A stretch of 50,112 bases of DNA from an uncultured Clostridia bacterium (GTDB lineage Bacteria > Bacillota > Clostridia > Lachnospirales > Bianqueaceae), in the NCBI GenBank assembly GCA_944383515.1, contig CALWPV010000096.1, forward strand, positions 1-50,112. The letters are read 5' to 3'. The position numbers and the translations under genes are program-made. The notes below the pieces were generated by a model. It made no database searches, was not told where the DNA came from, and saw nothing but the letters and a program-made list of their open reading frames with translations. Positions 1-50,112 of the stretch are shown here, one piece after another (the first letter of the stretch is position 1; each line of letters starts with the position of its first letter).

Positions 1-24
1 TAATAGGTCGAGGGCTTGTTCAAG
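1..24 (+). rRNA. 23S rRNA, extreme 3' end (partial)
   Basis: The window opens with TAATAGGTCGAGGGCTTG, which matches the conserved 3' terminal segment of bacterial 23S rRNA just before its closing helix. The rest of the gene lies upstream of the window, and the exact 3' end is estimated. No 5S-like sequence follows before the first tRNA, so the 5S gene of this operon must be elsewhere or absent. Confidence 0.75.
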
Positions 25-161
25 GACAAGACGAGAAGTGAGAAAGACGCGAGAAAGAGCCTGAGAGATCAGGGACGGCAGGAAGATCTGTTTGATATGT
101 AGATTTGAAAGTTCAAACAGGGAGAACGATCTGGGAAGGAAAGTTTCCAGGACGATATCCC

Positions 162-207
162 GAAAGTTAGGAAGTAACTTTCAAAGTTTGACGTAGTCAA
201 ACTTTTT
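162..207 (+). other. Two back-to-back hairpins in the 23S-tRNA spacer
   Basis: Bases 162-182 form GAAAGTTA/TAACTTTC with a 5-base loop. Bases 183-205 form a perfect 10-bp stem (AAAGTTTGAC, GTA loop, GTCAAACTTT) followed by more Ts up to 207. tRNA-Asp starts at 208, directly after it. The second hairpin resembles an intrinsic terminator but could be an RNase processing signal between rRNA and tRNAs. The rest of the spacer (25-161) shows only weak hairpins. Confidence 0.6.
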
Positions 208-281
208 GGCTCCGTGGTACAGCTGGTTAGTACGTCGGCCTGTCACGCCGAAGGTCACGGGTTCGAGCCCCGTCGGAGTCG
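208..281 (+). tRNA. tRNA-Asp (GTC)
   Basis: A cloverleaf with acceptor GGCTCCG/CGGAGTC, discriminator G at 281 and anticodon GTC at 242-244. The T-loop carries the standard GTTCGAG. CCA is not encoded. It is the first of five closely spaced tRNAs after the rRNA gene, which suggests co-transcription with the rRNA operon. Confidence 0.95.
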
Positions 282-336
282 CTGGCTTAGCAATAAGCCT
301 AGGTACACGATACTCGGTATCGATAACCATTTGAAT

Positions 337-409
337 GGACGCTTAGCTCAGCTGGGAGAGCGTCTGCCTTACAAGCAGAGGGTCATAGGTTCGAGCCCTA
401 TAGCGTCCA
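337..409 (+). tRNA. tRNA-Val (TAC)
   Basis: Acceptor GGACGCT/AGCGTCC with discriminator A. The anticodon stem TCTGC/GCAGA encloses loop CTTACAA, giving anticodon TAC. CCA is not encoded. It is the second tRNA of the post-rRNA cluster. Confidence 0.95.
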
Positions 410-428
410 TTTCTTTCTAATGCAATAT

Positions 429-501
429 GCCAACGTGGCTCAATTGGCAGAGCAGCTGACTTGTAATCAGCAGGTTATCGGTTCGAGTCCGATCGTTGGC
501 T
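429..501 (+). tRNA. tRNA-Thr (TGT)
   Basis: Acceptor GCCAACG/CGTTGGC with discriminator T. The anticodon stem GCTGA/TCAGC encloses loop CTTGTAA, giving anticodon TGT. The T-arm contains GTTCGAG. It is separated by about 20 bases from tRNA-Val and 5 bases from tRNA-Tyr. Confidence 0.95.
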
Positions 502-506
502 TTTAT

Positions 507-588
507 GGGGGAATTCCCGAGTGGCCAAAGGGGACAGACTGTAAATCTGCTGGCACTGCCTTCGGTGGTTCGAATCCACCTTCCCCCA
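507..588 (+). tRNA. tRNA-Tyr (GTA)
   Basis: A class II tRNA with a long variable arm. Acceptor GGGGGAA/TTCCCCC, discriminator A, anticodon GTA within GACTGTAAATC. At 82 nt its length fits bacterial tRNA-Tyr. Confidence 0.95.
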
Positions 589-622
589 TTCAGTAATCAT
601 TAACTGAATGGTTGCTTTTCAT

Positions 623-695
<73 letters not shown>

Positions 696-707
696 CTCAC
701 TAAGAAT

Positions 708-738
708 CGCTTAGATATCATGTCTAAGCGGTTTTTTT
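708..738 (+). terminator. Terminator of the rRNA-tRNA operon
   Basis: An 8-bp perfect stem, CGCTTAGA/TCTAAGCG, with a 7-base loop followed by seven Ts. It sits just downstream of tRNA-fMet and closes the stable-RNA transcription unit. Confidence 0.9.
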
Positions 739-829
739 ATGCCAGCTTCTTCTGCTGCGCCCGATAATTTCCCTTGCAATCTTACAGACAAGGCGCTATA
801 CTGTGTTAAAAACGAAGAGGAGATTGGTT

Positions 830-1344
830 ATGGAACTTTGCGACGTTTATAACGAAAAGGGAGAAAGAACCGGACGCGTTTTAGAGAGATCACTGCCTCT
901 GGCAGAGGGTGAGTATCGCTTGGTGGTCGGCGTCTGGATCGTGAACAGCAAAAACGAGATTTTGATTACTCAGCGTTCTCCTGAAAAAAGTTTATGCCTA
1001 ATAAATGGGAAAACACGGGCGGCCATGTACAGGCGGGTGAAACCGGACGGGAAGCCATGGTACGGGAACTAGCGGAGGAAACAGGTATTGAGGCTGCTCC
1101 GGACGAGCTCATTTTGTTTGCGACAACGAAACGTCCCTCTTATTTGGGTGAAGAATATATTTTGCGCAAAGACGTTGCGTTAGAGCATGTGCGTCTGCAA
1201 CCCGGCGAAACCTGCGACGTGCGCTGGGTTACAGAAGAAATTTTTGACCAGATGATCGATAGCGGCGAGATCGCTTCTTCACTGTCTATTATACAGCCCG
1301 AGGTCAGAGCAGCTTTTAAAGAGGCGCTGGCGAAACTGGCTTAG
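830..1344 (+). pseudogene. Nudix hydrolase, broken by a -1 frameshift
   Basis: Two reading frames together make one normal Nudix protein. The first half starts at ATG 830 behind a GAGGAG site and reads MELCDVYNEKGERTG through a strand ending ILITQRSPEK. The second half, in the -1 frame from about 990, carries a complete Nudix box (GHVQAGE, then REL-EETGI, about 1015-1090) that binds the metal for cleavage of nucleoside-diphosphate-linked substrates. The break lies at a run of six As (984-989). Restoring a seventh A gives ...EKKFMPNKWEN... in one frame. The gene is therefore probably inactivated by a 1-base loss, unless this is a sequencing error. The substrate cannot be predicted. Confidence 0.85.
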
Positions 1345-1360
1345 TCAAAGGGGAGAGCCT

Positions 1361-2575
1361 ATGACAGACTTATCTTTTTTAACAGCGACACAACAAACTT
1401 TATGCCGGCTTTTGGCAAGCGTCCTTTTTGCCGCTCCGCGGCCGGAGGACTCGCAGATGGATTGGCCTGCCGTACTGGAGGAGGCGCGCGCGCAGTCGGT
1501 TGTGATACCGGCGTTTAGTCAGTGCGAGGCGTATGCTATGGACGAGGCCGAGCGGCGCGAGATTCAGAGGCAGGTGCAGAGCCTGGCGGCTCGTAGCATA
1601 CGCAGCTTTGAGCAGCATACGGCTGTCCACCGTCTTATGGCGGATCAGGGAATTCCGTATTGTATTTTGAAGGGTGTGGCTTCGGCGTGGTATTATCCGG
1701 ACCGGCTGGCCCGCCAGATGGGGGATGTTGATTTTTTTGTGGCGCGTTCTGATTTTGCCCGCGCGGCGGGAATCCTGGAAGCGAATGGATTTACGGCCGA
1801 AGGTGTGGGACATGTGCACCATGTAGGGTATCATAAGCCTGGGGTGGAGCTGGAGCTTCATTTTGACGCGCCTGGCGTGCCGGATGGCGAGGCAGGGGAC
1901 AGAGTGCGGAAGCTGTTGGCGCATTGGCTGGAGGAGGCGCAGTGGGTAGAGGATGCCCCGTTTCAGTTTGTAATTCCCAGCCGTTTTCATCATGCGCTGA
2001 TTATGCTGCTTCATATGCAAAACCATTTGCGGTCTTCGGGTATGGGATTGCGGCATTTGTGTGATTGGGCGGTGCTGATTGCACAGTATGAGGAGTTTGA
2101 GGAAGAATGCCGGGATAAGCTGGCGTATGCGGGCCTCTGGAAATTTGCTCAGCTCATGAGTCTGGCGGCGGTTTTGGCGCTGGGGCTTCCGCGGCAGGAG
2201 TGGATGGGCTCGGAGCTGGAGACGGCGCAGGAACTGCTTTTGGAGGTTGTGCAGGGCGGTAATTTTGGCCGCAAGGAAAAAGGGCGTTCTGGTGAAAGTT
2301 TGTTTATTAACCGCCGGAAGGAAGAAGAAGTAAGCCGGGTGCATCAGTTATTTATTAGTTTAAATTCCATTGTATATGCGCACTGGCCGTGGTTTAAGCG
2401 GTGCCGGGCGGCGCTTCCGCTGGGCTGGGCGGGTTTGGCGTTTAGGCGTATACGTAAAATTTGGCGCGGTGAGCGGAGCAGTCTTAGAATGGTTCGCTCG
2501 TTCCAGAGAAGTGGAAAGCGAAAAGCGTTGTATGATCGGCTAGAACTTTTTCATAGACAAGCAGACAATTTATAA
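1361..2575 (+). CDS. Nucleotidyltransferase family protein (PF14907-like)
   Basis: A 404-residue protein that starts at ATG 1361 behind GGGGAG. Residues about 100-130 carry LKG..., YYPDRLARQMGDVDFFV, the nucleotidyltransferase-fold signature in which the DVD acidic pair would bind metal; this matches the uncharacterised nucleotidyltransferase family PF14907. From established knowledge, members recur beside PqqD-like and HPr-kinase-like genes in lasso-peptide and surface-polymer clusters. Here those genes begin about 530 bases downstream, behind a terminator and a repeat-filled gap. The C-terminal third is basic and helical, with no known domain I recognise. It may modify the product of the downstream cluster, but that is inferred from neighbourhood only. 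Confidence 0.75.
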   Translation: MTDLSFLTATQQTLCRLLASVLFAAPRPEDSQMDWPAVLEEARAQSVVIPAFSQCEAYAMDEAERREIQRQVQSLAARSIRSFEQHTAVHRLMADQGIPYCILKGVASAWYYPDRLARQMGDVDFFVARSDFARAAGILEANGFTAEGVGHVHHVGYHKPGVELELHFDAPGVPDGEAGDRVRKLLAHWLEEAQWVEDAPFQFVIPSRFHHALIMLLHMQNHLRSSGMGLRHLCDWAVLIAQYEEFEEECRDKLAYAGLWKFAQLMSLAAVLALGLPRQEWMGSELETAQELLLEVVQGGNFGRKEKGRSGESLFINRRKEEEVSRVHQLFISLNSIVYAHWPWFKRCRAALPLGWAGLAFRRIRKIWRGERSSLRMVRSFQRSGKRKALYDRLELFHRQADNL

Positions 2576-2580
2576 AAGGG

Positions 2581-2621
2581 TATTCCTTTCTTATGAGTTC
2601 ATAGGAAAGGGATATTTTTTT
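2581..2621 (+). terminator. Terminator after the nucleotidyltransferase gene
   Basis: A long stem: TATTCCTTTCTTATGA pairs with TCATAGGAAAGGGATA (two G-T wobbles) and is followed by seven Ts. Confidence 0.85.
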
Positions 2622-2687
2622 ATGGGGACGTTATGCGATTAAGCGTTACCTTAAAATGTTGGGAAAAATTCTTTTGTGACAGGGATA

Positions 2688-2940
2688 AGACCTTGGACGG
2701 CATGCCTTTATATTATTGAGCCATAGGGACAGTGAGTAGTTAGTTCCGTCCCTGTGGCGCAAAAATTTGTCGAAAAAGGGGTAGCGCCCTGCGCAGTTAT
2801 CTCTATATTTCAAAAACAATATCGAGCAACAGGGATAGTGATCGGCAAGCTCTGTCCCTATGTTGCAAAAAATACTGTCTAAACAGGGATAGTATACCGA
2901 AAAGCACTTGAAAGCAACACAGCTCAATAGAGATAATCCC
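2688..2940. repeat. Cluster of GGGATA/GGGACA inverted elements
   Basis: This accounts for most of the 531-base gap 2576-3106. Cores appear as AGGGATA (2691, 2831, 2885), AGGGACA (2725), GTCCCTG (about 2749) and TGTCCCTA (2853). The clearest unit runs from about 2826 to 2866: GCAACA-GGGATAG, a 13-base middle, then CTGTCCCTATGTTGC, forming an imperfect hairpin. The 3' flank of inverted cores is often TTGCAAAAA or GCGCAAAAA. I see no credible gene here. Confidence 0.6.
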
Positions 2941-2997
2941 CTTATAAAATACAATCATATTTCACACAAAGTCATTTTCATAATTTACATTTCCTTT

Positions 2998-3026
2998 TTT
3001 ACAATTTTCCTATAAAATAATAAAAC
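2998..3026 (+). promoter_or_regulatory. Possible promoter of the PqqD/radical SAM operon
   Basis: TTTACA (2998-3003), a 17-base gap, then TAAAAC (3021-3026), in a very AT-rich stretch about 80 bases before the first start codon. Two small hairpins follow in the leader: CATTCA/TGAATG at 3037-3051 and CCTGAAA/TTTCAGG at 3058-3078. The -10 match is moderate. Confidence 0.4.
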
Positions 3027-3106
3027 ATAGGAATCCATTCATTATGAATGCAAAACGCCTGAAATACCGGGTTTCAGGAAACCGATCCTAAAAGGGGTGA
3101 TACATA

Positions 3107-3463
3107 TTGAGGCTAAAAGAAGGTTTAATTCTGCGGAAGGTGGCGGGGCAGCACCTGGTTGTCCCCATTGGTAGCCGAGCACAAATCTCGCCGGTCATGC
3201 ACATTTCAGCATCGGCTGCCTGGCTATGGGAACATCCCATGCAGGAAGAATTTACCGAAGACTCTTTAGTAGAAGCACTGTTAACCTATTTCTCCGGCGT
3301 AACCGAAGAAGTAGCCCGAGCGGATGTACACGCATTTTTAGAGCTACTAGATCAAAATTATATGTTAGATAACGGAAAACCCGATCCGGTCACAGGGACA
3401 GTGCGAATTAAGCTCGATCAGGCTAAAGCCAAGCTCCTCGGCAAAAAGGAACGCTCCACATGA
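3107..3463 (+). CDS. PqqD-like peptide-binding (RiPP recognition) protein
   Basis: A 118-residue protein with a likely TTG start at 3107, 9 bases after AAAGGGGTGA. Residues 1-90 follow the PqqD pattern: GLILRKV.GQHLVVP, then a hydrophobic stretch around SAAWLWEH, then DV-AFLELL. From family knowledge, PqqD domains bind the leader of a precursor peptide and present it to a radical SAM enzyme. A basic tail of about 25 residues follows the domain. Its stop overlaps the radical SAM start (ATGA), which implies coupled translation. It is the first gene of a long operon and its predicted partner is the next gene. Confidence 0.85.
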   Translation: MRLKEGLILRKVAGQHLVVPIGSRAQISPVMHISASAAWLWEHPMQEEFTEDSLVEALLTYFSGVTEEVARADVHAFLELLDQNYMLDNGKPDPVTGTVRIKLDQAKAKLLGKKERST

Positions 3464-4494
3464 GCATGCGAATCAATAGGGCCGGGAGGGTTATCAGCGC
3501 CGTTATGCGAAAAGAAGCCTATAAGCAAGGCGTTCCGGTACACGCCATGTTTGAACTCACCCCCCGCTGCGGCTTTGGCTGCCGCATGTGCTACGTCCAC
3601 TTGGCGCCGGAGCGCATTCAGAACGTTGGCCGCGGCCGGGAGCTCACCGCCAGGGAATGGCTGAATCTGGGCCGGCAAGCTGCAGAAAACGGCGTATTCT
3701 CGCTCTGCATTACCGGCGGCGATCCCATTATGCATCCTGATTTTCCCGCCATTTGGCGCGGCCTGGCACAAATGGGGTTTCGCCTCATTTTGCAAACCAA
3801 CGCCGCCTTCCTCACGGAGGAGCACCTGGAGCTGTTTGCCGCGTATCCGCCCGACACAGTCAAAATCACAATTTACGGCGCAAGCGACGCCACATATGAG
3901 CGGCTCTGCCGCGTACCAAACGGATTCACCCGCGCCATGGCAGGCACTTATGCACTGCGGGCGCTGGATCTTCCCATTCAAATGGTCACAACCTTTGTCA
4001 AGCAAAACTGGGCAGACCGCGACCGCATTGCGGAGCTCATGACACGCGAGCAGCTTCCCTGGTATTACAGTACGGCCTGTTACGCGTCTTTGCGCGGAGC
4101 GCAAAACGAGGCGGCAAGCTGCGCTTTGTCCGAGTCTGACATAGCTTGTGTTAGGAAACCAGAGGCGGATCAACCAACCCAGACGGCGCACAATTCGGAC
4201 CGGCTCCCCGCGGAGTATTGTCGCGGCTACCGGACGGAGTTCATGATTAGCTGGGACGGATATATGCGCTTTTGTTCGTTTTTAGACGAGCCCCATATTT
4301 CAGTGCTGGATGCGCCGCTCATGCAGTGCTGGGAAGAGCTGCTGGATTTTTGGTCGTCGCTGCGGTGGCCGAAGGCGTGTGAAAGCTGCGAAGCGGCCGA
4401 GCGCTGCCGAAGGTGTTTGGGCATGTTAGCGTGTTCCAGCGGTGGGCTGGGCAAGGTAAGTCCAGATTTTTGCCGGCAGTTTCAGAAGAAATAA
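3460..4494 (+). CDS. Radical SAM/SPASM peptide-modifying enzyme
   Basis: A 344-residue protein with the radical SAM cluster motif C37-x3-C41-x2-C44 (CGFGCRMC), followed by the usual glycine motif ITGGDP at about 86-91. The C-terminus is cysteine-rich (C254, C272, C307, C310, C316, C319, C325, C338), consistent with a SPASM or twitch domain binding extra iron-sulfur clusters. Such enzymes make carbon-carbon, carbon-sulfur or epimerised residues in peptides. The chemistry cannot be told from sequence alone. Adjacency to the PqqD gene, with a 4-base overlap, strongly suggests that the substrate is a ribosomal peptide. The segment around residues 210-250 (sparse conservation, polar) looks like a variable insertion. 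Confidence 0.9.
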   Translation: MSMRINRAGRVISAVMRKEAYKQGVPVHAMFELTPRCGFGCRMCYVHLAPERIQNVGRGRELTAREWLNLGRQAAENGVFSLCITGGDPIMHPDFPAIWRGLAQMGFRLILQTNAAFLTEEHLELFAAYPPDTVKITIYGASDATYERLCRVPNGFTRAMAGTYALRALDLPIQMVTTFVKQNWADRDRIAELMTREQLPWYYSTACYASLRGAQNEAASCALSESDIACVRKPEADQPTQTAHNSDRLPAEYCRGYRTEFMISWDGYMRFCSFLDEPHISVLDAPLMQCWEELLDFWSSLRWPKACESCEAAERCRRCLGMLACSSGGLGKVSPDFCRQFQKK

Positions 4495-4506
4495 GGCGGT
4501 GGCGCA

Positions 4507-4794
4507 ATGGAAGAAAGAGAAGTACAAAAGCGCGAGCTGCTAGACGAAATCGGTAGCCGCGTGGGGTGCATGTATTTGTCTGATCTGCACCAGCCAGCAT
4601 GGCTGCCGCGGGTGCGGCAGGTGCTGCAATCGATCAGTCCCGAACGCTATAGCTTGCGGCAATGGAATGACGCCGTAAGTTATATTAGCGGCAAGGCATG
4701 TGCCTTTACACAGATTAGCGAGGCCGTGCAATATTTGCAGGATTTTCAACCGGAAGAAAACCGGATGAAGAAAGAAAATAAATCGAATACATAG
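4507..4794 (+). CDS. Small protein of unknown function in the radical SAM operon
   Basis: I do not recognise this 95-residue protein. It starts at ATG 4507, 12 bases after the radical SAM stop, behind a weak AAGGCGG site. It is mixed-charge and probably helical (ELLDEIGSRVG, then RYSLRQWNDAVSYISG), with two cysteines (C20, C60) and a lysine-rich tail. It has no signal peptide or membrane segment. Its place between the modifying enzyme and the candidate precursor suggests an accessory role or a second small substrate. Both readings are inference. Confidence 0.6.
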   Translation: MEEREVQKRELLDEIGSRVGCMYLSDLHQPAWLPRVRQVLQSISPERYSLRQWNDAVSYISGKACAFTQISEAVQYLQDFQPEENRMKKENKSNT

Positions 4795-4807
4795 GGAGGA
4801 CGAAAAA

Positions 4808-5191
4808 ATGGAAACAGGTGGAGTTATAGTACCCATCCCTTATGGGGAAGGCGTGAACGGTATCAATATGTTAGATGCAGGTAATGATGCAACGGGATCT
4901 AGAGAAGAAGGAAGTACAACTGGAGGTACTCTAGATGTAAGATTTGTTTATTCAGAAAGTGCCACTGGTTGGGGGATTACTGGCCAAACCAAATGGGGAG
5001 GGAAAGGAGATAACAACGCGGCATTTGAGAATAATGATGATGCAATAGCAACCTATAACACCAATGGTTTGCTTGGAATTGTAGATGCAGTATACAATTA
5101 CGTTACAACTGTTTTACAGGATTATACGGATTCCTATAGCTCTGATGATTTTCAAAGAGAATTTATAGGTTGTTATACTTGGCATAATTAG
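4808..5191 (+). CDS. Low-GC Gly/Asn/Asp-rich peptide, candidate RiPP precursor
   Basis: A 127-residue acidic protein that starts at ATG 4808 behind GGGAGGACG. It is rich in Gly, Asn, Asp, Thr and Tyr, with one cysteine near the C-terminus (GCYTWHN), no membrane segment and no signal peptide. I recognise no family. Hand counts of two 60-base blocks inside it (4921-4980 and 5041-5100) give 42% and 35% GC, against 68% for 5401-5460 in the next gene, so it looks foreign or hypervariable. Lying between the PqqD/radical SAM pair and the kinase/exporter pair, it is the best candidate for the modified substrate. It is long for a RiPP precursor, and the adjacent 95-residue protein is the alternative. 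Confidence 0.6.
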   Translation: METGGVIVPIPYGEGVNGINMLDAGNDATGSREEGSTTGGTLDVRFVYSESATGWGITGQTKWGGKGDNNAAFENNDDAIATYNTNGLLGIVDAVYNYVTTVLQDYTDSYSSDDFQREFIGCYTWHN

Positions 5192-5194
5192 AGA

Positions 5195-6019
5195 GTGAAA
5201 CAACATTTGTTCATCACCTACACCATCCTCTCCCGCCTTTCCGTCTCCGGCGCAAAATACCTCTGGCCGGAATGGGATCGCTTCCGATCGGCTCCTCACG
5301 AAGCGGGAGAGGCAGACTTAACTATACACATTCAGGCGCACCGGCCCGTTAAATATGGGTTAGAGCTCATGGGCGAGCAGCCCGGCCCGCTGGCGCTGCG
5401 CTGCGGCGACGCGCTGGTAGCGGCCAATGCCGATTGGAGCCGGGCCAGTGTTACCCTGCTCGAAGGGAGCGAGGGACTGGTAGGGGCGCTAAGCGGTCTG
5501 CTGCTCACGCATCTTTCCACGCGGCATGGCCTACTGATCCATGCGTCGCTGGTAGAGACGCCGCGCGGCGGCCTGCTCTTCGTGGGGCCCTCTGGTATTG
5601 GAAAAACTACGCAGGCCGAGCTTTGGCAGCGCCACCGCGGCGCCTGCATTATTAACGGCGATATGGTACTGCTGCAGGAAACCGCGCAGGGATTCGTTGG
5701 CGCGGGATCGCCCTGGCACGGTTCGTCACCCTATTGTGAGAACCGACAGGTGGCGCTGGCGGCCATGATTGTACTAGAACAGGCAAAAGAAAATTGCATT
5801 CTCCCGCTGCGCTGCGCGGCCGCCGTAGAGCACGTTATGCGCAGCCTGTTTTTGCCGGTTTGGTACGAGCAAGGCGTAAGCGCCGCCTGTGATACACTGG
5901 GGCGCCTGCTGGCGCAGGTGCCGGTGTATCATTTGGCTTGTCGTCCCGAGGAGGCAGCCGTTGCGTTACTAGAGAAAACAATACGTGAAAACGCTGCAAG
6001 CGGAGATAACGCCGTATGA
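5195..6019 (+). CDS. HPr kinase/phosphorylase-like protein
   Basis: A 274-residue protein with a GTG start at 5195, only 3 bases after the previous stop. A P-loop, GPSGIGKTT, lies at about residues 131-139, followed by an NGDMV motif at about 155, resembling the P-loop and acidic region of HPr kinase C-terminal domains. It lacks the HPrK N-terminal domain, and the carbohydrate-repression context of true HprK is missing. From established knowledge, HPrK-like proteins occur in RiPP clusters, and some lasso-peptide clusters use one to phosphorylate the precursor. The likely substrate here is the modified peptide, which is inferred. Its stop overlaps the ABC transporter start by 4 bases. Confidence 0.8.
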   Translation: MKQHLFITYTILSRLSVSGAKYLWPEWDRFRSAPHEAGEADLTIHIQAHRPVKYGLELMGEQPGPLALRCGDALVAANADWSRASVTLLEGSEGLVGALSGLLLTHLSTRHGLLIHASLVETPRGGLLFVGPSGIGKTTQAELWQRHRGACIINGDMVLLQETAQGFVGAGSPWHGSSPYCENRQVALAAMIVLEQAKENCILPLRCAAAVEHVMRSLFLPVWYEQGVSAACDTLGRLLAQVPVYHLACRPEEAAVALLEKTIRENAASGDNAV

Positions 6020-7782
6020 TGCAAAGGATTCAACATATAACAAAAAGAATACAAGAAGGAAGGCTTAAGGAGCTGATCGCTCAGTGGCGGTGGATGGGAA
6101 TCTACATTAAGCGCTACGCGCTGCTGGTTGTCGTGTACACGCTGCTGGGCGCCTCCGGCTCCGTGCTGGGGCTGGGCACCTCCATGGTCTCAAAAGAACT
6201 GGTCGACGTGGTCAGCGGGCAAAGCTCCGGCCGTTTGGCGGCGGTAGCCGCGGCCTATGTAGGCGTGGGCGTATCGCAGCTTTTGATCAACGCGGTAAAA
6301 ACGCGGCTTTCCTTACGCATCCGTCTCAAAATCACTAATGAAATCAAGACGGATATTTTTATGCAGATTTTACGGACCGACTGGGAGTCGCTGGCACACT
6401 ACCGGTCGGGCGATTTACTATACCGGATTAACGGCGATGCGGGCATGGTAGCCACCAATATTTTGAGCTTCATTCCCAACATGGTATCGGTACTCATTAC
6501 CTTTGGCGGCGCGCTGCTGGTGATGCTGCAAAACGACCCGATTATGGCGCTTATCGCGCTGGGCGGCGCGCCGCTGTCGTTCTGGAGCACGCGCTATTCC
6601 ATGCGCAAAATGCGGGAATACCAGAAACAGCAGCAAGAAACCGCCAGCAGCCGCATGGCGCTGAATACAGAAACCTTGCAAAACCTGCAAATGATTAAAG
6701 CGTTTGGCGTGGTAGACCATTTTATTGGTCTGTACAAAAAAGCGCAAGACGAAACCATGCGCCTTTCTATGGATCAGAATAAGTACCAGTCTAAAATGAC
6801 GGTGCTTACCGGCATGATCGGGCAGTGTATTGGCTATGCCTGTTACGGCTTTGCCATTTACCGGCTGTGGCAGGGACAGATTACCTATGGCACCATGACA
6901 ATGTTTGTCTCCATGGCCAGTTCTCTGCGCGGCTCCTTCAGCTCCGTGCTCAATCTGCTGCCCACCGCGCTGCGCGCCGGGATCAGCGCCGGCCGCATTA
7001 TGGAAATTGTGAATCTGCCCCGCGAATCGGTGGAAGACGAGAAAGAAGCGCAAAAGCTGAAAAAAACCGCGGAGCGGACGGGCATTCGGGTAGCGCTGCA
7101 TCAGGTTACCTTTGGCTATCAGGACGGCGCGCCCGTTTATGAAAACGCCAATCTGTGCGCCGATCCGGGAGAGATTGTGGGGCTGATCGGGCCCTCCGGT
7201 CAGGGTAAAACCACAACGCTGCGCATTCTTCTGGGGCTTTTTCGGGTGCAGCGCGGCTCAGCCATGGTGGAGGCGCCCGGTAAAGCCGCGCTGCCCATTT
7301 CTTCAGGAACGCGCTGCCTTTTTAGTTATATTCCGCAGGGCAACACTCTGTTTTCCGGCACCATTGCCGACAACCTGCGCATGCTAAGCCCCGGCGCCAG
7401 CGACGAGGCCATTATATCGGCGCTGCAAACCGCCTGCGCATGGGAATTTATTGAGCCGCTGCCGCAGGGGATTAACACACCGGTAGGCGAAGGCGGACAG
7501 CGGTTTTCCGAAGGGCAAAAGCAGCGGCTTTCGATCGCGCGGGCTCTGCTGCAAAACGCGCCCGTACTGTTACTCGACGAAGCCACCAGCGCGCTAGACA
7601 TGGCCACCGAGCGGCGTGTTTTGCGCAGCATTATGAAACGCCAGCCACGACAAACGGTTATTGTAACGGCGCACCGTCCCAGTGTGCTTTCCCTGTGCAG
7701 CCGCGTGTATAAAATACAGGCGGGCAGCGTAAAACCGGTGGACGAAGCCGAAATCCGTGAATTCTTAGAGGCTACGCCCTGA
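6016..7782 (+). CDS. ABC exporter, fused membrane and ATPase domains
   Basis: A 588-residue half-transporter. The membrane domain with about six helices spans residues 30-320. The nucleotide-binding domain has Walker A GPSGQGKTTT (about 391), a signature FSEGQKQR (a variant of LSGGQ, about 497), Walker B VLLLDEATSALD (about 517) and the switch histidine in TAHRP. No C39 leader peptidase precedes the membrane domain, so any leader removal must be done by another protein. Homodimeric export of the peptide made by the upstream enzymes is the natural reading. The gene ends 9 bases before the next start. Confidence 0.9.
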   Translation: MMQRIQHITKRIQEGRLKELIAQWRWMGIYIKRYALLVVVYTLLGASGSVLGLGTSMVSKELVDVVSGQSSGRLAAVAAAYVGVGVSQLLINAVKTRLSLRIRLKITNEIKTDIFMQILRTDWESLAHYRSGDLLYRINGDAGMVATNILSFIPNMVSVLITFGGALLVMLQNDPIMALIALGGAPLSFWSTRYSMRKMREYQKQQQETASSRMALNTETLQNLQMIKAFGVVDHFIGLYKKAQDETMRLSMDQNKYQSKMTVLTGMIGQCIGYACYGFAIYRLWQGQITYGTMTMFVSMASSLRGSFSSVLNLLPTALRAGISAGRIMEIVNLPRESVEDEKEAQKLKKTAERTGIRVALHQVTFGYQDGAPVYENANLCADPGEIVGLIGPSGQGKTTTLRILLGLFRVQRGSAMVEAPGKAALPISSGTRCLFSYIPQGNTLFSGTIADNLRMLSPGASDEAIISALQTACAWEFIEPLPQGINTPVGEGGQRFSEGQKQRLSIARALLQNAPVLLLDEATSALDMATERRVLRSIMKRQPRQTVIVTAHRPSVLSLCSRVYKIQAGSVKPVDEAEIREFLEATP

Positions 7783-7791
7783 GGAGGAGCT

Positions 7792-8616
7792 ATGAAATTA
7801 GTAAAAACCATTGTAATTATTGTGTTTGCCGCCTCGGCAGTGCTTTATGGCCTGGGGGCCGCGAGAGAACAAGGCCGAAAAGACGAAACCCTGCCTACGC
7901 TCACCAGCGATCGCGAGGTACTTGAAATTCCCTGCGACTATACGCAGCAGCAGCTTTTGGAAGGGCTTTCGGCCTACGACGAAACCGACGGCGATCTCAC
8001 CGGGCAAATTCTTACCGGCAGCATGTCGCGCTTTATTGAAACCGGCGACTGCGATCTTACCTACGTCGTGTTCGATTCGGCCAATCAGGCCGCTACGCTC
8101 ACCCGGCGCATACGGTTTACCGATTACACCTCGCCGCGCTTCTCGCTCAGCCAGCCGCTGGTATACCGCGTGGGCGAGGGCAGTTACCAGGAAACCATGA
8201 GCAGAATCGGCGCGGCCGATCCATTAGACGGCGATCTAACGGAATGGATTACGCAGAGCGCGTCGGACGTCAGCTACTCGCGAGCGGGTAGCTACACCAT
8301 GACGCTAGAGGTTGTCAACAGTTTTGGCGACAGCGTGCAGCAGGCGTTTCCCATTCATGTGCTAAGCGAAGAGCAGCAGGCGCTCACCATAGAGCTGTCT
8401 CAGGCTATTCTTTATGTGAGCCAGGGAAGCGATGTGGAAGAAGAGGAGCTGGTCAGCGGCGTCTGGGATGCGCAGGGAACCCCGGTAGAGCGTGATTTAG
8501 TGCAGGTGGAATCTAGCGTAGATACCCATACGCCGGGTACGTACGAGGTGCATTATACGGTGCGCGACGCGCAGGGACGAAGCGGCGAGACCTGGCTGAT
8601 TGTTGTGGTAGAATAA
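7792..8616 (+). CDS. Membrane-anchored protein with Ig-like (DUF5011-type) domains
   Basis: A 274-residue protein: one N-terminal membrane anchor (residues 4-24), then two or three beta-sandwich repeats. The first two repeats contain the acidic motifs DETDGDLTG (about 62) and DPLDGDLTE (about 144), typical of DUF5011/Cry22-like Ig domains, and a third half-repeat lies near the C-terminus. It starts at ATG 7792 behind GAGGAG. It should face outside the membrane. It joins the exporter gene to the tyrosine-kinase genes and may act as a surface scaffold or receptor. No sortase motif or enzyme domain is visible. Confidence 0.7.
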   Translation: MKLVKTIVIIVFAASAVLYGLGAAREQGRKDETLPTLTSDREVLEIPCDYTQQQLLEGLSAYDETDGDLTGQILTGSMSRFIETGDCDLTYVVFDSANQAATLTRRIRFTDYTSPRFSLSQPLVYRVGEGSYQETMSRIGAADPLDGDLTEWITQSASDVSYSRAGSYTMTLEVVNSFGDSVQQAFPIHVLSEEQQALTIELSQAILYVSQGSDVEEEELVSGVWDAQGTPVERDLVQVESSVDTHTPGTYEVHYTVRDAQGRSGETWLIVVVE

Positions 8617-8627
8617 AGGAGGCGGTC

Positions 8628-10013
8628 ATGAGAGAGGGTTTAGATTTAAGTACCATGAGTTACCGCGGTCTTCTGCGGGAGTGGCTGCGCTACTGGTGGG
8701 TTGTGCTTGTGTTTGCCATAGCGGCCTGGCTAGGCATAACCGGCGCCGGGCAGCTTCTATACACGCCGCAGTACACGGCCACCGCCACTCTGGTGGTCAG
8801 CGTGAAAGGCGACGAAAATACCTATACTTCCCTATCTACGGCCACGCAGATGGCCGATGTCATTGGAGAGATTTTTCAAAGCGATGTCATGCAGGAGCTG
8901 GTGCAAAACGAAAGCGGACAGGCCGTGCAGGCCTCCATTACCTGCAGCCAGGTGGAGGAAACCAACCTGTTATCGCTAAGCGCCACGGCGGAAAGCCCGC
9001 GCGATGCCTATACCTTTTTGAATCTGGCGCTGCAGCATTACGACGAGGTTTCGGACTACGTATTTTCTAATGCCAGCTTGCAGATTTTACAGGAGCCCTC
9101 GGTGCCAACCGCACCGTCAAATCGGCCGCCGCTGGCGGCAAGGCGAGAGCTGCTTACGGCTTTGGCCGCCGTTTTCATGGCGGGCGTCATCGCCTGTTTT
9201 TACGCTTTGCGTTTTACGGTGAAGAAAAGCGCCGCGGCGGGAAAACAGCTAGACGGCACGATTTTGGGTACGATTCCTTTTGAGAAGGCGCGGCGGCGCC
9301 GGGCGAAGGAGGCGCTGCTGATTCGCTTGCCGATTGTGAGTATGCAGTACGCGGAGGCGTGCCGCCGGGTGGCGACGCGGATAGAGCACCATGTGCGCCG
9401 CAAGGGGCATACGGTCATTTTGGTAACGAGCGTGAACGAGAATGAGGGCAAGTCGACGGTGGCGGCTAATCTGGCGCTGGCGCTGGCCGATGCGTATAAG
9501 AAGGTGCTGCTGATTGACGGCGATTTGCGTAAGCCGGCGCAGTATAAGGTGTTTGACGAAAAGCCGCAGGGGCCGGGGCCGCTGGCCGAGGTGCTGCAGG
9601 GCGACAAGACGCCGCGGGAGGCGGCGCGCTTGAATGTAAAGAGCGGCGTATACGAGCTGTTTTTATACCGGGCGGCCGCGAGTCTGGAGTCGATGCTGCA
9701 GCCGGAGAAACTGCAGGCGCTCATTGACGCGTTTAAAGAGGAAATGGATTATATTGTGATTGACTGCTCGCCAACGGCGGCGGGAGCAGATGCCGAAGTG
9801 TGGATGCAGGTGGCGCAAAGCGCGGTTATGGTGGTGCGCGAAGATTGGTCCGACGTGCGTGTGATCAATGATACGGCCGATATGATTTGGCAAAGCGGCT
9901 GCGAGCTGGCGGGCTTTGTGCTTAACGCGTTTCGCGACGAGCCGGCAAGCAGGGCCTATGGCTATGACTATATGCACTCGTATGGAAAGGAGGAGCGGAC
10001 GCGCCATGGATGA
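8628..10013 (+). CDS. Wzz-domain/BY-tyrosine-kinase fusion, first copy
   Basis: A 461-residue protein. The N-terminal Wzz-type domain has a membrane segment at about 23-41 and a second at about 180-196. The C-terminal half is a bacterial tyrosine kinase of the CpsD/Wzc type: Walker A in ENEGKSTVAANLA (about 268), Walker A' VLLIDGDLRKP (about 293) and Walker B YIVIDCSP (about 374). The last residues hold a small tyrosine cluster (YGYDYMHSYG). In most Firmicutes the membrane modulator and kinase are separate proteins; here they are fused as in Gram-negative Wzc. The 3' end overlaps the next gene by 8 bases. Confidence 0.88.
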   Translation: MREGLDLSTMSYRGLLREWLRYWWVVLVFAIAAWLGITGAGQLLYTPQYTATATLVVSVKGDENTYTSLSTATQMADVIGEIFQSDVMQELVQNESGQAVQASITCSQVEETNLLSLSATAESPRDAYTFLNLALQHYDEVSDYVFSNASLQILQEPSVPTAPSNRPPLAARRELLTALAAVFMAGVIACFYALRFTVKKSAAAGKQLDGTILGTIPFEKARRRRAKEALLIRLPIVSMQYAEACRRVATRIEHHVRRKGHTVILVTSVNENEGKSTVAANLALALADAYKKVLLIDGDLRKPAQYKVFDEKPQGPGPLAEVLQGDKTPREAARLNVKSGVYELFLYRAAASLESMLQPEKLQALIDAFKEEMDYIVIDCSPTAAGADAEVWMQVAQSAVMVVREDWSDVRVINDTADMIWQSGCELAGFVLNAFRDEPASRAYGYDYMHSYGKEERTRHG

Positions 10014-11475
10014 AGAGAAAACCTTACATACTTCGGCCGGCGACGAGGAAATGGAGATTGATCTGCTGGAGCTGGCGCAGGACTTTGGGCGCATGCTGCG
10101 GCAATTTTGGTGGCTGTTTGGGCTGATTGTGCTGGTTGTCGCGGGCGCGCTGGGCATCTATACATATGGGAGCTATACCCCGCTGTACCAGTGCCATGCG
10201 ACCTTTACGGTAGCGACCGATACCTCAGACAACGGGCTGTACGAATATTATTATTCGCAAAACACAGCGGATCAGATGTCGAAAACGTTTCCCTACATAT
10301 TGAGCAGCAGCTATTTTAACAGCGTATTGCTGGAAACCCTGGGAAAAGAGCAGCTAAACGGAACCATTACGGCGGAAACAGTGAGCGACTCCAACATGGT
10401 CACCATGACGGTCACCAGTCCCAGTCCCGACGACGCGCAGACCATTTTAGAGACAGCCATTGAGATTTATCCGGAAACCGCGCGCTTTGTGCTGGGCACG
10501 GTACAATTTCATATGATTAACAGCCCAGAGCGGCCGGAGGCGCCTTATAATGAGCCGCTGCTGTGGCGCACCCTGGCCCTGGGGCTCGCGATCGGCGCGG
10601 TAGCCGGCGTAGCCGTGCTCGGCGTCATGGCATTTTTCCGGCGCACGGCGAAAACGCCCGAAGCCATGCGCGCCATTACCAACGTGCCCTGCCTGGCCGT
10701 CATTCCCAAAGTTAAATTTAAAGCACGCAAAAATAAAACCGCTAAGCGCATTTCGGTATTGGAAAAACGCAGCGCCTACGGCTATCGCGAAAGCATCCGG
10801 CTGTTGCAGATCCGCTTAGAGCGCGCACTGCGCGAAAAGGGCGGCAAAATGATTCTGATTACGGGTACCGCTCCCGGCGAAGGTAAGTCTACGGTAGCGA
10901 TTAACCTGGCGGAAATGCTGGCTATGCAGCATAAAGACGTACTGCTGATCGACGCGGATTTGCGCAAACAGGAGGACGCCAAGGTATTGGGCTGCGGCGA
11001 CGGTCTGGGATTGCAAGACGTGTTTGAGAAGCAGGGGGCGCAGCGGATTCGTAAATTAGAAAAGGAAAACCTGTGGTTTATCGGCAGCACACGGCCGGTT
11101 AAGCAGCCGGCCAAAGTGCTTGCGCATCCTGGGTTTGACGCGTTTATGCAAGCGGCCAAACGCAACCGGGAGTATATTATTGTGGATTCGCCGCCGTGCG
11201 GCACATTTCAAGACGCGGCCATTTTGCAGGAATACGCCGATGCGGTGGTGTACGTGGTGAAACAAGACGAAGTACCCATGCAGCAGATTCAGGAGGGCCT
11301 TACGCTGTTTCGGCGAGACAAAGGGCGGTATATTGGTTATGTGTTTAATGCGTATACGCAGGGGCTGGGCGACTATGGCTATGGCCGTTACGGCTACGGC
11401 TATGGCTATGGTTACGGCTATGGGTATGGAAGCGCGCACAGCCGGAGCGGACGCAGCGGGCAGGCAGAGCCGTGA
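10006..11475 (+). CDS. Wzz-domain/BY-tyrosine-kinase fusion, second copy with Tyr-Gly tail
   Basis: A 489-residue paralogue of the preceding protein. I chose ATG 10006 because it follows AAGGAGGAG at 9986-9995. It has membrane segments near residues 30-50 and 195-215 and a kinase domain with Walker A PGEGKSTVA (about 287), Walker A' LLIDADLRKQ (about 311) and Walker B YIIVDSPP (about 389). The C-terminal tail encoded at 11371-11430 has nine tyrosines, nearly all alternating with glycine, an exaggerated form of the autophosphorylated cluster of BY-kinases. The phosphatase start overlaps its stop. Confidence 0.88.
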   Translation: MDEEKTLHTSAGDEEMEIDLLELAQDFGRMLRQFWWLFGLIVLVVAGALGIYTYGSYTPLYQCHATFTVATDTSDNGLYEYYYSQNTADQMSKTFPYILSSSYFNSVLLETLGKEQLNGTITAETVSDSNMVTMTVTSPSPDDAQTILETAIEIYPETARFVLGTVQFHMINSPERPEAPYNEPLLWRTLALGLAIGAVAGVAVLGVMAFFRRTAKTPEAMRAITNVPCLAVIPKVKFKARKNKTAKRISVLEKRSAYGYRESIRLLQIRLERALREKGGKMILITGTAPGEGKSTVAINLAEMLAMQHKDVLLIDADLRKQEDAKVLGCGDGLGLQDVFEKQGAQRIRKLEKENLWFIGSTRPVKQPAKVLAHPGFDAFMQAAKRNREYIIVDSPPCGTFQDAAILQEYADAVVYVVKQDEVPMQQIQEGLTLFRRDKGRYIGYVFNAYTQGLGDYGYGRYGYGYGYGYGYGYGSAHSRSGRSGQAEP

Positions 11476-12206
11476 TGACAGATATTCATGCGCATATTGT
11501 GCCGGGAATGGACGACGGCGCGGCGGCGCTGGAGGAAGCGCTGTGGATGGCGGAGATCGCGGTAGGCAGCGGGGTAAGCCAAATGGTGGCTACGCCGCAT
11601 GCCAATCAGCGCGGACGGTTTGAGAATGAAGCGGAAGCGGTACGGCGCGCGGTATGGCGCCTGCAGGAGGAGCTAGAGAAGCGAAGCATTCCGCTGCGCG
11701 TACACGCGGGTATGGAAATTATGGCCAGCCCGGAGACAGAGCGCCTTATTCGGGAGCAGAGGGTACTGAGCCTGGCGGGCTCGCGGTATTATTTGCTGGA
11801 GTTTCCCTTTGGCGAAGATCCGCAGTATATGCAGAGGATTATTCACGGCGTGCTGCGGCAGGGGAAGGCGCCGGTACTGGCGCATCCAGAGCGCTACCGA
11901 TATCTGCGAGAGCAGCCAGCCATGCTGCGAAGGTGGATGCGCGAAGGGTGTTTGGTACAGATTAACGCGGGAAGCCTAAGAGGGCATTTCGGCCAGGGCG
12001 CCGCGCAGGCGGCACGGCAGTTTTTGAATCTGAATTTGGTGAGCGTGATCGCAAGCGATACCCATGATCCGATTCGGCGTACGCCGGATTTGGCATGGAT
12101 TCGTGATTTTATGGAGCTGCACTATGGCGCTGTTTATGCGCGGGCAGTGCTGGAGCTGCACCCGCGGGCGATTGTGGAAGACGCGCCGGTGCCTTGTTAT
12201 GCATAG
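11475..12206 (+). CDS. PHP-type tyrosine-protein phosphatase (CpsB/YwqE family)
   Basis: A 243-residue PHP-domain protein with the metal-binding motifs DIHAHIVPGMDDGA at the N-terminus, ATPHA (about 36), LAHPERY (about 136) and ASDTHD (about 195), all characteristic of CpsB/YwqE. These manganese-dependent phosphatases reverse tyrosine phosphorylation on partner BY-kinases, here presumably the two tails encoded just upstream. ATG 11475 overlaps the preceding TGA; GTG 11472 is an alternative start. It is the last gene before a terminator. Confidence 0.9.
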   Translation: MTDIHAHIVPGMDDGAAALEEALWMAEIAVGSGVSQMVATPHANQRGRFENEAEAVRRAVWRLQEELEKRSIPLRVHAGMEIMASPETERLIREQRVLSLAGSRYYLLEFPFGEDPQYMQRIIHGVLRQGKAPVLAHPERYRYLREQPAMLRRWMREGCLVQINAGSLRGHFGQGAAQAARQFLNLNLVSVIASDTHDPIRRTPDLAWIRDFMELHYGAVYARAVLELHPRAIVEDAPVPCYA

Positions 12207-12221
12207 AAAAGAAAAAGTGAG

Positions 12222-12249
12222 AACCAGGCTTTGCAAGGGCCTGGTTTTT
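12222..12249 (+). terminator. Terminator of the radical SAM/tyrosine-kinase operon
   Basis: CCAGGC and GCCTGG (extended by AA/TT) around a 9-base loop, followed by five Ts. It lies 16 bases after the phosphatase stop and marks the 3' end of the operon that begins near 3107. Confidence 0.85.
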
Positions 12250-12287
12250 GTGTACAATACAGTAAAAGAGGCAAGGAGGGGAAGGCC

Positions 12288-13034
12288 ATGGTGGCCATAT
12301 GTGTGAGCGTGGGCAGCGCGGTGCCGGCCGCGCAGGAAGAGATTGCGGCGCTAGAGAGGGCCTTAGGCGCCGCGGCGCCGGATATGGAATGGAAACGGGC
12401 GTTTACCAGCCGGAGGGCTCGGCAGATGCTGGCGCGGCAGAGGCAGCCTACCCTAAGCCTTCAGGAGGCGCTGGCGGGCGCGGCGGGGCAGCCGGTAGCG
12501 GTGCAGCCGCTGCTGCTACTACCGGGCCGTGCCTATGAAGAAATTAAGAGCGAGGTGCAGGCGCAAAGGCACTGCTTTCCGCAGATTCGGTTAGGAAAGC
12601 CGTTGGTATCGGCGCAGGAAGATCTGCGCGCACTCGCTGCGGCATTAAACCGCGCATATCCGGCTGTGGCCGGCGAAACGCTGGTGCTGGTAGGCCATGG
12701 CACCGACCATGAGGCGGGCGCTGCCTATGTACGGCTACAGGCTATGTTTCATGCGGGCGGGCGCGGCGATATTCGGGTGGTTACGCTGAAAGAGCGGCTA
12801 GAGAAAAAAGCCTTATTCTCTGAGCTAAAAGCCGTAGCGCCGGCGGTGCATCTGGTTCCTCTGCTGCTGGCAGCGGGAAAACACGTGCAGACGGATATAG
12901 CGGGAGAAGGGCCAGAAAGCTGGGCCGGCCGCCTACAAGGCGAAGGGCTGAGCGTACGCTGCACGCGGCGCGGCCTCGGAACGCTGCCGGAAATACAAAA
13001 TTTATTTGTTCAGCATTTTCGAAGCATGCGGTAA
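12288..13034 (+). CDS. cbiK: CbiK-like sirohydrochlorin cobaltochelatase
   Basis: A 248-residue protein resembling anaerobic cobalt chelatases that put Co2+ into sirohydrochlorin for cobalamin synthesis. Visible features are VSVGSA at the start, a HALF-repeat with FTSRRARQMLA, VQPLLLLPG, GHGTDHEAGAAY (a first catalytic histidine), VPLLLAAGKHVQTDIAGE (a second histidine) and SW..RL. I chose ATG 12288 because AAGGAGGGG lies just before it. No other cobalamin genes are in the window, so the specificity (cobalt, iron or nickel) is not certain. A weak -10 (TACAAT, 12252) may serve it. Confidence 0.8.
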   Translation: MVAICVSVGSAVPAAQEEIAALERALGAAAPDMEWKRAFTSRRARQMLARQRQPTLSLQEALAGAAGQPVAVQPLLLLPGRAYEEIKSEVQAQRHCFPQIRLGKPLVSAQEDLRALAAALNRAYPAVAGETLVLVGHGTDHEAGAAYVRLQAMFHAGGRGDIRVVTLKERLEKKALFSELKAVAPAVHLVPLLLAAGKHVQTDIAGEGPESWAGRLQGEGLSVRCTRRGLGTLPEIQNLFVQHFRSMR

Positions 13035-13056
13035 TCAAAAGCTCTTTTAACTTAAT

Positions 13057-13108
13057 GCGTTTGGGACATTATTGTAAATAATCGAGATTTTGTCCCGAAA
13101 TGGGGACG
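13057..13108. repeat. GGGACA/TGTCCC inverted element
   Basis: TTGGGACA at 13061-13068 faces TGTCCCGAA at 13091-13099 across about 22 bases, with a further GGGGAC at 13102. It resembles the elements at 2688-2940, 32984-33055 and 47810-48393, and lies between cbiK and the promoter of the next gene. Confidence 0.5.
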
Positions 13109-13113
13109 AAATA

Positions 13114-13142
13114 TTGACAAAGAGAATCATTCGTGCTAAAAT
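13114..13142 (+). promoter_or_regulatory. Promoter of the first DUF4143 ATPase gene
   Basis: TTGACA (13114-13119), 17 bases, TAAAAT (13137-13142): a near-consensus sigma-A promoter about 30 bases before the start codon. Confidence 0.8.
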
Positions 13143-13171
13143 GGGCACACTAATCTAGGGGGGTGATTCCA

Positions 13172-14398
13172 TTGGTACAACGAAAAGAATATTTAGATCA
13201 GCTTATTAATTGGAAGGACGAACAGGTTATTAAAGTGGTGACGGGTATCCGTCGCTGCGGAAAATCTACACTTTTACTTCAGTTTCAGCAATGGCTGAAG
13301 GAAAACGGAGTCACAGATGAGCAGATCATATCTGTTAACTTTGAGGAACTGGAATACGAAGATCTGCTAGAGTATAAAAATTTGTATCAGTATCTCAAAG
13401 AGCGGTTGGTAAGCGGGAAAACCACTTATATTTTTCTCGATGAAATCCAGAAAGTTTCTTCCTTTGAAAAAGTTGTAGACAGTTTGTATGTAAAGCCGAA
13501 TGTAGATTTGTATATTACCGGCTCTAATGCGTATATGCTTTCAGGAGATTTAGCAACACTTTTGACCGGCAGATATGTGGAGATCAAAATGCTACCGCTG
13601 TCCTTTGGAGAGTTTATTTCTATGACAGAATTAGAGCCGGAACAGGGATTCGCGGAATATTTAAAAAGCGGTGGTATGCCGTATATTGCCGCTATGAATC
13701 GTACTGATGAAAAGGTAAGCACCTATTTAGAAGGAATTTACAATACGGTAATTGTAAAAGATATTGAAGACCGGCAGGCAAGAAAAGAAAGCAATCCTTT
13801 CAAACGGAAAATCACTGATATAGCATTACTCAAGACGATTGCCAAGTATCTTGCCAGTGTTATCGGCAATCCTGTATCGGTCAGAAGTATCACCGATTAT
13901 CTGATCTCAAACGGACGAAAAATCTCTCCCACTACTGTGGGGGATTATGTAGAAGCCTTAACGGAGTCTTTTATCTTTTATCCGGTGGAGCGTTTTGACA
14001 TTGTTGGGAAACAGCTCTTAAAGGCAAACCGAAAAATGTATATTGTTGATCTTGGACTCAGAAATCATATTCTCCCACGTAGAAGTTATGATCTTGGTTT
14101 TTCTCTTGAAAATATAGTTTATTTTGAACTTCGGCGTCGAGGCTATAAAGTAACAATAGGCAAAGTGGGAAACACAGAGGTTGATTTTGTCGCTGAAAAG
14201 CAGGGCGCATATGTATATTTTCAGGTTACGGCGGATATGACGGCAAAGGAAACTTTTGACCGGGAAATCAGACCCCTTGAAAACATCCGGGATAATTACG
14301 AAAAAATAATTTTAACAATGGACCGGCTGACACCGGGGAATTACAATGGCATTCAGGTGCGTTATTTACTGGATTGGTTGGGACATTGTCAGAAATAA
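13172..14398 (+). CDS. AAA+ ATPase with DUF4143 domain, first copy
   Basis: About 408 residues. I prefer TTG 13172, 6 bases after AGGGGGGTG; GTG 13163 overlaps that site. The N-terminal AAA_14 domain has Walker A TGIRRCGKST and Walker B YIFLDEIQK, and sensor-like ITGSNAYML. The C-terminal DUF4143 domain has the nuclease-like pattern FELRRRGYKV, then GNTEVDFVA. Such proteins are common in anaerobes and scattered singly. Their function is unsettled, with proposals including defence and plasmid maintenance. It stands alone behind its own promoter. A second family member lies at 25671-26966. Confidence 0.85.
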   Translation: MVQRKEYLDQLINWKDEQVIKVVTGIRRCGKSTLLLQFQQWLKENGVTDEQIISVNFEELEYEDLLEYKNLYQYLKERLVSGKTTYIFLDEIQKVSSFEKVVDSLYVKPNVDLYITGSNAYMLSGDLATLLTGRYVEIKMLPLSFGEFISMTELEPEQGFAEYLKSGGMPYIAAMNRTDEKVSTYLEGIYNTVIVKDIEDRQARKESNPFKRKITDIALLKTIAKYLASVIGNPVSVRSITDYLISNGRKISPTTVGDYVEALTESFIFYPVERFDIVGKQLLKANRKMYIVDLGLRNHILPRRSYDLGFSLENIVYFELRRRGYKVTIGKVGNTEVDFVAEKQGAYVYFQVTADMTAKETFDREIRPLENIRDNYEKIILTMDRLTPGNYNGIQVRYLLDWLGHCQK

Positions 14399-14415
14399 AA
14401 AAATATAATTTACAC

Positions 14416-14454
14416 TTGCTTTTTGGCGTGCGCTTTGATAAAATATTATCAAAG
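14416..14454 (+). promoter_or_regulatory. Promoter with a palindromic operator over the -10
   Basis: TTGCTT (14416-14421), 17 bases, TAAAAT (14439-14444). A perfect 9-bp inverted repeat, CTTTGATAA-AATA-TTATCAAAG (14433-14454), covers the -10 box and the probable start site. This placement fits a repressor operator. The regulator is unknown. Confidence 0.6.
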
Positions 14455-14495
14455 ACGGATGTCTTTGAATTGAATATTGAAGGAGGGTAAGCGGT

Positions 14496-14837
14496 ATGAC
14501 AATTTTTTACATTCTTTTCGGCTTCTTGTTCCTTCTGTATGTTGTTTTGGCGATCATTAAAAGGGTAAGAAGTCCTAAAAAGGGAGAACGAACCGTTCAC
14601 GCCAGAATCGATTCCATTTTTAAATTACGCACACCGATTGAAATTCCGTCGCGCGAACGTCAAGTTCCTAATAACACTATTGTAGCGCCTTCTGTCTGCC
14701 AGGTTTCATTTTGTACCGATCAAAATGAACACTTATCTTTTTCAATAGACGCGGAGCAGGCGTTACAATGGAAAGAAGATATGCCGGGTACGTTAACGTT
14801 TAACGGTGAGCTGCTCTTGGCTTTTAAACCCGACTAA
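14496..14837 (+). CDS. Small membrane protein, DUF2500-like
   Basis: A 113-residue protein: one N-terminal membrane helix (residues 3-22), a basic KRVRSPKKGER stretch, then a beta-rich domain ending GTLTFNGELLLAFKPD that resembles DUF2500. It starts at ATG 14496 behind GAAGGAGGG. It is a single-gene unit between its own promoter and a terminator. The function of the family is not known. Confidence 0.65.
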   Translation: MTIFYILFGFLFLLYVVLAIIKRVRSPKKGERTVHARIDSIFKLRTPIEIPSRERQVPNNTIVAPSVCQVSFCTDQNEHLSFSIDAEQALQWKEDMPGTLTFNGELLLAFKPD

Positions 14838-14859
14838 GAAACGGTAAAGGTTTTACAGA

Positions 14860-14905
14860 GGCGTCTTCTCCGGTTGCACGGCAGCCGGCGGGGACGCCCC
14901 TTTTT
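14860..14905 (+). terminator. Terminator after the DUF2500-like gene
   Basis: GGCGTCTTCTCCGG pairs, with wobbles, with CCGGCGGGGACGCC across an 11-base loop and is followed by CCTTTTT. Confidence 0.75.
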
Positions 14906-14963
14906 ATGCAAAAAGCCGTAGTAACGCGGCGTAAACGCAGCAGAAAACCGGCAAAGACGAGTG

Positions 14964-14992
14964 TTGACATATAAAAAGCATAGTGATAGAAT
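14964..14992 (+). promoter_or_regulatory. Promoter of the trkH-trkA unit
   Basis: TTGACA (14964-14969), 17 bases, TAGAAT (14987-14992), about 60 bases before the trkH start codon. Confidence 0.8.
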
Positions 14993-15052
14993 GCACATGG
15001 GCTGAAAACTGCCCAATTCATGCTTAGTGTTTAAAAGGAAGTAAGAAACTAA

Positions 15053-16396
15053 ATGACTCATAGAGTGCGGCTGCATTTGACGTATGCACGAATGATCGTG
15101 CTGGGATTTTTGACAATTGTATTATTAGGAGGCATTTTACTGAGTTTGCCGATCGCCTCAAAGGCCGGCGTATGGACGCCGTTTGGCAACGCGCTGTTTA
15201 CTTCGGTTTCCGCTACTTGTGTAACCGGTTTGGTCGTGTATGACACCTATACATATTGGTCGCTATTTGGTCAAATTGTGATTTTGCTATTGATTCAAAT
15301 TGGCGGACTCGGCTTTATGACAATGTTCTGTTCTTTGTCCATTATTCTCAAGCGAAGAATCAGCATTTCAGAGAGGCGCCTCATGATGCAATCGACGGGC
15401 ACCATGCAAATTGGTGGAATGGTGCGCATGGTGCGTCATATTGTCATTGGCACCGCTTGTATTGAGGGACTGGGAGCCATTTTTTTGGCAACGCGCTTCT
15501 GCCCTATTTTAGGGGTGGGCCGGGGTATTTATTATGCCATTTTTCATAGCGTTTCTGCTTTCTGCAATGCCGGGTTTGACCTTATGGGAACCTTTGAAAC
15601 TTTCTCTTCACTTACTCTGTTTTCGGCCGATGTAGTCGTTAACGTTGTCATTATGCTACTTATTGTTATTGGCGGCGTGGGCTTTTGGGTCTGGGAAGAA
15701 ATTTGGTATAAAGGCATTCATTTTCGCCGCTACGATTTGCACGCCAAATTAGTGCTTTGCACAACCGCTGTTTTGATTTTTGGCGGCGCACTGCTCTTTT
15801 TCATTTTTGAATACGATCATTCTATGAAAGGAATGCCTTTGGGACATCAAATTCTGGCTTCTTTCTTTCAATCGGTTACGCCGCGAACCGCAGGTTTTAA
15901 TACCGTGTCGCTAAGCCAGCTTTCTGGCGCCGGCATTCTGCTTATGACAGCGCTTATGCTCATTGGCGGCAGTCCTGGTTCTACCGCAGGCGGTATTAAA
16001 ACGACTACATTTACCACCGGAATTTTGGGCGTGCTGGCCGCCGCGCGGCAAGATAACAGCGTCAACGTATTTCGCCGCCGCATCGACAACAACACGGTGC
16101 GTCAAGCATTTGCTATTTCCACTGTTTATCTTTTGGCTTTGGTACTCGGTACTATGGCCATTTGCAGTATGGAGTCTTTCTCGCTGCAAAGTGTGTTGTT
16201 TGAAGTGGCCTCGGCAGCGGGCACGGTAGGCCTTACGGTAGGCATTACCCCCATGCTCGGCCTAGGCTCCAAAATTATATTAATGGTTCTTATGTTTGGC
16301 GGGCGTATCGGCGGGCTTTCGCTCATGCTGGCTGTCGCACAGCGACAAAATGTGGTGCCGATTAACAGACCGGCCGAGAAGATTATGATTGGTTAA
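15053..16396 (+). CDS. ktrB: Potassium uptake channel subunit, TrkH/KtrB family
   Basis: A 447-residue integral membrane protein with the fourfold M1-P-M2 design of Trk/Ktr/HKT channels. The four pore loops are visible as SATCVTGLV, SAFCNAGFD, TPRTAGFNT and AAGTVGLTVG, each with the filter glycine. It conducts K+ (with Na+ in KtrAB) across the cytoplasmic membrane and needs the cytosolic RCK subunit encoded next. It starts at ATG 15053 behind AGGAAG. Whether it is TrkH- or KtrB-type cannot be settled; the short length and single partner favour Ktr. Confidence 0.9.
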   Translation: MTHRVRLHLTYARMIVLGFLTIVLLGGILLSLPIASKAGVWTPFGNALFTSVSATCVTGLVVYDTYTYWSLFGQIVILLLIQIGGLGFMTMFCSLSIILKRRISISERRLMMQSTGTMQIGGMVRMVRHIVIGTACIEGLGAIFLATRFCPILGVGRGIYYAIFHSVSAFCNAGFDLMGTFETFSSLTLFSADVVVNVVIMLLIVIGGVGFWVWEEIWYKGIHFRRYDLHAKLVLCTTAVLIFGGALLFFIFEYDHSMKGMPLGHQILASFFQSVTPRTAGFNTVSLSQLSGAGILLMTALMLIGGSPGSTAGGIKTTTFTTGILGVLAAARQDNSVNVFRRRIDNNTVRQAFAISTVYLLALVLGTMAICSMESFSLQSVLFEVASAAGTVGLTVGITPMLGLGSKIILMVLMFGGRIGGLSLMLAVAQRQNVVPINRPAEKIMIG

Positions 16397-16418
16397 ACGA
16401 TAAAGGAGACAAAATAGA

Positions 16419-17081
16419 ATGAAATCGATTTTAGTGATTGGTATGGGGCGGTTTGGTAAGCATTTAGCGCTTAAACTGTTAGAGCTGGGTAATGAAGTTA
16501 TGATTGTAGATCAGGACGAAGAAAAAATTGAGCCCTATGCGTCCCTGTTTACCGATTCCCATATTGGCGACTGCAGTAACGAAGCGGTACTGCGTTCGCT
16601 GGGAATCAATAATTTTGACGTATGTTTTGTGGCCATTAGCGAAGACTTTCAGGCGTCGCTGGAGATTACCTCAATGCTGCGGGAAATGGGCGCAAAATAC
16701 ATTGTTTCCCGGGCCAACCGCGACCGGCAAGCCAGATTTTTGCTTAAAGTCGGCGCCGACGAGGTGGTCTATCCCGAGCGCGAAATTGCCGAGCGGCTGG
16801 CGCTCCGCTTTGACGGCAAAAACATTGCCGACTGCCTGGACTTAACGGCCGACTACTCCATTTACGAGCTGCCCGTGCCGCGCCGCTGGATGGGCAAAAG
16901 CGTGGGCTCCCTAGAGGTAGCGCGCCGCCTCAATATCAATATTATTGCGGTAAAGCACGAAGACACCTTAAAACCACAGCCAGGCGCCGGCTATGTATTT
17001 GAAGAAGGCGATCGCATGGTCGTAATTGGCCGCTCCTCCGACGTTATGGAAATTGTGAGCCGGTTTGAACGCAATAGTTAA
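16419..17081 (+). CDS. ktrA: RCK/TrkA-type potassium channel regulator
   Basis: A 220-residue protein with an N-terminal Rossmann RCK_N domain beginning VIGMGRFGKHLA (the GxGxxG nucleotide motif) and an acidic residue after strand 2 (IVDQDEE), followed by an RCK_C domain (about 135-220). It binds nucleotide and gates the membrane subunit encoded 22 bases upstream. A single RCK pair, not two as in E. coli TrkA, fits KtrA. Confidence 0.9.
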   Translation: MKSILVIGMGRFGKHLALKLLELGNEVMIVDQDEEKIEPYASLFTDSHIGDCSNEAVLRSLGINNFDVCFVAISEDFQASLEITSMLREMGAKYIVSRANRDRQARFLLKVGADEVVYPEREIAERLALRFDGKNIADCLDLTADYSIYELPVPRRWMGKSVGSLEVARRLNINIIAVKHEDTLKPQPGAGYVFEEGDRMVVIGRSSDVMEIVSRFERNS

Positions 17082-17097
17082 TACAGAAAGGAATGTC

Positions 17098-17937
17098 ATG
17101 TTTCGAATTATTCATAAAACGGTACTGAATCCTACCGTAACACAAATGGAAATTGAAGCTCCGCTGATCGCCCGCAAGGCGCAGCCGGGGCAATTTATTA
17201 TATTAAGAGTGGACGAAGAGGGCGAGCGGATTCCGCTTACCATTGCCGATTACAACCGCGTGGCGGGCACCGTGACCATTATCTTTCAAATTGTCGGCGC
17301 TACCACAGAGCGGTTAAACCACCTGCAAGAGGGAGACTGCCTGCAAGACTTCGTGGGGCCGCTGGGCAAAGCAACCGAGCTGGAGGGCCTGAAAAAAGTA
17401 GCCGTAGTAGGCGGCGGCGTGGGCTGCGCTATTGCCTATCCGGTGGCCAAGCGCCTGCACGAGCTGGGCGCGTGTGTGCATAGCATTGTCGGGTTCAGAA
17501 ACCGTGATCTGGTTATTTTAGAAGACCGGTTTGCCGCGGTAAGCGACCGGCTCTGTATGCGTACTGACGACGGCTCCTATGGGCAAAAAGGGCTGGTTAC
17601 CGACGCCCTGCGCGAGCTGATTGAATCGGGCGAGCAATACGACGAAGTCATTGCCATTGGGCCGCTGGTCATGATGAAGTTTGTGTGCCAGCTGACGAAG
17701 CAGTACGGCATTAAGACCGTAGTTTCTATGAATCCGATTATGATTGACGGAACGGGTATGTGCGGCGGCTGCCGTTTGACGGTGGGCGGTAAAACGCGGT
17801 TTGCCTGTGTAGACGGGCCGGATTTTGACGGTCATGCCGTGGATTTTGACGAGGCCATGGCGCGCTCTGCCATGTATAAGCCGTTTGAAAGAAAGGCGTA
17901 CGAAGAAGCCTGTCATTTGTTTGAACAAGCACAGTAA
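17098..17937 (+). CDS. nfnA: NfnA: small subunit of NADH-dependent ferredoxin:NADP+ oxidoreductase
   Basis: A 279-residue FAD/NAD-binding flavoprotein of the PyrK/SudB type. It starts at ATG 17098 behind AAAGGA and overlaps no neighbour. The FAD-binding region is IPLTIADYN, the NAD region GGGVGCA, and C-terminal cysteines in GMCGGCR and ACVDGPDF would bind a [2Fe-2S] cluster. With the next gene it forms the Nfn complex, which couples NADPH, NADH and ferredoxin by flavin-based electron bifurcation in anaerobes. The gene pair order is as in known nfnAB loci. Confidence 0.88.
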   Translation: MFRIIHKTVLNPTVTQMEIEAPLIARKAQPGQFIILRVDEEGERIPLTIADYNRVAGTVTIIFQIVGATTERLNHLQEGDCLQDFVGPLGKATELEGLKKVAVVGGGVGCAIAYPVAKRLHELGACVHSIVGFRNRDLVILEDRFAAVSDRLCMRTDDGSYGQKGLVTDALRELIESGEQYDEVIAIGPLVMMKFVCQLTKQYGIKTVVSMNPIMIDGTGMCGGCRLTVGGKTRFACVDGPDFDGHAVDFDEAMARSAMYKPFERKAYEEACHLFEQAQ

Positions 17938-17954
17938 GGAAATGGAGAACGAAT

Positions 17955-19349
17955 ATGGCGAATATGAAAATAGAAAGACAGGCTATGCCGGTACAGGATC
18001 CGGCAGTGCGCTGCCATAACTTTGAGGAAGTGGCTCAGGGCTATACAAAGGAGCAGGCGCTGGCCGAAGCCAGCCGCTGCTTGCACTGTAAAAACAAGCC
18101 CTGTGTGGGGAAGTGCCCGGTAGCGGTAGATATTCCCGCGTTTATTGAGAAGATTACCGAAGAGGATTTTGAAGGAGCGTATCAGATTATTCAAAAATCC
18201 AGCTCGCTGCCGGCGGTGTGCGGCCGGGTATGTCCGCAGGAGACGCAGTGCGAAAGCCGCTGCGTGCGGGGCGTTAAGGGCGAGCCGGTAGCTATTGGGC
18301 GTCTGGAGCGTTTCGTCGCCGATTGGCATAACGCGCAGAGCAGCGTGGAGACGGCTTCCTTGCCGTCGAATGGGCATAAGGTGGCCGTGATTGGTTCCGG
18401 CCCCGCCGGCCTGACCTGTGCGGGCGATTTGGCCAGGCTTGGTTATGCGGTAACGGTGTTTGAGGCGCTGCATGTGGCGGGCGGCGTACTGATGTACGGC
18501 ATTCCGGAGTTTCGTTTGCCCAAAGCGATTGTGCAGCGGGAGATTGACGGACTGAAGGCCATGGGCGTGCGCATTGAGACGGATATGGTGATTGGCAAGG
18601 TACTGACGATTGACGAGCTAATGGAGCAGGGCTTTGAGGCTGTGTTTATCGGCTCGGGCGCCGGGCTGCCGCGGTTTATGAATATTCCGGGCGAGTCGCT
18701 TTGCGGCGTGTATTCGGCGAATGAGTTTTTGACGCGGATTAACCTGATGAAGGCGTACCGCGCGGACAGCCAGACGCCGATTCAGCATGCGAAGCGGGTG
18801 GCCGTAGTGGGCGGCGGCAATGTGGCTATGGATGCCGCGCGCTGCGCGAAGCGGCTGGGGGCCGACGAGGTGTATATTGTGTACCGCCGCTCGGAGGCGG
18901 AGCTGCCGGCACGCCGCGAGGAAGTGGAGCACGCGAAAGAAGAGGGCATTGTGTTTAAGCTGCTCAATAATCCGGTGCGGATTTTGGACGATGGCAGCGG
19001 TAACGTGGGCGGCATGCAGTGCCTGAAAATGGAGCTGGGCGAACCCGACGCGTCGGGACGCCGGCGGCCGGTGCCGGTGGAAGGCTCGGAGTTTGTGCTA
19101 GATGTAGACGCGGTGATTATGGCAATTGGCACGTCGCCGAATCCGCTGATTACGTCAACTACGGAAGGGTTAGAGACGTATCGCTGGGGCGGCATTGTGG
19201 CCGAGGAGGCAACGGGAAAAACTTCGAGGCTGGGCGTGTTTGCTGGCGGCGACGCGGTAACGGGCGCGGCAACGGTTATTTTAGCCATGGGCGCTGGCAA
19301 AACGGCGGCAAAGGCAATTGATTTCTATATTCAGAAAACGAAAGCATAA
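17955..19349 (+). CDS. nfnB: NfnB: large subunit of NADH-dependent ferredoxin:NADP+ oxidoreductase
   Basis: A 464-residue protein homologous to the glutamate synthase small chain. The N-terminal domain binds two [4Fe-4S] clusters (CLHCKNKPCVGKCPV, then CGRVCPQETQCESRC). An FAD motif, IGSGPAGLTCAGDLARLGY, lies at about 145 and an NADPH motif, VVGGGNVAMDAAR, at about 285. There is no glutamate synthase large subunit nearby, and the adjacent nfnA makes the bifurcating transhydrogenase assignment much more likely than GltD. Confidence 0.9.
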   Translation: MANMKIERQAMPVQDPAVRCHNFEEVAQGYTKEQALAEASRCLHCKNKPCVGKCPVAVDIPAFIEKITEEDFEGAYQIIQKSSSLPAVCGRVCPQETQCESRCVRGVKGEPVAIGRLERFVADWHNAQSSVETASLPSNGHKVAVIGSGPAGLTCAGDLARLGYAVTVFEALHVAGGVLMYGIPEFRLPKAIVQREIDGLKAMGVRIETDMVIGKVLTIDELMEQGFEAVFIGSGAGLPRFMNIPGESLCGVYSANEFLTRINLMKAYRADSQTPIQHAKRVAVVGGGNVAMDAARCAKRLGADEVYIVYRRSEAELPARREEVEHAKEEGIVFKLLNNPVRILDDGSGNVGGMQCLKMELGEPDASGRRRPVPVEGSEFVLDVDAVIMAIGTSPNPLITSTTEGLETYRWGGIVAEEATGKTSRLGVFAGGDAVTGAATVILAMGAGKTAAKAIDFYIQKTKA

Positions 19350-19360
19350 GAGGCTGGGTT

Positions 19361-20206
19361 ATGTGGCAGAGAAAAGAGGGGGAGCTTCCGCTTATTGCCG
19401 CGCACCGCGGGGTGTGCGGCGGTAATATTCCTGGGAATACCTTGGAGGCCTTTGAGGCAGCGCTGGCGCAGGGAGCCGGCGTAATTGAGCTTGACGTGTC
19501 TCAGTCGGCCGATGGCGAATTATTCGTGTTTCACCCCGGCATGGAACCGGTTTATTTGGGGTGCGATCGTTTGCTTTCGCAAATGAGTACGGCGGAGATT
19601 GAGCGGTTACGGTTTAAAAATGCAGACGGTAATGTGACGCAATACGGCATTAGCCGCCTGGAAGAAGCGCTGCGGCTGTTAAAGGGGCGCTGCTTGGTCA
19701 ATATTGATAAATTCTGGGACAATATTATACCTGTGACCGCGATGGTGCGCCGTTTGGGCATGCAGGATCAGGTGCTGGTGAAAACCGGGCCGGTGAAAGA
19801 ACAGATTGATTGCATAGAAAAAGAAGCGCCCGATCTTCCGTATCTTTTAATTTTGCATGACTCTGACGAGATTACGGAGGAAATGCTGCGCCGGCCGCTG
19901 CGCTATGCCGGAGTGGAGGCTGTTTTTGCCTCGGAGCAGGCGCCGATTGCCTCCAAGGCGTATGTGGAGTCGATGCATGAGAAAAATTTGATTGTATGGG
20001 CCAATGCGATTGTGTATAACTATCGTGACGTACTGGCCGCCGGGCATAACGACGATATCTCGGTGTCCGGGCGACCCGACGAAGGCTGGGGCTGGCTGCT
20101 CGTTCAGGGCTATGACATAATTCAGACAGACTGGCCTCTCATGCTATCGCAGTATATGTATAAAAATGAACACCACGGCCAAGGTGTGTCTAAAATTGAA
20201 CACTAA
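19361..20206 (+). CDS. Glycerophosphodiester phosphodiesterase family protein, altered C-terminus
   Basis: A 281-residue TIM-barrel protein. AAHRGVCGGNIPGNTLEAF, then IELDVSQSADGELFVFH, give the catalytic histidines and metal acidic residues of the GDPD family, which releases glycerol-3-phosphate from phospholipid-derived diesters. It starts at ATG 19361, 11 bases after nfnB. The barrel ends normally at GYDIIQTDWP, but the last 15 or so residues, including the stop codon, are encoded by a direct-repeat sequence that looks like an IS end (20162-20215), so the native C-terminus has probably been replaced. Confidence 0.8.
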   Translation: MWQRKEGELPLIAAHRGVCGGNIPGNTLEAFEAALAQGAGVIELDVSQSADGELFVFHPGMEPVYLGCDRLLSQMSTAEIERLRFKNADGNVTQYGISRLEEALRLLKGRCLVNIDKFWDNIIPVTAMVRRLGMQDQVLVKTGPVKEQIDCIEKEAPDLPYLLILHDSDEITEEMLRRPLRYAGVEAVFASEQAPIASKAYVESMHEKNLIVWANAIVYNYRDVLAAGHNDDISVSGRPDEGWGWLLVQGYDIIQTDWPLMLSQYMYKNEHHGQGVSKIEH

Positions 20207-20215
20207 GGCCGAAGG
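20162..20215. mobile_element. Possible IS21-type end scar (two ~24-base direct repeats)
   Basis: Two similar 23-24-base copies lie 30 bases apart: AAAAATGAACACCACGGCC at 20162 and AAAATTGAACACTAAGGCC at 20192, each followed by an AAGG. On the minus strand they read GTGTTCAATTTT-like, which resembles the repeated ends of IS21-family elements as I remember them; that family call is tentative. No transposase is present. The scar lies between a gene that lost its 3' end and one that lost its 5' end. Confidence 0.4.
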
Positions 20216-20291
20216 CATGCCGCGGAGCCATTCGATATAGAGGGTAAAGCGGCATGTTATTGATTTAGGAGGAAAGAAACAATGGAATGGA

Positions 20292-20567
20292 ATGCATTAC
20301 TATGTGTACAAAGGCGTGTGCATTGACACGCCCTGCTCCATGGGATTTTGCGCCGAGCACGCGGCCATTGCCGCCATGATTACGGCGGGCGAAAACCGCA
20401 TTGAGAAAATTGTGGCCGTCTGTGAAGACGGCGATATTGTAGCGCCCTGCGGTCGCTGCCGCGAGTTTATGTACCAGATCCATGCGGATAATCTGCAAAC
20501 CGAAGTGATGCTGGGGCGCGGCGTGGTTACACTGCGCGAGCTTTTGCCCCATATCTGGAAGGAGTAA
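20292..20567 (+). pseudogene. Cytidine deaminase-like protein, N-terminally truncated
   Basis: 91 codons. Zinc-site motifs are intact: CAEHAAI (proton-shuttle glutamate plus cysteine ligand) and PCGRC (two cysteine ligands), as in Cdd/blasticidin-deaminase proteins, which are normally about 130 residues. Homology begins almost at residue 3 ([16 protein letters not shown]), so roughly 40-50 residues with the first helix and strands are missing. A strong AGGAGG (20267-20272) is set for ATG 20282, which is out of frame and stops after 14 codons; ATG 20292 is 19 bases away. It is probably a deletion remnant, though reinitiation could give a short protein. Confidence 0.7.
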
Positions 20568-20570
20568 TCA

Positions 20571-21347
20571 GTGCTACATACACACGAGTTTCCCATTTTA
20601 GAGCATAGTACGCAGCCACGGGCCATTCTCGATCCGGTTAAACAAGAAAAGCCATTTCCGCCGCTTTGTTTACTCACTTTTTTTGAAGAAGTATTAGTGG
20701 ATTTTGTGGACAAACAAGGGGCCAAACCCATTGGGCGCTATCGTTCGGAAATGAAAGAGTTTCCTATTTATCAGGCGCGCGTACAGGGCGTGGATCTTTG
20801 TCTGTGTCAGGCAGTAGTAGGCAGCGCAGCCGCGGCCATGCAAAGCGACTATCTTTTCGGCAAAGGCGTAGACAAGCTGATGCTTTGCGGAGCAGCCGGC
20901 GTGCTGGAAGCCATTCCTGAAGGCGAGGTACTGCTTCCGGTTCGCGCTTTGCGCGATGAAGGAGCCTCGTACCATTATTTAGCGCCTTCGCGCTATGTGG
21001 AAGTGTCTGCGGAAGCGGTAGCGGCGGCGCGTGCCGTGCTCACACGCCACAAGGTACCGTTTGCCGAGTGCACAACATGGACTACCGACGGTTTTTACCG
21101 GGAAACAGAGGAAATGGTGGAGTACCGGCGGCGTGAGGGATGCCTTACGGTGGAAATGGAGTGTGCGGCGGTAGCGGCGGTGGCGCAGTTTCGCGGCAAG
21201 GTGTTTGGGCAGCTTTTGTATAGCGGCGATGTAGTGGTTGGCGGTCAGGCTTATGACGACCGCGGGTGGTACGATAATATGTCGGCGCGGGAAAAGCTGT
21301 TTACGCTGGCGCTGGAATCGGCCATAGCATTAGCAAAAGGAGCATAA
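20571..21347 (+). CDS. Nucleoside phosphorylase (PNP/UDP family)
   Basis: A 258-residue protein with a GTG start at 20571 behind GGAAGGAG. It shows family motifs: VVGSAAAAMQSDYLFGKGVDK with GAAGVL (phosphate site region), then TWTTDGFYRET and VEMECAAVAAVA (ribose and base contacts, with the MEC glutamate). It catalyses reversible phosphorolysis of a purine nucleoside or uridine. The adjacent, damaged deaminase gene suggests an original pyrimidine nucleoside salvage pair, so a uridine phosphorylase role is plausible. Confidence 0.8.
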   Translation: MLHTHEFPILEHSTQPRAILDPVKQEKPFPPLCLLTFFEEVLVDFVDKQGAKPIGRYRSEMKEFPIYQARVQGVDLCLCQAVVGSAAAAMQSDYLFGKGVDKLMLCGAAGVLEAIPEGEVLLPVRALRDEGASYHYLAPSRYVEVSAEAVAAARAVLTRHKVPFAECTTWTTDGFYRETEEMVEYRRREGCLTVEMECAAVAAVAQFRGKVFGQLLYSGDVVVGGQAYDDRGWYDNMSAREKLFTLALESAIALAKGA

Positions 21348-21349
21348 CT

Positions 21350-22054
21350 ATGGAATACGAAGTTTTTCAAATGGACGCAGCAACGTGGCGCATTGAAAAC
21401 AAGGGCGTGCGCTTTTTTGTGCTGGCAGGCAGCCGCAGGGCGGCGGTGATTGACACAGGCATGAGCGTGGAAAACGCGAAGGATATTGCCGCTTCGCTTA
21501 CGGATCAGCCGCTCTTGCTCATTAACACGCATGCAGATATGGACCATACCTCGGGTAATAACGCATTTGAAACCGCGCACATGCACCCGGCGGAATATGT
21601 GAATTATTTTAAAGGAGGGGCCAAGCACCCAACGCCCACGCCGCTTTGGGACGGCGAGATAATTGATCTGGGCGGCCGTACGCTGCGGGTAATCACGCAG
21701 CCGGGGCATACGCCAGGCAGCATCGCGCTGCTCGACCAGGAGCGCCGCGTGCTGTACGCGGGCGACAGCATTCAGGACGGCCGCATTTTTATGTTTGGCC
21801 CCATGCGTAATCTGGTGGCTTACCGACAAAGCCTGGAAAAAATCATGCGCCTGGCAGAGCAGTTCGACCTGATTTATCCGTGCCATGCCAGCTTGCCGCT
21901 AACGAATGAAATCATTCCGCGGCTTATGGAAGGGGCCGACCGTATTTTGCGAGGAGAGGCTGCTTTTACACTAACCTCAATGCACGGCACAAGGGTGCGC
22001 GTCTATGACGTGGGCGCCGCCACGTTTCTTTGCGACAGCCAGCCGGGCGACTAA
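21350..22054 (+). CDS. MBL-fold metallo-hydrolase
   Basis: A 234-residue metallo-beta-lactamase-fold protein. The metal motif is NTHADMDHTSG (HxDxDH, a common variant of HxHxDH), followed by PGHTPGS, AGDS and a late PCH histidine. The substrate is unknown; the fold includes glyoxalase II-like thioesterases and lactonases. The start, ATG 21350, follows the phosphorylase stop directly, and its stop overlaps the next start (TAATG), so the three genes form one unit. Confidence 0.8.
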   Translation: MEYEVFQMDAATWRIENKGVRFFVLAGSRRAAVIDTGMSVENAKDIAASLTDQPLLLINTHADMDHTSGNNAFETAHMHPAEYVNYFKGGAKHPTPTPLWDGEIIDLGGRTLRVITQPGHTPGSIALLDQERRVLYAGDSIQDGRIFMFGPMRNLVAYRQSLEKIMRLAEQFDLIYPCHASLPLTNEIIPRLMEGADRILRGEAAFTLTSMHGTRVRVYDVGAATFLCDSQPGD

Positions 22055-22845
22055 TGGACGCGTTTTCGTTTGGCGTTTTTGCCGACGTGCAATACGCGCG
22101 GCGAAGGCCGCAAAATCATCGCTATTATCAGGCGGCGCTCGATAAAGTAAAACAGTATATGCAGTGCTTTCAAAAGGAGCAGGTTTCCTTTTTGGTTCAT
22201 CTTGGCGACTTAATTGACGAGCCAGAAGACGAGGAGCGCGCCCTCTGCTATGCGCGGGAAGCTACGCAGGTGATTCAGGCCTCGGGAATTCCCTGCTGCT
22301 ATGTCATAGGCAACCACGATACGGGCAGCGCTGCGCTGCCACGCCTGGCGCCGCTCTGGGGGTGGCAGGCAGGCCGCGCCTTTGGCTCTTTTGACGTAGG
22401 AGCGATGCACTTTGTGGTACTGGACACGAATTACGACGCTAAGGGCCGGCACTATACGCCGGCCACGCACCAATGGGAGCAGAGCTATGTGTCTGAGGAG
22501 CAGCTGAGCTGGCTGCAAGCCGACTTGGCGCGCACAGACAAGCGGCGCGTTATGGTTTTTGCGCATGCACTGCTGGACGCGTTAGACAATCCGCACGCGG
22601 TGCGCAACGGATGGCGCGTACGCTCTGTTCTAGAGAGCTGCGGCCGTAAGGTTACCGTGCTGCAGGGGCATATGCACTGTGGCTATGAGAGCGAGCAAAA
22701 CGGCATTCGGTATTATACTTTACCCGCCACGGTCGAAGGAGAAAGCGAGTTTTGTTACTGGATCGTTACCGTAGAGAAGAGCGGACAGATGGTGGCCAAA
22801 ATCGTTACGCACGAGGGAACCCAGACGCGGGTAATCGGGGCGTAA
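22054..22845 (+). CDS. Calcineurin-like metallophosphoesterase
   Basis: A 263-residue protein. I take ATG 22054, which overlaps the previous stop. Motifs in order are FADVQY (an unusual first motif with Q where H is common), HLGDLID, IGNHDT, VFAHALLD and GHMHCG, all metal ligands of the calcineurin phosphoesterase fold. DVQYA at motif I resembles the ADPRibase-Mn/CDP-alcohol diphosphatase subgroup (DxQ), which suggests a nucleoside diphosphate-linked substrate. A terminator follows. Confidence 0.8.
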   Translation: MDAFSFGVFADVQYARRRPQNHRYYQAALDKVKQYMQCFQKEQVSFLVHLGDLIDEPEDEERALCYAREATQVIQASGIPCCYVIGNHDTGSAALPRLAPLWGWQAGRAFGSFDVGAMHFVVLDTNYDAKGRHYTPATHQWEQSYVSEEQLSWLQADLARTDKRRVMVFAHALLDALDNPHAVRNGWRVRSVLESCGRKVTVLQGHMHCGYESEQNGIRYYTLPATVEGESEFCYWIVTVEKSGQMVAKIVTHEGTQTRVIGA

Positions 22846-22853
22846 AATAAAAA

Positions 22854-22897
22854 AGTCTAATCAGTTTGAGCGGAATATGCGGGATTAGGCTTTTTTT
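22854..22897 (+). terminator. Terminator after the metallophosphoesterase gene
   Basis: AGTCTAATC pairs with GATTAGGCT (one wobble) across a 20-base loop and is followed by seven Ts. Confidence 0.75.
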
Positions 22898-22948
22898 ATT
22901 TTATAAAAACCGGTTTCTGTGTAAAGCAGATTTTTTACATAGATTGTA

Positions 22949-22979
22949 TTGACAAAGATATATCGCACTGCGATATAAT
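22949..22979 (+). promoter_or_regulatory. padR promoter with palindromic operator
   Basis: TTGACA (22949-22954) and TATAAT (22974-22979) are separated by 19 bases, longer than optimal; GATATA at 22972 gives 17. A perfect palindrome, TATATCGCA-C-TGCGATATA (22959-22977), fills the spacer and reaches the -10, as expected for autorepression by the PadR protein encoded just downstream. Confidence 0.75.
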
Positions 22980-23017
22980 ATAGCGCGACAGACAGCCGAG
23001 AAAGGGGCGTGGTCGAA

Positions 23018-23332
23018 ATGGATACGCATATTCGTAAAGTGTATGTTCCCATGACGGAAACGGGGTTTTATATTTTGCTGTGCCTTCGGGAAGAAGCGCA
23101 TGGCTACCATGTAATCCGTAAAGTAGAGGCGCTGACCCATGGCGAAATCCGCATTAGTCCTGGAACCATGTACGGCAGTTTATCTAAAATGGAAAAAGAT
23201 AATTTAATCCGTTTTGTACGGGAAGAAGAAAAACGGAAAATTTACTGCATTACAGAGCTGGGCCAGGAGGTGCTGGCTTTAGAAATGAAGCGAATTGAAA
23301 GATTATACCGAAACATGATGGAGGTGCGCTGA
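23018..23332 (+). CDS. PadR-family transcriptional regulator
   Basis: About 104 residues from ATG 23018, 11 bases after AAGGGG; GTG 23009 is too close to that site. It has the PadR winged helix: GFYILLCLREEAHGYHVIRKVE, then ISPGTMYGSLSKME and a wing with KRKIYCIT, plus a short C-terminal dimerisation helix. PadR proteins sense small molecules and often repress an adjacent operon. The palindrome in its own promoter supports autoregulation. The next gene has the DUF2812 start typical of PadR partners. Confidence 0.88.
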   Translation: MDTHIRKVYVPMTETGFYILLCLREEAHGYHVIRKVEALTHGEIRISPGTMYGSLSKMEKDNLIRFVREEEKRKIYCITELGQEVLALEMKRIERLYRNMMEVR

Positions 23333-23333
23333 A

Positions 23334-23561
23334 ATGAAGGAAAAGAAACTAGAAGCCCGGATCTTCACCATTGCCGATTGGCAAAAAGAAGAGCAGTATC
23401 TTCGAAAACGCCATAAAGAAGGCTGGAAATTTGTGAGGGTAAGCCTGCCAGGCCGGTATGTGCCGGTTCTTTCGGCTATCGCTACTGGGAAATTAAAAGG
23501 CAGCTGGAGAAATAAAACGAGGGAGCGCACGGCTATTGGTGTACTTCAGAAGGGAGAATAA
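23334..23561 (+). pseudogene. DUF2812-like fragment next to padR
   Basis: 75 codons, starting 1 base after padR. Residues about 8-35 (FTIADWQKEEQYLRKRHKEGW) match the start of DUF2812 proteins, membrane-associated partners usually near 180 residues. After GRYVPVLSAI the similarity stops and no membrane segment appears. In another frame the same DNA reads FGYRYWEIKRQLE before a stop, which looks like a real coding remnant. A deletion or frameshift that removed most of the gene is the simplest explanation. Confidence 0.55.
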
Positions 23562-23563
23562 TT

Positions 23564-23806
23564 ATGAATATCCATGCCAAAAATCTTGTTTCCATTACAG
23601 AGGCCAATCAGAATTTTTCTAAAGTGGCACGTCTTGTAGACGAAAGCGGCGCTGTCGTTATATTAAAGAATAACGTGCCCCGGTATCTGGTCATAGAAGT
23701 CAGTGCCGCCGAACAAGAACAGCTTGCTGCCGATGAAGATGTTATGGCCGTTTCCAAACGTCTTATAGAAAAGAACCGACAGGCTTACGAGGTACTTGCC
23801 CAATGA
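23564..23806 (+). CDS. Phd/YefM-family antitoxin
   Basis: An 80-residue protein that starts at ATG 23564 behind AAGGGAG. The N-terminal DNA-binding domain (LVSITEANQNFSKVARLVDESG, then VILKNNVPRYLVIE) is typical of Phd/YefM, and the C-terminal acidic-to-basic helix would wrap the toxin. The stop overlaps the start of the toxin gene (ATGA), the usual antitoxin-first arrangement with coupled translation. It probably represses its own operon, although no separate promoter stands out. Confidence 0.88.
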   Translation: MNIHAKNLVSITEANQNFSKVARLVDESGAVVILKNNVPRYLVIEVSAAEQEQLAADEDVMAVSKRLIEKNRQAYEVLAQ

Positions 23807-24180
23807 TCCGATTATCTAAACCACAGGTGCTTTTGCTGCACGAACAGCTCATTGCACAAACCGGAGGTTCATCTGCCCTGCGCGACGAAGGGATGCTGGA
23901 GTCCGCGCTGAATGCGCCGTTCCAAACTTTTAGCGGAGAAGAGATGTATCCATCTCTCTGGCAGAAGGCAGCGCGGCTTTGTTTTGGTCTTGTAAAAAAT
24001 CATCCGTTTGTAGACGGGAATAAACGCATCGGCGTGCACGTTATGCTGGTGTTTCTGGCCCTAAACGGAATGGAATTACAGTATACGCAAACAGAATTGT
24101 CCGATATTATCCTGCAATTAGCAGCCAGTACCCTTCCATCTGTTGATTTACTAAACTGGATCCTTTCGCACCAGATATAA
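23803..24180 (+). CDS. doc: Doc-family toxin (Fic fold)
   Basis: A 125-residue protein with the Fic core H67-PFVDGNKRIG-77, which in Doc phosphorylates elongation factor Tu and in Fic proteins AMPylates targets. Upstream ALRDEGMLESALNAP is the typical Doc helix pair. It overlaps the Phd-type antitoxin gene by 4 bases. The catalytic motif is intact, so the toxin is probably functional. A bidirectional terminator follows. Confidence 0.9.
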   Translation: MIRLSKPQVLLLHEQLIAQTGGSSALRDEGMLESALNAPFQTFSGEEMYPSLWQKAARLCFGLVKNHPFVDGNKRIGVHVMLVFLALNGMELQYTQTELSDIILQLAASTLPSVDLLNWILSHQI

Positions 24181-24181
24181 T

Positions 24182-24211
24182 AAAGAGCCATTCGCATGAG
24201 AATGGCTCTTT
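24182..24211. terminator. Bidirectional terminator between doc and the DUF362 gene
   Basis: A perfect 12-bp stem, AAAGAGCCATTC/GAATGGCTCTTT, with a 6-base loop. A or T runs lie on both sides, so it can end transcription of doc on the plus strand and of the converging DUF362 gene. Confidence 0.85.
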
Positions 24212-24257
24212 ACATATTTGAATCACAAGAATGTTTTTCATTTTCCTCCTGCAGCCC

Positions 24258-25388
24258 TTACATGCGAATCAGTTCGTATTCCCGGCTGCCCAGGCCAATT
24301 TTAGCGGCATGTTCCAGGCACGAGCGCCACTCCGACTCCGGCGCGCTGTTCGTAAAATGATCGTGGTGGTCATGAAAATCCGGCGCTGCCATGTGCTCCG
24401 CCAGCTGGCTATGCGGCAGCGGCGTGGCCGCTAAGCAGGCGTCAACACAGGCCTGATCCAGCGCCAGCGGATCAAACGAGGCAAACATGCCAATGTTAGG
24501 TAAAATAGGAGCGTCGTTTTCGCAGTGGCAGTCGCAGTTGGGCGACACGTCGACAATCAGCGAAATATGGAAATTCGGACGTCCGTCTACTACAGCCTTG
24601 GTGTACTCCGCCATTTTGCAGTTGAGCACGGCGTTGGCATTATCATTATTAAACTGAATGGCGTCAAAGTTGCAGGCGCCCAGGCAGCGTCCGCAGCCCA
24701 CGCAGTGATCCAGATCCACAGACATTTTACGCTTCTCTTCCAGAAATACCAGGCCGCCGTTAGCGCACTCGCGCTGGCAGCGCTTGCAGCCGCGACAGAG
24801 CTCCTCAACAATATGCGGTTTGCCGCCGCTGTGCTGCTCGGTTTTGCCCGCGCGCGAGCCGCAGCCCATGCCGATATTCTTAATCGCGCCGCCAAAGCCG
24901 GTCATTTCATGCCCTTTAAAATGCGTAAGGCTAATAAAGACATCGGCGTCCATAATCGCGCGGCCAATCTTGGCCTCGGTTACATATTCGCCGCCCTCTA
25001 CCGGAACCGCAATGTCATCGGTTCCCTTCAGGCCGTCGCCAATTAAAATGGGGCAGCCCACCGTTAGCGGCGTAAAGCCGTTTTGCCAGGCGCACTCTAG
25101 GTGCTCCAGCGCATTCTTGCGGCTTCCCGGGTACATCGTGTTGCAATCGGTCAAAAACGGCTTGCCTCCCAGGCTTTTCACCAGGTCCACAATAGCGCGG
25201 GCATAGTTAGGGCGCAAATAGCTAATATTGCCCAGCTCGCCAAAGTGCAGCTTAATCGCCACAAATTTGCCGTCCATATCGATGGTGTCGATGCCGGCCT
25301 TTTTACAGAGCTTTTGCAATTTGGTGGGCAGACCGTCGCCAAAGGCCACAGTGCGAAAATCAGTATAGTATACTTTTGACTTTTCCAT
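24258..25388 (-). CDS. DUF362 protein with ferredoxin domain
   Basis: 376 residues on the minus strand, starting at 25388 behind AAAGGAGAG. The DUF362 domain (about 1-180 and 270-376) includes VAIKLHFGE, FLTDCNTMYPGSR and FKGHEMTGFGGAIKN. Two [4Fe-4S] motifs are inserted at about 190-240: CRGCKRCQRECA and CVGCGRCLGACN. It is probably a cytosolic electron-transfer protein of anaerobic metabolism with no defined substrate. A histidine-rich segment, DFHDHHDH, lies near the C-terminus. It is a single-gene unit. Confidence 0.85.
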   Translation of the reverse strand: MEKSKVYYTDFRTVAFGDGLPTKLQKLCKKAGIDTIDMDGKFVAIKLHFGELGNISYLRPNYARAIVDLVKSLGGKPFLTDCNTMYPGSRKNALEHLECAWQNGFTPLTVGCPILIGDGLKGTDDIAVPVEGGEYVTEAKIGRAIMDADVFISLTHFKGHEMTGFGGAIKNIGMGCGSRAGKTEQHSGGKPHIVEELCRGCKRCQRECANGGLVFLEEKRKMSVDLDHCVGCGRCLGACNFDAIQFNNDNANAVLNCKMAEYTKAVVDGRPNFHISLIVDVSPNCDCHCENDAPILPNIGMFASFDPLALDQACVDACLAATPLPHSQLAEHMAAPDFHDHHDHFTNSAPESEWRSCLEHAAKIGLGSREYELIRM

Positions 25389-25430
25389 AGGTATTCTCTC
25401 CTTTAGTTCTTAATTCAACAGGCATCCATT

Positions 25431-25459
25431 ATTATACGGTGTTTGGGGAAGAATAGCAA
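25431..25459 (-). promoter_or_regulatory. Promoter of the DUF362 gene
   Basis: On the minus strand, TTGCTA (25459-25454), a 17-base spacer, then TATAAT (25436-25431), about 43 bases before the start codon. Confidence 0.65.
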
Positions 25460-25615
25460 TATGATTCGCTGTATCTTTTTTGTTCTGCGTGCTAATAAAT
25501 TTTCAAACAGTGATTTGAGAAAATTAATCTTTTCTTCCAGACTGATTCATGTCGAATTTTGATAGATTTATAAAAAAGTTCATGTGATTTAAAGTTAAAA
25601 AATGAGAAAAAAATA

Positions 25616-25644
25616 TTGATATTTACATGAATATGTGTTATGCT
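25616..25644 (+). promoter_or_regulatory. Promoter of the second DUF4143 ATPase gene
   Basis: TTGATA (25616-25621), 17 bases, TATGCT (25639-25644), 26 bases before the start. The stretch from 25460 to 25615 is AT-rich and I see nothing else in it. Confidence 0.6.
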
Positions 25645-25670
25645 ATGGTCAAGCCGTAAGGAGGATTGCT

Positions 25671-26966
25671 ATGTATAGAAAGATTATGAGCTTCTTGGAG
25701 GCCTGGAAAGAGAACGAATACCGCAAGCCTTTGATTTTGCAGGGAGCAAGACAGGTCGGAAAAACTTACTCCATTTTGGAGTTTGGACGCAGCCACTATG
25801 AAAATGTGGCATACTTCAATTTTGAAACAAATCCAAAGCTAAATGAAACCTTTGAAGAAAATATCAGCCCTGATTATCTGATCCCCATTTTATCGCATAT
25901 AGCAGGTCAGACAATAGTAAAGGAAAAAACGCTGATAGTATTTGACGAGGTACAGCTTTGCGAACGGGCGCTGACTTCTCTGAAATACTTTTGCGAAGAA
26001 GCTCCAGACTATCATATCGTAGCGCTCGGCAGCTTACTTGGCGTAGCGGTAAGCAGGGCTAAGTTTTCTTTTCCTGTCGGTAAGGTCGATATGAAAACCC
26101 TGTACCCTATGGATATGGAGGAATTCATGCTGGCCATGGGCGAAGAACCTCTTGTGCGCCAGATAAAAAAGTGTTTTGAAACCGATACGCCCATGCCGGC
26201 CGCTCTGCACGATGCGGCAATGCTACTTTATAGGCAATATCTTGTTGTGGGTGGTATGCCTGAGTGCGTATTACAGTTTATACAGACAAAGGATTATATT
26301 CTTGTACGCCATACGCAGGATACCATACTTATCAGCTATCTGAACGATATGAGCAAATACAACACTGTTAATAAAATCAAGAAAACAAGGCTTGCCTATG
26401 ACAACATTACCGTTCAGCTCTCAAAAAAGAATACCCGCTTTCAGTATAAACTAATAAAGAAAGGTGGCAGAGCTTCTGAATTTGAAAACGCTATTGAATG
26501 GCTCTGCCTGTCTGGCATAGTTTCACAGGTATATAAGGTAGAGCAAATCAAAAAGCCTTTGGAGAATTACCGTGATGTTGACGCGTTCAAGATTTATGTT
26601 TCTGACTTGGGGTTGCTCTGTGCTAAGAAAGATTTAGCGGCTAACGATGTACTCTATATGGTTGACGAACTGAATGACTTTAAGGGAGGTATGGCTGAAA
26701 ACTATGTCAATGTGCAGCTTACCATAGGCGGCTATAAGACTTACTATTGGGAGTCTGCGCGTGGAGCCGAGGTAGATTTTGTCATTCAGCGTGACGGTCA
26801 GCTGATTCCTATTGAAGTAAAATCAGCAGATAACACCAGAGCAAAGAGCTTAAAGGTCTATATGGATACCTATAACCCTGCCTACGCTATCAAGCTCTCT
26901 GCAAAAAATTTCGGTTTGGAGAACAATAAAAAGATCGTTCCTCTCTACGCCGCGTTTTGTATTTAA
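25671..26966 (+). CDS. AAA+ ATPase with DUF4143 domain, second copy
   Basis: A 431-residue protein. ATG 25671 follows TAAGGAGG. Walker A is QGARQVGKTYS and Walker B is LIVFDEVQLCE, with ALGSLLGVA as sensor. The C-terminal DUF4143 part has AENYVNVQL, YYWESARGAEVDFVIQ and PIEVKSADNTRAKSL, a PD-(D/E)XK-like pattern (D...EVK). The protein differs clearly from the member at 13172-14398, so this is not a recent duplication. It is lower in GC than the van genes that follow. The function of the family is not settled. Confidence 0.85.
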   Translation: MYRKIMSFLEAWKENEYRKPLILQGARQVGKTYSILEFGRSHYENVAYFNFETNPKLNETFEENISPDYLIPILSHIAGQTIVKEKTLIVFDEVQLCERALTSLKYFCEEAPDYHIVALGSLLGVAVSRAKFSFPVGKVDMKTLYPMDMEEFMLAMGEEPLVRQIKKCFETDTPMPAALHDAAMLLYRQYLVVGGMPECVLQFIQTKDYILVRHTQDTILISYLNDMSKYNTVNKIKKTRLAYDNITVQLSKKNTRFQYKLIKKGGRASEFENAIEWLCLSGIVSQVYKVEQIKKPLENYRDVDAFKIYVSDLGLLCAKKDLAANDVLYMVDELNDFKGGMAENYVNVQLTIGGYKTYYWESARGAEVDFVIQRDGQLIPIEVKSADNTRAKSLKVYMDTYNPAYAIKLSAKNFGLENNKKIVPLYAAFCI

Positions 26967-26988
26967 AACTCCTGTATAGCGCGGTGCA

Positions 26989-27017
26989 TTGACGCTATTT
27001 ACAAAAAGTGATATAGT
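26989..27017 (+). promoter_or_regulatory. Promoter of vanRS
   Basis: TTGACG (26989-26994), 17 bases, TATAGT (27012-27017), about 47 bases before the vanR start codon. Confidence 0.7.
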
Positions 27018-27063
27018 AAACGCATGGTTAATCCCGTAAACGGACACCACAAAGGAGAAATGA

Positions 27064-27762
27064 ATGAAGCAAGAAACCATTCTCGTAGTCGACGACGAAC
27101 AAGAAATTGCCGATCTGATAGAAGTCTACCTAAAAAACGAGGGATACGCCGTGCGCAAATTCTACGCCGCGGGGCCGGCCTTAGCCTGCTGCGAAACAGA
27201 GGTTGTCAGCCTTGCCATTTTAGACGTAATGCTGCCCGACATGGACGGCTTCACCCTCTGCCAAAAAATTCGCGAAAATCACTTGTTCCCCATTATCATG
27301 GTCACCGCCAAGGTCGAAGACATGGACAAAATCACCGGCCTCACCCTGGGCGCCGACGATTACATTACCAAACCATTCAATCCATTAGAGCTCGTGGCCC
27401 GCGTCAAAACGCAGCTGCGCCGCTATACGCGCTACAACGCGGCCGGCGTGGCCGGCGAGGACGACGGCGTTATCGCCATTCGGGCGCTGACCATAAGCAA
27501 AGAAGCGCATAAATGCACCTTAAACGGCAAGGAGCTGGCGCTTACGCCGCTCGAATTTAATATCCTCTGGTACTTATGCAAGAAAAGGGGCGCCGTTGTT
27601 TCGTCTGAAGAGCTGTTTGAGGCCGTGTGGGGCGAAAAATATTTAGATCAAAACAATACAGTCATGGCGCATATCGCGCGCCTGCGCGAAAAATTACACG
27701 AACCGCCCAGGCGGCCGCGGTATATAAAAACAATTTGGGGGGTGGGCTATACCATTGAGTAA
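27064..27762 (+). CDS. vanR: VanR: OmpR-type response regulator of the vanG operon
   Basis: A 232-residue protein with a receiver domain (acidic pocket VVDDE, phospho-acceptor D54 in LAILDVMLPDMDG, and TKPF lysine) and a winged-helix output domain ending in IARLREKLHEPP and IKTIWGVGYTIE, a signature strongly reminiscent of VanR. Phosphorylated VanR activates the resistance genes. It overlaps vanS by 8 bases. Confidence 0.9.
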   Translation: MKQETILVVDDEQEIADLIEVYLKNEGYAVRKFYAAGPALACCETEVVSLAILDVMLPDMDGFTLCQKIRENHLFPIIMVTAKVEDMDKITGLTLGADDYITKPFNPLELVARVKTQLRRYTRYNAAGVAGEDDGVIAIRALTISKEAHKCTLNGKELALTPLEFNILWYLCKKRGAVVSSEELFEAVWGEKYLDQNNTVMAHIARLREKLHEPPRRPRYIKTIWGVGYTIE

Positions 27763-28870
27763 ACGAACGCCACTGCGAAGCCGCATGACGCGCAAAATGC
27801 TCATTCAGTATTTTCTGGCGCTGGCAGCGTATGCCGCGCTGCTTTTCTTTTTCGTATTCATGGGCATTGAAATTACAAACAGCATAACCTGGCAGCCGTA
27901 TGATCTTCTCTACCGTTTTTTCAAGTGGGTGGAGCAGTACATTCTTTTAGTGCTGCTGGTACTGGGCCTGCTGGGCTGGAGCGTGATTACCTACCGCTTT
28001 ATGGCCCGGCCCATCTGGTATTTAGACGAGGTCATTGCCGCTTCCGAAAAGCTGGCCAGTCCCGGCAGCGAGCCTATTCTGCTGCCCGATGGCATAAAAA
28101 ACATTCAAGACCGGCTTAATCAGGTGCGCGAAGAGGCCTTCCGCGCCGATCTACTTGCGAAAGAAGCGGAGCAGCGAAAAAATGATTTGATCGTGTATTT
28201 AGCGCACGATCTCAAAACGCCGCTTACCAGTGTGGTAGGCTACCTGTCGCTGCTGGCCGACGAGCCGCAGATTTCGCCTGAGCTTAGGGCGCGCTACACG
28301 CAGATTGCCCTCGACAAAGCGCTGCGCCTGGAAGATTTAATTAACGAATTCTTCGACATTACCCGGTTTAATCTAACAAGCCTAACACTAGAAGCAGAGA
28401 GCACCAACTTTAGCCGCATGCTCGAACAAACCGTCAGCGAGTTTGAACCAATTTTAGCCGAAAAAGGACTCACCTGGCAGTGCCAGATTGAACCGGAAAT
28501 CACAATCCTGTGCGACCGGAACAAAATTGGGCGCGTGCTGGACAACCTCATTCGCAACGCGGTAAGCTACAGTTATCCGGATAGCCCCATTTGGCTCACG
28601 CTGCAAAAAGCGCCGCAGGGCGGTGTTACGCTCGCCGTTCAGAACCGCGGCAAAACCATTCCGCCCGAAAAACTGGCGCATATTTTTGAGCAGTTTTATC
28701 GGGTCGATTCTTCGCGCGGGTCGGCTACCGGCGGCGCCGGTCTGGGCCTGGCCATTGCCAAAGAAATTACCGATCTGCACGGCGGCAGCCTAGAGGCGCA
28801 GAGCAGTCACGAAAGCATTGCCTTCCGCCTGTGGCTTCCGGAGCAGCCGTCAGAAAATCGTAAGAATTAA
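27755..28870 (+). CDS. vanS: VanS: membrane sensor histidine kinase
   Basis: A 371-residue protein with a TTG start at 27755. Two membrane helices lie at about 15-37 and 68-90, with a short extracytoplasmic loop between them. The H-box is YLAHDLKTPLTS (His near 151), and N, G1 and G2 boxes follow (NLIRNAVSYS, then GGAGLGLAIAKE). It senses glycopeptide or cell-wall stress and phosphorylates VanR. The gene context (vanG, vanXY, vanT downstream) makes the assignment firm. Confidence 0.9.
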   Translation: MSKRTPLRSRMTRKMLIQYFLALAAYAALLFFFVFMGIEITNSITWQPYDLLYRFFKWVEQYILLVLLVLGLLGWSVITYRFMARPIWYLDEVIAASEKLASPGSEPILLPDGIKNIQDRLNQVREEAFRADLLAKEAEQRKNDLIVYLAHDLKTPLTSVVGYLSLLADEPQISPELRARYTQIALDKALRLEDLINEFFDITRFNLTSLTLEAESTNFSRMLEQTVSEFEPILAEKGLTWQCQIEPEITILCDRNKIGRVLDNLIRNAVSYSYPDSPIWLTLQKAPQGGVTLAVQNRGKTIPPEKLAHIFEQFYRVDSSRGSATGGAGLGLAIAKEITDLHGGSLEAQSSHESIAFRLWLPEQPSENRKN

Positions 28871-28914
28871 ATCAGAAAACAGAAAGATAATTTACACCAA
28901 AAACGCAAACACTT

Positions 28915-28963
28915 AGCGTTTCGATTTGTTACACTTATTGTGTTCAATCGAAACGCTTTTTTT
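28915..28963 (+). terminator. Terminator or attenuator between vanS and vanG
   Basis: AGCGTTTCGATT pairs perfectly with AATCGAAACGCT across a 19-base loop that can itself form TTACAC/GTGTT, and seven Ts follow. Only 20 bases separate it from the vanG start codon, too few for a promoter. The resistance genes must therefore be read through it or start upstream of it, for instance from GATAAT near 28885. It may act as an attenuator. Confidence 0.7.
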
Positions 28964-28983
28964 ATTGAGAACGGAGGAAGAGT

Positions 28984-30027
28984 ATGAAACAAGTAGCAGT
29001 TATTTTCGGCGGCTACTCGCCGGAACATAGTATTTCACTGGAATCGGCCCATGCGGTCATAACCCATTTAGACCGGAGCCGCTACGCGGTGCTTCCCATT
29101 GGCATTAACCGGGAGGGGCGCTGGTTTTACTATGCCGGCGAGGCCGGCAAAATTGCTGACGGCACCTGGCAAGGCGACGCGCAGTGTTTCCCGGCGGTGC
29201 TCTGCCCAGATCGGGGGCAGGCGGCGGTGTATGTTCAAAAACCGGAAGGCGTGCAGCGCCTTACAGCCGACGCGGTGTTTCCTGTACTGCACGGACGCTT
29301 TGGCGAAGACGGTACGGTGCAGGGGCTTATCGCTTTGGCGGGGCTGCCTCTGGTGGGCTGCGGCGTACTGGCCAGCGCCCTATGCATGGATAAAGACAGA
29401 GCGCACAAGCTGGTGAAAGAAGCGGGCATTGCGGTACCGCGCGGGGTGTGCCTTCATAGCAAAACAGAGGCGCCGCAGGCCGAAAAGCTGGGGCGTGAGA
29501 TTGGCTATCCGCTGTTTGTTAAGCCGCTGCGCGCCGGTTCGTCGTTTGGCATTCGCCGGGTGAAGAGCGAAACGCAGCTAACGGCGGCGCTGCAGGAGGC
29601 GTTTTTGTACGATCAAAGCGTAATCGTGGAAGAGGCGATTGAGGGATTTGAGGTGGGCTGCGCCATAATGGGGCGAGAGAGGCTCACGGTAGGCGAGGTA
29701 GACGAAATCGAGACGCACGGCGATTTATTCGATTTTACCGAAAAGTATACGCTGAAAAACTCGGCCATTCACGTGCCGGCGCGCCTTAGCGCGGCGGATA
29801 GAGAGCGCGTACAGCATACGGCAAAGACCATTTATCGGGCTCTGGACTGCGCGGGTTTTGCCAGGGTTGACATGTTTTTTACGCCCCGCGGGCGGATTGT
29901 TTTTAATGAGGTGAACACCATACCGGGCTTTACGGAGCATAGCCGGTTTCCGGGCATGATGCGTGCGGCCGGGCTGGATTTTGGGGCGATGCTGACGCAG
30001 CTGGTAGAGGAGGCGAGTGTGCAGTGA
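28984..30027 (+). CDS. vanG: VanG: D-alanine--D-serine ligase
   Basis: A 347-residue ATP-grasp ligase of the Ddl/Van family: VAVIFGGYSPEHSISLESA, GRFGEDGTVQGL and FNEVNTIPGFTEHSRFP. The segment EKYTLKNSAIHVPARL, with EKY in the omega-loop region, is typical of D-Ala-D-Ser ligases (VanC/E/G), not D-Ala-D-Lac ligases (VanA/B). It makes a peptidoglycan terminus with lower vancomycin affinity. It starts at ATG 28984 behind ACGGAGG, and its 3' end overlaps vanXY. Confidence 0.92.
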   Translation: MKQVAVIFGGYSPEHSISLESAHAVITHLDRSRYAVLPIGINREGRWFYYAGEAGKIADGTWQGDAQCFPAVLCPDRGQAAVYVQKPEGVQRLTADAVFPVLHGRFGEDGTVQGLIALAGLPLVGCGVLASALCMDKDRAHKLVKEAGIAVPRGVCLHSKTEAPQAEKLGREIGYPLFVKPLRAGSSFGIRRVKSETQLTAALQEAFLYDQSVIVEEAIEGFEVGCAIMGRERLTVGEVDEIETHGDLFDFTEKYTLKNSAIHVPARLSAADRERVQHTAKTIYRALDCAGFARVDMFFTPRGRIVFNEVNTIPGFTEHSRFPGMMRAAGLDFGAMLTQLVEEASVQ

Positions 30028-30734
30028 ATTTGTACCGCGGTAATTTGATTTTAGTCAATGAGCAGCATGCGGTGCGCGAGGAGGCGCCGCAGCTTACGAA
30101 GATGGATGGCGCGTGGCTGGAGCGGCGGGCGGCGGTGCTGCTTGCCGAGCTTTTAAAGCAGGTAGGCGCGCGCGGGGAAATTGCGCTGGTGAGCGGCTGG
30201 CGCTCGCATAAAGAGCAGCAGCAGATCTGGGACAATTCTATGCGCGAGCATGGCGAAGCGTTTACCCGGGCGTTTGTGGCCGCAGCGGGACATAGCGAGC
30301 ACCAGACAGGGCTGGCGATTGATGTAGGCCTTCGCCAAGAGGAGATTGATTTTTTGCGTCCGGCGTTTCCTTACGAGGGCGTGGCGCAAACATTCAGGGA
30401 GGCCGCGCCGCGCTTTGGTTTTACGCAGCGATACCCCGAAGGGAAGGAGGCGGTTACCGGCATTGCGCATGAGCCATGGCATTTTCGCTATGTGGGCGCG
30501 CCGCATGCGCTCATTATGCAGGAGTATGACTGGACTTTGGAAGAATACGTGGCGTTTTTACATGAGTGTCCGCTGCGCAAAAGGCCGCTGCATTTTCAAA
30601 AGTATGGGCTGGACGTGCTGGTTTCTTACTGCCCCGCGGCGCGGGAAGAGGAGCTGCAAAAAGAGGCGCACCAGGGACCTTGTGCGGTATCGGGCAATAA
30701 TGTGGACGGATATATTGTAACGGAATGGGTATAA
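30024..30734 (+). CDS. vanXY: VanXY: bifunctional D,D-peptidase
   Basis: A 236-residue zinc peptidase of the VanY/VanX family. SGWRSHKEQQQIW, then GHSEHQTGLAIDVG (H...D zinc ligands) and HEPWHFRYVG (catalytic E and third zinc ligand) are intact. It removes D-Ala-D-Ala dipeptides and terminal D-Ala so that only D-Ser-ended precursors remain. No signal peptide is present, which fits the cytoplasmic VanXY type. Its start overlaps vanG by 4 bases. Confidence 0.9.
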   Translation: MNLYRGNLILVNEQHAVREEAPQLTKMDGAWLERRAAVLLAELLKQVGARGEIALVSGWRSHKEQQQIWDNSMREHGEAFTRAFVAAAGHSEHQTGLAIDVGLRQEEIDFLRPAFPYEGVAQTFREAAPRFGFTQRYPEGKEAVTGIAHEPWHFRYVGAPHALIMQEYDWTLEEYVAFLHECPLRKRPLHFQKYGLDVLVSYCPAAREEELQKEAHQGPCAVSGNNVDGYIVTEWV

Positions 30735-30737
30735 GTG

Positions 30738-32873
30738 ATGGATAGGAAACAGCAGAAGGAATTGGCGGCGCTCGATGATTTTCGTATGGTGGCGGCGCTG
30801 CTGGTCATAGCGATTCATACCTCGCCGCTGGAAAGTGTGAGCGCGGAGGGCGATTTTTTTCTGACCCGGGTGCTGGCGCGGATGGCGGTTCCTTTTTTCC
30901 TTATGGTTACGGGGCAGTTTGTGCTGGGGCCGGTTATGCGGGGCGAAGCGGACGCCTACCCCAAAGTGCTTCGCTTCGCGAAAAAAACGGCGTTACTATA
31001 CGCGCTGACTTCTTTAGCCTATTTGCCCTTGGGGATATACGCGGGGTATTATGAGAATCTGGATGTTTTTGCCGCTTTGCGGCTGCTCGTTTGGGACGGA
31101 ACGTTCTACCATTTATGGTATTTTCCGGCGGTTTTGCTGGGCATGCTGCTGGTATGCGCGCTGCTGCAGTGTTTTTCGGGCCGGATTTGTCTGGGCATAG
31201 CGGCCGCATTGTATGGGCTGGGACTGCTGGGCGACAGCTACTGGGGGCTGACGCAGCAGGTGGCGTGGCTTCAGGACGGCTATGAGTGGTTGTTTTCGGT
31301 GTTTTCGCATACGCGTAACGGGCTTTTCTTGGCTCCTCTCTTTTTGCTGCTGGGAGCGCGCGCCGGTGAGGGGAAGCAGACGGCGCAGCGGTGGCCCTGG
31401 CTGGCCTGCTTTGTGGTTTCGTTTGCCGGCATGACAGCGGAGGCGTTTTGGCTGCGGGCGCAGGGGTGGCAGCGGCATGACAGTATGTATGTGTTTCTCC
31501 CTGTGGTAATGCTGTGTTTGTACCGGTTGCTGCTGACGCTGCGCGTGCAAACGCCGGCGGCGGCCCGGTTTCGCGCGGCGTCGATGTGGATTTATTTGGT
31601 GCATCCGGCGGTGATTGTGCTGGTGAGGGGCATGGCGAAGCTGCATCCGGCGCTGCATATTTTGGCAGATCATGCGCTGCTGCATTATGTACTGGTGAGT
31701 CTTCTTTCAGTGGCAATGGGTCTTGTGGCGGCCGGCAGGAAGGGGCGCTATAAGAAGGGGCGCTGCTGGAGCGAGATCGACGAAGAGGCGCTGGAAGAGA
31801 ATGTCCGCGCTCTGCGCGCTGCACTGCCGCGCAAAGCGGCGCTGATGCCGGCGCTGAAGGCGGACGCGTACGGGCACGGGGCGGTGCGTATGGGCCGGGC
31901 GCTTAACCGGCTGGGGGTGCGTGCTTTTTGCGTGGCCTGCGCCGAGGAAGGCGCCGCGCTGCGGCGCGGCGGCGTGCGTGGCGAGATTTTGATTTTGGGA
32001 TATACGCACCCGAGCGAATGGCCGCGGCTGCGCAGATATCGCCTGACACAGAGCATAGTGGATAAGGCGTATGCGGAAGAGCTTGCGCGCTACGCGCGGC
32101 GCAGTCCGTTTCGGCTGCCGGTACACGTGGCGGTGGATACGGGGATGCACCGGCTAGGGCTGGATGCGCGGCGTCCCGGTGAGATTGTGAAGGTGTGCCG
32201 CCTGAAGGGGCTGCGGGTGACGGGGATTTTTACGCATTTGTGCGCGTCACAGAGCCGGCGGGCGGAGGATCAGGCGTTTACGAGGGAGCAGGCGAAGCGG
32301 CTGGATGTGGTGCTGGCAGCGCTGGCGTCGGCGGGGATGCGGCGTCCGAAGACGCATCTGCTGGCTAGCGGCGGGGTGCTGAATTATCCGCAGCTTGGCG
32401 GCGAGTATGCGCGTGTGGGTATTGCGCTGTATGGCGTGCTGAGCGCGCGGTCAGATTGGAATGCGGCGGGGATAGCGCTGCGACCGGTGCTGACGGTAAA
32501 GGCGCGGGTGGCGAGCGTGCGGATGCTGCGAGCGGGCGAGGGCGCCGGGTACGATTTGGCGTATGTGGCTGCAGATAGGCGGCGCATTGCGGCGGTGACG
32601 ATTGGGTATGCGGACGGGCTGCCCCGGGCGCTGGGCGAAGGGCGCGGCGCTATGCTGGTGCATGGGCAGCGGGCGAGTATTGTGGGAAGAATCTGCATGG
32701 ATCAGACGCTGATTGACGTGACGCAGATAGAAGGCGTCCGGGCGGGCGACGAGGTGGTGGTGCTGGGGCAGAGCGGGCAGGAGTTGATTTCTGTTTACGA
32801 CTTAGCCGAGCAGAGCGGTACGATTACGAATGAGGTGTTCAGCCGCCTGGGGAGCCGCGTGGAAAAAGCGTAG
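30738..32873 (+). CDS. vanT: VanT: membrane-bound serine racemase
   Basis: A 711-residue two-domain protein. Residues 1-340 form about ten membrane helices of the acyltransferase-3 type (FRMVAALLVIAIHTS), thought to help serine uptake or anchoring. Residues about 350-711 are an alanine-racemase-like PLP enzyme with the PLP lysine in PALKADAYGHG (near 373) and the second catalytic tyrosine region ICMDQTLIDVT. It supplies D-serine for VanG. ATG 30738 or GTG 30735 may start it, directly after vanXY. It is the last gene of the operon. Confidence 0.92.
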   Translation: MDRKQQKELAALDDFRMVAALLVIAIHTSPLESVSAEGDFFLTRVLARMAVPFFLMVTGQFVLGPVMRGEADAYPKVLRFAKKTALLYALTSLAYLPLGIYAGYYENLDVFAALRLLVWDGTFYHLWYFPAVLLGMLLVCALLQCFSGRICLGIAAALYGLGLLGDSYWGLTQQVAWLQDGYEWLFSVFSHTRNGLFLAPLFLLLGARAGEGKQTAQRWPWLACFVVSFAGMTAEAFWLRAQGWQRHDSMYVFLPVVMLCLYRLLLTLRVQTPAAARFRAASMWIYLVHPAVIVLVRGMAKLHPALHILADHALLHYVLVSLLSVAMGLVAAGRKGRYKKGRCWSEIDEEALEENVRALRAALPRKAALMPALKADAYGHGAVRMGRALNRLGVRAFCVACAEEGAALRRGGVRGEILILGYTHPSEWPRLRRYRLTQSIVDKAYAEELARYARRSPFRLPVHVAVDTGMHRLGLDARRPGEIVKVCRLKGLRVTGIFTHLCASQSRRAEDQAFTREQAKRLDVVLAALASAGMRRPKTHLLASGGVLNYPQLGGEYARVGIALYGVLSARSDWNAAGIALRPVLTVKARVASVRMLRAGEGAGYDLAYVAADRRRIAAVTIGYADGLPRALGEGRGAMLVHGQRASIVGRICMDQTLIDVTQIEGVRAGDEVVVLGQSGQELISVYDLAEQSGTITNEVFSRLGSRVEKA

Positions 32874-32884
32874 CTCGGGCCGGT

Positions 32885-32967
32885 CCGTCCCGGCGGATGA
32901 GATCCGTCCCTGGCGGACGAGGGCCGTCTTGCGGGAAAGGTCCGTCCCTGTGTGGTAATTGTCCCTG
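32885..32967. repeat. Degenerate ~19-base tandem repeat with CCGTCCC cores
   Basis: CCGTCC-like cores begin at 32885, 32904, 32924, 32942 and about 32960, spaced 18-20 bases apart, with partly conserved GGCGGA.GAG between the first ones. It starts just after the vanT stop and leads into the palindrome at 32984. I see no reading frame of interest. Confidence 0.6.
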
Positions 32968-32983
32968 CTTGGGCGAAAACTTT

Positions 32984-33055
32984 TGCGCAGAATAGGGATA
33001 GCCGGTGCTAGCCTTATCCCTATTCTGCGCATTTATTATCGCAATATAGGGACAG
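32984..33055. repeat. Perfect 17-bp palindromic GGGATA element plus a half element
   Basis: TGCGCAGAATAGGGATA (32984-33000), a 14-base loop, then its exact complement TATCCCTATTCTGCGCA (33015-33031). A further single core, GCAATATAGGGACAG, ends at 33055. It lies between the converging vanT and ileS genes and has no T-run, so it is not a standard terminator. It is the cleanest example of the dispersed element family in the window. Confidence 0.8.
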
Positions 33056-33202
33056 TGGAACGCTTCCAACGCTCCTGTGTAGGAAGATAAATGGAAAAAT
33101 AACGAGGGAGAGCAATAAGAATTCTTGAATTAAGTACAAACGACTTTCAAACAAGAACACCTTGCTTTCTCCCTTTTACTATCATGTCAAATATCTCGCT
33201 GC

Positions 33203-33289
33203 GCGGGGATAATGTATGGCCCTTGCCCCTCCCTTGCGTTATTTTTCTTGCCGTATGGGGATAACGTACACAGTTCTTATCCCTATGCG
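33203..33289. repeat. GGGATAA inverted elements near the ileS 3' end
   Basis: GGGGATAA at 33206, then a hairpin CGTATGGGGATAA (33252-33264) against TTATCCCTATGCG (33277-33289), pairing at 11 of 13 positions. The stretch 33056-33202 between this and the previous element shows nothing I can name. Confidence 0.55.
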
Positions 33290-33307
33290 GCCATTTTTTC
33301 AAGCCAC

Positions 33308-33343
33308 AAAAAAAGAGCTGCCACATTGTCAATGTGGCAGCTC
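33308..33343 (-). terminator. Terminator of ileS
   Basis: A perfect 13-bp stem, GAGCTGCCACATT/AATGTGGCAGCTC, with a 3-base loop. On the minus strand it is followed by seven Ts, 10 bases after the ileS stop. Confidence 0.9.
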
Positions 33344-33353
33344 GCGGCAATTC

Positions 33354-36482
<3,129 letters not shown>

Positions 36483-36572
36483 ACCAATGCCTCCTTATTT
36501 TAAATACATAGCGCCAAGGGCGCCAACTAGGTGATGGAGATTGCCATAACCGGGGGATTTGAGAGGAACAAT

Positions 36573-36826
36573 AAAAAACCTGCAGGTTCAATAACCTGCA
36601 GGGACGAATGCTATATGGTATCCGTGGTACCACCCTGATTACTTCTCTCAGCTTCCATCAAAGCCTTGGCCGATAACGGGGCTAGCCGTACGCTCTTACT
36701 GCCCGGAACGTCCGGTTTTCTGAGCAATGCTCCGGAGGGATCCGACCTTGCGCTTCACACGGCCTTACACCAACCGGCCGCTCTCTGTAGTGAGGGGTAC
36801 AAGGAGCTATCTCCATCAACACAATT
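36573..36826 (-). ncRNA. T-box leader (isoleucine) of ileS
   Basis: On the minus strand the leader carries the T-box sequence GGGTGGTACCACGG (36635-36622). A terminator stem then pairs CCTGCAGGTT with AACCTGCAGG (36602-36579) and runs into six Ts (36578-36573). A long 5' stem I region precedes it. An ATC codon at 36741-36739, in CGGATCCC, is well placed as the specifier for isoleucine. Uncharged tRNA-Ile would disrupt the terminator and allow ileS transcription. The 5' boundary is approximate. Confidence 0.9.
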
Positions 36827-36832
36827 ATAGCC

Positions 36833-36861
36833 ATTGTAGCAATCTGTTTTCTATTTGTCAA
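36833..36861 (-). promoter_or_regulatory. Promoter of the ileS leader
   Basis: On the minus strand, TTGACA (36861-36856), a 17-base spacer, then TACAAT (36838-36833), directly upstream of the T-box leader. Confidence 0.75.
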
Positions 36862-36996
36862 GTGATAAGAAACAAGTTTATACAAAAAAATGTAAGATTA
36901 CAATCCATGTGTGACAGTCGAGAAGAGAGAAAATTTAGAAAGTACGCCCTAGCCTGCATTGATCGTGCTCATTTTAAGAAAATACATTAAGGGCCA

Positions 36997-37025
36997 TTGA
37001 CGAAAAGAGGGCTTAATGTTACAAT
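36997..37025 (+). promoter_or_regulatory. Promoter of the small membrane protein and lgt
   Basis: TTGACG (36997-37002), 17 bases, TACAAT (37020-37025). The interval 36862-36996, between this and the divergent ileS promoter, shows no other feature. Confidence 0.75.
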
Positions 37026-37072
37026 ATGTTTAACCACTTTTAAAAATTAAGAAGGAGGACTGGGTAAGTCCA

Positions 37073-37375
37073 ATGAATCAAGGGGATCAAGAAAAGAATC
37101 TTGCTATTGGCTCGCTGGTATGCGGAATCGTGAGCGTAGTGCTTTGCTGGGCCGGCTACTTCTCATTTGTAGCGCTGGTGCTGGGCATTGTCGCAATCGC
37201 GCTTTCCGTCAAAGCGGGTAAAATGGCGGTCGGAGGGCAGCGCTGCGGCATGGCGGTGGCAGGTTTGGTGCTGGGCATTATTGGCGTAGTACTTTCGTGC
37301 TTTGTTTTTGCGTGCACAGTAGTCGCCTGTACTTCCTTAGGCTGTTTAAGCTGCACGTTTGCCGGTATGTATTAA
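37073..37375 (+). CDS. Small two-helix membrane protein (DUF4190-like)
   Basis: A 100-residue protein with two hydrophobic helices (about 10-44 and 60-90), joined by a short polar loop (KAGKMAVGGQRC) and rich in Gly and Val, as in DUF4190 proteins. The C-terminus has four cysteines in CTVVACTSLGCLSC. It starts at ATG 37073 after AAGAAGGAGG, a site about 13 bases away. It probably shares a transcript with lgt 6 bases later. Its function is unknown. Confidence 0.65.
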   Translation: MNQGDQEKNLAIGSLVCGIVSVVLCWAGYFSFVALVLGIVAIALSVKAGKMAVGGQRCGMAVAGLVLGIIGVVLSCFVFACTVVACTSLGCLSCTFAGMY

Positions 37376-37381
37376 ACAAGC

Positions 37382-38134
37382 ATGTATCCACTGATACATA
37401 TTGCGGGTAAAGAAATTCCAACGTATGCGCTCATGGCGCTAATAGGCGCGCTGGTCGCCGGCATGTTTGCCGAGCATCAGGCCGTAAAGCGAGGGGTGCA
37501 CCCCTTTTATATAATAGAAGTCATGCTCTACAGCGTGATAGGCGTCGTAATTGGAGGCCATTTGCTTTATGGTTTAGTTAATTTGCGTCATTTAGACCAG
37601 GGGCTGGCATATGTATGGGGCGGACAGGTGTTTTACGGAGGACTCTTCGGCGGCTTGCTGACGGGGGCCTTAGTGATTAAGAAAAAGAAATACCCGCGAT
37701 ATCCGTATTATGATATAGCGGCTTGTGCCATTCCGTTGTTTCATGGTATTGCACGGATTGGCTGTTTTTTGACGGGCTGTTGTTACGGGATTCCCTCCGC
37801 TGTGGGATTTGTGTATACGGAGTCGGCGGTACCATATGCAAACGGTGTGGTTCGCTTTCCGGTGCAGCTTCTTGAGTCTGCGCTGAATCTGGCTTTGTTC
37901 GGCGTGCTTTACGGGCTGCTCCACAGAGGAAAAGGAAAAGATCACCTTTTGAGCTTATATCTTGGTAGCTATGCGCTGCTTCGCTTCGGGCTGGAGTTTT
38001 TGCGAGGCGACGACGTGCTGCGCGGCATCTGGTGGGGACTTTCCACTTCGCAATGGGTTTCGATTTCCGTTGCGCTTGCCTTACTGGTTTACTTCATAGT
38101 TTGGCGCGTACGCGCACAAAGTGGTAAAAGCTGA
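37382..38134 (+). CDS. lgt: Prolipoprotein diacylglyceryl transferase
   Basis: A 250-residue polytopic membrane protein with about seven helices. Lgt motifs are present: GGQVFYGGLFGGLL (equivalent of the HGGL region, with Y for H), HGIARIGCFLTGCCYGIP (the signature with the catalytic arginine region) and RFPVQLLES. It transfers diacylglycerol to the lipobox cysteine of prelipoproteins. The replaced histidine in the HGG motif is seen in some Clostridia Lgt-like proteins, so activity is probable but not certain. Confidence 0.85.
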   Translation: MYPLIHIAGKEIPTYALMALIGALVAGMFAEHQAVKRGVHPFYIIEVMLYSVIGVVIGGHLLYGLVNLRHLDQGLAYVWGGQVFYGGLFGGLLTGALVIKKKKYPRYPYYDIAACAIPLFHGIARIGCFLTGCCYGIPSAVGFVYTESAVPYANGVVRFPVQLLESALNLALFGVLYGLLHRGKGKDHLLSLYLGSYALLRFGLEFLRGDDVLRGIWWGLSTSQWVSISVALALLVYFIVWRVRAQSGKS

Positions 38135-38186
38135 TGCGACCTCAAAAGAGGCGTGTTAATCTTAAATATTTTTATAGGAGAATTGT

Positions 38187-39548
38187 ATGGATACCGACCC
38201 TGGAAGTATAATCTTTCAAATTGTAATTCTTTTTGTGCTTATTTTTGTCAATGCTTTCTTTGCAATGTCAGAGATTGCCGTCATTTCCTTGAATGATAAT
38301 AAAATTAAAAAAATGGCGGAAGAAGGCAACAAAAAAGCGAAACAAATTCAAAAGTTAACAGAGAGCAGTAGTGCTTTCCTCTCGACTATTCAGATCGGCG
38401 TAACGCTGGCTGGCTTTTTAACGTCTGCTTCTGCCTCGGATTCTTTTGCGGGCATGTTAGCTAACGCGCTGAGTGGTACAGTAATAGGCGACGTTATTTC
38501 GGTTAATGTAATTAGTACGGTTTCTATGGTATTAATTACGTTAATTACAGCATATTTTAACTTGGTGCTGGGTGAATTAGTGCCGAAAAAAATTGCTATG
38601 CAAAATCCGGAAAAAGTGTCCTTTTTGGCGGCGCCCGTATTGCTTTTTGTATTAAAAGTTGCAAAACCGGTAGTTAAATTACTTTCTCTTTCTACAAACG
38701 GTCTGCTCAAAGTAATAGGCATTGATCCGCATGCCGATGAGGAGACGGTGACGGAAGAAGAAATCCGCATGATGGTGGATGTTGGCGGTGAAAAAGGCGT
38801 AATTGAAGATTCTCAGCGCGAAATGATCGATAATATCTTTGAATTTGACGATATTGACGCGGCCGACATTATGACGCATCGTACAGATATGGTCTGTATC
38901 GATGTAGAAGACGACTTTTCGGAAGTGGTTAATCTTTCGATAGAACACGGATTTTCTCGCATTCCGGTTTATGAAGAAGATATTGATAACATTATTGGTG
39001 TTTTGTATATTAAAGACGTATTAAAATATGTGGGCTCTGCGCTTCCGGACAATATGACGCTGCGCGATATGATGCGGCAGGCGCATTACGTGCCGGAAAC
39101 AAAACGGTGCGGCGAGCTGTTTGCCGAGCTGCAAGAAAAGCACTTGCATATGGCCATTGTAGTAGACGAATATGGTGGTACGGCTGGTTTAGTCACAATT
39201 GAAGACATTTTAGAGTCGATCGTGGGAAATATTCAGGATGAATACGATCAGGAGTCGGAAGAGGTTTCTGTGATTGACGAAAAAACCTTTACCATTGACG
39301 GAACGGCCGATATTGAAGAAGTGGAAGAGCTGATAGGCGTAACCATTCCCGAAGGCGATTACGATACGCTGGGCGGCTATATTATTAGCGTTCTGGGCTT
39401 TTTGCCCCAGGATGGCGAAATGAACGAAATATGCCTAGAAGGTTATAAATTTACGGTACTGAATGTGGAAGAGCGGCGCATTGGCAAAGTAAGAGTAGAG
39501 CACATGACGCCAAGCGTTCCCGTAGAGGCTACGGAAAGTGCCGAATAA
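38187..39548 (+). CDS. CNNM/CBS-domain protein (CorC/HlyC family)
   Basis: A 453-residue protein: an N-terminal CNNM (DUF21) membrane domain with about four helices (1-180, including GELVPKKIA), two CBS domains (about 210-340, with DIMTHRTDMV and VVDEYGGTAGLVTIEDILE) and a C-terminal CorC_HlyC domain (370-440). Members are tied to magnesium or cobalt efflux. It starts at ATG 38187 behind ATAGGAG, in its own unit, with a strong terminator downstream. Confidence 0.9.
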   Translation: MDTDPGSIIFQIVILFVLIFVNAFFAMSEIAVISLNDNKIKKMAEEGNKKAKQIQKLTESSSAFLSTIQIGVTLAGFLTSASASDSFAGMLANALSGTVIGDVISVNVISTVSMVLITLITAYFNLVLGELVPKKIAMQNPEKVSFLAAPVLLFVLKVAKPVVKLLSLSTNGLLKVIGIDPHADEETVTEEEIRMMVDVGGEKGVIEDSQREMIDNIFEFDDIDAADIMTHRTDMVCIDVEDDFSEVVNLSIEHGFSRIPVYEEDIDNIIGVLYIKDVLKYVGSALPDNMTLRDMMRQAHYVPETKRCGELFAELQEKHLHMAIVVDEYGGTAGLVTIEDILESIVGNIQDEYDQESEEVSVIDEKTFTIDGTADIEEVEELIGVTIPEGDYDTLGGYIISVLGFLPQDGEMNEICLEGYKFTVLNVEERRIGKVRVEHMTPSVPVEATESAE

Positions 39549-39580
39549 GCCGTAACCAAGTACCTGTCCTGCCACTTGAG

Positions 39581-39617
39581 GCTGTCACATTCATTATGGA
39601 ATGTGACAGCTTTTTTT
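39581..39617 (+). terminator. Terminator after the CNNM/CBS gene
   Basis: A perfect 12-bp stem, GCTGTCACATTC/GAATGTGACAGC, with a 6-base loop and seven Ts. Confidence 0.92.
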
Positions 39618-39628
39618 CTAAATAAGGC

Positions 39629-39657
39629 TTGACATTGGTGAAAAGATTCGATATAAT
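39629..39657 (+). promoter_or_regulatory. Consensus promoter of tRNA-Pro
   Basis: TTGACA (39629-39634), exactly 17 bases, TATAAT (39652-39657): a full-consensus sigma-A promoter, 34 bases before the tRNA. Confidence 0.92.
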
Positions 39658-39690
39658 AATTAAGCCTAGTGAAGAAGGCATATATAGTTT

Positions 39691-39764
39691 CGGAATGTGG
39701 CTCAGTTTGGTAGAGCGCTGCGTTCGGGACGCAGAGGCCGCAGGTTCGAATCCTGTCATTCCGA
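39691..39764 (+). tRNA. tRNA-Pro (CGG)
   Basis: Acceptor CGGAATG/CATTCCG, discriminator A, anticodon stem CTGCG/CGCAG with loop TTCGGGA giving anticodon CGG. CCA is not encoded. It is a single-gene unit with its own promoter and terminator. Confidence 0.95.
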
Positions 39765-39771
39765 TTTCTCG

Positions 39772-39803
39772 AAGAATCCGCTGTTGCAGCGGGTTCTTTT
39801 TTT
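39772..39803 (+). terminator. Terminator of tRNA-Pro
   Basis: AAGAATCCGCTG pairs with CAGCGGGTTCTT (one wobble) across a 3-base loop, with a T-run to 39803. Confidence 0.88.
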
Positions 39804-39879
39804 CTTGTGTCAAACAATTTTGCGCGGAAGCACTCATATAATGGAATCACAATACCTTGTTGTAAGGAGAGTTTATACT

Positions 39880-40497
39880 ATGAGTTTACTTCGATTTTTT
39901 CACGGATGCCCGCAAATGGGCGAGGTTTCTGTCTTTGTAGGCGAAGGTTCCATGAGCGCGCCGATTGCTCGGGGGCTGGCGTATGGCGAAAGTACGCCGC
40001 ATATTTTTATGCATGGCGGTCATACGACAATTCGAGTAGAAGAAGAGGGGAAGGTGCGTGTACAAAATCATGTAATTATACCGGAAAATCAATCGTTTAC
40101 GCTTATGATCCTCTGCCGCGGCGGCGTAATGGAGCTGGTGGCCATTACCGAAGCAGCGCCGGAGCTGGAGGAAGGAAGCAGCGGCGTGCGTATTGCGTCG
40201 TTTGCGCAGGGGGAAGAACTTTTAGAATTCTGGCGCTGGTTTGGCAATGAAGAAGAGCAGCTCTTTTCGCAGATCACAGAGGGCGACGTAAGTGAATACG
40301 CGCAAATTGAGCCGGGCATGCACCGCCTAGAAATTCGGAAGGAGGGCGGAACGCTTAGTATTCTTCCGGAGCACAGGGCGGTGGAAGGGCGAATGTATAC
40401 CGTATTTATTATAGGTCGCACCCACCCTGATGAAGAAGAATTTCCGGTGGCCATTCGGGTGCTGGAAGATATGAAAACGACCATTGCAACCGAGTAA
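39880..40497 (+). CDS. DUF4397-like protein
   Basis: A 205-residue protein. ATG 39880 follows TAAGGAG; longer in-frame starts would run into the tRNA terminator. The N-terminal half (FFHGCPQMGEVSVFVGEG, then LAYGESTPHIFMHGGHTTIRV) resembles DUF4397 domains, beta-rich units often found in surface proteins. A second, weaker copy may begin near residue 105 and ends GRMYTVFIIG. No signal peptide or anchor is visible, so an intracellular or spore-coat-like location cannot be excluded. A TATAAT lies at 39837. Confidence 0.65.
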   Translation: MSLLRFFHGCPQMGEVSVFVGEGSMSAPIARGLAYGESTPHIFMHGGHTTIRVEEEGKVRVQNHVIIPENQSFTLMILCRGGVMELVAITEAAPELEEGSSGVRIASFAQGEELLEFWRWFGNEEEQLFSQITEGDVSEYAQIEPGMHRLEIRKEGGTLSILPEHRAVEGRMYTVFIIGRTHPDEEEFPVAIRVLEDMKTTIATE

Positions 40498-40539
40498 AAC
40501 TTATGTTAATATGACAGAAAGCAGAGAGGAGAGATACAA

Positions 40540-41067
40540 ATGAAGTACATGATGATTTCAGACATTCATGGCGACGCGCAGTGTCTGCAACAAGCCATGG
40601 AGCGCTGGGAGGCGGAAAAAGCAGACGCCTTGCTGGTGCTGGGCGACCTTTTATACCATGGCCCGCGCAATCCCATTCCGCAGGGCTATGATCCCCAAGC
40701 CTGCGTTCAGATCTTCAATCAATATAAAGAAAAAATCATTGCCGTTAGAGGTAACTGCGATGCCGATGTCGATCAGATGCTGGTAGCCTTTGCGATTATG
40801 GCGCCGTATATGATTTTGCCGCTGGAGGGCGGCGGCCGCTTGGTACTCACACATGGGCACCACCCGGTAGAAGAGGTATACTTGCAGCCGGGCGATGTGC
40901 TGGTTAGTGGGCATACGCATGTGCTCAAAGCGGAAAAAGCACATATCAATCCCGGTTCCATTTCGCTACCCAAAGAGGGTAACCCCAAAACCTACGCCGT
41001 GCTGGAAGGCCGGCAGGTTACCATTAAAACACTAGACGGCGCTGCGTTTGCGCAGGTCAAGCTATAA
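40540..41067 (+). CDS. yfcE: YfcE/YsnB-type phosphodiesterase
   Basis: A 175-residue calcineurin-like phosphoesterase. ISDIHGD, LGDLLYHGP, RGNCDA, LTHGHHP and SGHTH follow the YfcE/MJ0936 order. E. coli YfcE is a manganese-dependent phosphodiesterase with unclear physiological substrate. It starts at ATG 40540 behind AGAGGAGAG, and hpt follows 14 bases after its stop. Confidence 0.88.
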   Translation: MKYMMISDIHGDAQCLQQAMERWEAEKADALLVLGDLLYHGPRNPIPQGYDPQACVQIFNQYKEKIIAVRGNCDADVDQMLVAFAIMAPYMILPLEGGGRLVLTHGHHPVEEVYLQPGDVLVSGHTHVLKAEKAHINPGSISLPKEGNPKTYAVLEGRQVTIKTLDGAAFAQVKL

Positions 41068-41081
41068 AAAGGAGACGTACC

Positions 41082-41633
41082 ATGGCCTATTCTATTGAGC
41101 AAGATGTCGATCAGATTTTATTGAGCGAGCAGCAAATCGCTCAGCGCGTAGCGGAGCTTGGCGCGCAAATTACCGCCGACTACGCCGATCGCCCCCTGAT
41201 GCTGGTGGGCATTTTAAAAGGCGCAGGCATTTTTCACGCCGATCTGGCCCGGGCCATTAAAGGCCGCGTGCAGCTAGACTTTATGGTAGCCTCCAGCTAT
41301 GGCAGCGGTGCGGTAAGCAGCGGCACGCTGCATATTATTAAAGATCTCGAAGGCGATGTGGCCGGCAAAGACATTCTGCTGGTAGAAGATATTGTCGATA
41401 CCGGGCTAACGCTAAGCGAGCTGCAGCAATACTTACTGGGCCGCGGCGCGGCTTCTGTTAAAATCTGCGCGCTGCTCAACAAGCCGGCACGCCGGAAAGT
41501 AGACGTTACCATTGACTATCTCGGGTATACCGTCCCCGATGAATTCATTATCGGCTATGGCATTGACTACGCTGAATCCTACCGCAACCTGCCGTACATC
41601 GCTTCTTTGAAGCGGGAAATCTATGAGCGGTGA
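41082..41633 (+). CDS. hpt: Hypoxanthine phosphoribosyltransferase
   Basis: A 183-residue type I PRTase. The PRPP loop is LLVEDIVDTGLTL, preceded by GILKGAGIF, and the flexible-loop part is MVASSYGSG. KPARRKVDV and GYGIDYAESYRNLP, with the purine-contact region, complete it. It salvages hypoxanthine or guanine to the monophosphate. It starts at ATG 41082 behind AAAGGAG and is co-transcribed with yfcE. Confidence 0.92.
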   Translation: MAYSIEQDVDQILLSEQQIAQRVAELGAQITADYADRPLMLVGILKGAGIFHADLARAIKGRVQLDFMVASSYGSGAVSSGTLHIIKDLEGDVAGKDILLVEDIVDTGLTLSELQQYLLGRGAASVKICALLNKPARRKVDVTIDYLGYTVPDEFIIGYGIDYAESYRNLPYIASLKREIYER

Positions 41634-41662
41634 TTGACTTTGCGCGCTCCGTATGATAAAAT
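41634..41662 (+). promoter_or_regulatory. Promoter of secG
   Basis: TTGACT (41634-41639, starting right after the hpt stop), 17 bases, TAAAAT (41657-41662). Confidence 0.7.
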
Positions 41663-41710
41663 ACCGATACGGAATCAAAGATCGATGAATTAGAGAGGAG
41701 AAACGGAGCG

Positions 41711-41947
41711 GTGGTTGCTATTATTATTTCCATTTTACTTTTTATCTGCTGCCTTCTGTTAACGATCATTATATTGATGCAGCAGGGCAAAAGCGCGGGG
41801 CTTTCCGGCGCGATCAGCGGCATGGCCGAGTCCTACTTCGGTAAGAATAAGGCGCGCACCATGGAAGGTAAATTTGAGCGCATTACAAAGATTTTAGCCA
41901 CGATTTATATCGTGTTAGCCTTAGTTTTATATTTTGTGATCGCGTGA
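41711..41947 (+). CDS. secG: SecG, preprotein translocase subunit
   Basis: A 78-residue protein with a GTG start behind GAGAGGAG. Two helices (about 2-22 and 58-77) flank a loop with MQQGKSAGLSGAISG, a typical SecG sequence. It supports SecYEG-dependent export. A terminator and smpB follow; the secG-smpB neighbourhood is common in Firmicutes, though rnr, which usually lies between them, is absent. Confidence 0.92.
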   Translation: MVAIIISILLFICCLLLTIIILMQQGKSAGLSGAISGMAESYFGKNKARTMEGKFERITKILATIYIVLALVLYFVIA

Positions 41948-41959
41948 CACGATAAAAGC

Positions 41960-41987
41960 GCGGCCTAGCTGATCTAGGCCGCTTTTT
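41960..41987 (+). terminator. Terminator after secG
   Basis: A perfect 9-bp stem, GCGGCCTAG/CTAGGCCGC, with a 5-base loop and five Ts. Confidence 0.9.
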
Positions 41988-42021
41988 ATTGTGACAGATT
42001 CGTTCGAAAGGGGGGAGCCGC

Positions 42022-42495
42022 ATGGCAAAAGAAAAAGAAACGACGAAGCTGGTGGCGCAAAACAAAAAGGCCCGCTTCGAATATTTTTTAGAAGAACTGT
42101 TTGAAGCCGGGCTCAGTTTGAGCGGTACAGAGGTAAAATCTCTGCGGCAGGGCAAGTGCAGCTTAAAAGAAAGCTTCGTACGCATTGAAAACGGCGAGGC
42201 ATTTTTATATAACATGCACATCAGCCCGTATGAGCAAGGAAACATTTTTAACAAAGATCCGCTGCGCACGCGCAAGCTGCTGCTTCATAAAGCGGAAATC
42301 CGGCGGCTCATGGGTAAGGTAAAAACGGCCGGTTATACGATTGTACCAGTCAAATTATATTTTAAGGGCAATTACGCGAAGGTACAGATCGCGCTGGCGC
42401 GCGGTAAAAAACTGTACGATAAGCGAGACGATATTGCGAAAAAGGATCAGCGGCGGGAAGCGGAGCGGTCCTATAAAATACAGAAAATGTATTAA
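42022..42495 (+). CDS. smpB: SmpB, tmRNA-binding protein
   Basis: A 157-residue protein with the SmpB core: [49 protein letters not shown] and the basic C-terminal tail [17 protein letters not shown] that enters the ribosome decoding site. It delivers tmRNA in trans-translation. It starts at ATG 42022 behind AAAGGGGGGAG. No ssrA gene is seen downstream in this window. Confidence 0.95.
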
Positions 42496-42514
42496 ATGGA
42501 GGCATAGATACTTG

Positions 42515-43216
42515 ATGAAAGAAATCAGTTTAGGGCGTTCCGGTATTCGCACCGGTCAGTTAGGACTGGAATGCGGACCGCTGCTAAAGCGCAGCTTTGC
42601 CGAAAGCCGCGCGCTCATGGAGAGAGCGCTGGACGCGGGCATTCGGTTTTTAGACATTGGTCTTCCTATTGAGGAGCTGCAAAAGCGTGTAGGACATGCC
42701 ATTGCCGGCAGACGCCGTCAGATTGTTCTGGCCGGCAGTTTCGCGCCGTGCGCGCCGGAGGCATTTAAGGATCAGCTAAAAATGGTGCTGAGGGCGCTGA
42801 AAACCGATTATTTGGATCTTTGCCAGATTCACGATCCGGATTATCTGCCGCGCACGGGCGATGCAGAGGGCTTTTATGACGCCATGACGGACGCGAAGAA
42901 GGCGGGCTATATTCGTAGCATTGGGATTACCACGGGCAGCGAGGATGTGGCGCTGCACGCGCTGGAGTATGGCTGGTATGATACCTTGCAGTTTCCGTGG
43001 GGCGCCGCCAGCAGCGAGGAGCTGCTAGAATATATTGGTTTTACGCATGAGGCCGATATGGGCAGCATCAGTGTGCCGCCCGAGGAATATCCGGACGATA
43101 TAGCGCACGAACTGGAGGCGCTGGCGCAGTATGGCGATCATTTGTTTTTGTTTCCGCTGGAAGAGGGAGACGGACTGGACGCTTTACTGGCTATGAGCCG
43201 GGAGGAGAGACTTTGA
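42515..43216 (+). CDS. Aldo/keto reductase-like protein lacking catalytic residues
   Basis: A 233-residue protein; ATG 42515 or TTG 42512 behind GGAGG. The AKR barrel start is clear (LGRSGIRTGQLGL, ALDAGIRFLD, VGHAI, DYLDLCQIHDPD). Of the catalytic D-Y-K-H set, D47 and H106 remain. The tyrosine expected near 52 is replaced within LPIEE, and the lysine expected near 74 is absent (LAGSF). It is also short of the usual 300 residues. It may be a non-catalytic relative. Its stop overlaps the sortase start. Confidence 0.65.
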   Translation: MKEISLGRSGIRTGQLGLECGPLLKRSFAESRALMERALDAGIRFLDIGLPIEELQKRVGHAIAGRRRQIVLAGSFAPCAPEAFKDQLKMVLRALKTDYLDLCQIHDPDYLPRTGDAEGFYDAMTDAKKAGYIRSIGITTGSEDVALHALEYGWYDTLQFPWGAASSEELLEYIGFTHEADMGSISVPPEEYPDDIAHELEALAQYGDHLFLFPLEEGDGLDALLAMSREERL

Positions 43217-44010
43217 ACAAAAAGACGATTCGGTTGATACTGAATCTGCTGATTGTAGTTTTAGCTTGTGTGCTGGTTTTTGCGGTGGTCCAGCTGGTGG
43301 GCTACTGGCGGGAGTATCACGCGAACAGCGAAACGCAAAAGCAGGTGCAGCAGCTGTTTTACGGCGAAACAAATGAGCAGCAGGTTTCTGCGGTGCAAAG
43401 CGAAAGCAGCCAGGCAGCGGAGAGCTCGCCGCTGGATCCGGTTATCGCGGCCAACCCCGATACGGTGGGCTGGATCCGGATTCCAGATACGGTTATTGAT
43501 TACGCCGTGGTGCAGGGGGAAGACAACGACGAATATCTCCACATGGGTTTTTATGGCGACGAAAACGCGGCCGGCACTATTTTTATGGACTACCAGAACC
43601 AAATGGGAGAGCCGCTGCAAAACTGGATTATTTACGGACACCGCATGAAAGACGGCTCTATGTTCGACGGGCTGGGCGCCTATTTAGATTATGCATTTTA
43701 TCAGCAGCACCCCAGTTTTACCTTTATTACGCAAGACGGCACCTATGAGTGCCAGATTTTTGCCGTGTATCAGTGCACTACGCAAACGCATTACTGCGTG
43801 CCTTCCTTTGAAAGCGAGGAAGCCATGCTGAATTACGTGCAAACCTGCCGGATTCGTTCTGCGTACGAGACAGGCGTTGAAGTAACCGGCAAGGACACGC
43901 TCATTACCCTGTCCACCTGCGACTACGCATTAGACGACGACACGGGGCGCCTGGTGGTGCAGGCCAAATTAGTATTACAGGAAGAAGGAAGCGAAAGTGC
44001 TGCAGCATAA
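43213..44010 (+). CDS. srtB: Class B sortase
   Basis: A 265-residue protein with a TTG start overlapping the previous stop behind GGAGGAG. It has one N-terminal membrane helix (about 8-30), a polar linker, then the sortase barrel. The catalytic residues are visible in IIYGHRMKDGSMF (His), TLSTCDY (Cys) and DDTGRLVVQAKL (Arg). VGWIRIPDTVIDYAVVQ is characteristic of SrtB. It anchors proteins to peptidoglycan. No sorting-signal substrate is encoded next to it. Confidence 0.9.
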   Translation: MNKKTIRLILNLLIVVLACVLVFAVVQLVGYWREYHANSETQKQVQQLFYGETNEQQVSAVQSESSQAAESSPLDPVIAANPDTVGWIRIPDTVIDYAVVQGEDNDEYLHMGFYGDENAAGTIFMDYQNQMGEPLQNWIIYGHRMKDGSMFDGLGAYLDYAFYQQHPSFTFITQDGTYECQIFAVYQCTTQTHYCVPSFESEEAMLNYVQTCRIRSAYETGVEVTGKDTLITLSTCDYALDDDTGRLVVQAKLVLQEEGSESAAA

Positions 44011-44782
44011 AAAACTCTGGATTTTAGACATGGACGGCACGGTGTATCTAGGTAACCGTTTGTTTCCTGAAACGCTGCCGTTTTTGCGGCGCATTGAACA
44101 AACCGGCGCGCGGCACCTGTTTTTCACCAACAACGCCTCGCGCGCCAAAGACACCTACGTGCGGCGGCTTAACGCCATGGGCATTCCGGCGCGGCCGGAA
44201 ACCATACTCACGTCGGCCGAAACGACCATAGCGTTCTTACAGCGGCACCGGGCCGGTATGCCCGTGTATGTCGTTGGGACGCCTGATCTTGTGCGCAGCT
44301 TTGAAGCGGCGGGCATTCGCGTGGCCGATCCGGCGCCCATTGTGGTGGTGAGCTTTGATACCACGCTCACCTACGAAAAGCTGGAAAAGGCCTGCCGGTA
44401 CATACGGGAAGGCGCTGAGTTCTTGTCGACGCATCCGGATTACAACTGCCCCGTGGAGGGCGGGTTTATTCCGGATTCGGGTTCCATTTGCGCGCTGGTT
44501 ACGGCTTCTACCGGCAAGACGCCGCGGTATTTTGGCAAGCCGTATGAAGATACGCTGCAAATCATTGAAGAGTATACCGGTGTGAGCCGGGAGGATATGG
44601 TTGTGGTTGGAGACCGGCTATATACCGATATTGCGCTGGGAGCCCGGCATGGCGTAACGTCGGTGCTGGTGCTTTCGGGCGAAACCACACGGGAGGATCT
44701 TGCAAAAAGCGATATACAGCCTAGCGTAGTTGTCGATCACGTGGGCTGTTTATTAACCAACATAGAAGAGGAGAAACAATGA
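43997..44782 (+). CDS. HAD-IIA phosphatase (NagD-like)
   Basis: A 261-residue protein with a GTG start overlapping srtB by 14 bases. HAD motifs: LDMDGTVY (nucleophile D), FFTNNASR, KPYEDT (lysine) and VVGDRLYTDIALG. The cap arrangement matches the NagD/4-nitrophenylphosphatase subfamily, which removes phosphate from sugar phosphates or nucleotides. The substrate is not predictable. Confidence 0.88.
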   Translation: MLQHKKLWILDMDGTVYLGNRLFPETLPFLRRIEQTGARHLFFTNNASRAKDTYVRRLNAMGIPARPETILTSAETTIAFLQRHRAGMPVYVVGTPDLVRSFEAAGIRVADPAPIVVVSFDTTLTYEKLEKACRYIREGAEFLSTHPDYNCPVEGGFIPDSGSICALVTASTGKTPRYFGKPYEDTLQIIEEYTGVSREDMVVVGDRLYTDIALGARHGVTSVLVLSGETTREDLAKSDIQPSVVVDHVGCLLTNIEEEKQ

Positions 44783-44783
44783 A

Positions 44784-45359
44784 ATGAATGGGGATAGCAA
44801 AACGTTTAGGCTGGTGTTTAGCGCGTTAATGGTAGCCATTGGCACGGTGCTGAGCCTGTTTTCGTTTTCCGGGTTTTGGGTGTATGGAGGCAGTGTTACG
44901 TTTTGTTCCATGCTGCCGCTGGTTATTGTAAGCTATCGTTACGGATGGAAATGGGGCGTGTTTACTTCGCTGGTGTATGGCTTAGTGCAGATGGTGCTGG
45001 GCATGCAAAACGTCATGTACGGTCCCAACTGGTACACGGTGCTGGCGATCGCGCTGCTCGACTATATTGTAGCCTTTGGCGTGATCGGCTTTTCTTCGGT
45101 GTTTGACGGCCATGTGAAGAATGAATCGCTGGGTCTGGTTTTGGGCGTAGCCCTGGCTATGCTTTTGCGCCTGCTTTGTCATTTTATTTCCGGCTGGGTG
45201 ATTTGGGACGCCATGTGGCCCAATGAAATGGGACTGGCTTCGCCGGTATATTCCATTTTGTATAATGGTTCGTTTATGCTGCCGGAGGCTATTATTACGG
45301 CTGTGGTAGCGGTAATCCTGAATAAAGCAATCAGCTTTAAACGGCTGGGTAGAAGATAA
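44784..45359 (+). CDS. thiT: ThiT, thiamine-specific ECF transporter component
   Basis: A 191-residue membrane protein with six helices. GGSVTFCSMLPLVIVSYRYG, the VYGLVQMVLG stretch and YSILYNGSFMLPEAIIT match ThiT, whose conserved W, Y, N and E residues bind thiamine. It needs a shared ECF module (EcfA, EcfA', EcfT), which is not in the window. I see no THI-box riboswitch before it, and it lies in the middle of a transcription unit (2 bases after the HAD gene). Confidence 0.88.
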   Translation: MNGDSKTFRLVFSALMVAIGTVLSLFSFSGFWVYGGSVTFCSMLPLVIVSYRYGWKWGVFTSLVYGLVQMVLGMQNVMYGPNWYTVLAIALLDYIVAFGVIGFSSVFDGHVKNESLGLVLGVALAMLLRLLCHFISGWVIWDAMWPNEMGLASPVYSILYNGSFMLPEAIITAVVAVILNKAISFKRLGRR

Positions 45360-45373
45360 AGGAGGATGGCGTG

Positions 45374-46402
45374 ATGGAAATTAACATGAAGTACGTGCTG
45401 CAGACGCTGGAGGAGATTATGAAGATTGACAGTCCCAGCGGCTATACGGCGGCGGTTATGGAGAAGATTGAGCAGAAGGCGCAGGAGCTGGGGTATGGCT
45501 TTGAAACAACGCATAAGGGCAACGGCGTGATTACGGTGCCTGGTGAGGACCCGGAGTACGTGGTGGGCTTTTGCGCGCATGTGGATACGCTGGGGCTCAT
45601 GGTGCGCAGCATTAAAGAGAATGGCGCGCTGGCTTTTACGAAGATTGGCGGCCCTAATTTAGCAACGGTAGATTCGGAGCTGTGCCGCGTACATACCCGG
45701 GACGGACGAGTGTACGACGGTACGGTGTACTGCACTAAGCCGGCGTCGCATGTGTATAAGGAAGCGGGCGCGGAGCGCAGTGAAGAAAATTTGGAGGTGC
45801 GTCTCGACGAGGTGGTCAGCTCCAAGGAAGATGTATTAAAGCTGGGCATTCAGGTAGGCGACTACATCTGCATCGATCCGAAGTTTGTTATAACGCCGTC
45901 GGGGTTTATTAAGTCGCGTTTTTTGGACGACAAACTGTCGGTGGCAATTTTGCTGGGCGTGCTGGAGTATTTTTTCAGTCAGCACCTGACGCCGCGGCAT
46001 ACGGTGAAAATTCTGATCTCGACCTATGAAGAAGTGGGCCATGGCATGGCGTGGATTCCGCAGGATATTCAGGAGCTGATTGCGGTGGATATGGGCTGTA
46101 TTGGCGACGATCTTTCCTGCACGGAGCAAATGGTTTCCATTTGCGCGAAGGACTCTTCGGGGCCCTACGACTATACGATTACCTCGCGTCTGGCGGAGCT
46201 GGCGAAGGAAAACGGACTGGACTATGCGCTGGATATTTATCCGTATTACGGTTCGGACGTGAGCGCGGCGTTAAAGGGCGGGCAGGATATTCAGGGCGGT
46301 TTGATTGGCCCCGGCGTTTTTGCCAGCCATGCGTATGAGCGCTCGCATGTGAAGGCTGTGGAAAACACAATGAAATTATTGATTGCCTATTGGCAGGACT
46401 AA
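45374..46402 (+). CDS. M42-family metallopeptidase
   Basis: A 342-residue protein; ATG 45374 (GTG 45371 possible) behind AAAGGAGG. Co-catalytic metal motifs: GFCAHVDTLG (H, D), SRFLDDKLS (bridging D), TYEEVGHG (catalytic E plus ligand), AVDMGCIG (D) and SHAYERSH (H). It acts as a glutamyl or deblocking aminopeptidase in the cytosol, usually as a dodecamer. Confidence 0.9.
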   Translation: MEINMKYVLQTLEEIMKIDSPSGYTAAVMEKIEQKAQELGYGFETTHKGNGVITVPGEDPEYVVGFCAHVDTLGLMVRSIKENGALAFTKIGGPNLATVDSELCRVHTRDGRVYDGTVYCTKPASHVYKEAGAERSEENLEVRLDEVVSSKEDVLKLGIQVGDYICIDPKFVITPSGFIKSRFLDDKLSVAILLGVLEYFFSQHLTPRHTVKILISTYEEVGHGMAWIPQDIQELIAVDMGCIGDDLSCTEQMVSICAKDSSGPYDYTITSRLAELAKENGLDYALDIYPYYGSDVSAALKGGQDIQGGLIGPGVFASHAYERSHVKAVENTMKLLIAYWQD

Positions 46403-46412
46403 GGAGATTGCT

Positions 46413-47078
46413 ATGCTAACAGATTCTAAAATTCGTTTTATTGAGTTTATGATGGCGGCCGATGTGCTGCGTTTTGGTGAGTTTAAGACGAAGAGCGGCC
46501 GGCTTACGCCCTATTTTGTAAATACCGGTAACTATAGAACCGGCGCGCAGATTGCCGGTTTGGGTAAGTTTTATGCCGAGGCGGTGAAGGAGACGCTGGG
46601 CGATGCGTTTGACGCGATGTTTGGCCCGGCCTATAAAGGGATTCCGCTGGTAACAACCACGGCGGCGGCGCTGTACAATGAGTATGGCATCGATAAACCC
46701 TATTTCTTTAACCGGAAGGAAGAGAAAGATCACGGCGAGGGCGGCAGTCTGGTAGGCTATAAGCCAAAGGACGGCGACCGCGTGATTATTATTGAAGACG
46801 TCATTACCGCGGGCACCGCGGTGCGGGAAACCATGCCCATTTTGCAGGGCTGCGGCGCGGTGCGGGCCGAGCACATGTTTATTTCGGTTAATCGCTGCGA
46901 GGTAGGACAGACTCCGGGAAAGACGGCGATTATGGAAGTAAACGAGGAATTTGGCCTGCAGGTGCACGCCATTGTTACGGTGCAGGATTTGTATGAATAT
47001 TTAAAGGGCAAAGAAGAGTATACCGAGATTCTTGCGCGCATGGAGGCGTATATGGATCGGTACTGTGTGTTTGAATAA
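46413..47078 (+). CDS. pyrE: Orotate phosphoribosyltransferase
   Basis: A 221-residue protein. ATG 46413 follows AAGGAGAT; an upstream in-frame start would overlap the peptidase gene. The PRPP motif is VIIIEDVITAGTA, with the catalytic loop in KEEKDHGEGGSLVG and SGRLTPYFVNTGNY at the start. It makes orotidine monophosphate in pyrimidine synthesis. It is separated from other pyr genes in this window. Confidence 0.93.
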   Translation: MLTDSKIRFIEFMMAADVLRFGEFKTKSGRLTPYFVNTGNYRTGAQIAGLGKFYAEAVKETLGDAFDAMFGPAYKGIPLVTTTAAALYNEYGIDKPYFFNRKEEKDHGEGGSLVGYKPKDGDRVIIIEDVITAGTAVRETMPILQGCGAVRAEHMFISVNRCEVGQTPGKTAIMEVNEEFGLQVHAIVTVQDLYEYLKGKEEYTEILARMEAYMDRYCVFE

Positions 47079-47092
47079 GGAGGCGCTGTACG

Positions 47093-47710
47093 GTGAAGGT
47101 TTTGTTGGTGAACAGCAGCTCGCACCAAAACGGCTGTACGTATACGGCTTTGAGTGAGGCAGCCCGGGCGCTGCAGGAATGCGGCGTTCAGACCGAGCTG
47201 ATCTGGCTGGGCAATGACGCGCTGCGCGACTGCGTCGCCTGCGGACACTGCCGAAAGGCAGGGCGCTGCGTCTTTGACGATCTGGTCAATTCTTTTGTGG
47301 ACAAGGCGCGCGAGGCGGACGGTTTTGTATTTGGCTCGCCGGTATATTATGCCCACCCCACCGGTCGGCTGCTATCTTTTATGGATCGCGCTTTCTATTC
47401 CGGTGCATCGGCGTTTAAATTTAAGCCGGCAGCGGCTGTGCTGAGCGCCCGCAGAGCGGGAACAACGGCTTCGTTCGATGTAATTAATAAGTATTTTACG
47501 ATTTGTTCCATGCCGGTGGTGGCCTCTACGTACTGGAACCATGTATACGGGGCCAAGGCAGAGGACGTGCAGCAAGACGCCGAGGGGCTTATGACCATGT
47601 ATAATTTGGGAAAGAATATGGCGTGGATGCTGCAATGCATCGAGCTTGGAAAGCAAAACGGTATTGTTCATCCGGAGAACGAGAAGATATCTACGAATTT
47701 TATTCGTTAA
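47093..47710 (+). CDS. Flavodoxin-like NADPH-dependent FMN reductase family protein
   Basis: A 205-residue protein with a GTG start behind AAGGAGG. The FMN phosphate loop is VNSSSHQNGCTYTAL. CVACGHCRKAGRCVFDD is the cysteine-containing segment typical of iron-sulfur flavoprotein-like and NAD(P)H-dependent reductases, and FGSPVYYAHPTGRLLSFMDR is the isoalloxazine-site loop. It is probably an anaerobic flavin or quinone-type reductase. The four-cysteine pattern could hold a cluster, but it is shorter than in true Isf proteins. A terminator follows. Confidence 0.8.
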   Translation: MKVLLVNSSSHQNGCTYTALSEAARALQECGVQTELIWLGNDALRDCVACGHCRKAGRCVFDDLVNSFVDKAREADGFVFGSPVYYAHPTGRLLSFMDRAFYSGASAFKFKPAAAVLSARRAGTTASFDVINKYFTICSMPVVASTYWNHVYGAKAEDVQQDAEGLMTMYNLGKNMAWMLQCIELGKQNGIVHPENEKISTNFIR

Positions 47711-47722
47711 AGGCATGGAATG

Positions 47723-47769
47723 CGGGTGTTTTGGAGGGAATTGTATTCCTTTCAAAATACCCGTTTTTT
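47723..47769 (+). terminator. Terminator after the flavodoxin-like gene
   Basis: CGGGTGTTTTG pairs with CAAAATACCCG (one wobble) across a 19-base loop and is followed by six Ts. Confidence 0.8.
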
Positions 47770-47809
47770 GTTGGGAACGTAAGGCTGTGCGGACGGGACG
47801 AACTATCCC

Positions 47810-48393
47810 TGCGCAGCGGGAAATATTTAGAAGAAGAGAGACAGGGCCGTTCGTTATCCCCGCGTAGCGGGATAATTTACGCCAAGGGGAGGCGGAGGGG
47901 ACGTTATCCCTCTTTCTTTAGCTAGTTATTCTTGCGTACGGGGATAATTGGTTTGGGCTGTGTCCCTGTATTGCAAATAAAAAATGCAGCGCAGGGATAA
48001 TTTGTCCCTGCCCAGAAGAATATTTGGCAGCACAGCAATAGAATGCCTCCCTGTTCGGCTATATATCTGACTCGGCAGGGACAAAAAGAGCCTCGGTTAT
48101 CCCTGGCTGGCAAGAACCTTTTTTGAACAAAGAGGGTTAGCGTCATTTTCTGGTTCCTGCGCTGCTTCCTATCCCTTTGCGCAGGGATAGGAAGCGGAAA
48201 TAAGATCCCGTACTATCCCTGCCCTGCTAATTATTTGGTGCAAACAGGGACAGTTCTGCCCGCTAACTATCCCTAAATAGCGCCAAACTTAGTGCTAAAT
48301 AGGGATACTCCGTGTCATAGGGACGGACCTCTCCCGGTATTTCTTCCTTTCCCCTCCCTGCCGCAGGTCTGTCCCGGTGGCATTTTATCCCTG
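47810..48393. repeat. Dense mosaic of GGGATA/GGGACA inverted elements
   Basis: About 18 cores occur in both orientations: TATCCCT or TTATCCC at 47814, 47854, 47904, 48097, 48170, 48214, 48268 and 48385; GGGATAA or AGGGATA at 47869, 47941, 47993, 48183 and 48301; TGTCCCTG at 47961 and 48003; AGGGACA at 48077 and 48246. The best hairpins are GCTTCCTATCCCT/AGGGATAGGAAGC (48164-48195, perfect) and TATCCCTAAATAGC against GCTAAATAGGGATA (48268-48307, 12 of 14). Spacing is irregular, so it is not a CRISPR. It fills the convergent gap before the nuclease gene and overlaps its stop codon. Confidence 0.75.
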
Positions 48394-49272
48394 ACCGTCC
48401 GGTTTCTGGTTCGGCACCGGCTGGCCGGCGGCCTCGTCCTTATCCCCGTTCGGCTTCACCTTTTGAAACGGCTTAGAGCGAATAAATAGCCGTACACTGT
48501 CCAGATTCACCGTGCCATTGTCGTCGTACGTTACAATCAGCCGTTCATTCACATATAGCCCCGCCAGCTCATAGCTGCGCAGCTTAGCGCGAAAGTTGGC
48601 GGCATACCTGGGATCCTGCATCATGCCCGCGTGCTCCCAGTATACCTGCGTTCCGTCCGGAAGATACAGCGTGAAATCCGGCTGCACACGCCCGTCTGGT
48701 AAATCCAGCGGCTTCTCATAGTCATAGCGCAGGTGGTGGCGGTTTAGCTCATTTGCGATCATCATTTCAGACTTAGACCGTACCGGCTCCAAGCGGTCGG
48801 TAAAGTGGTTGCGGGAATCGGGATAGCGTCCCTTCTGCGCGGCGGCCATAGCGGCCTGGCGCTGGGCCTCCTTTTGCTCCGCCGCCTGCCGGCGCTGTTC
48901 GTACTCCGCCACCACCGCGTCCGGGTCTAAGCGGTAGTGGCGCAAGGAGCATCGGATCGCGTGCAGGTTAAAGCGCAAATTTCGCAGCCGATCTTTCAAA
49001 GCTTTAAAGGTTTCAATAGTCTGTCGTGCCTGTGCCAGCGCCTCGCCCTTTACAAACTTATGAATATGGACGCCATTTTCATAATACTGCCAGTAGGCAT
49101 AGCAGCGCCCGGGTCCTTTCATAACAATGCAGCCGGGCGAATGGGTCAGCTGCGCCTCCAGGGTGCGGATGCTCTCGAGGCAAGCGAGCAGAGACTCACA
49201 GGTCGAGCGTACGGCCTCGGCGGTTTCGTCTTCTAAGTGCCAGGGCTTTCTTACATACTTTTTTCGAGCCAT
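48385..49272 (-). CDS. PD-(D/E)XK-like nuclease family protein
   Basis: 295 residues on the minus strand. The start at 49272 follows GGAGG. Residues 1-115 are helical and basic, residues 120-147 are an Arg/Gln-rich coiled-coil-like stretch, and residues 165-250 carry a restriction-nuclease-like core: SKSE (E169), QPDFTLYLPDG (D199), YWEHAG (E213, with H where K is usual) and a late basic helix. The tail is polar. The target is unknown. The final codons, reading CAG GGA TAA, form one copy of the GGGATAA repeat core, and the region upstream of the gene holds four hairpins, so the gene is enclosed by palindromic DNA. Confidence 0.6.
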   Translation of the reverse strand: MARKKYVRKPWHLEDETAEAVRSTCESLLACLESIRTLEAQLTHSPGCIVMKGPGRCYAYWQYYENGVHIHKFVKGEALAQARQTIETFKALKDRLRNLRFNLHAIRCSLRHYRLDPDAVVAEYEQRRQAAEQKEAQRQAAMAAAQKGRYPDSRNHFTDRLEPVRSKSEMMIANELNRHHLRYDYEKPLDLPDGRVQPDFTLYLPDGTQVYWEHAGMMQDPRYAANFRAKLRSYELAGLYVNERLIVTYDDNGTVNLDSVRLFIRSKPFQKVKPNGDKDEAAGQPVPNQKPDGQG

Positions 49273-49288
49273 AAAAACCTCCATTCCG

Positions 49289-49408
49289 AAGCGCTTTAGC
49301 GCGGGTTCGCGGCGCAAATTTCAAATTTGCGCCTGCGAAGAAAGCTATTTGTGGCGCTTCGGCACAAATAGCCGTGTGAACAATCAGCTATTCGAGCTGA
49401 TTGTTCAC
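49289..49408. repeat. Row of four hairpins upstream of the nuclease gene
   Basis: In order: GCGC-TTTA-GCGC (about 49291-49302); TTCGC-GGCGCAAATTT facing AAATTTGCGCC-TGCGAA (49307-49339) with a 1-base bulge; GCTATTTGTG/CACAAATAGC (49344-49372); and a perfect 14-bp stem GTGAACAATCAGCT/AGCTGATTGTTCAC with a 5-base loop (49376-49408). They lie just before the nuclease start codon. No T-run follows. They could be a structured RNA, a mobile palindromic element or a regulatory leader. The stretch 49409-49553 is AT-rich with no clear feature. Confidence 0.7.
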
Positions 49409-49553
49409 ATTACTTTCCTTATACTTATAACTATCGTACAAAAAAGGCGTTTTTTCGCGGTTTACAAAAAGTTCATAAAATTTTGGACAAAGTAACCTGT
49501 CGGCGTACAAACAATTTGGGTAAAATACAAAAAAGAGTGACGCTTTTAGGGGG

Positions 49554-50112
49554 TGCGGACAAAAGTTGGACTCTTGCACATTGTGACTAACGATGAAATA
49601 CACAAAAGAACAAATAGCTACCGCATTACAGCTGCTGGGTTCTACTGGTTCCCCAAGAAGGGTTATAGACATTCTTGGTTATCCTTCCAACCCTATGCTA
49701 TATCACGGGAGAAAGAAATATCCAGAGCTTTATACCTCTCCACAAATGAATCATTGGAAGCAGGCTTCTCCTGAATTCAAAAAAGAAATAATTCAGCGTT
49801 GTTTTATGGATGGAGAGAATGTAAAATCAGTATCAGAAGAAATAGGATATACGCCATCATCCATATATGGGTGGTATCGACGTTATCGCAAGAAAGGGAT
49901 ATTTTCTTCCATGAAAAAATCTGATAAACATATAGTAACGCCTAATACTGCAAATGCCGAAAATATCGATGATCTCAAAGCACAGATGCGGGAGATGCAA
50001 ATGGAAATTGATATTCTTAAGGAAACCATCAATGTCTTAAAAAAAGACCCCGGCGTCGATCAGACAGCTCTCAAGAACCGAGAGAAGGCAGTGATAATCG
50101 ACGCCCTGAAAA
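49554..50112 (+). mobile_element. IS3-family insertion sequence, 5' part
   Basis: The left end is probably TGCGGACAAAAGTTGGACT, starting at 49554, about 40 bases before a transposase reading frame that remains open at the window edge. The right end lies outside the window, so completeness and target duplication cannot be judged. Confidence 0.75.
49593..50112 (+). CDS. IS3-family transposase, N-terminal part (runs off the window)
   Basis: ATG 49593 opens at least 173 codons with no stop before the window ends. An N-terminal helix-turn-helix (about residues 60-95, with VKSVSEEIGYTPSSIYGWY) is followed by a leucine-zipper-like helix (about 130-150, DLKAQMREMQMEIDILKETI) and KDPGVDQTALKNREKAVI, a linker typical of clostridial IS3 OrfA. 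The DDE catalytic domain would follow outside the window, either fused or by frameshift. Its GC content is low compared with the chromosomal genes here. Confidence 0.85.
   Translation, partial: MKYTKEQIATALQLLGSTGSPRRVIDILGYPSNPMLYHGRKKYPELYTSPQMNHWKQASPEFKKEIIQRCFMDGENVKSVSEEIGYTPSSIYGWYRRYRKKGIFSSMKKSDKHIVTPNTANAENIDDLKAQMREMQMEIDILKETINVLKKDPGVDQTALKNREKAVIIDALK

What the first reader, a model, noticed from the sequence alone, without database searches (positions are those of the whole stretch)
47810..48393. Mosaic of about 18 GGGATA/GGGACA cores next to a nuclease gene
The densest cluster of the family lies directly downstream of a PD-(D/E)XK-like nuclease gene, and one core (TTATCCCTG at 48385) contains that gene's stop codon. 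In Proteobacteria, REP palindromes are spread by an adjacent single-copy transposase (RAYT). By analogy, the nuclease may be the mobilising or maintaining enzyme of this family. It is not a CRISPR, since the spacing is irregular and both orientations alternate.
Basis: inference. Interest (0 to 1): 0.68.

Follow-up and report, generated by a model that had tools for sequence, protein, structure and literature searches.

The report
Nuclease gene with matching DNA-site arrays
A gene for a small DNA-cutting enzyme, found in many gut bacteria, often sits beside its own array of short mirrored DNA sites, spaced in whole turns of the double helix; in the cases tested the sites follow the matching enzyme, which looks like an undescribed enzyme-plus-repeats selfish DNA system.

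Summary
GGGATA/GGGACA cores crowd 47804-48386 (18 cores; the surrounding 3.2 kb has 21 against 2.4 expected), directly 3' of a PD-(D/E)XK-fold nuclease gene (48385-49272, minus), and one core holds its stop codon. Nuclease plus array is a mobile, multi-copy unit here, with sharp borders, unrelated flanks and internally deleted copies. In relatives the nuclease occurs without GGGAYA, but about a third of nuclease-adjacent intergenic gaps carry an array of some other core (49/150 against 0/126 distant gaps). Four further results raise it: (1) nucleases at least 50% identical tend to share the core, below that at chance; (2) arrays in trans follow the cognate nuclease (5/5 against 0/56 genomes in one genus; 2/4 against 0/146 in one family); (3) cores hardly change between orthologous arrays (4/985 against 394/3132 substitutions); (4) core spacings are quantised near 53, 63, 74, 85 and 95 bp, whole helical turns, in 23 non-redundant families. 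Point 4 argues for duplex-DNA recognition, not hairpin cleavage. It works like REP/RAYT with an unrelated enzyme. I propose a homing-endonuclease-like selfish nuclease with cognate site arrays. Binding, cleavage and copying are inferred. I found no description in open-access papers.

The parts
48385..49272 (-). PD-(D/E)XK-fold nuclease ORF (295 aa from ATG; 310 aa from TTG at 49317)
   Evidence: no Pfam/NCBIfam family; invariant motifs; fold; 24 matches in own genome, many broken or at contig ends
47804..48386 (.). Array of 18 GGGATA/GGGACA cores in both orientations, 3' of the nuclease
   Evidence: shared with copies on C8, C130, C125, C74
47854..49482 (-). Whole mobile unit: nuclease plus 3' array between two sharp borders
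   Evidence: alignment of five copies and right-end scan
47854..47877 (.). Array-side border TTATCCCCGCGTAGCGGGATAATT; sequence beyond it differs in every copy
49427..49482 (-). Gene-side border ATAACTATCGTACAAAAAA...ACAAAAAGTTCATAAAA; shared by at least eight places, unique flanks beyond
48385..48393 (.). Core TTATCCCTG that contains the nuclease stop codon
2609..2891 (.). Trans cluster of six GGGAYA cores without a nuclease
32960..33283 (.). Trans cluster of seven GGGAYA cores without a nuclease

Best explanation
A two-part selfish DNA system. Part one is a small sequence-specific nuclease (PD-(D/E)XK fold, nearest solved fold the catalytic domain of homing endonuclease I-Bth0305I). Part two is an array of its recognition sites: 7-9 bp cores in alternating inverted orientation, paired at a fixed distance and repeated at whole helical turns. 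I propose that nuclease dimers bind inverted core pairs in duplex DNA and that neighbouring dimers stack on one face of the helix. Cutting or nicking in an array, repaired from another array or copy, would homogenise and expand arrays, seed them in trans between genes, and sometimes move the whole unit. Shown here: linkage, per-core pairing of nuclease and core, trans arrays tracking the cognate nuclease, mobility of the unit, helical quantisation, core conservation, purifying selection on one nuclease. Inferred: binding, cleavage, repair-driven copying.
For: Linkage: arrays of 6 or more identical cores in 49/150 intergenic gaps touching a nuclease gene, 0/126 gaps at least 2 kb away; 1-kb window tests agree. 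Pairing: Mantel r=0.35, p=2e-4 over 49 arrays; same core in 33-100% of nuclease pairs at least 50% identical, 0-4% below; TACGGTT arrays of four genomes share core and period but not inter-core sequence. Trans arrays: TACGGAT pairs 28, 20, 3, 8, 12 in the five genomes with the cognate nuclease, 0-1 in 56 others of the genus; TACGGTT pairs 19 and 11 in two of four genomes with nuclease at least 60% identical, 0-1 in 146 others. Phasing: spacing histogram 52-54 (116), 62-64 (55), 72-75 (74), 83-88 (65), 93-95 (18), near-empty valleys; 23 non-redundant families best period 10.6, R=0.87, p at the 5e-5 floor. Constraint: 4/985 core against 394/3132 other substitutions; dN/dS 0.02-0.36. Mobility: sharp borders with unrelated flanks in G000 and G004. 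Fold: I-Bth0305I Z 9.1 over 91 of 97 residues, TnsA Z 8.0, Vsr Z 6.6.
Against: About two thirds of nuclease-adjacent gaps show no array at this sensitivity, including all six nucleases of the sister genome G001. Two genomes with a nuclease 61-69% identical to L124 lack its core. The five genomes of the genus test are close relatives sharing orthologous arrays, so they are not five independent events. No target-site duplication or clean empty site was found. A nuclease with dozens of chromosomal sites should harm its host unless it nicks, is repressed or needs a partner. Core choice could not be assigned to one domain (N-terminal r=0.33, C-terminal r=0.32). Z values of 8-9 are only modestly above background.
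Confidence: 0.58

Rival explanations
1. A host-serving or regulatory nucleoprotein system: the nuclease is mainly a site-specific DNA-binding protein (autoregulator, chromosome organiser or part of defence) and the arrays are its binding platform or decoy. Phasing reflects looping, not mobility.
For: Helical phasing and core constraint fit any cooperative DNA-binding protein. Arrays lie upstream of the gene in Lachnospiraceae, where they could act on transcription. The nuclease domain resembles the C-terminal part of the PADLOC defence candidate PDC-S68.
Against: The unit is multi-copy with sharp borders and unrelated flanks. Paralogues in one genome each have their own core. Many copies are broken or internally deleted. 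Trans-array neighbours are ordinary and varied: NUDIX, thioesterase, GHKL.
Confidence: 0.22
2. Passive hitchhiking: the arrays are satellites grown by replication slippage beside a mobile nuclease gene that does not recognise them.
For: Some arrays show plain tandem growth (internal duplications in L048, L051). The unit travels as a block.
Against: Slippage predicts neither helical quantisation across unrelated families, nor conserved cores amid diverged inter-core DNA, nor trans arrays limited to genomes with the cognate nuclease.
Confidence: 0.1
3. True REP/RAYT: hairpins mobilised by a Y1 (HUH) transposase, with the nuclease a bystander.
For: Inverted pairs, enzyme-adjacent clusters and intergenic trans copies all resemble REPINs (PMC3116915).
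Against: The linked enzyme has no HUH domain. G045 carries arrays on both sides of its nuclease and has no Y1 transposase hit. Y1 counts do not track array counts. Fixed length with little inner covariation and helical spacing fit duplex DNA.
Confidence: 0.03
4. A guide-RNA array in the manner of CRISPR or TIGR-Tas, transcribed and processed for an RNA-guided nuclease.
For: Array beside a nuclease with partly variable inner sequences; TIGR arrays also lie up- or downstream of their gene (PMC12045711).
Against: One core in alternating inverted orientation, inter-core DNA often conserved, periods of 43-95 bp in helical steps; no Nop, RuvC or HNH family hit.
Confidence: 0.04

Closest known systems
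REP/REPIN repeats with RAYT (Y1 tyrosine transposase)
   Same: Enzyme gene flanked by clusters of its own short inverted repeats, each enzyme with its own repeat, repeats also dispersed in trans between genes (PMC3116915)
   Different: Unrelated enzyme fold; nuclease multi-copy and carried in a mobile unit; helically phased sites with no sign of hairpin covariation over most of the pair
I-Bth0305I and the EDxHD/Vsr-like homing endonucleases
   Same: Closest solved fold for the catalytic domain (Z 9.1); a small sequence-specific nuclease thought to spread its own DNA
   Different: No intron or intein; many short sites in arrays beside the gene instead of one long target; cleavage untested
TnsA of Tn7 and the R2 retrotransposon endonuclease
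   Same: Restriction-like endonuclease fold in mobile elements
   Different: Here the nuclease gene is the only clear gene of the unit; no transposase or reverse transcriptase partner seen
TIGR-Tas and CRISPR arrays
   Same: Nuclease gene next to a repeat array
   Different: No Nop or Cas family hit; same core in alternating inverted orientation; helical quantisation
PADLOC candidate PDC-S68
   Same: Its C-terminal nuclease domain matches (E=1e-28 for the window protein)
   Different: PDC-S68 proteins are about 1,200 aa; this protein is about 300 aa and stands alone with an array

Membership tests
REP/RAYT | Enzyme is a Y1 HUH transposase (PF01797) | tested here: not met
   No significant Pfam family for the window protein or 71 relatives, no Y1 hit
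REP/RAYT | Enzyme flanked by its own cognate inverted repeats | tested here: met
REP/RAYT | Cognate repeats dispersed in trans between genes | tested here: met
REP/RAYT | Enzyme is single-copy and not self-mobile | tested here: not met
   Multi-copy mobile unit in G000 and G004
REP/RAYT | Conserved GTAG or CGTC tag at the repeat | tested here: not met
   Cores vary; no general GTAG/CGTC tag in 52 arrays
EDxHD/Vsr-like homing endonuclease | Vsr-like PD-(D/E)XK-type catalytic fold | tested here: inconclusive
   Best fold match I-Bth0305I Z 9.1, Vsr Z 6.6, but several PD-(D/E)XK enzymes score close by
EDxHD/Vsr-like homing endonuclease | Site-specific cleavage that drives copying of its own gene | not testable with these tools
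   Needs purified protein and a mobility assay
CRISPR | Direct repeats with unrelated spacers and cas genes | tested here: not met
   Alternation 418/522; inter-core DNA often conserved
TIGR-Tas | Nop-domain Tas protein with or without RuvC/HNH | tested here: not met
   No such Pfam hit
TIGR-Tas | Two different 8-12 nt repeats separated by 9-nt spacers | tested here: not met
   One core in two orientations, core-to-core distances mostly 20-55 bp
PADLOC PDC-S68 | About 1,200 aa protein with C-terminal nuclease | tested here: not met
   Only the C-terminal domain matches; protein about 300 aa

The most novel reading that the evidence does not exclude
An undescribed class of selfish system, widespread in gut Firmicutes and present in some Treponema and Fibrobacter: a PD-(D/E)XK nuclease that recognises its own alternating inverted core sites in duplex DNA, drives their amplification into helically phased arrays in cis and trans, and changes site specificity as it diverges, so that one genome can hold several enzyme-array pairs.
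Probability: 0.5. Interest if true: 0.92.

Novelty: categorically new. Interest (0 to 1): 0.85.

Why it matters
It would be a second, independent solution to the REP/RAYT problem: short repeats maintained by an enzyme coded elsewhere in the genome, here by a restriction-like nuclease acting on duplex DNA. Natural sites spaced in whole helical turns would give a clean test of how nuclease oligomers read DNA. Dozens of nuclease-core pairs could be mined for a specificity code. It may also explain some intergenic repeats and assembly breaks in gut bacterial genomes.

Tried and rejected
Naive association of GGGAYA with any nuclease: fails, because each nuclease has its own core. Pattern AGGGATAN{6,30}TATCCCT over 96 genomes was uninformative (chance palindromes everywhere). 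Viral contigs held no relative; plasmids gave only partial matches, mostly under genes annotated as AAA ATPases or helicases, and phage records three matches. First alignment too diverse for a locus scan. Empty-site test in G102 found no orthologous flank. Assigning core choice to the N- or C-terminal domain was unresolved. Rfam found nothing at the array. A dedicated partner gene beside trans arrays was looked for; the neighbours were ordinary. An AP2 or integrase-arm identity for the N-terminal sheet was considered from memory; no family hit supports it. Paper searches found no description; subscription papers are not held.

Full report
OBSERVATION. Eighteen GGGATA/GGGACA cores lie at 47804-48386, and the 3.2-kb locus around them holds 21 against 2.4 expected, never reached in 200 shuffles. 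The cluster begins at the stop codon of a minus-strand ORF (48385-49272 from ATG), whose TAA lies inside the core TTATCCCTG. Two smaller clusters without a nuclease lie at 2609-2891 and 32960-33283. In 273 kb of 20 other contigs of the same genome there is no cluster and no excess of the motif (31 against 41 for the reversed motif).

A MOBILE UNIT IN THIS GENOME. The nuclease has 24 matches in its own genome, most of them broken or at contig ends, as expected for a repeat that stops assembly. Array plus nuclease recur on C8, C130, C125 and C74. In these copies the array side begins exactly at TTATCCCCGCGCAGCGGGATAATT (window 47854) and everything beyond differs. The gene side ends at ACAAAAAGTTCATAAAA (to about 49482), followed by unrelated flanks in at least eight places. 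Several copies lack internal parts of the nuclease but keep the array. In five places I read by eye an intrinsic terminator of a neighbour just outside the gene-side border. A second subfamily has internal duplications in its tail. In relative G004 a different subfamily shows the same thing: one sharp 5' border and unrelated host flanks. I found no target-site duplication.

EACH NUCLEASE HAS ITS OWN CORE. In relatives the nuclease is common (all 18 family members sampled), but GGGAYA is not beside it. Other cores are: AATGGGA, TGATGAT, TGTATAC, CACGGAC, TACGGAT and others, in both orientations. In 1-kb flanks a core reached 8 copies in 16/50 downstream and 4/48 upstream flanks, against 0/390 control windows. 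Eighty loci from named genomes (mostly Lachnospiraceae, also Treponema, Fibrobacter, Saccharofermentans) repeated it, mostly upstream: 7 or more in 17/59 upstream and 5/77 downstream flanks, against 0/233 controls. With intergenic gaps as control the count is 49/150 against 0/126, p about 1e-15. So roughly a third of adjacent gaps carry a detectable array; exact 7-mers, contig ends and decay hide some, and some nucleases may have none.

PAIRING AND DEPENDENCE. Over 49 arrays, core similarity follows nuclease identity (Mantel r=0.35, p=2e-4). Pairs above 50% identity share the core in 33-100% of cases by identity bin, pairs below in 0-4%. Four genomes with nucleases 58-67% identical share TACGGTT and a period near 53 bp while the DNA between cores is unrelated. 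In one genus, 61 genomes, the five with the L091 orthologue (94-100% identical) hold 28, 20, 3, 8 and 12 TACGGAT pairs; the other 56, many with paralogues at or below 48% identity, hold 0 or 1. Those five are close relatives and some arrays are orthologous, so they are not independent. In a family-wide sample of 150 genera, two genomes exceed one TACGGTT pair (19 and 11), and both are among the four with a nuclease at least 60% identical to L124; the other two such genomes have none. Most of these arrays lie away from any nuclease, beside ordinary genes. One trans array in G095 is a duplicate of the nuclease-locus array that includes the first ~27 bp of the gene.

HELICAL QUANTISATION. Cores alternate in orientation (418 of 522 neighbours). 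The distance between successive cores of one orientation is not arbitrary: 52-54 (116 cases), 62-64 (55), 72-75 (74), 83-88 (65), 93-95 (18), 103-108 (24), with nearly empty valleys. One modal period per nuclease family under 45% identity gives 23 values, best period 10.6 bp, R=0.87, p at the simulation floor of 5e-5. Arrays of one core occur at both 75 and 85 bp, and single arrays mix 53 with 63 or 43 with 53. In 54 distinct 39-bp TACGGAT pairs the pair length is fixed, and apart from the 9-bp core only two inner positions covary. This pattern is expected of protein dimers on duplex DNA and not of hairpins in single strands. The window's own array is old and only leans that way (R=0.47, p=0.07).

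CONSTRAINT. Between orthologous arrays of five genomes, cores show 4 substitutions in 985 aligned positions and the rest 394 in 3,132 (core columns were required to match the core with at most two mismatches, a small bias). The nuclease shows dN/dS 0.02-0.36.

THE ENZYME. No Pfam, NCBIfam or PHROG family fits. PADLOC's candidate PDC-S68 matches with its C-terminal domain only. Models (window protein pLDDT 79.7; L124 pLDDT 93.3) put the C-terminal half in the restriction-like fold: I-Bth0305I Z 9.1, Bax1 8.1, TnsA 8.0, Vsr 6.6, R2 endonuclease at Foldseek E=0.03. The N-terminal half is two long helices around a small beta sheet, with no supported identity.

MECHANISM. My reading is a nuclease with cognate site arrays that spreads them, in the manner of a homing endonuclease, with REP/RAYT as the closest functional parallel. 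Linkage, pairing, dependence, phasing, constraint and mobility are shown. Binding, cutting and repair-driven copying are inferred. RAYT itself is excluded by the enzyme, and G045 has arrays on both sides of its nuclease and no Y1 transposase hit. The strongest rival is a binding platform that serves the host or regulates the gene.

NOVELTY. Paper searches in the open-access library found nothing that describes it. Subscription literature was not searchable, so the novelty claim is provisional.

Noticed in passing
window 49275-49423: A separate ~150-bp repeat made of several hairpins sits inside this copy of the unit, upstream of the nuclease; matching pieces occur in L044, L046, L049, L050, L053 and L054. 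Looks like a miniature element.
   Followed up: partly
G000 contig ends (C8, C18, C23, C30, C55, C58, C92, C94, C95, C103, C108, C117): Nuclease copies lie at the ends of many contigs, so this gene family is probably a main cause of assembly breaks in this genome.
   Followed up: partly
window 49593-50112: Start of an IS3-like transposase gene (helix-turn-helix part) directly beyond the gene-side border of the unit.
   Followed up: no
G083:C25 and G187:C1: The same nuclease domain lies in long open frames of about 1,200 codons, like the PADLOC PDC-S68 candidates.
   Followed up: no
L045 (G000:C53) about 10807-11465: Two ~300-bp copies in the same orientation, 80% identical, lie beside a third nuclease subfamily.
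   Followed up: no
window 36597-36828: T-box leader on the minus strand (Rfam), ordinary.
   Followed up: no
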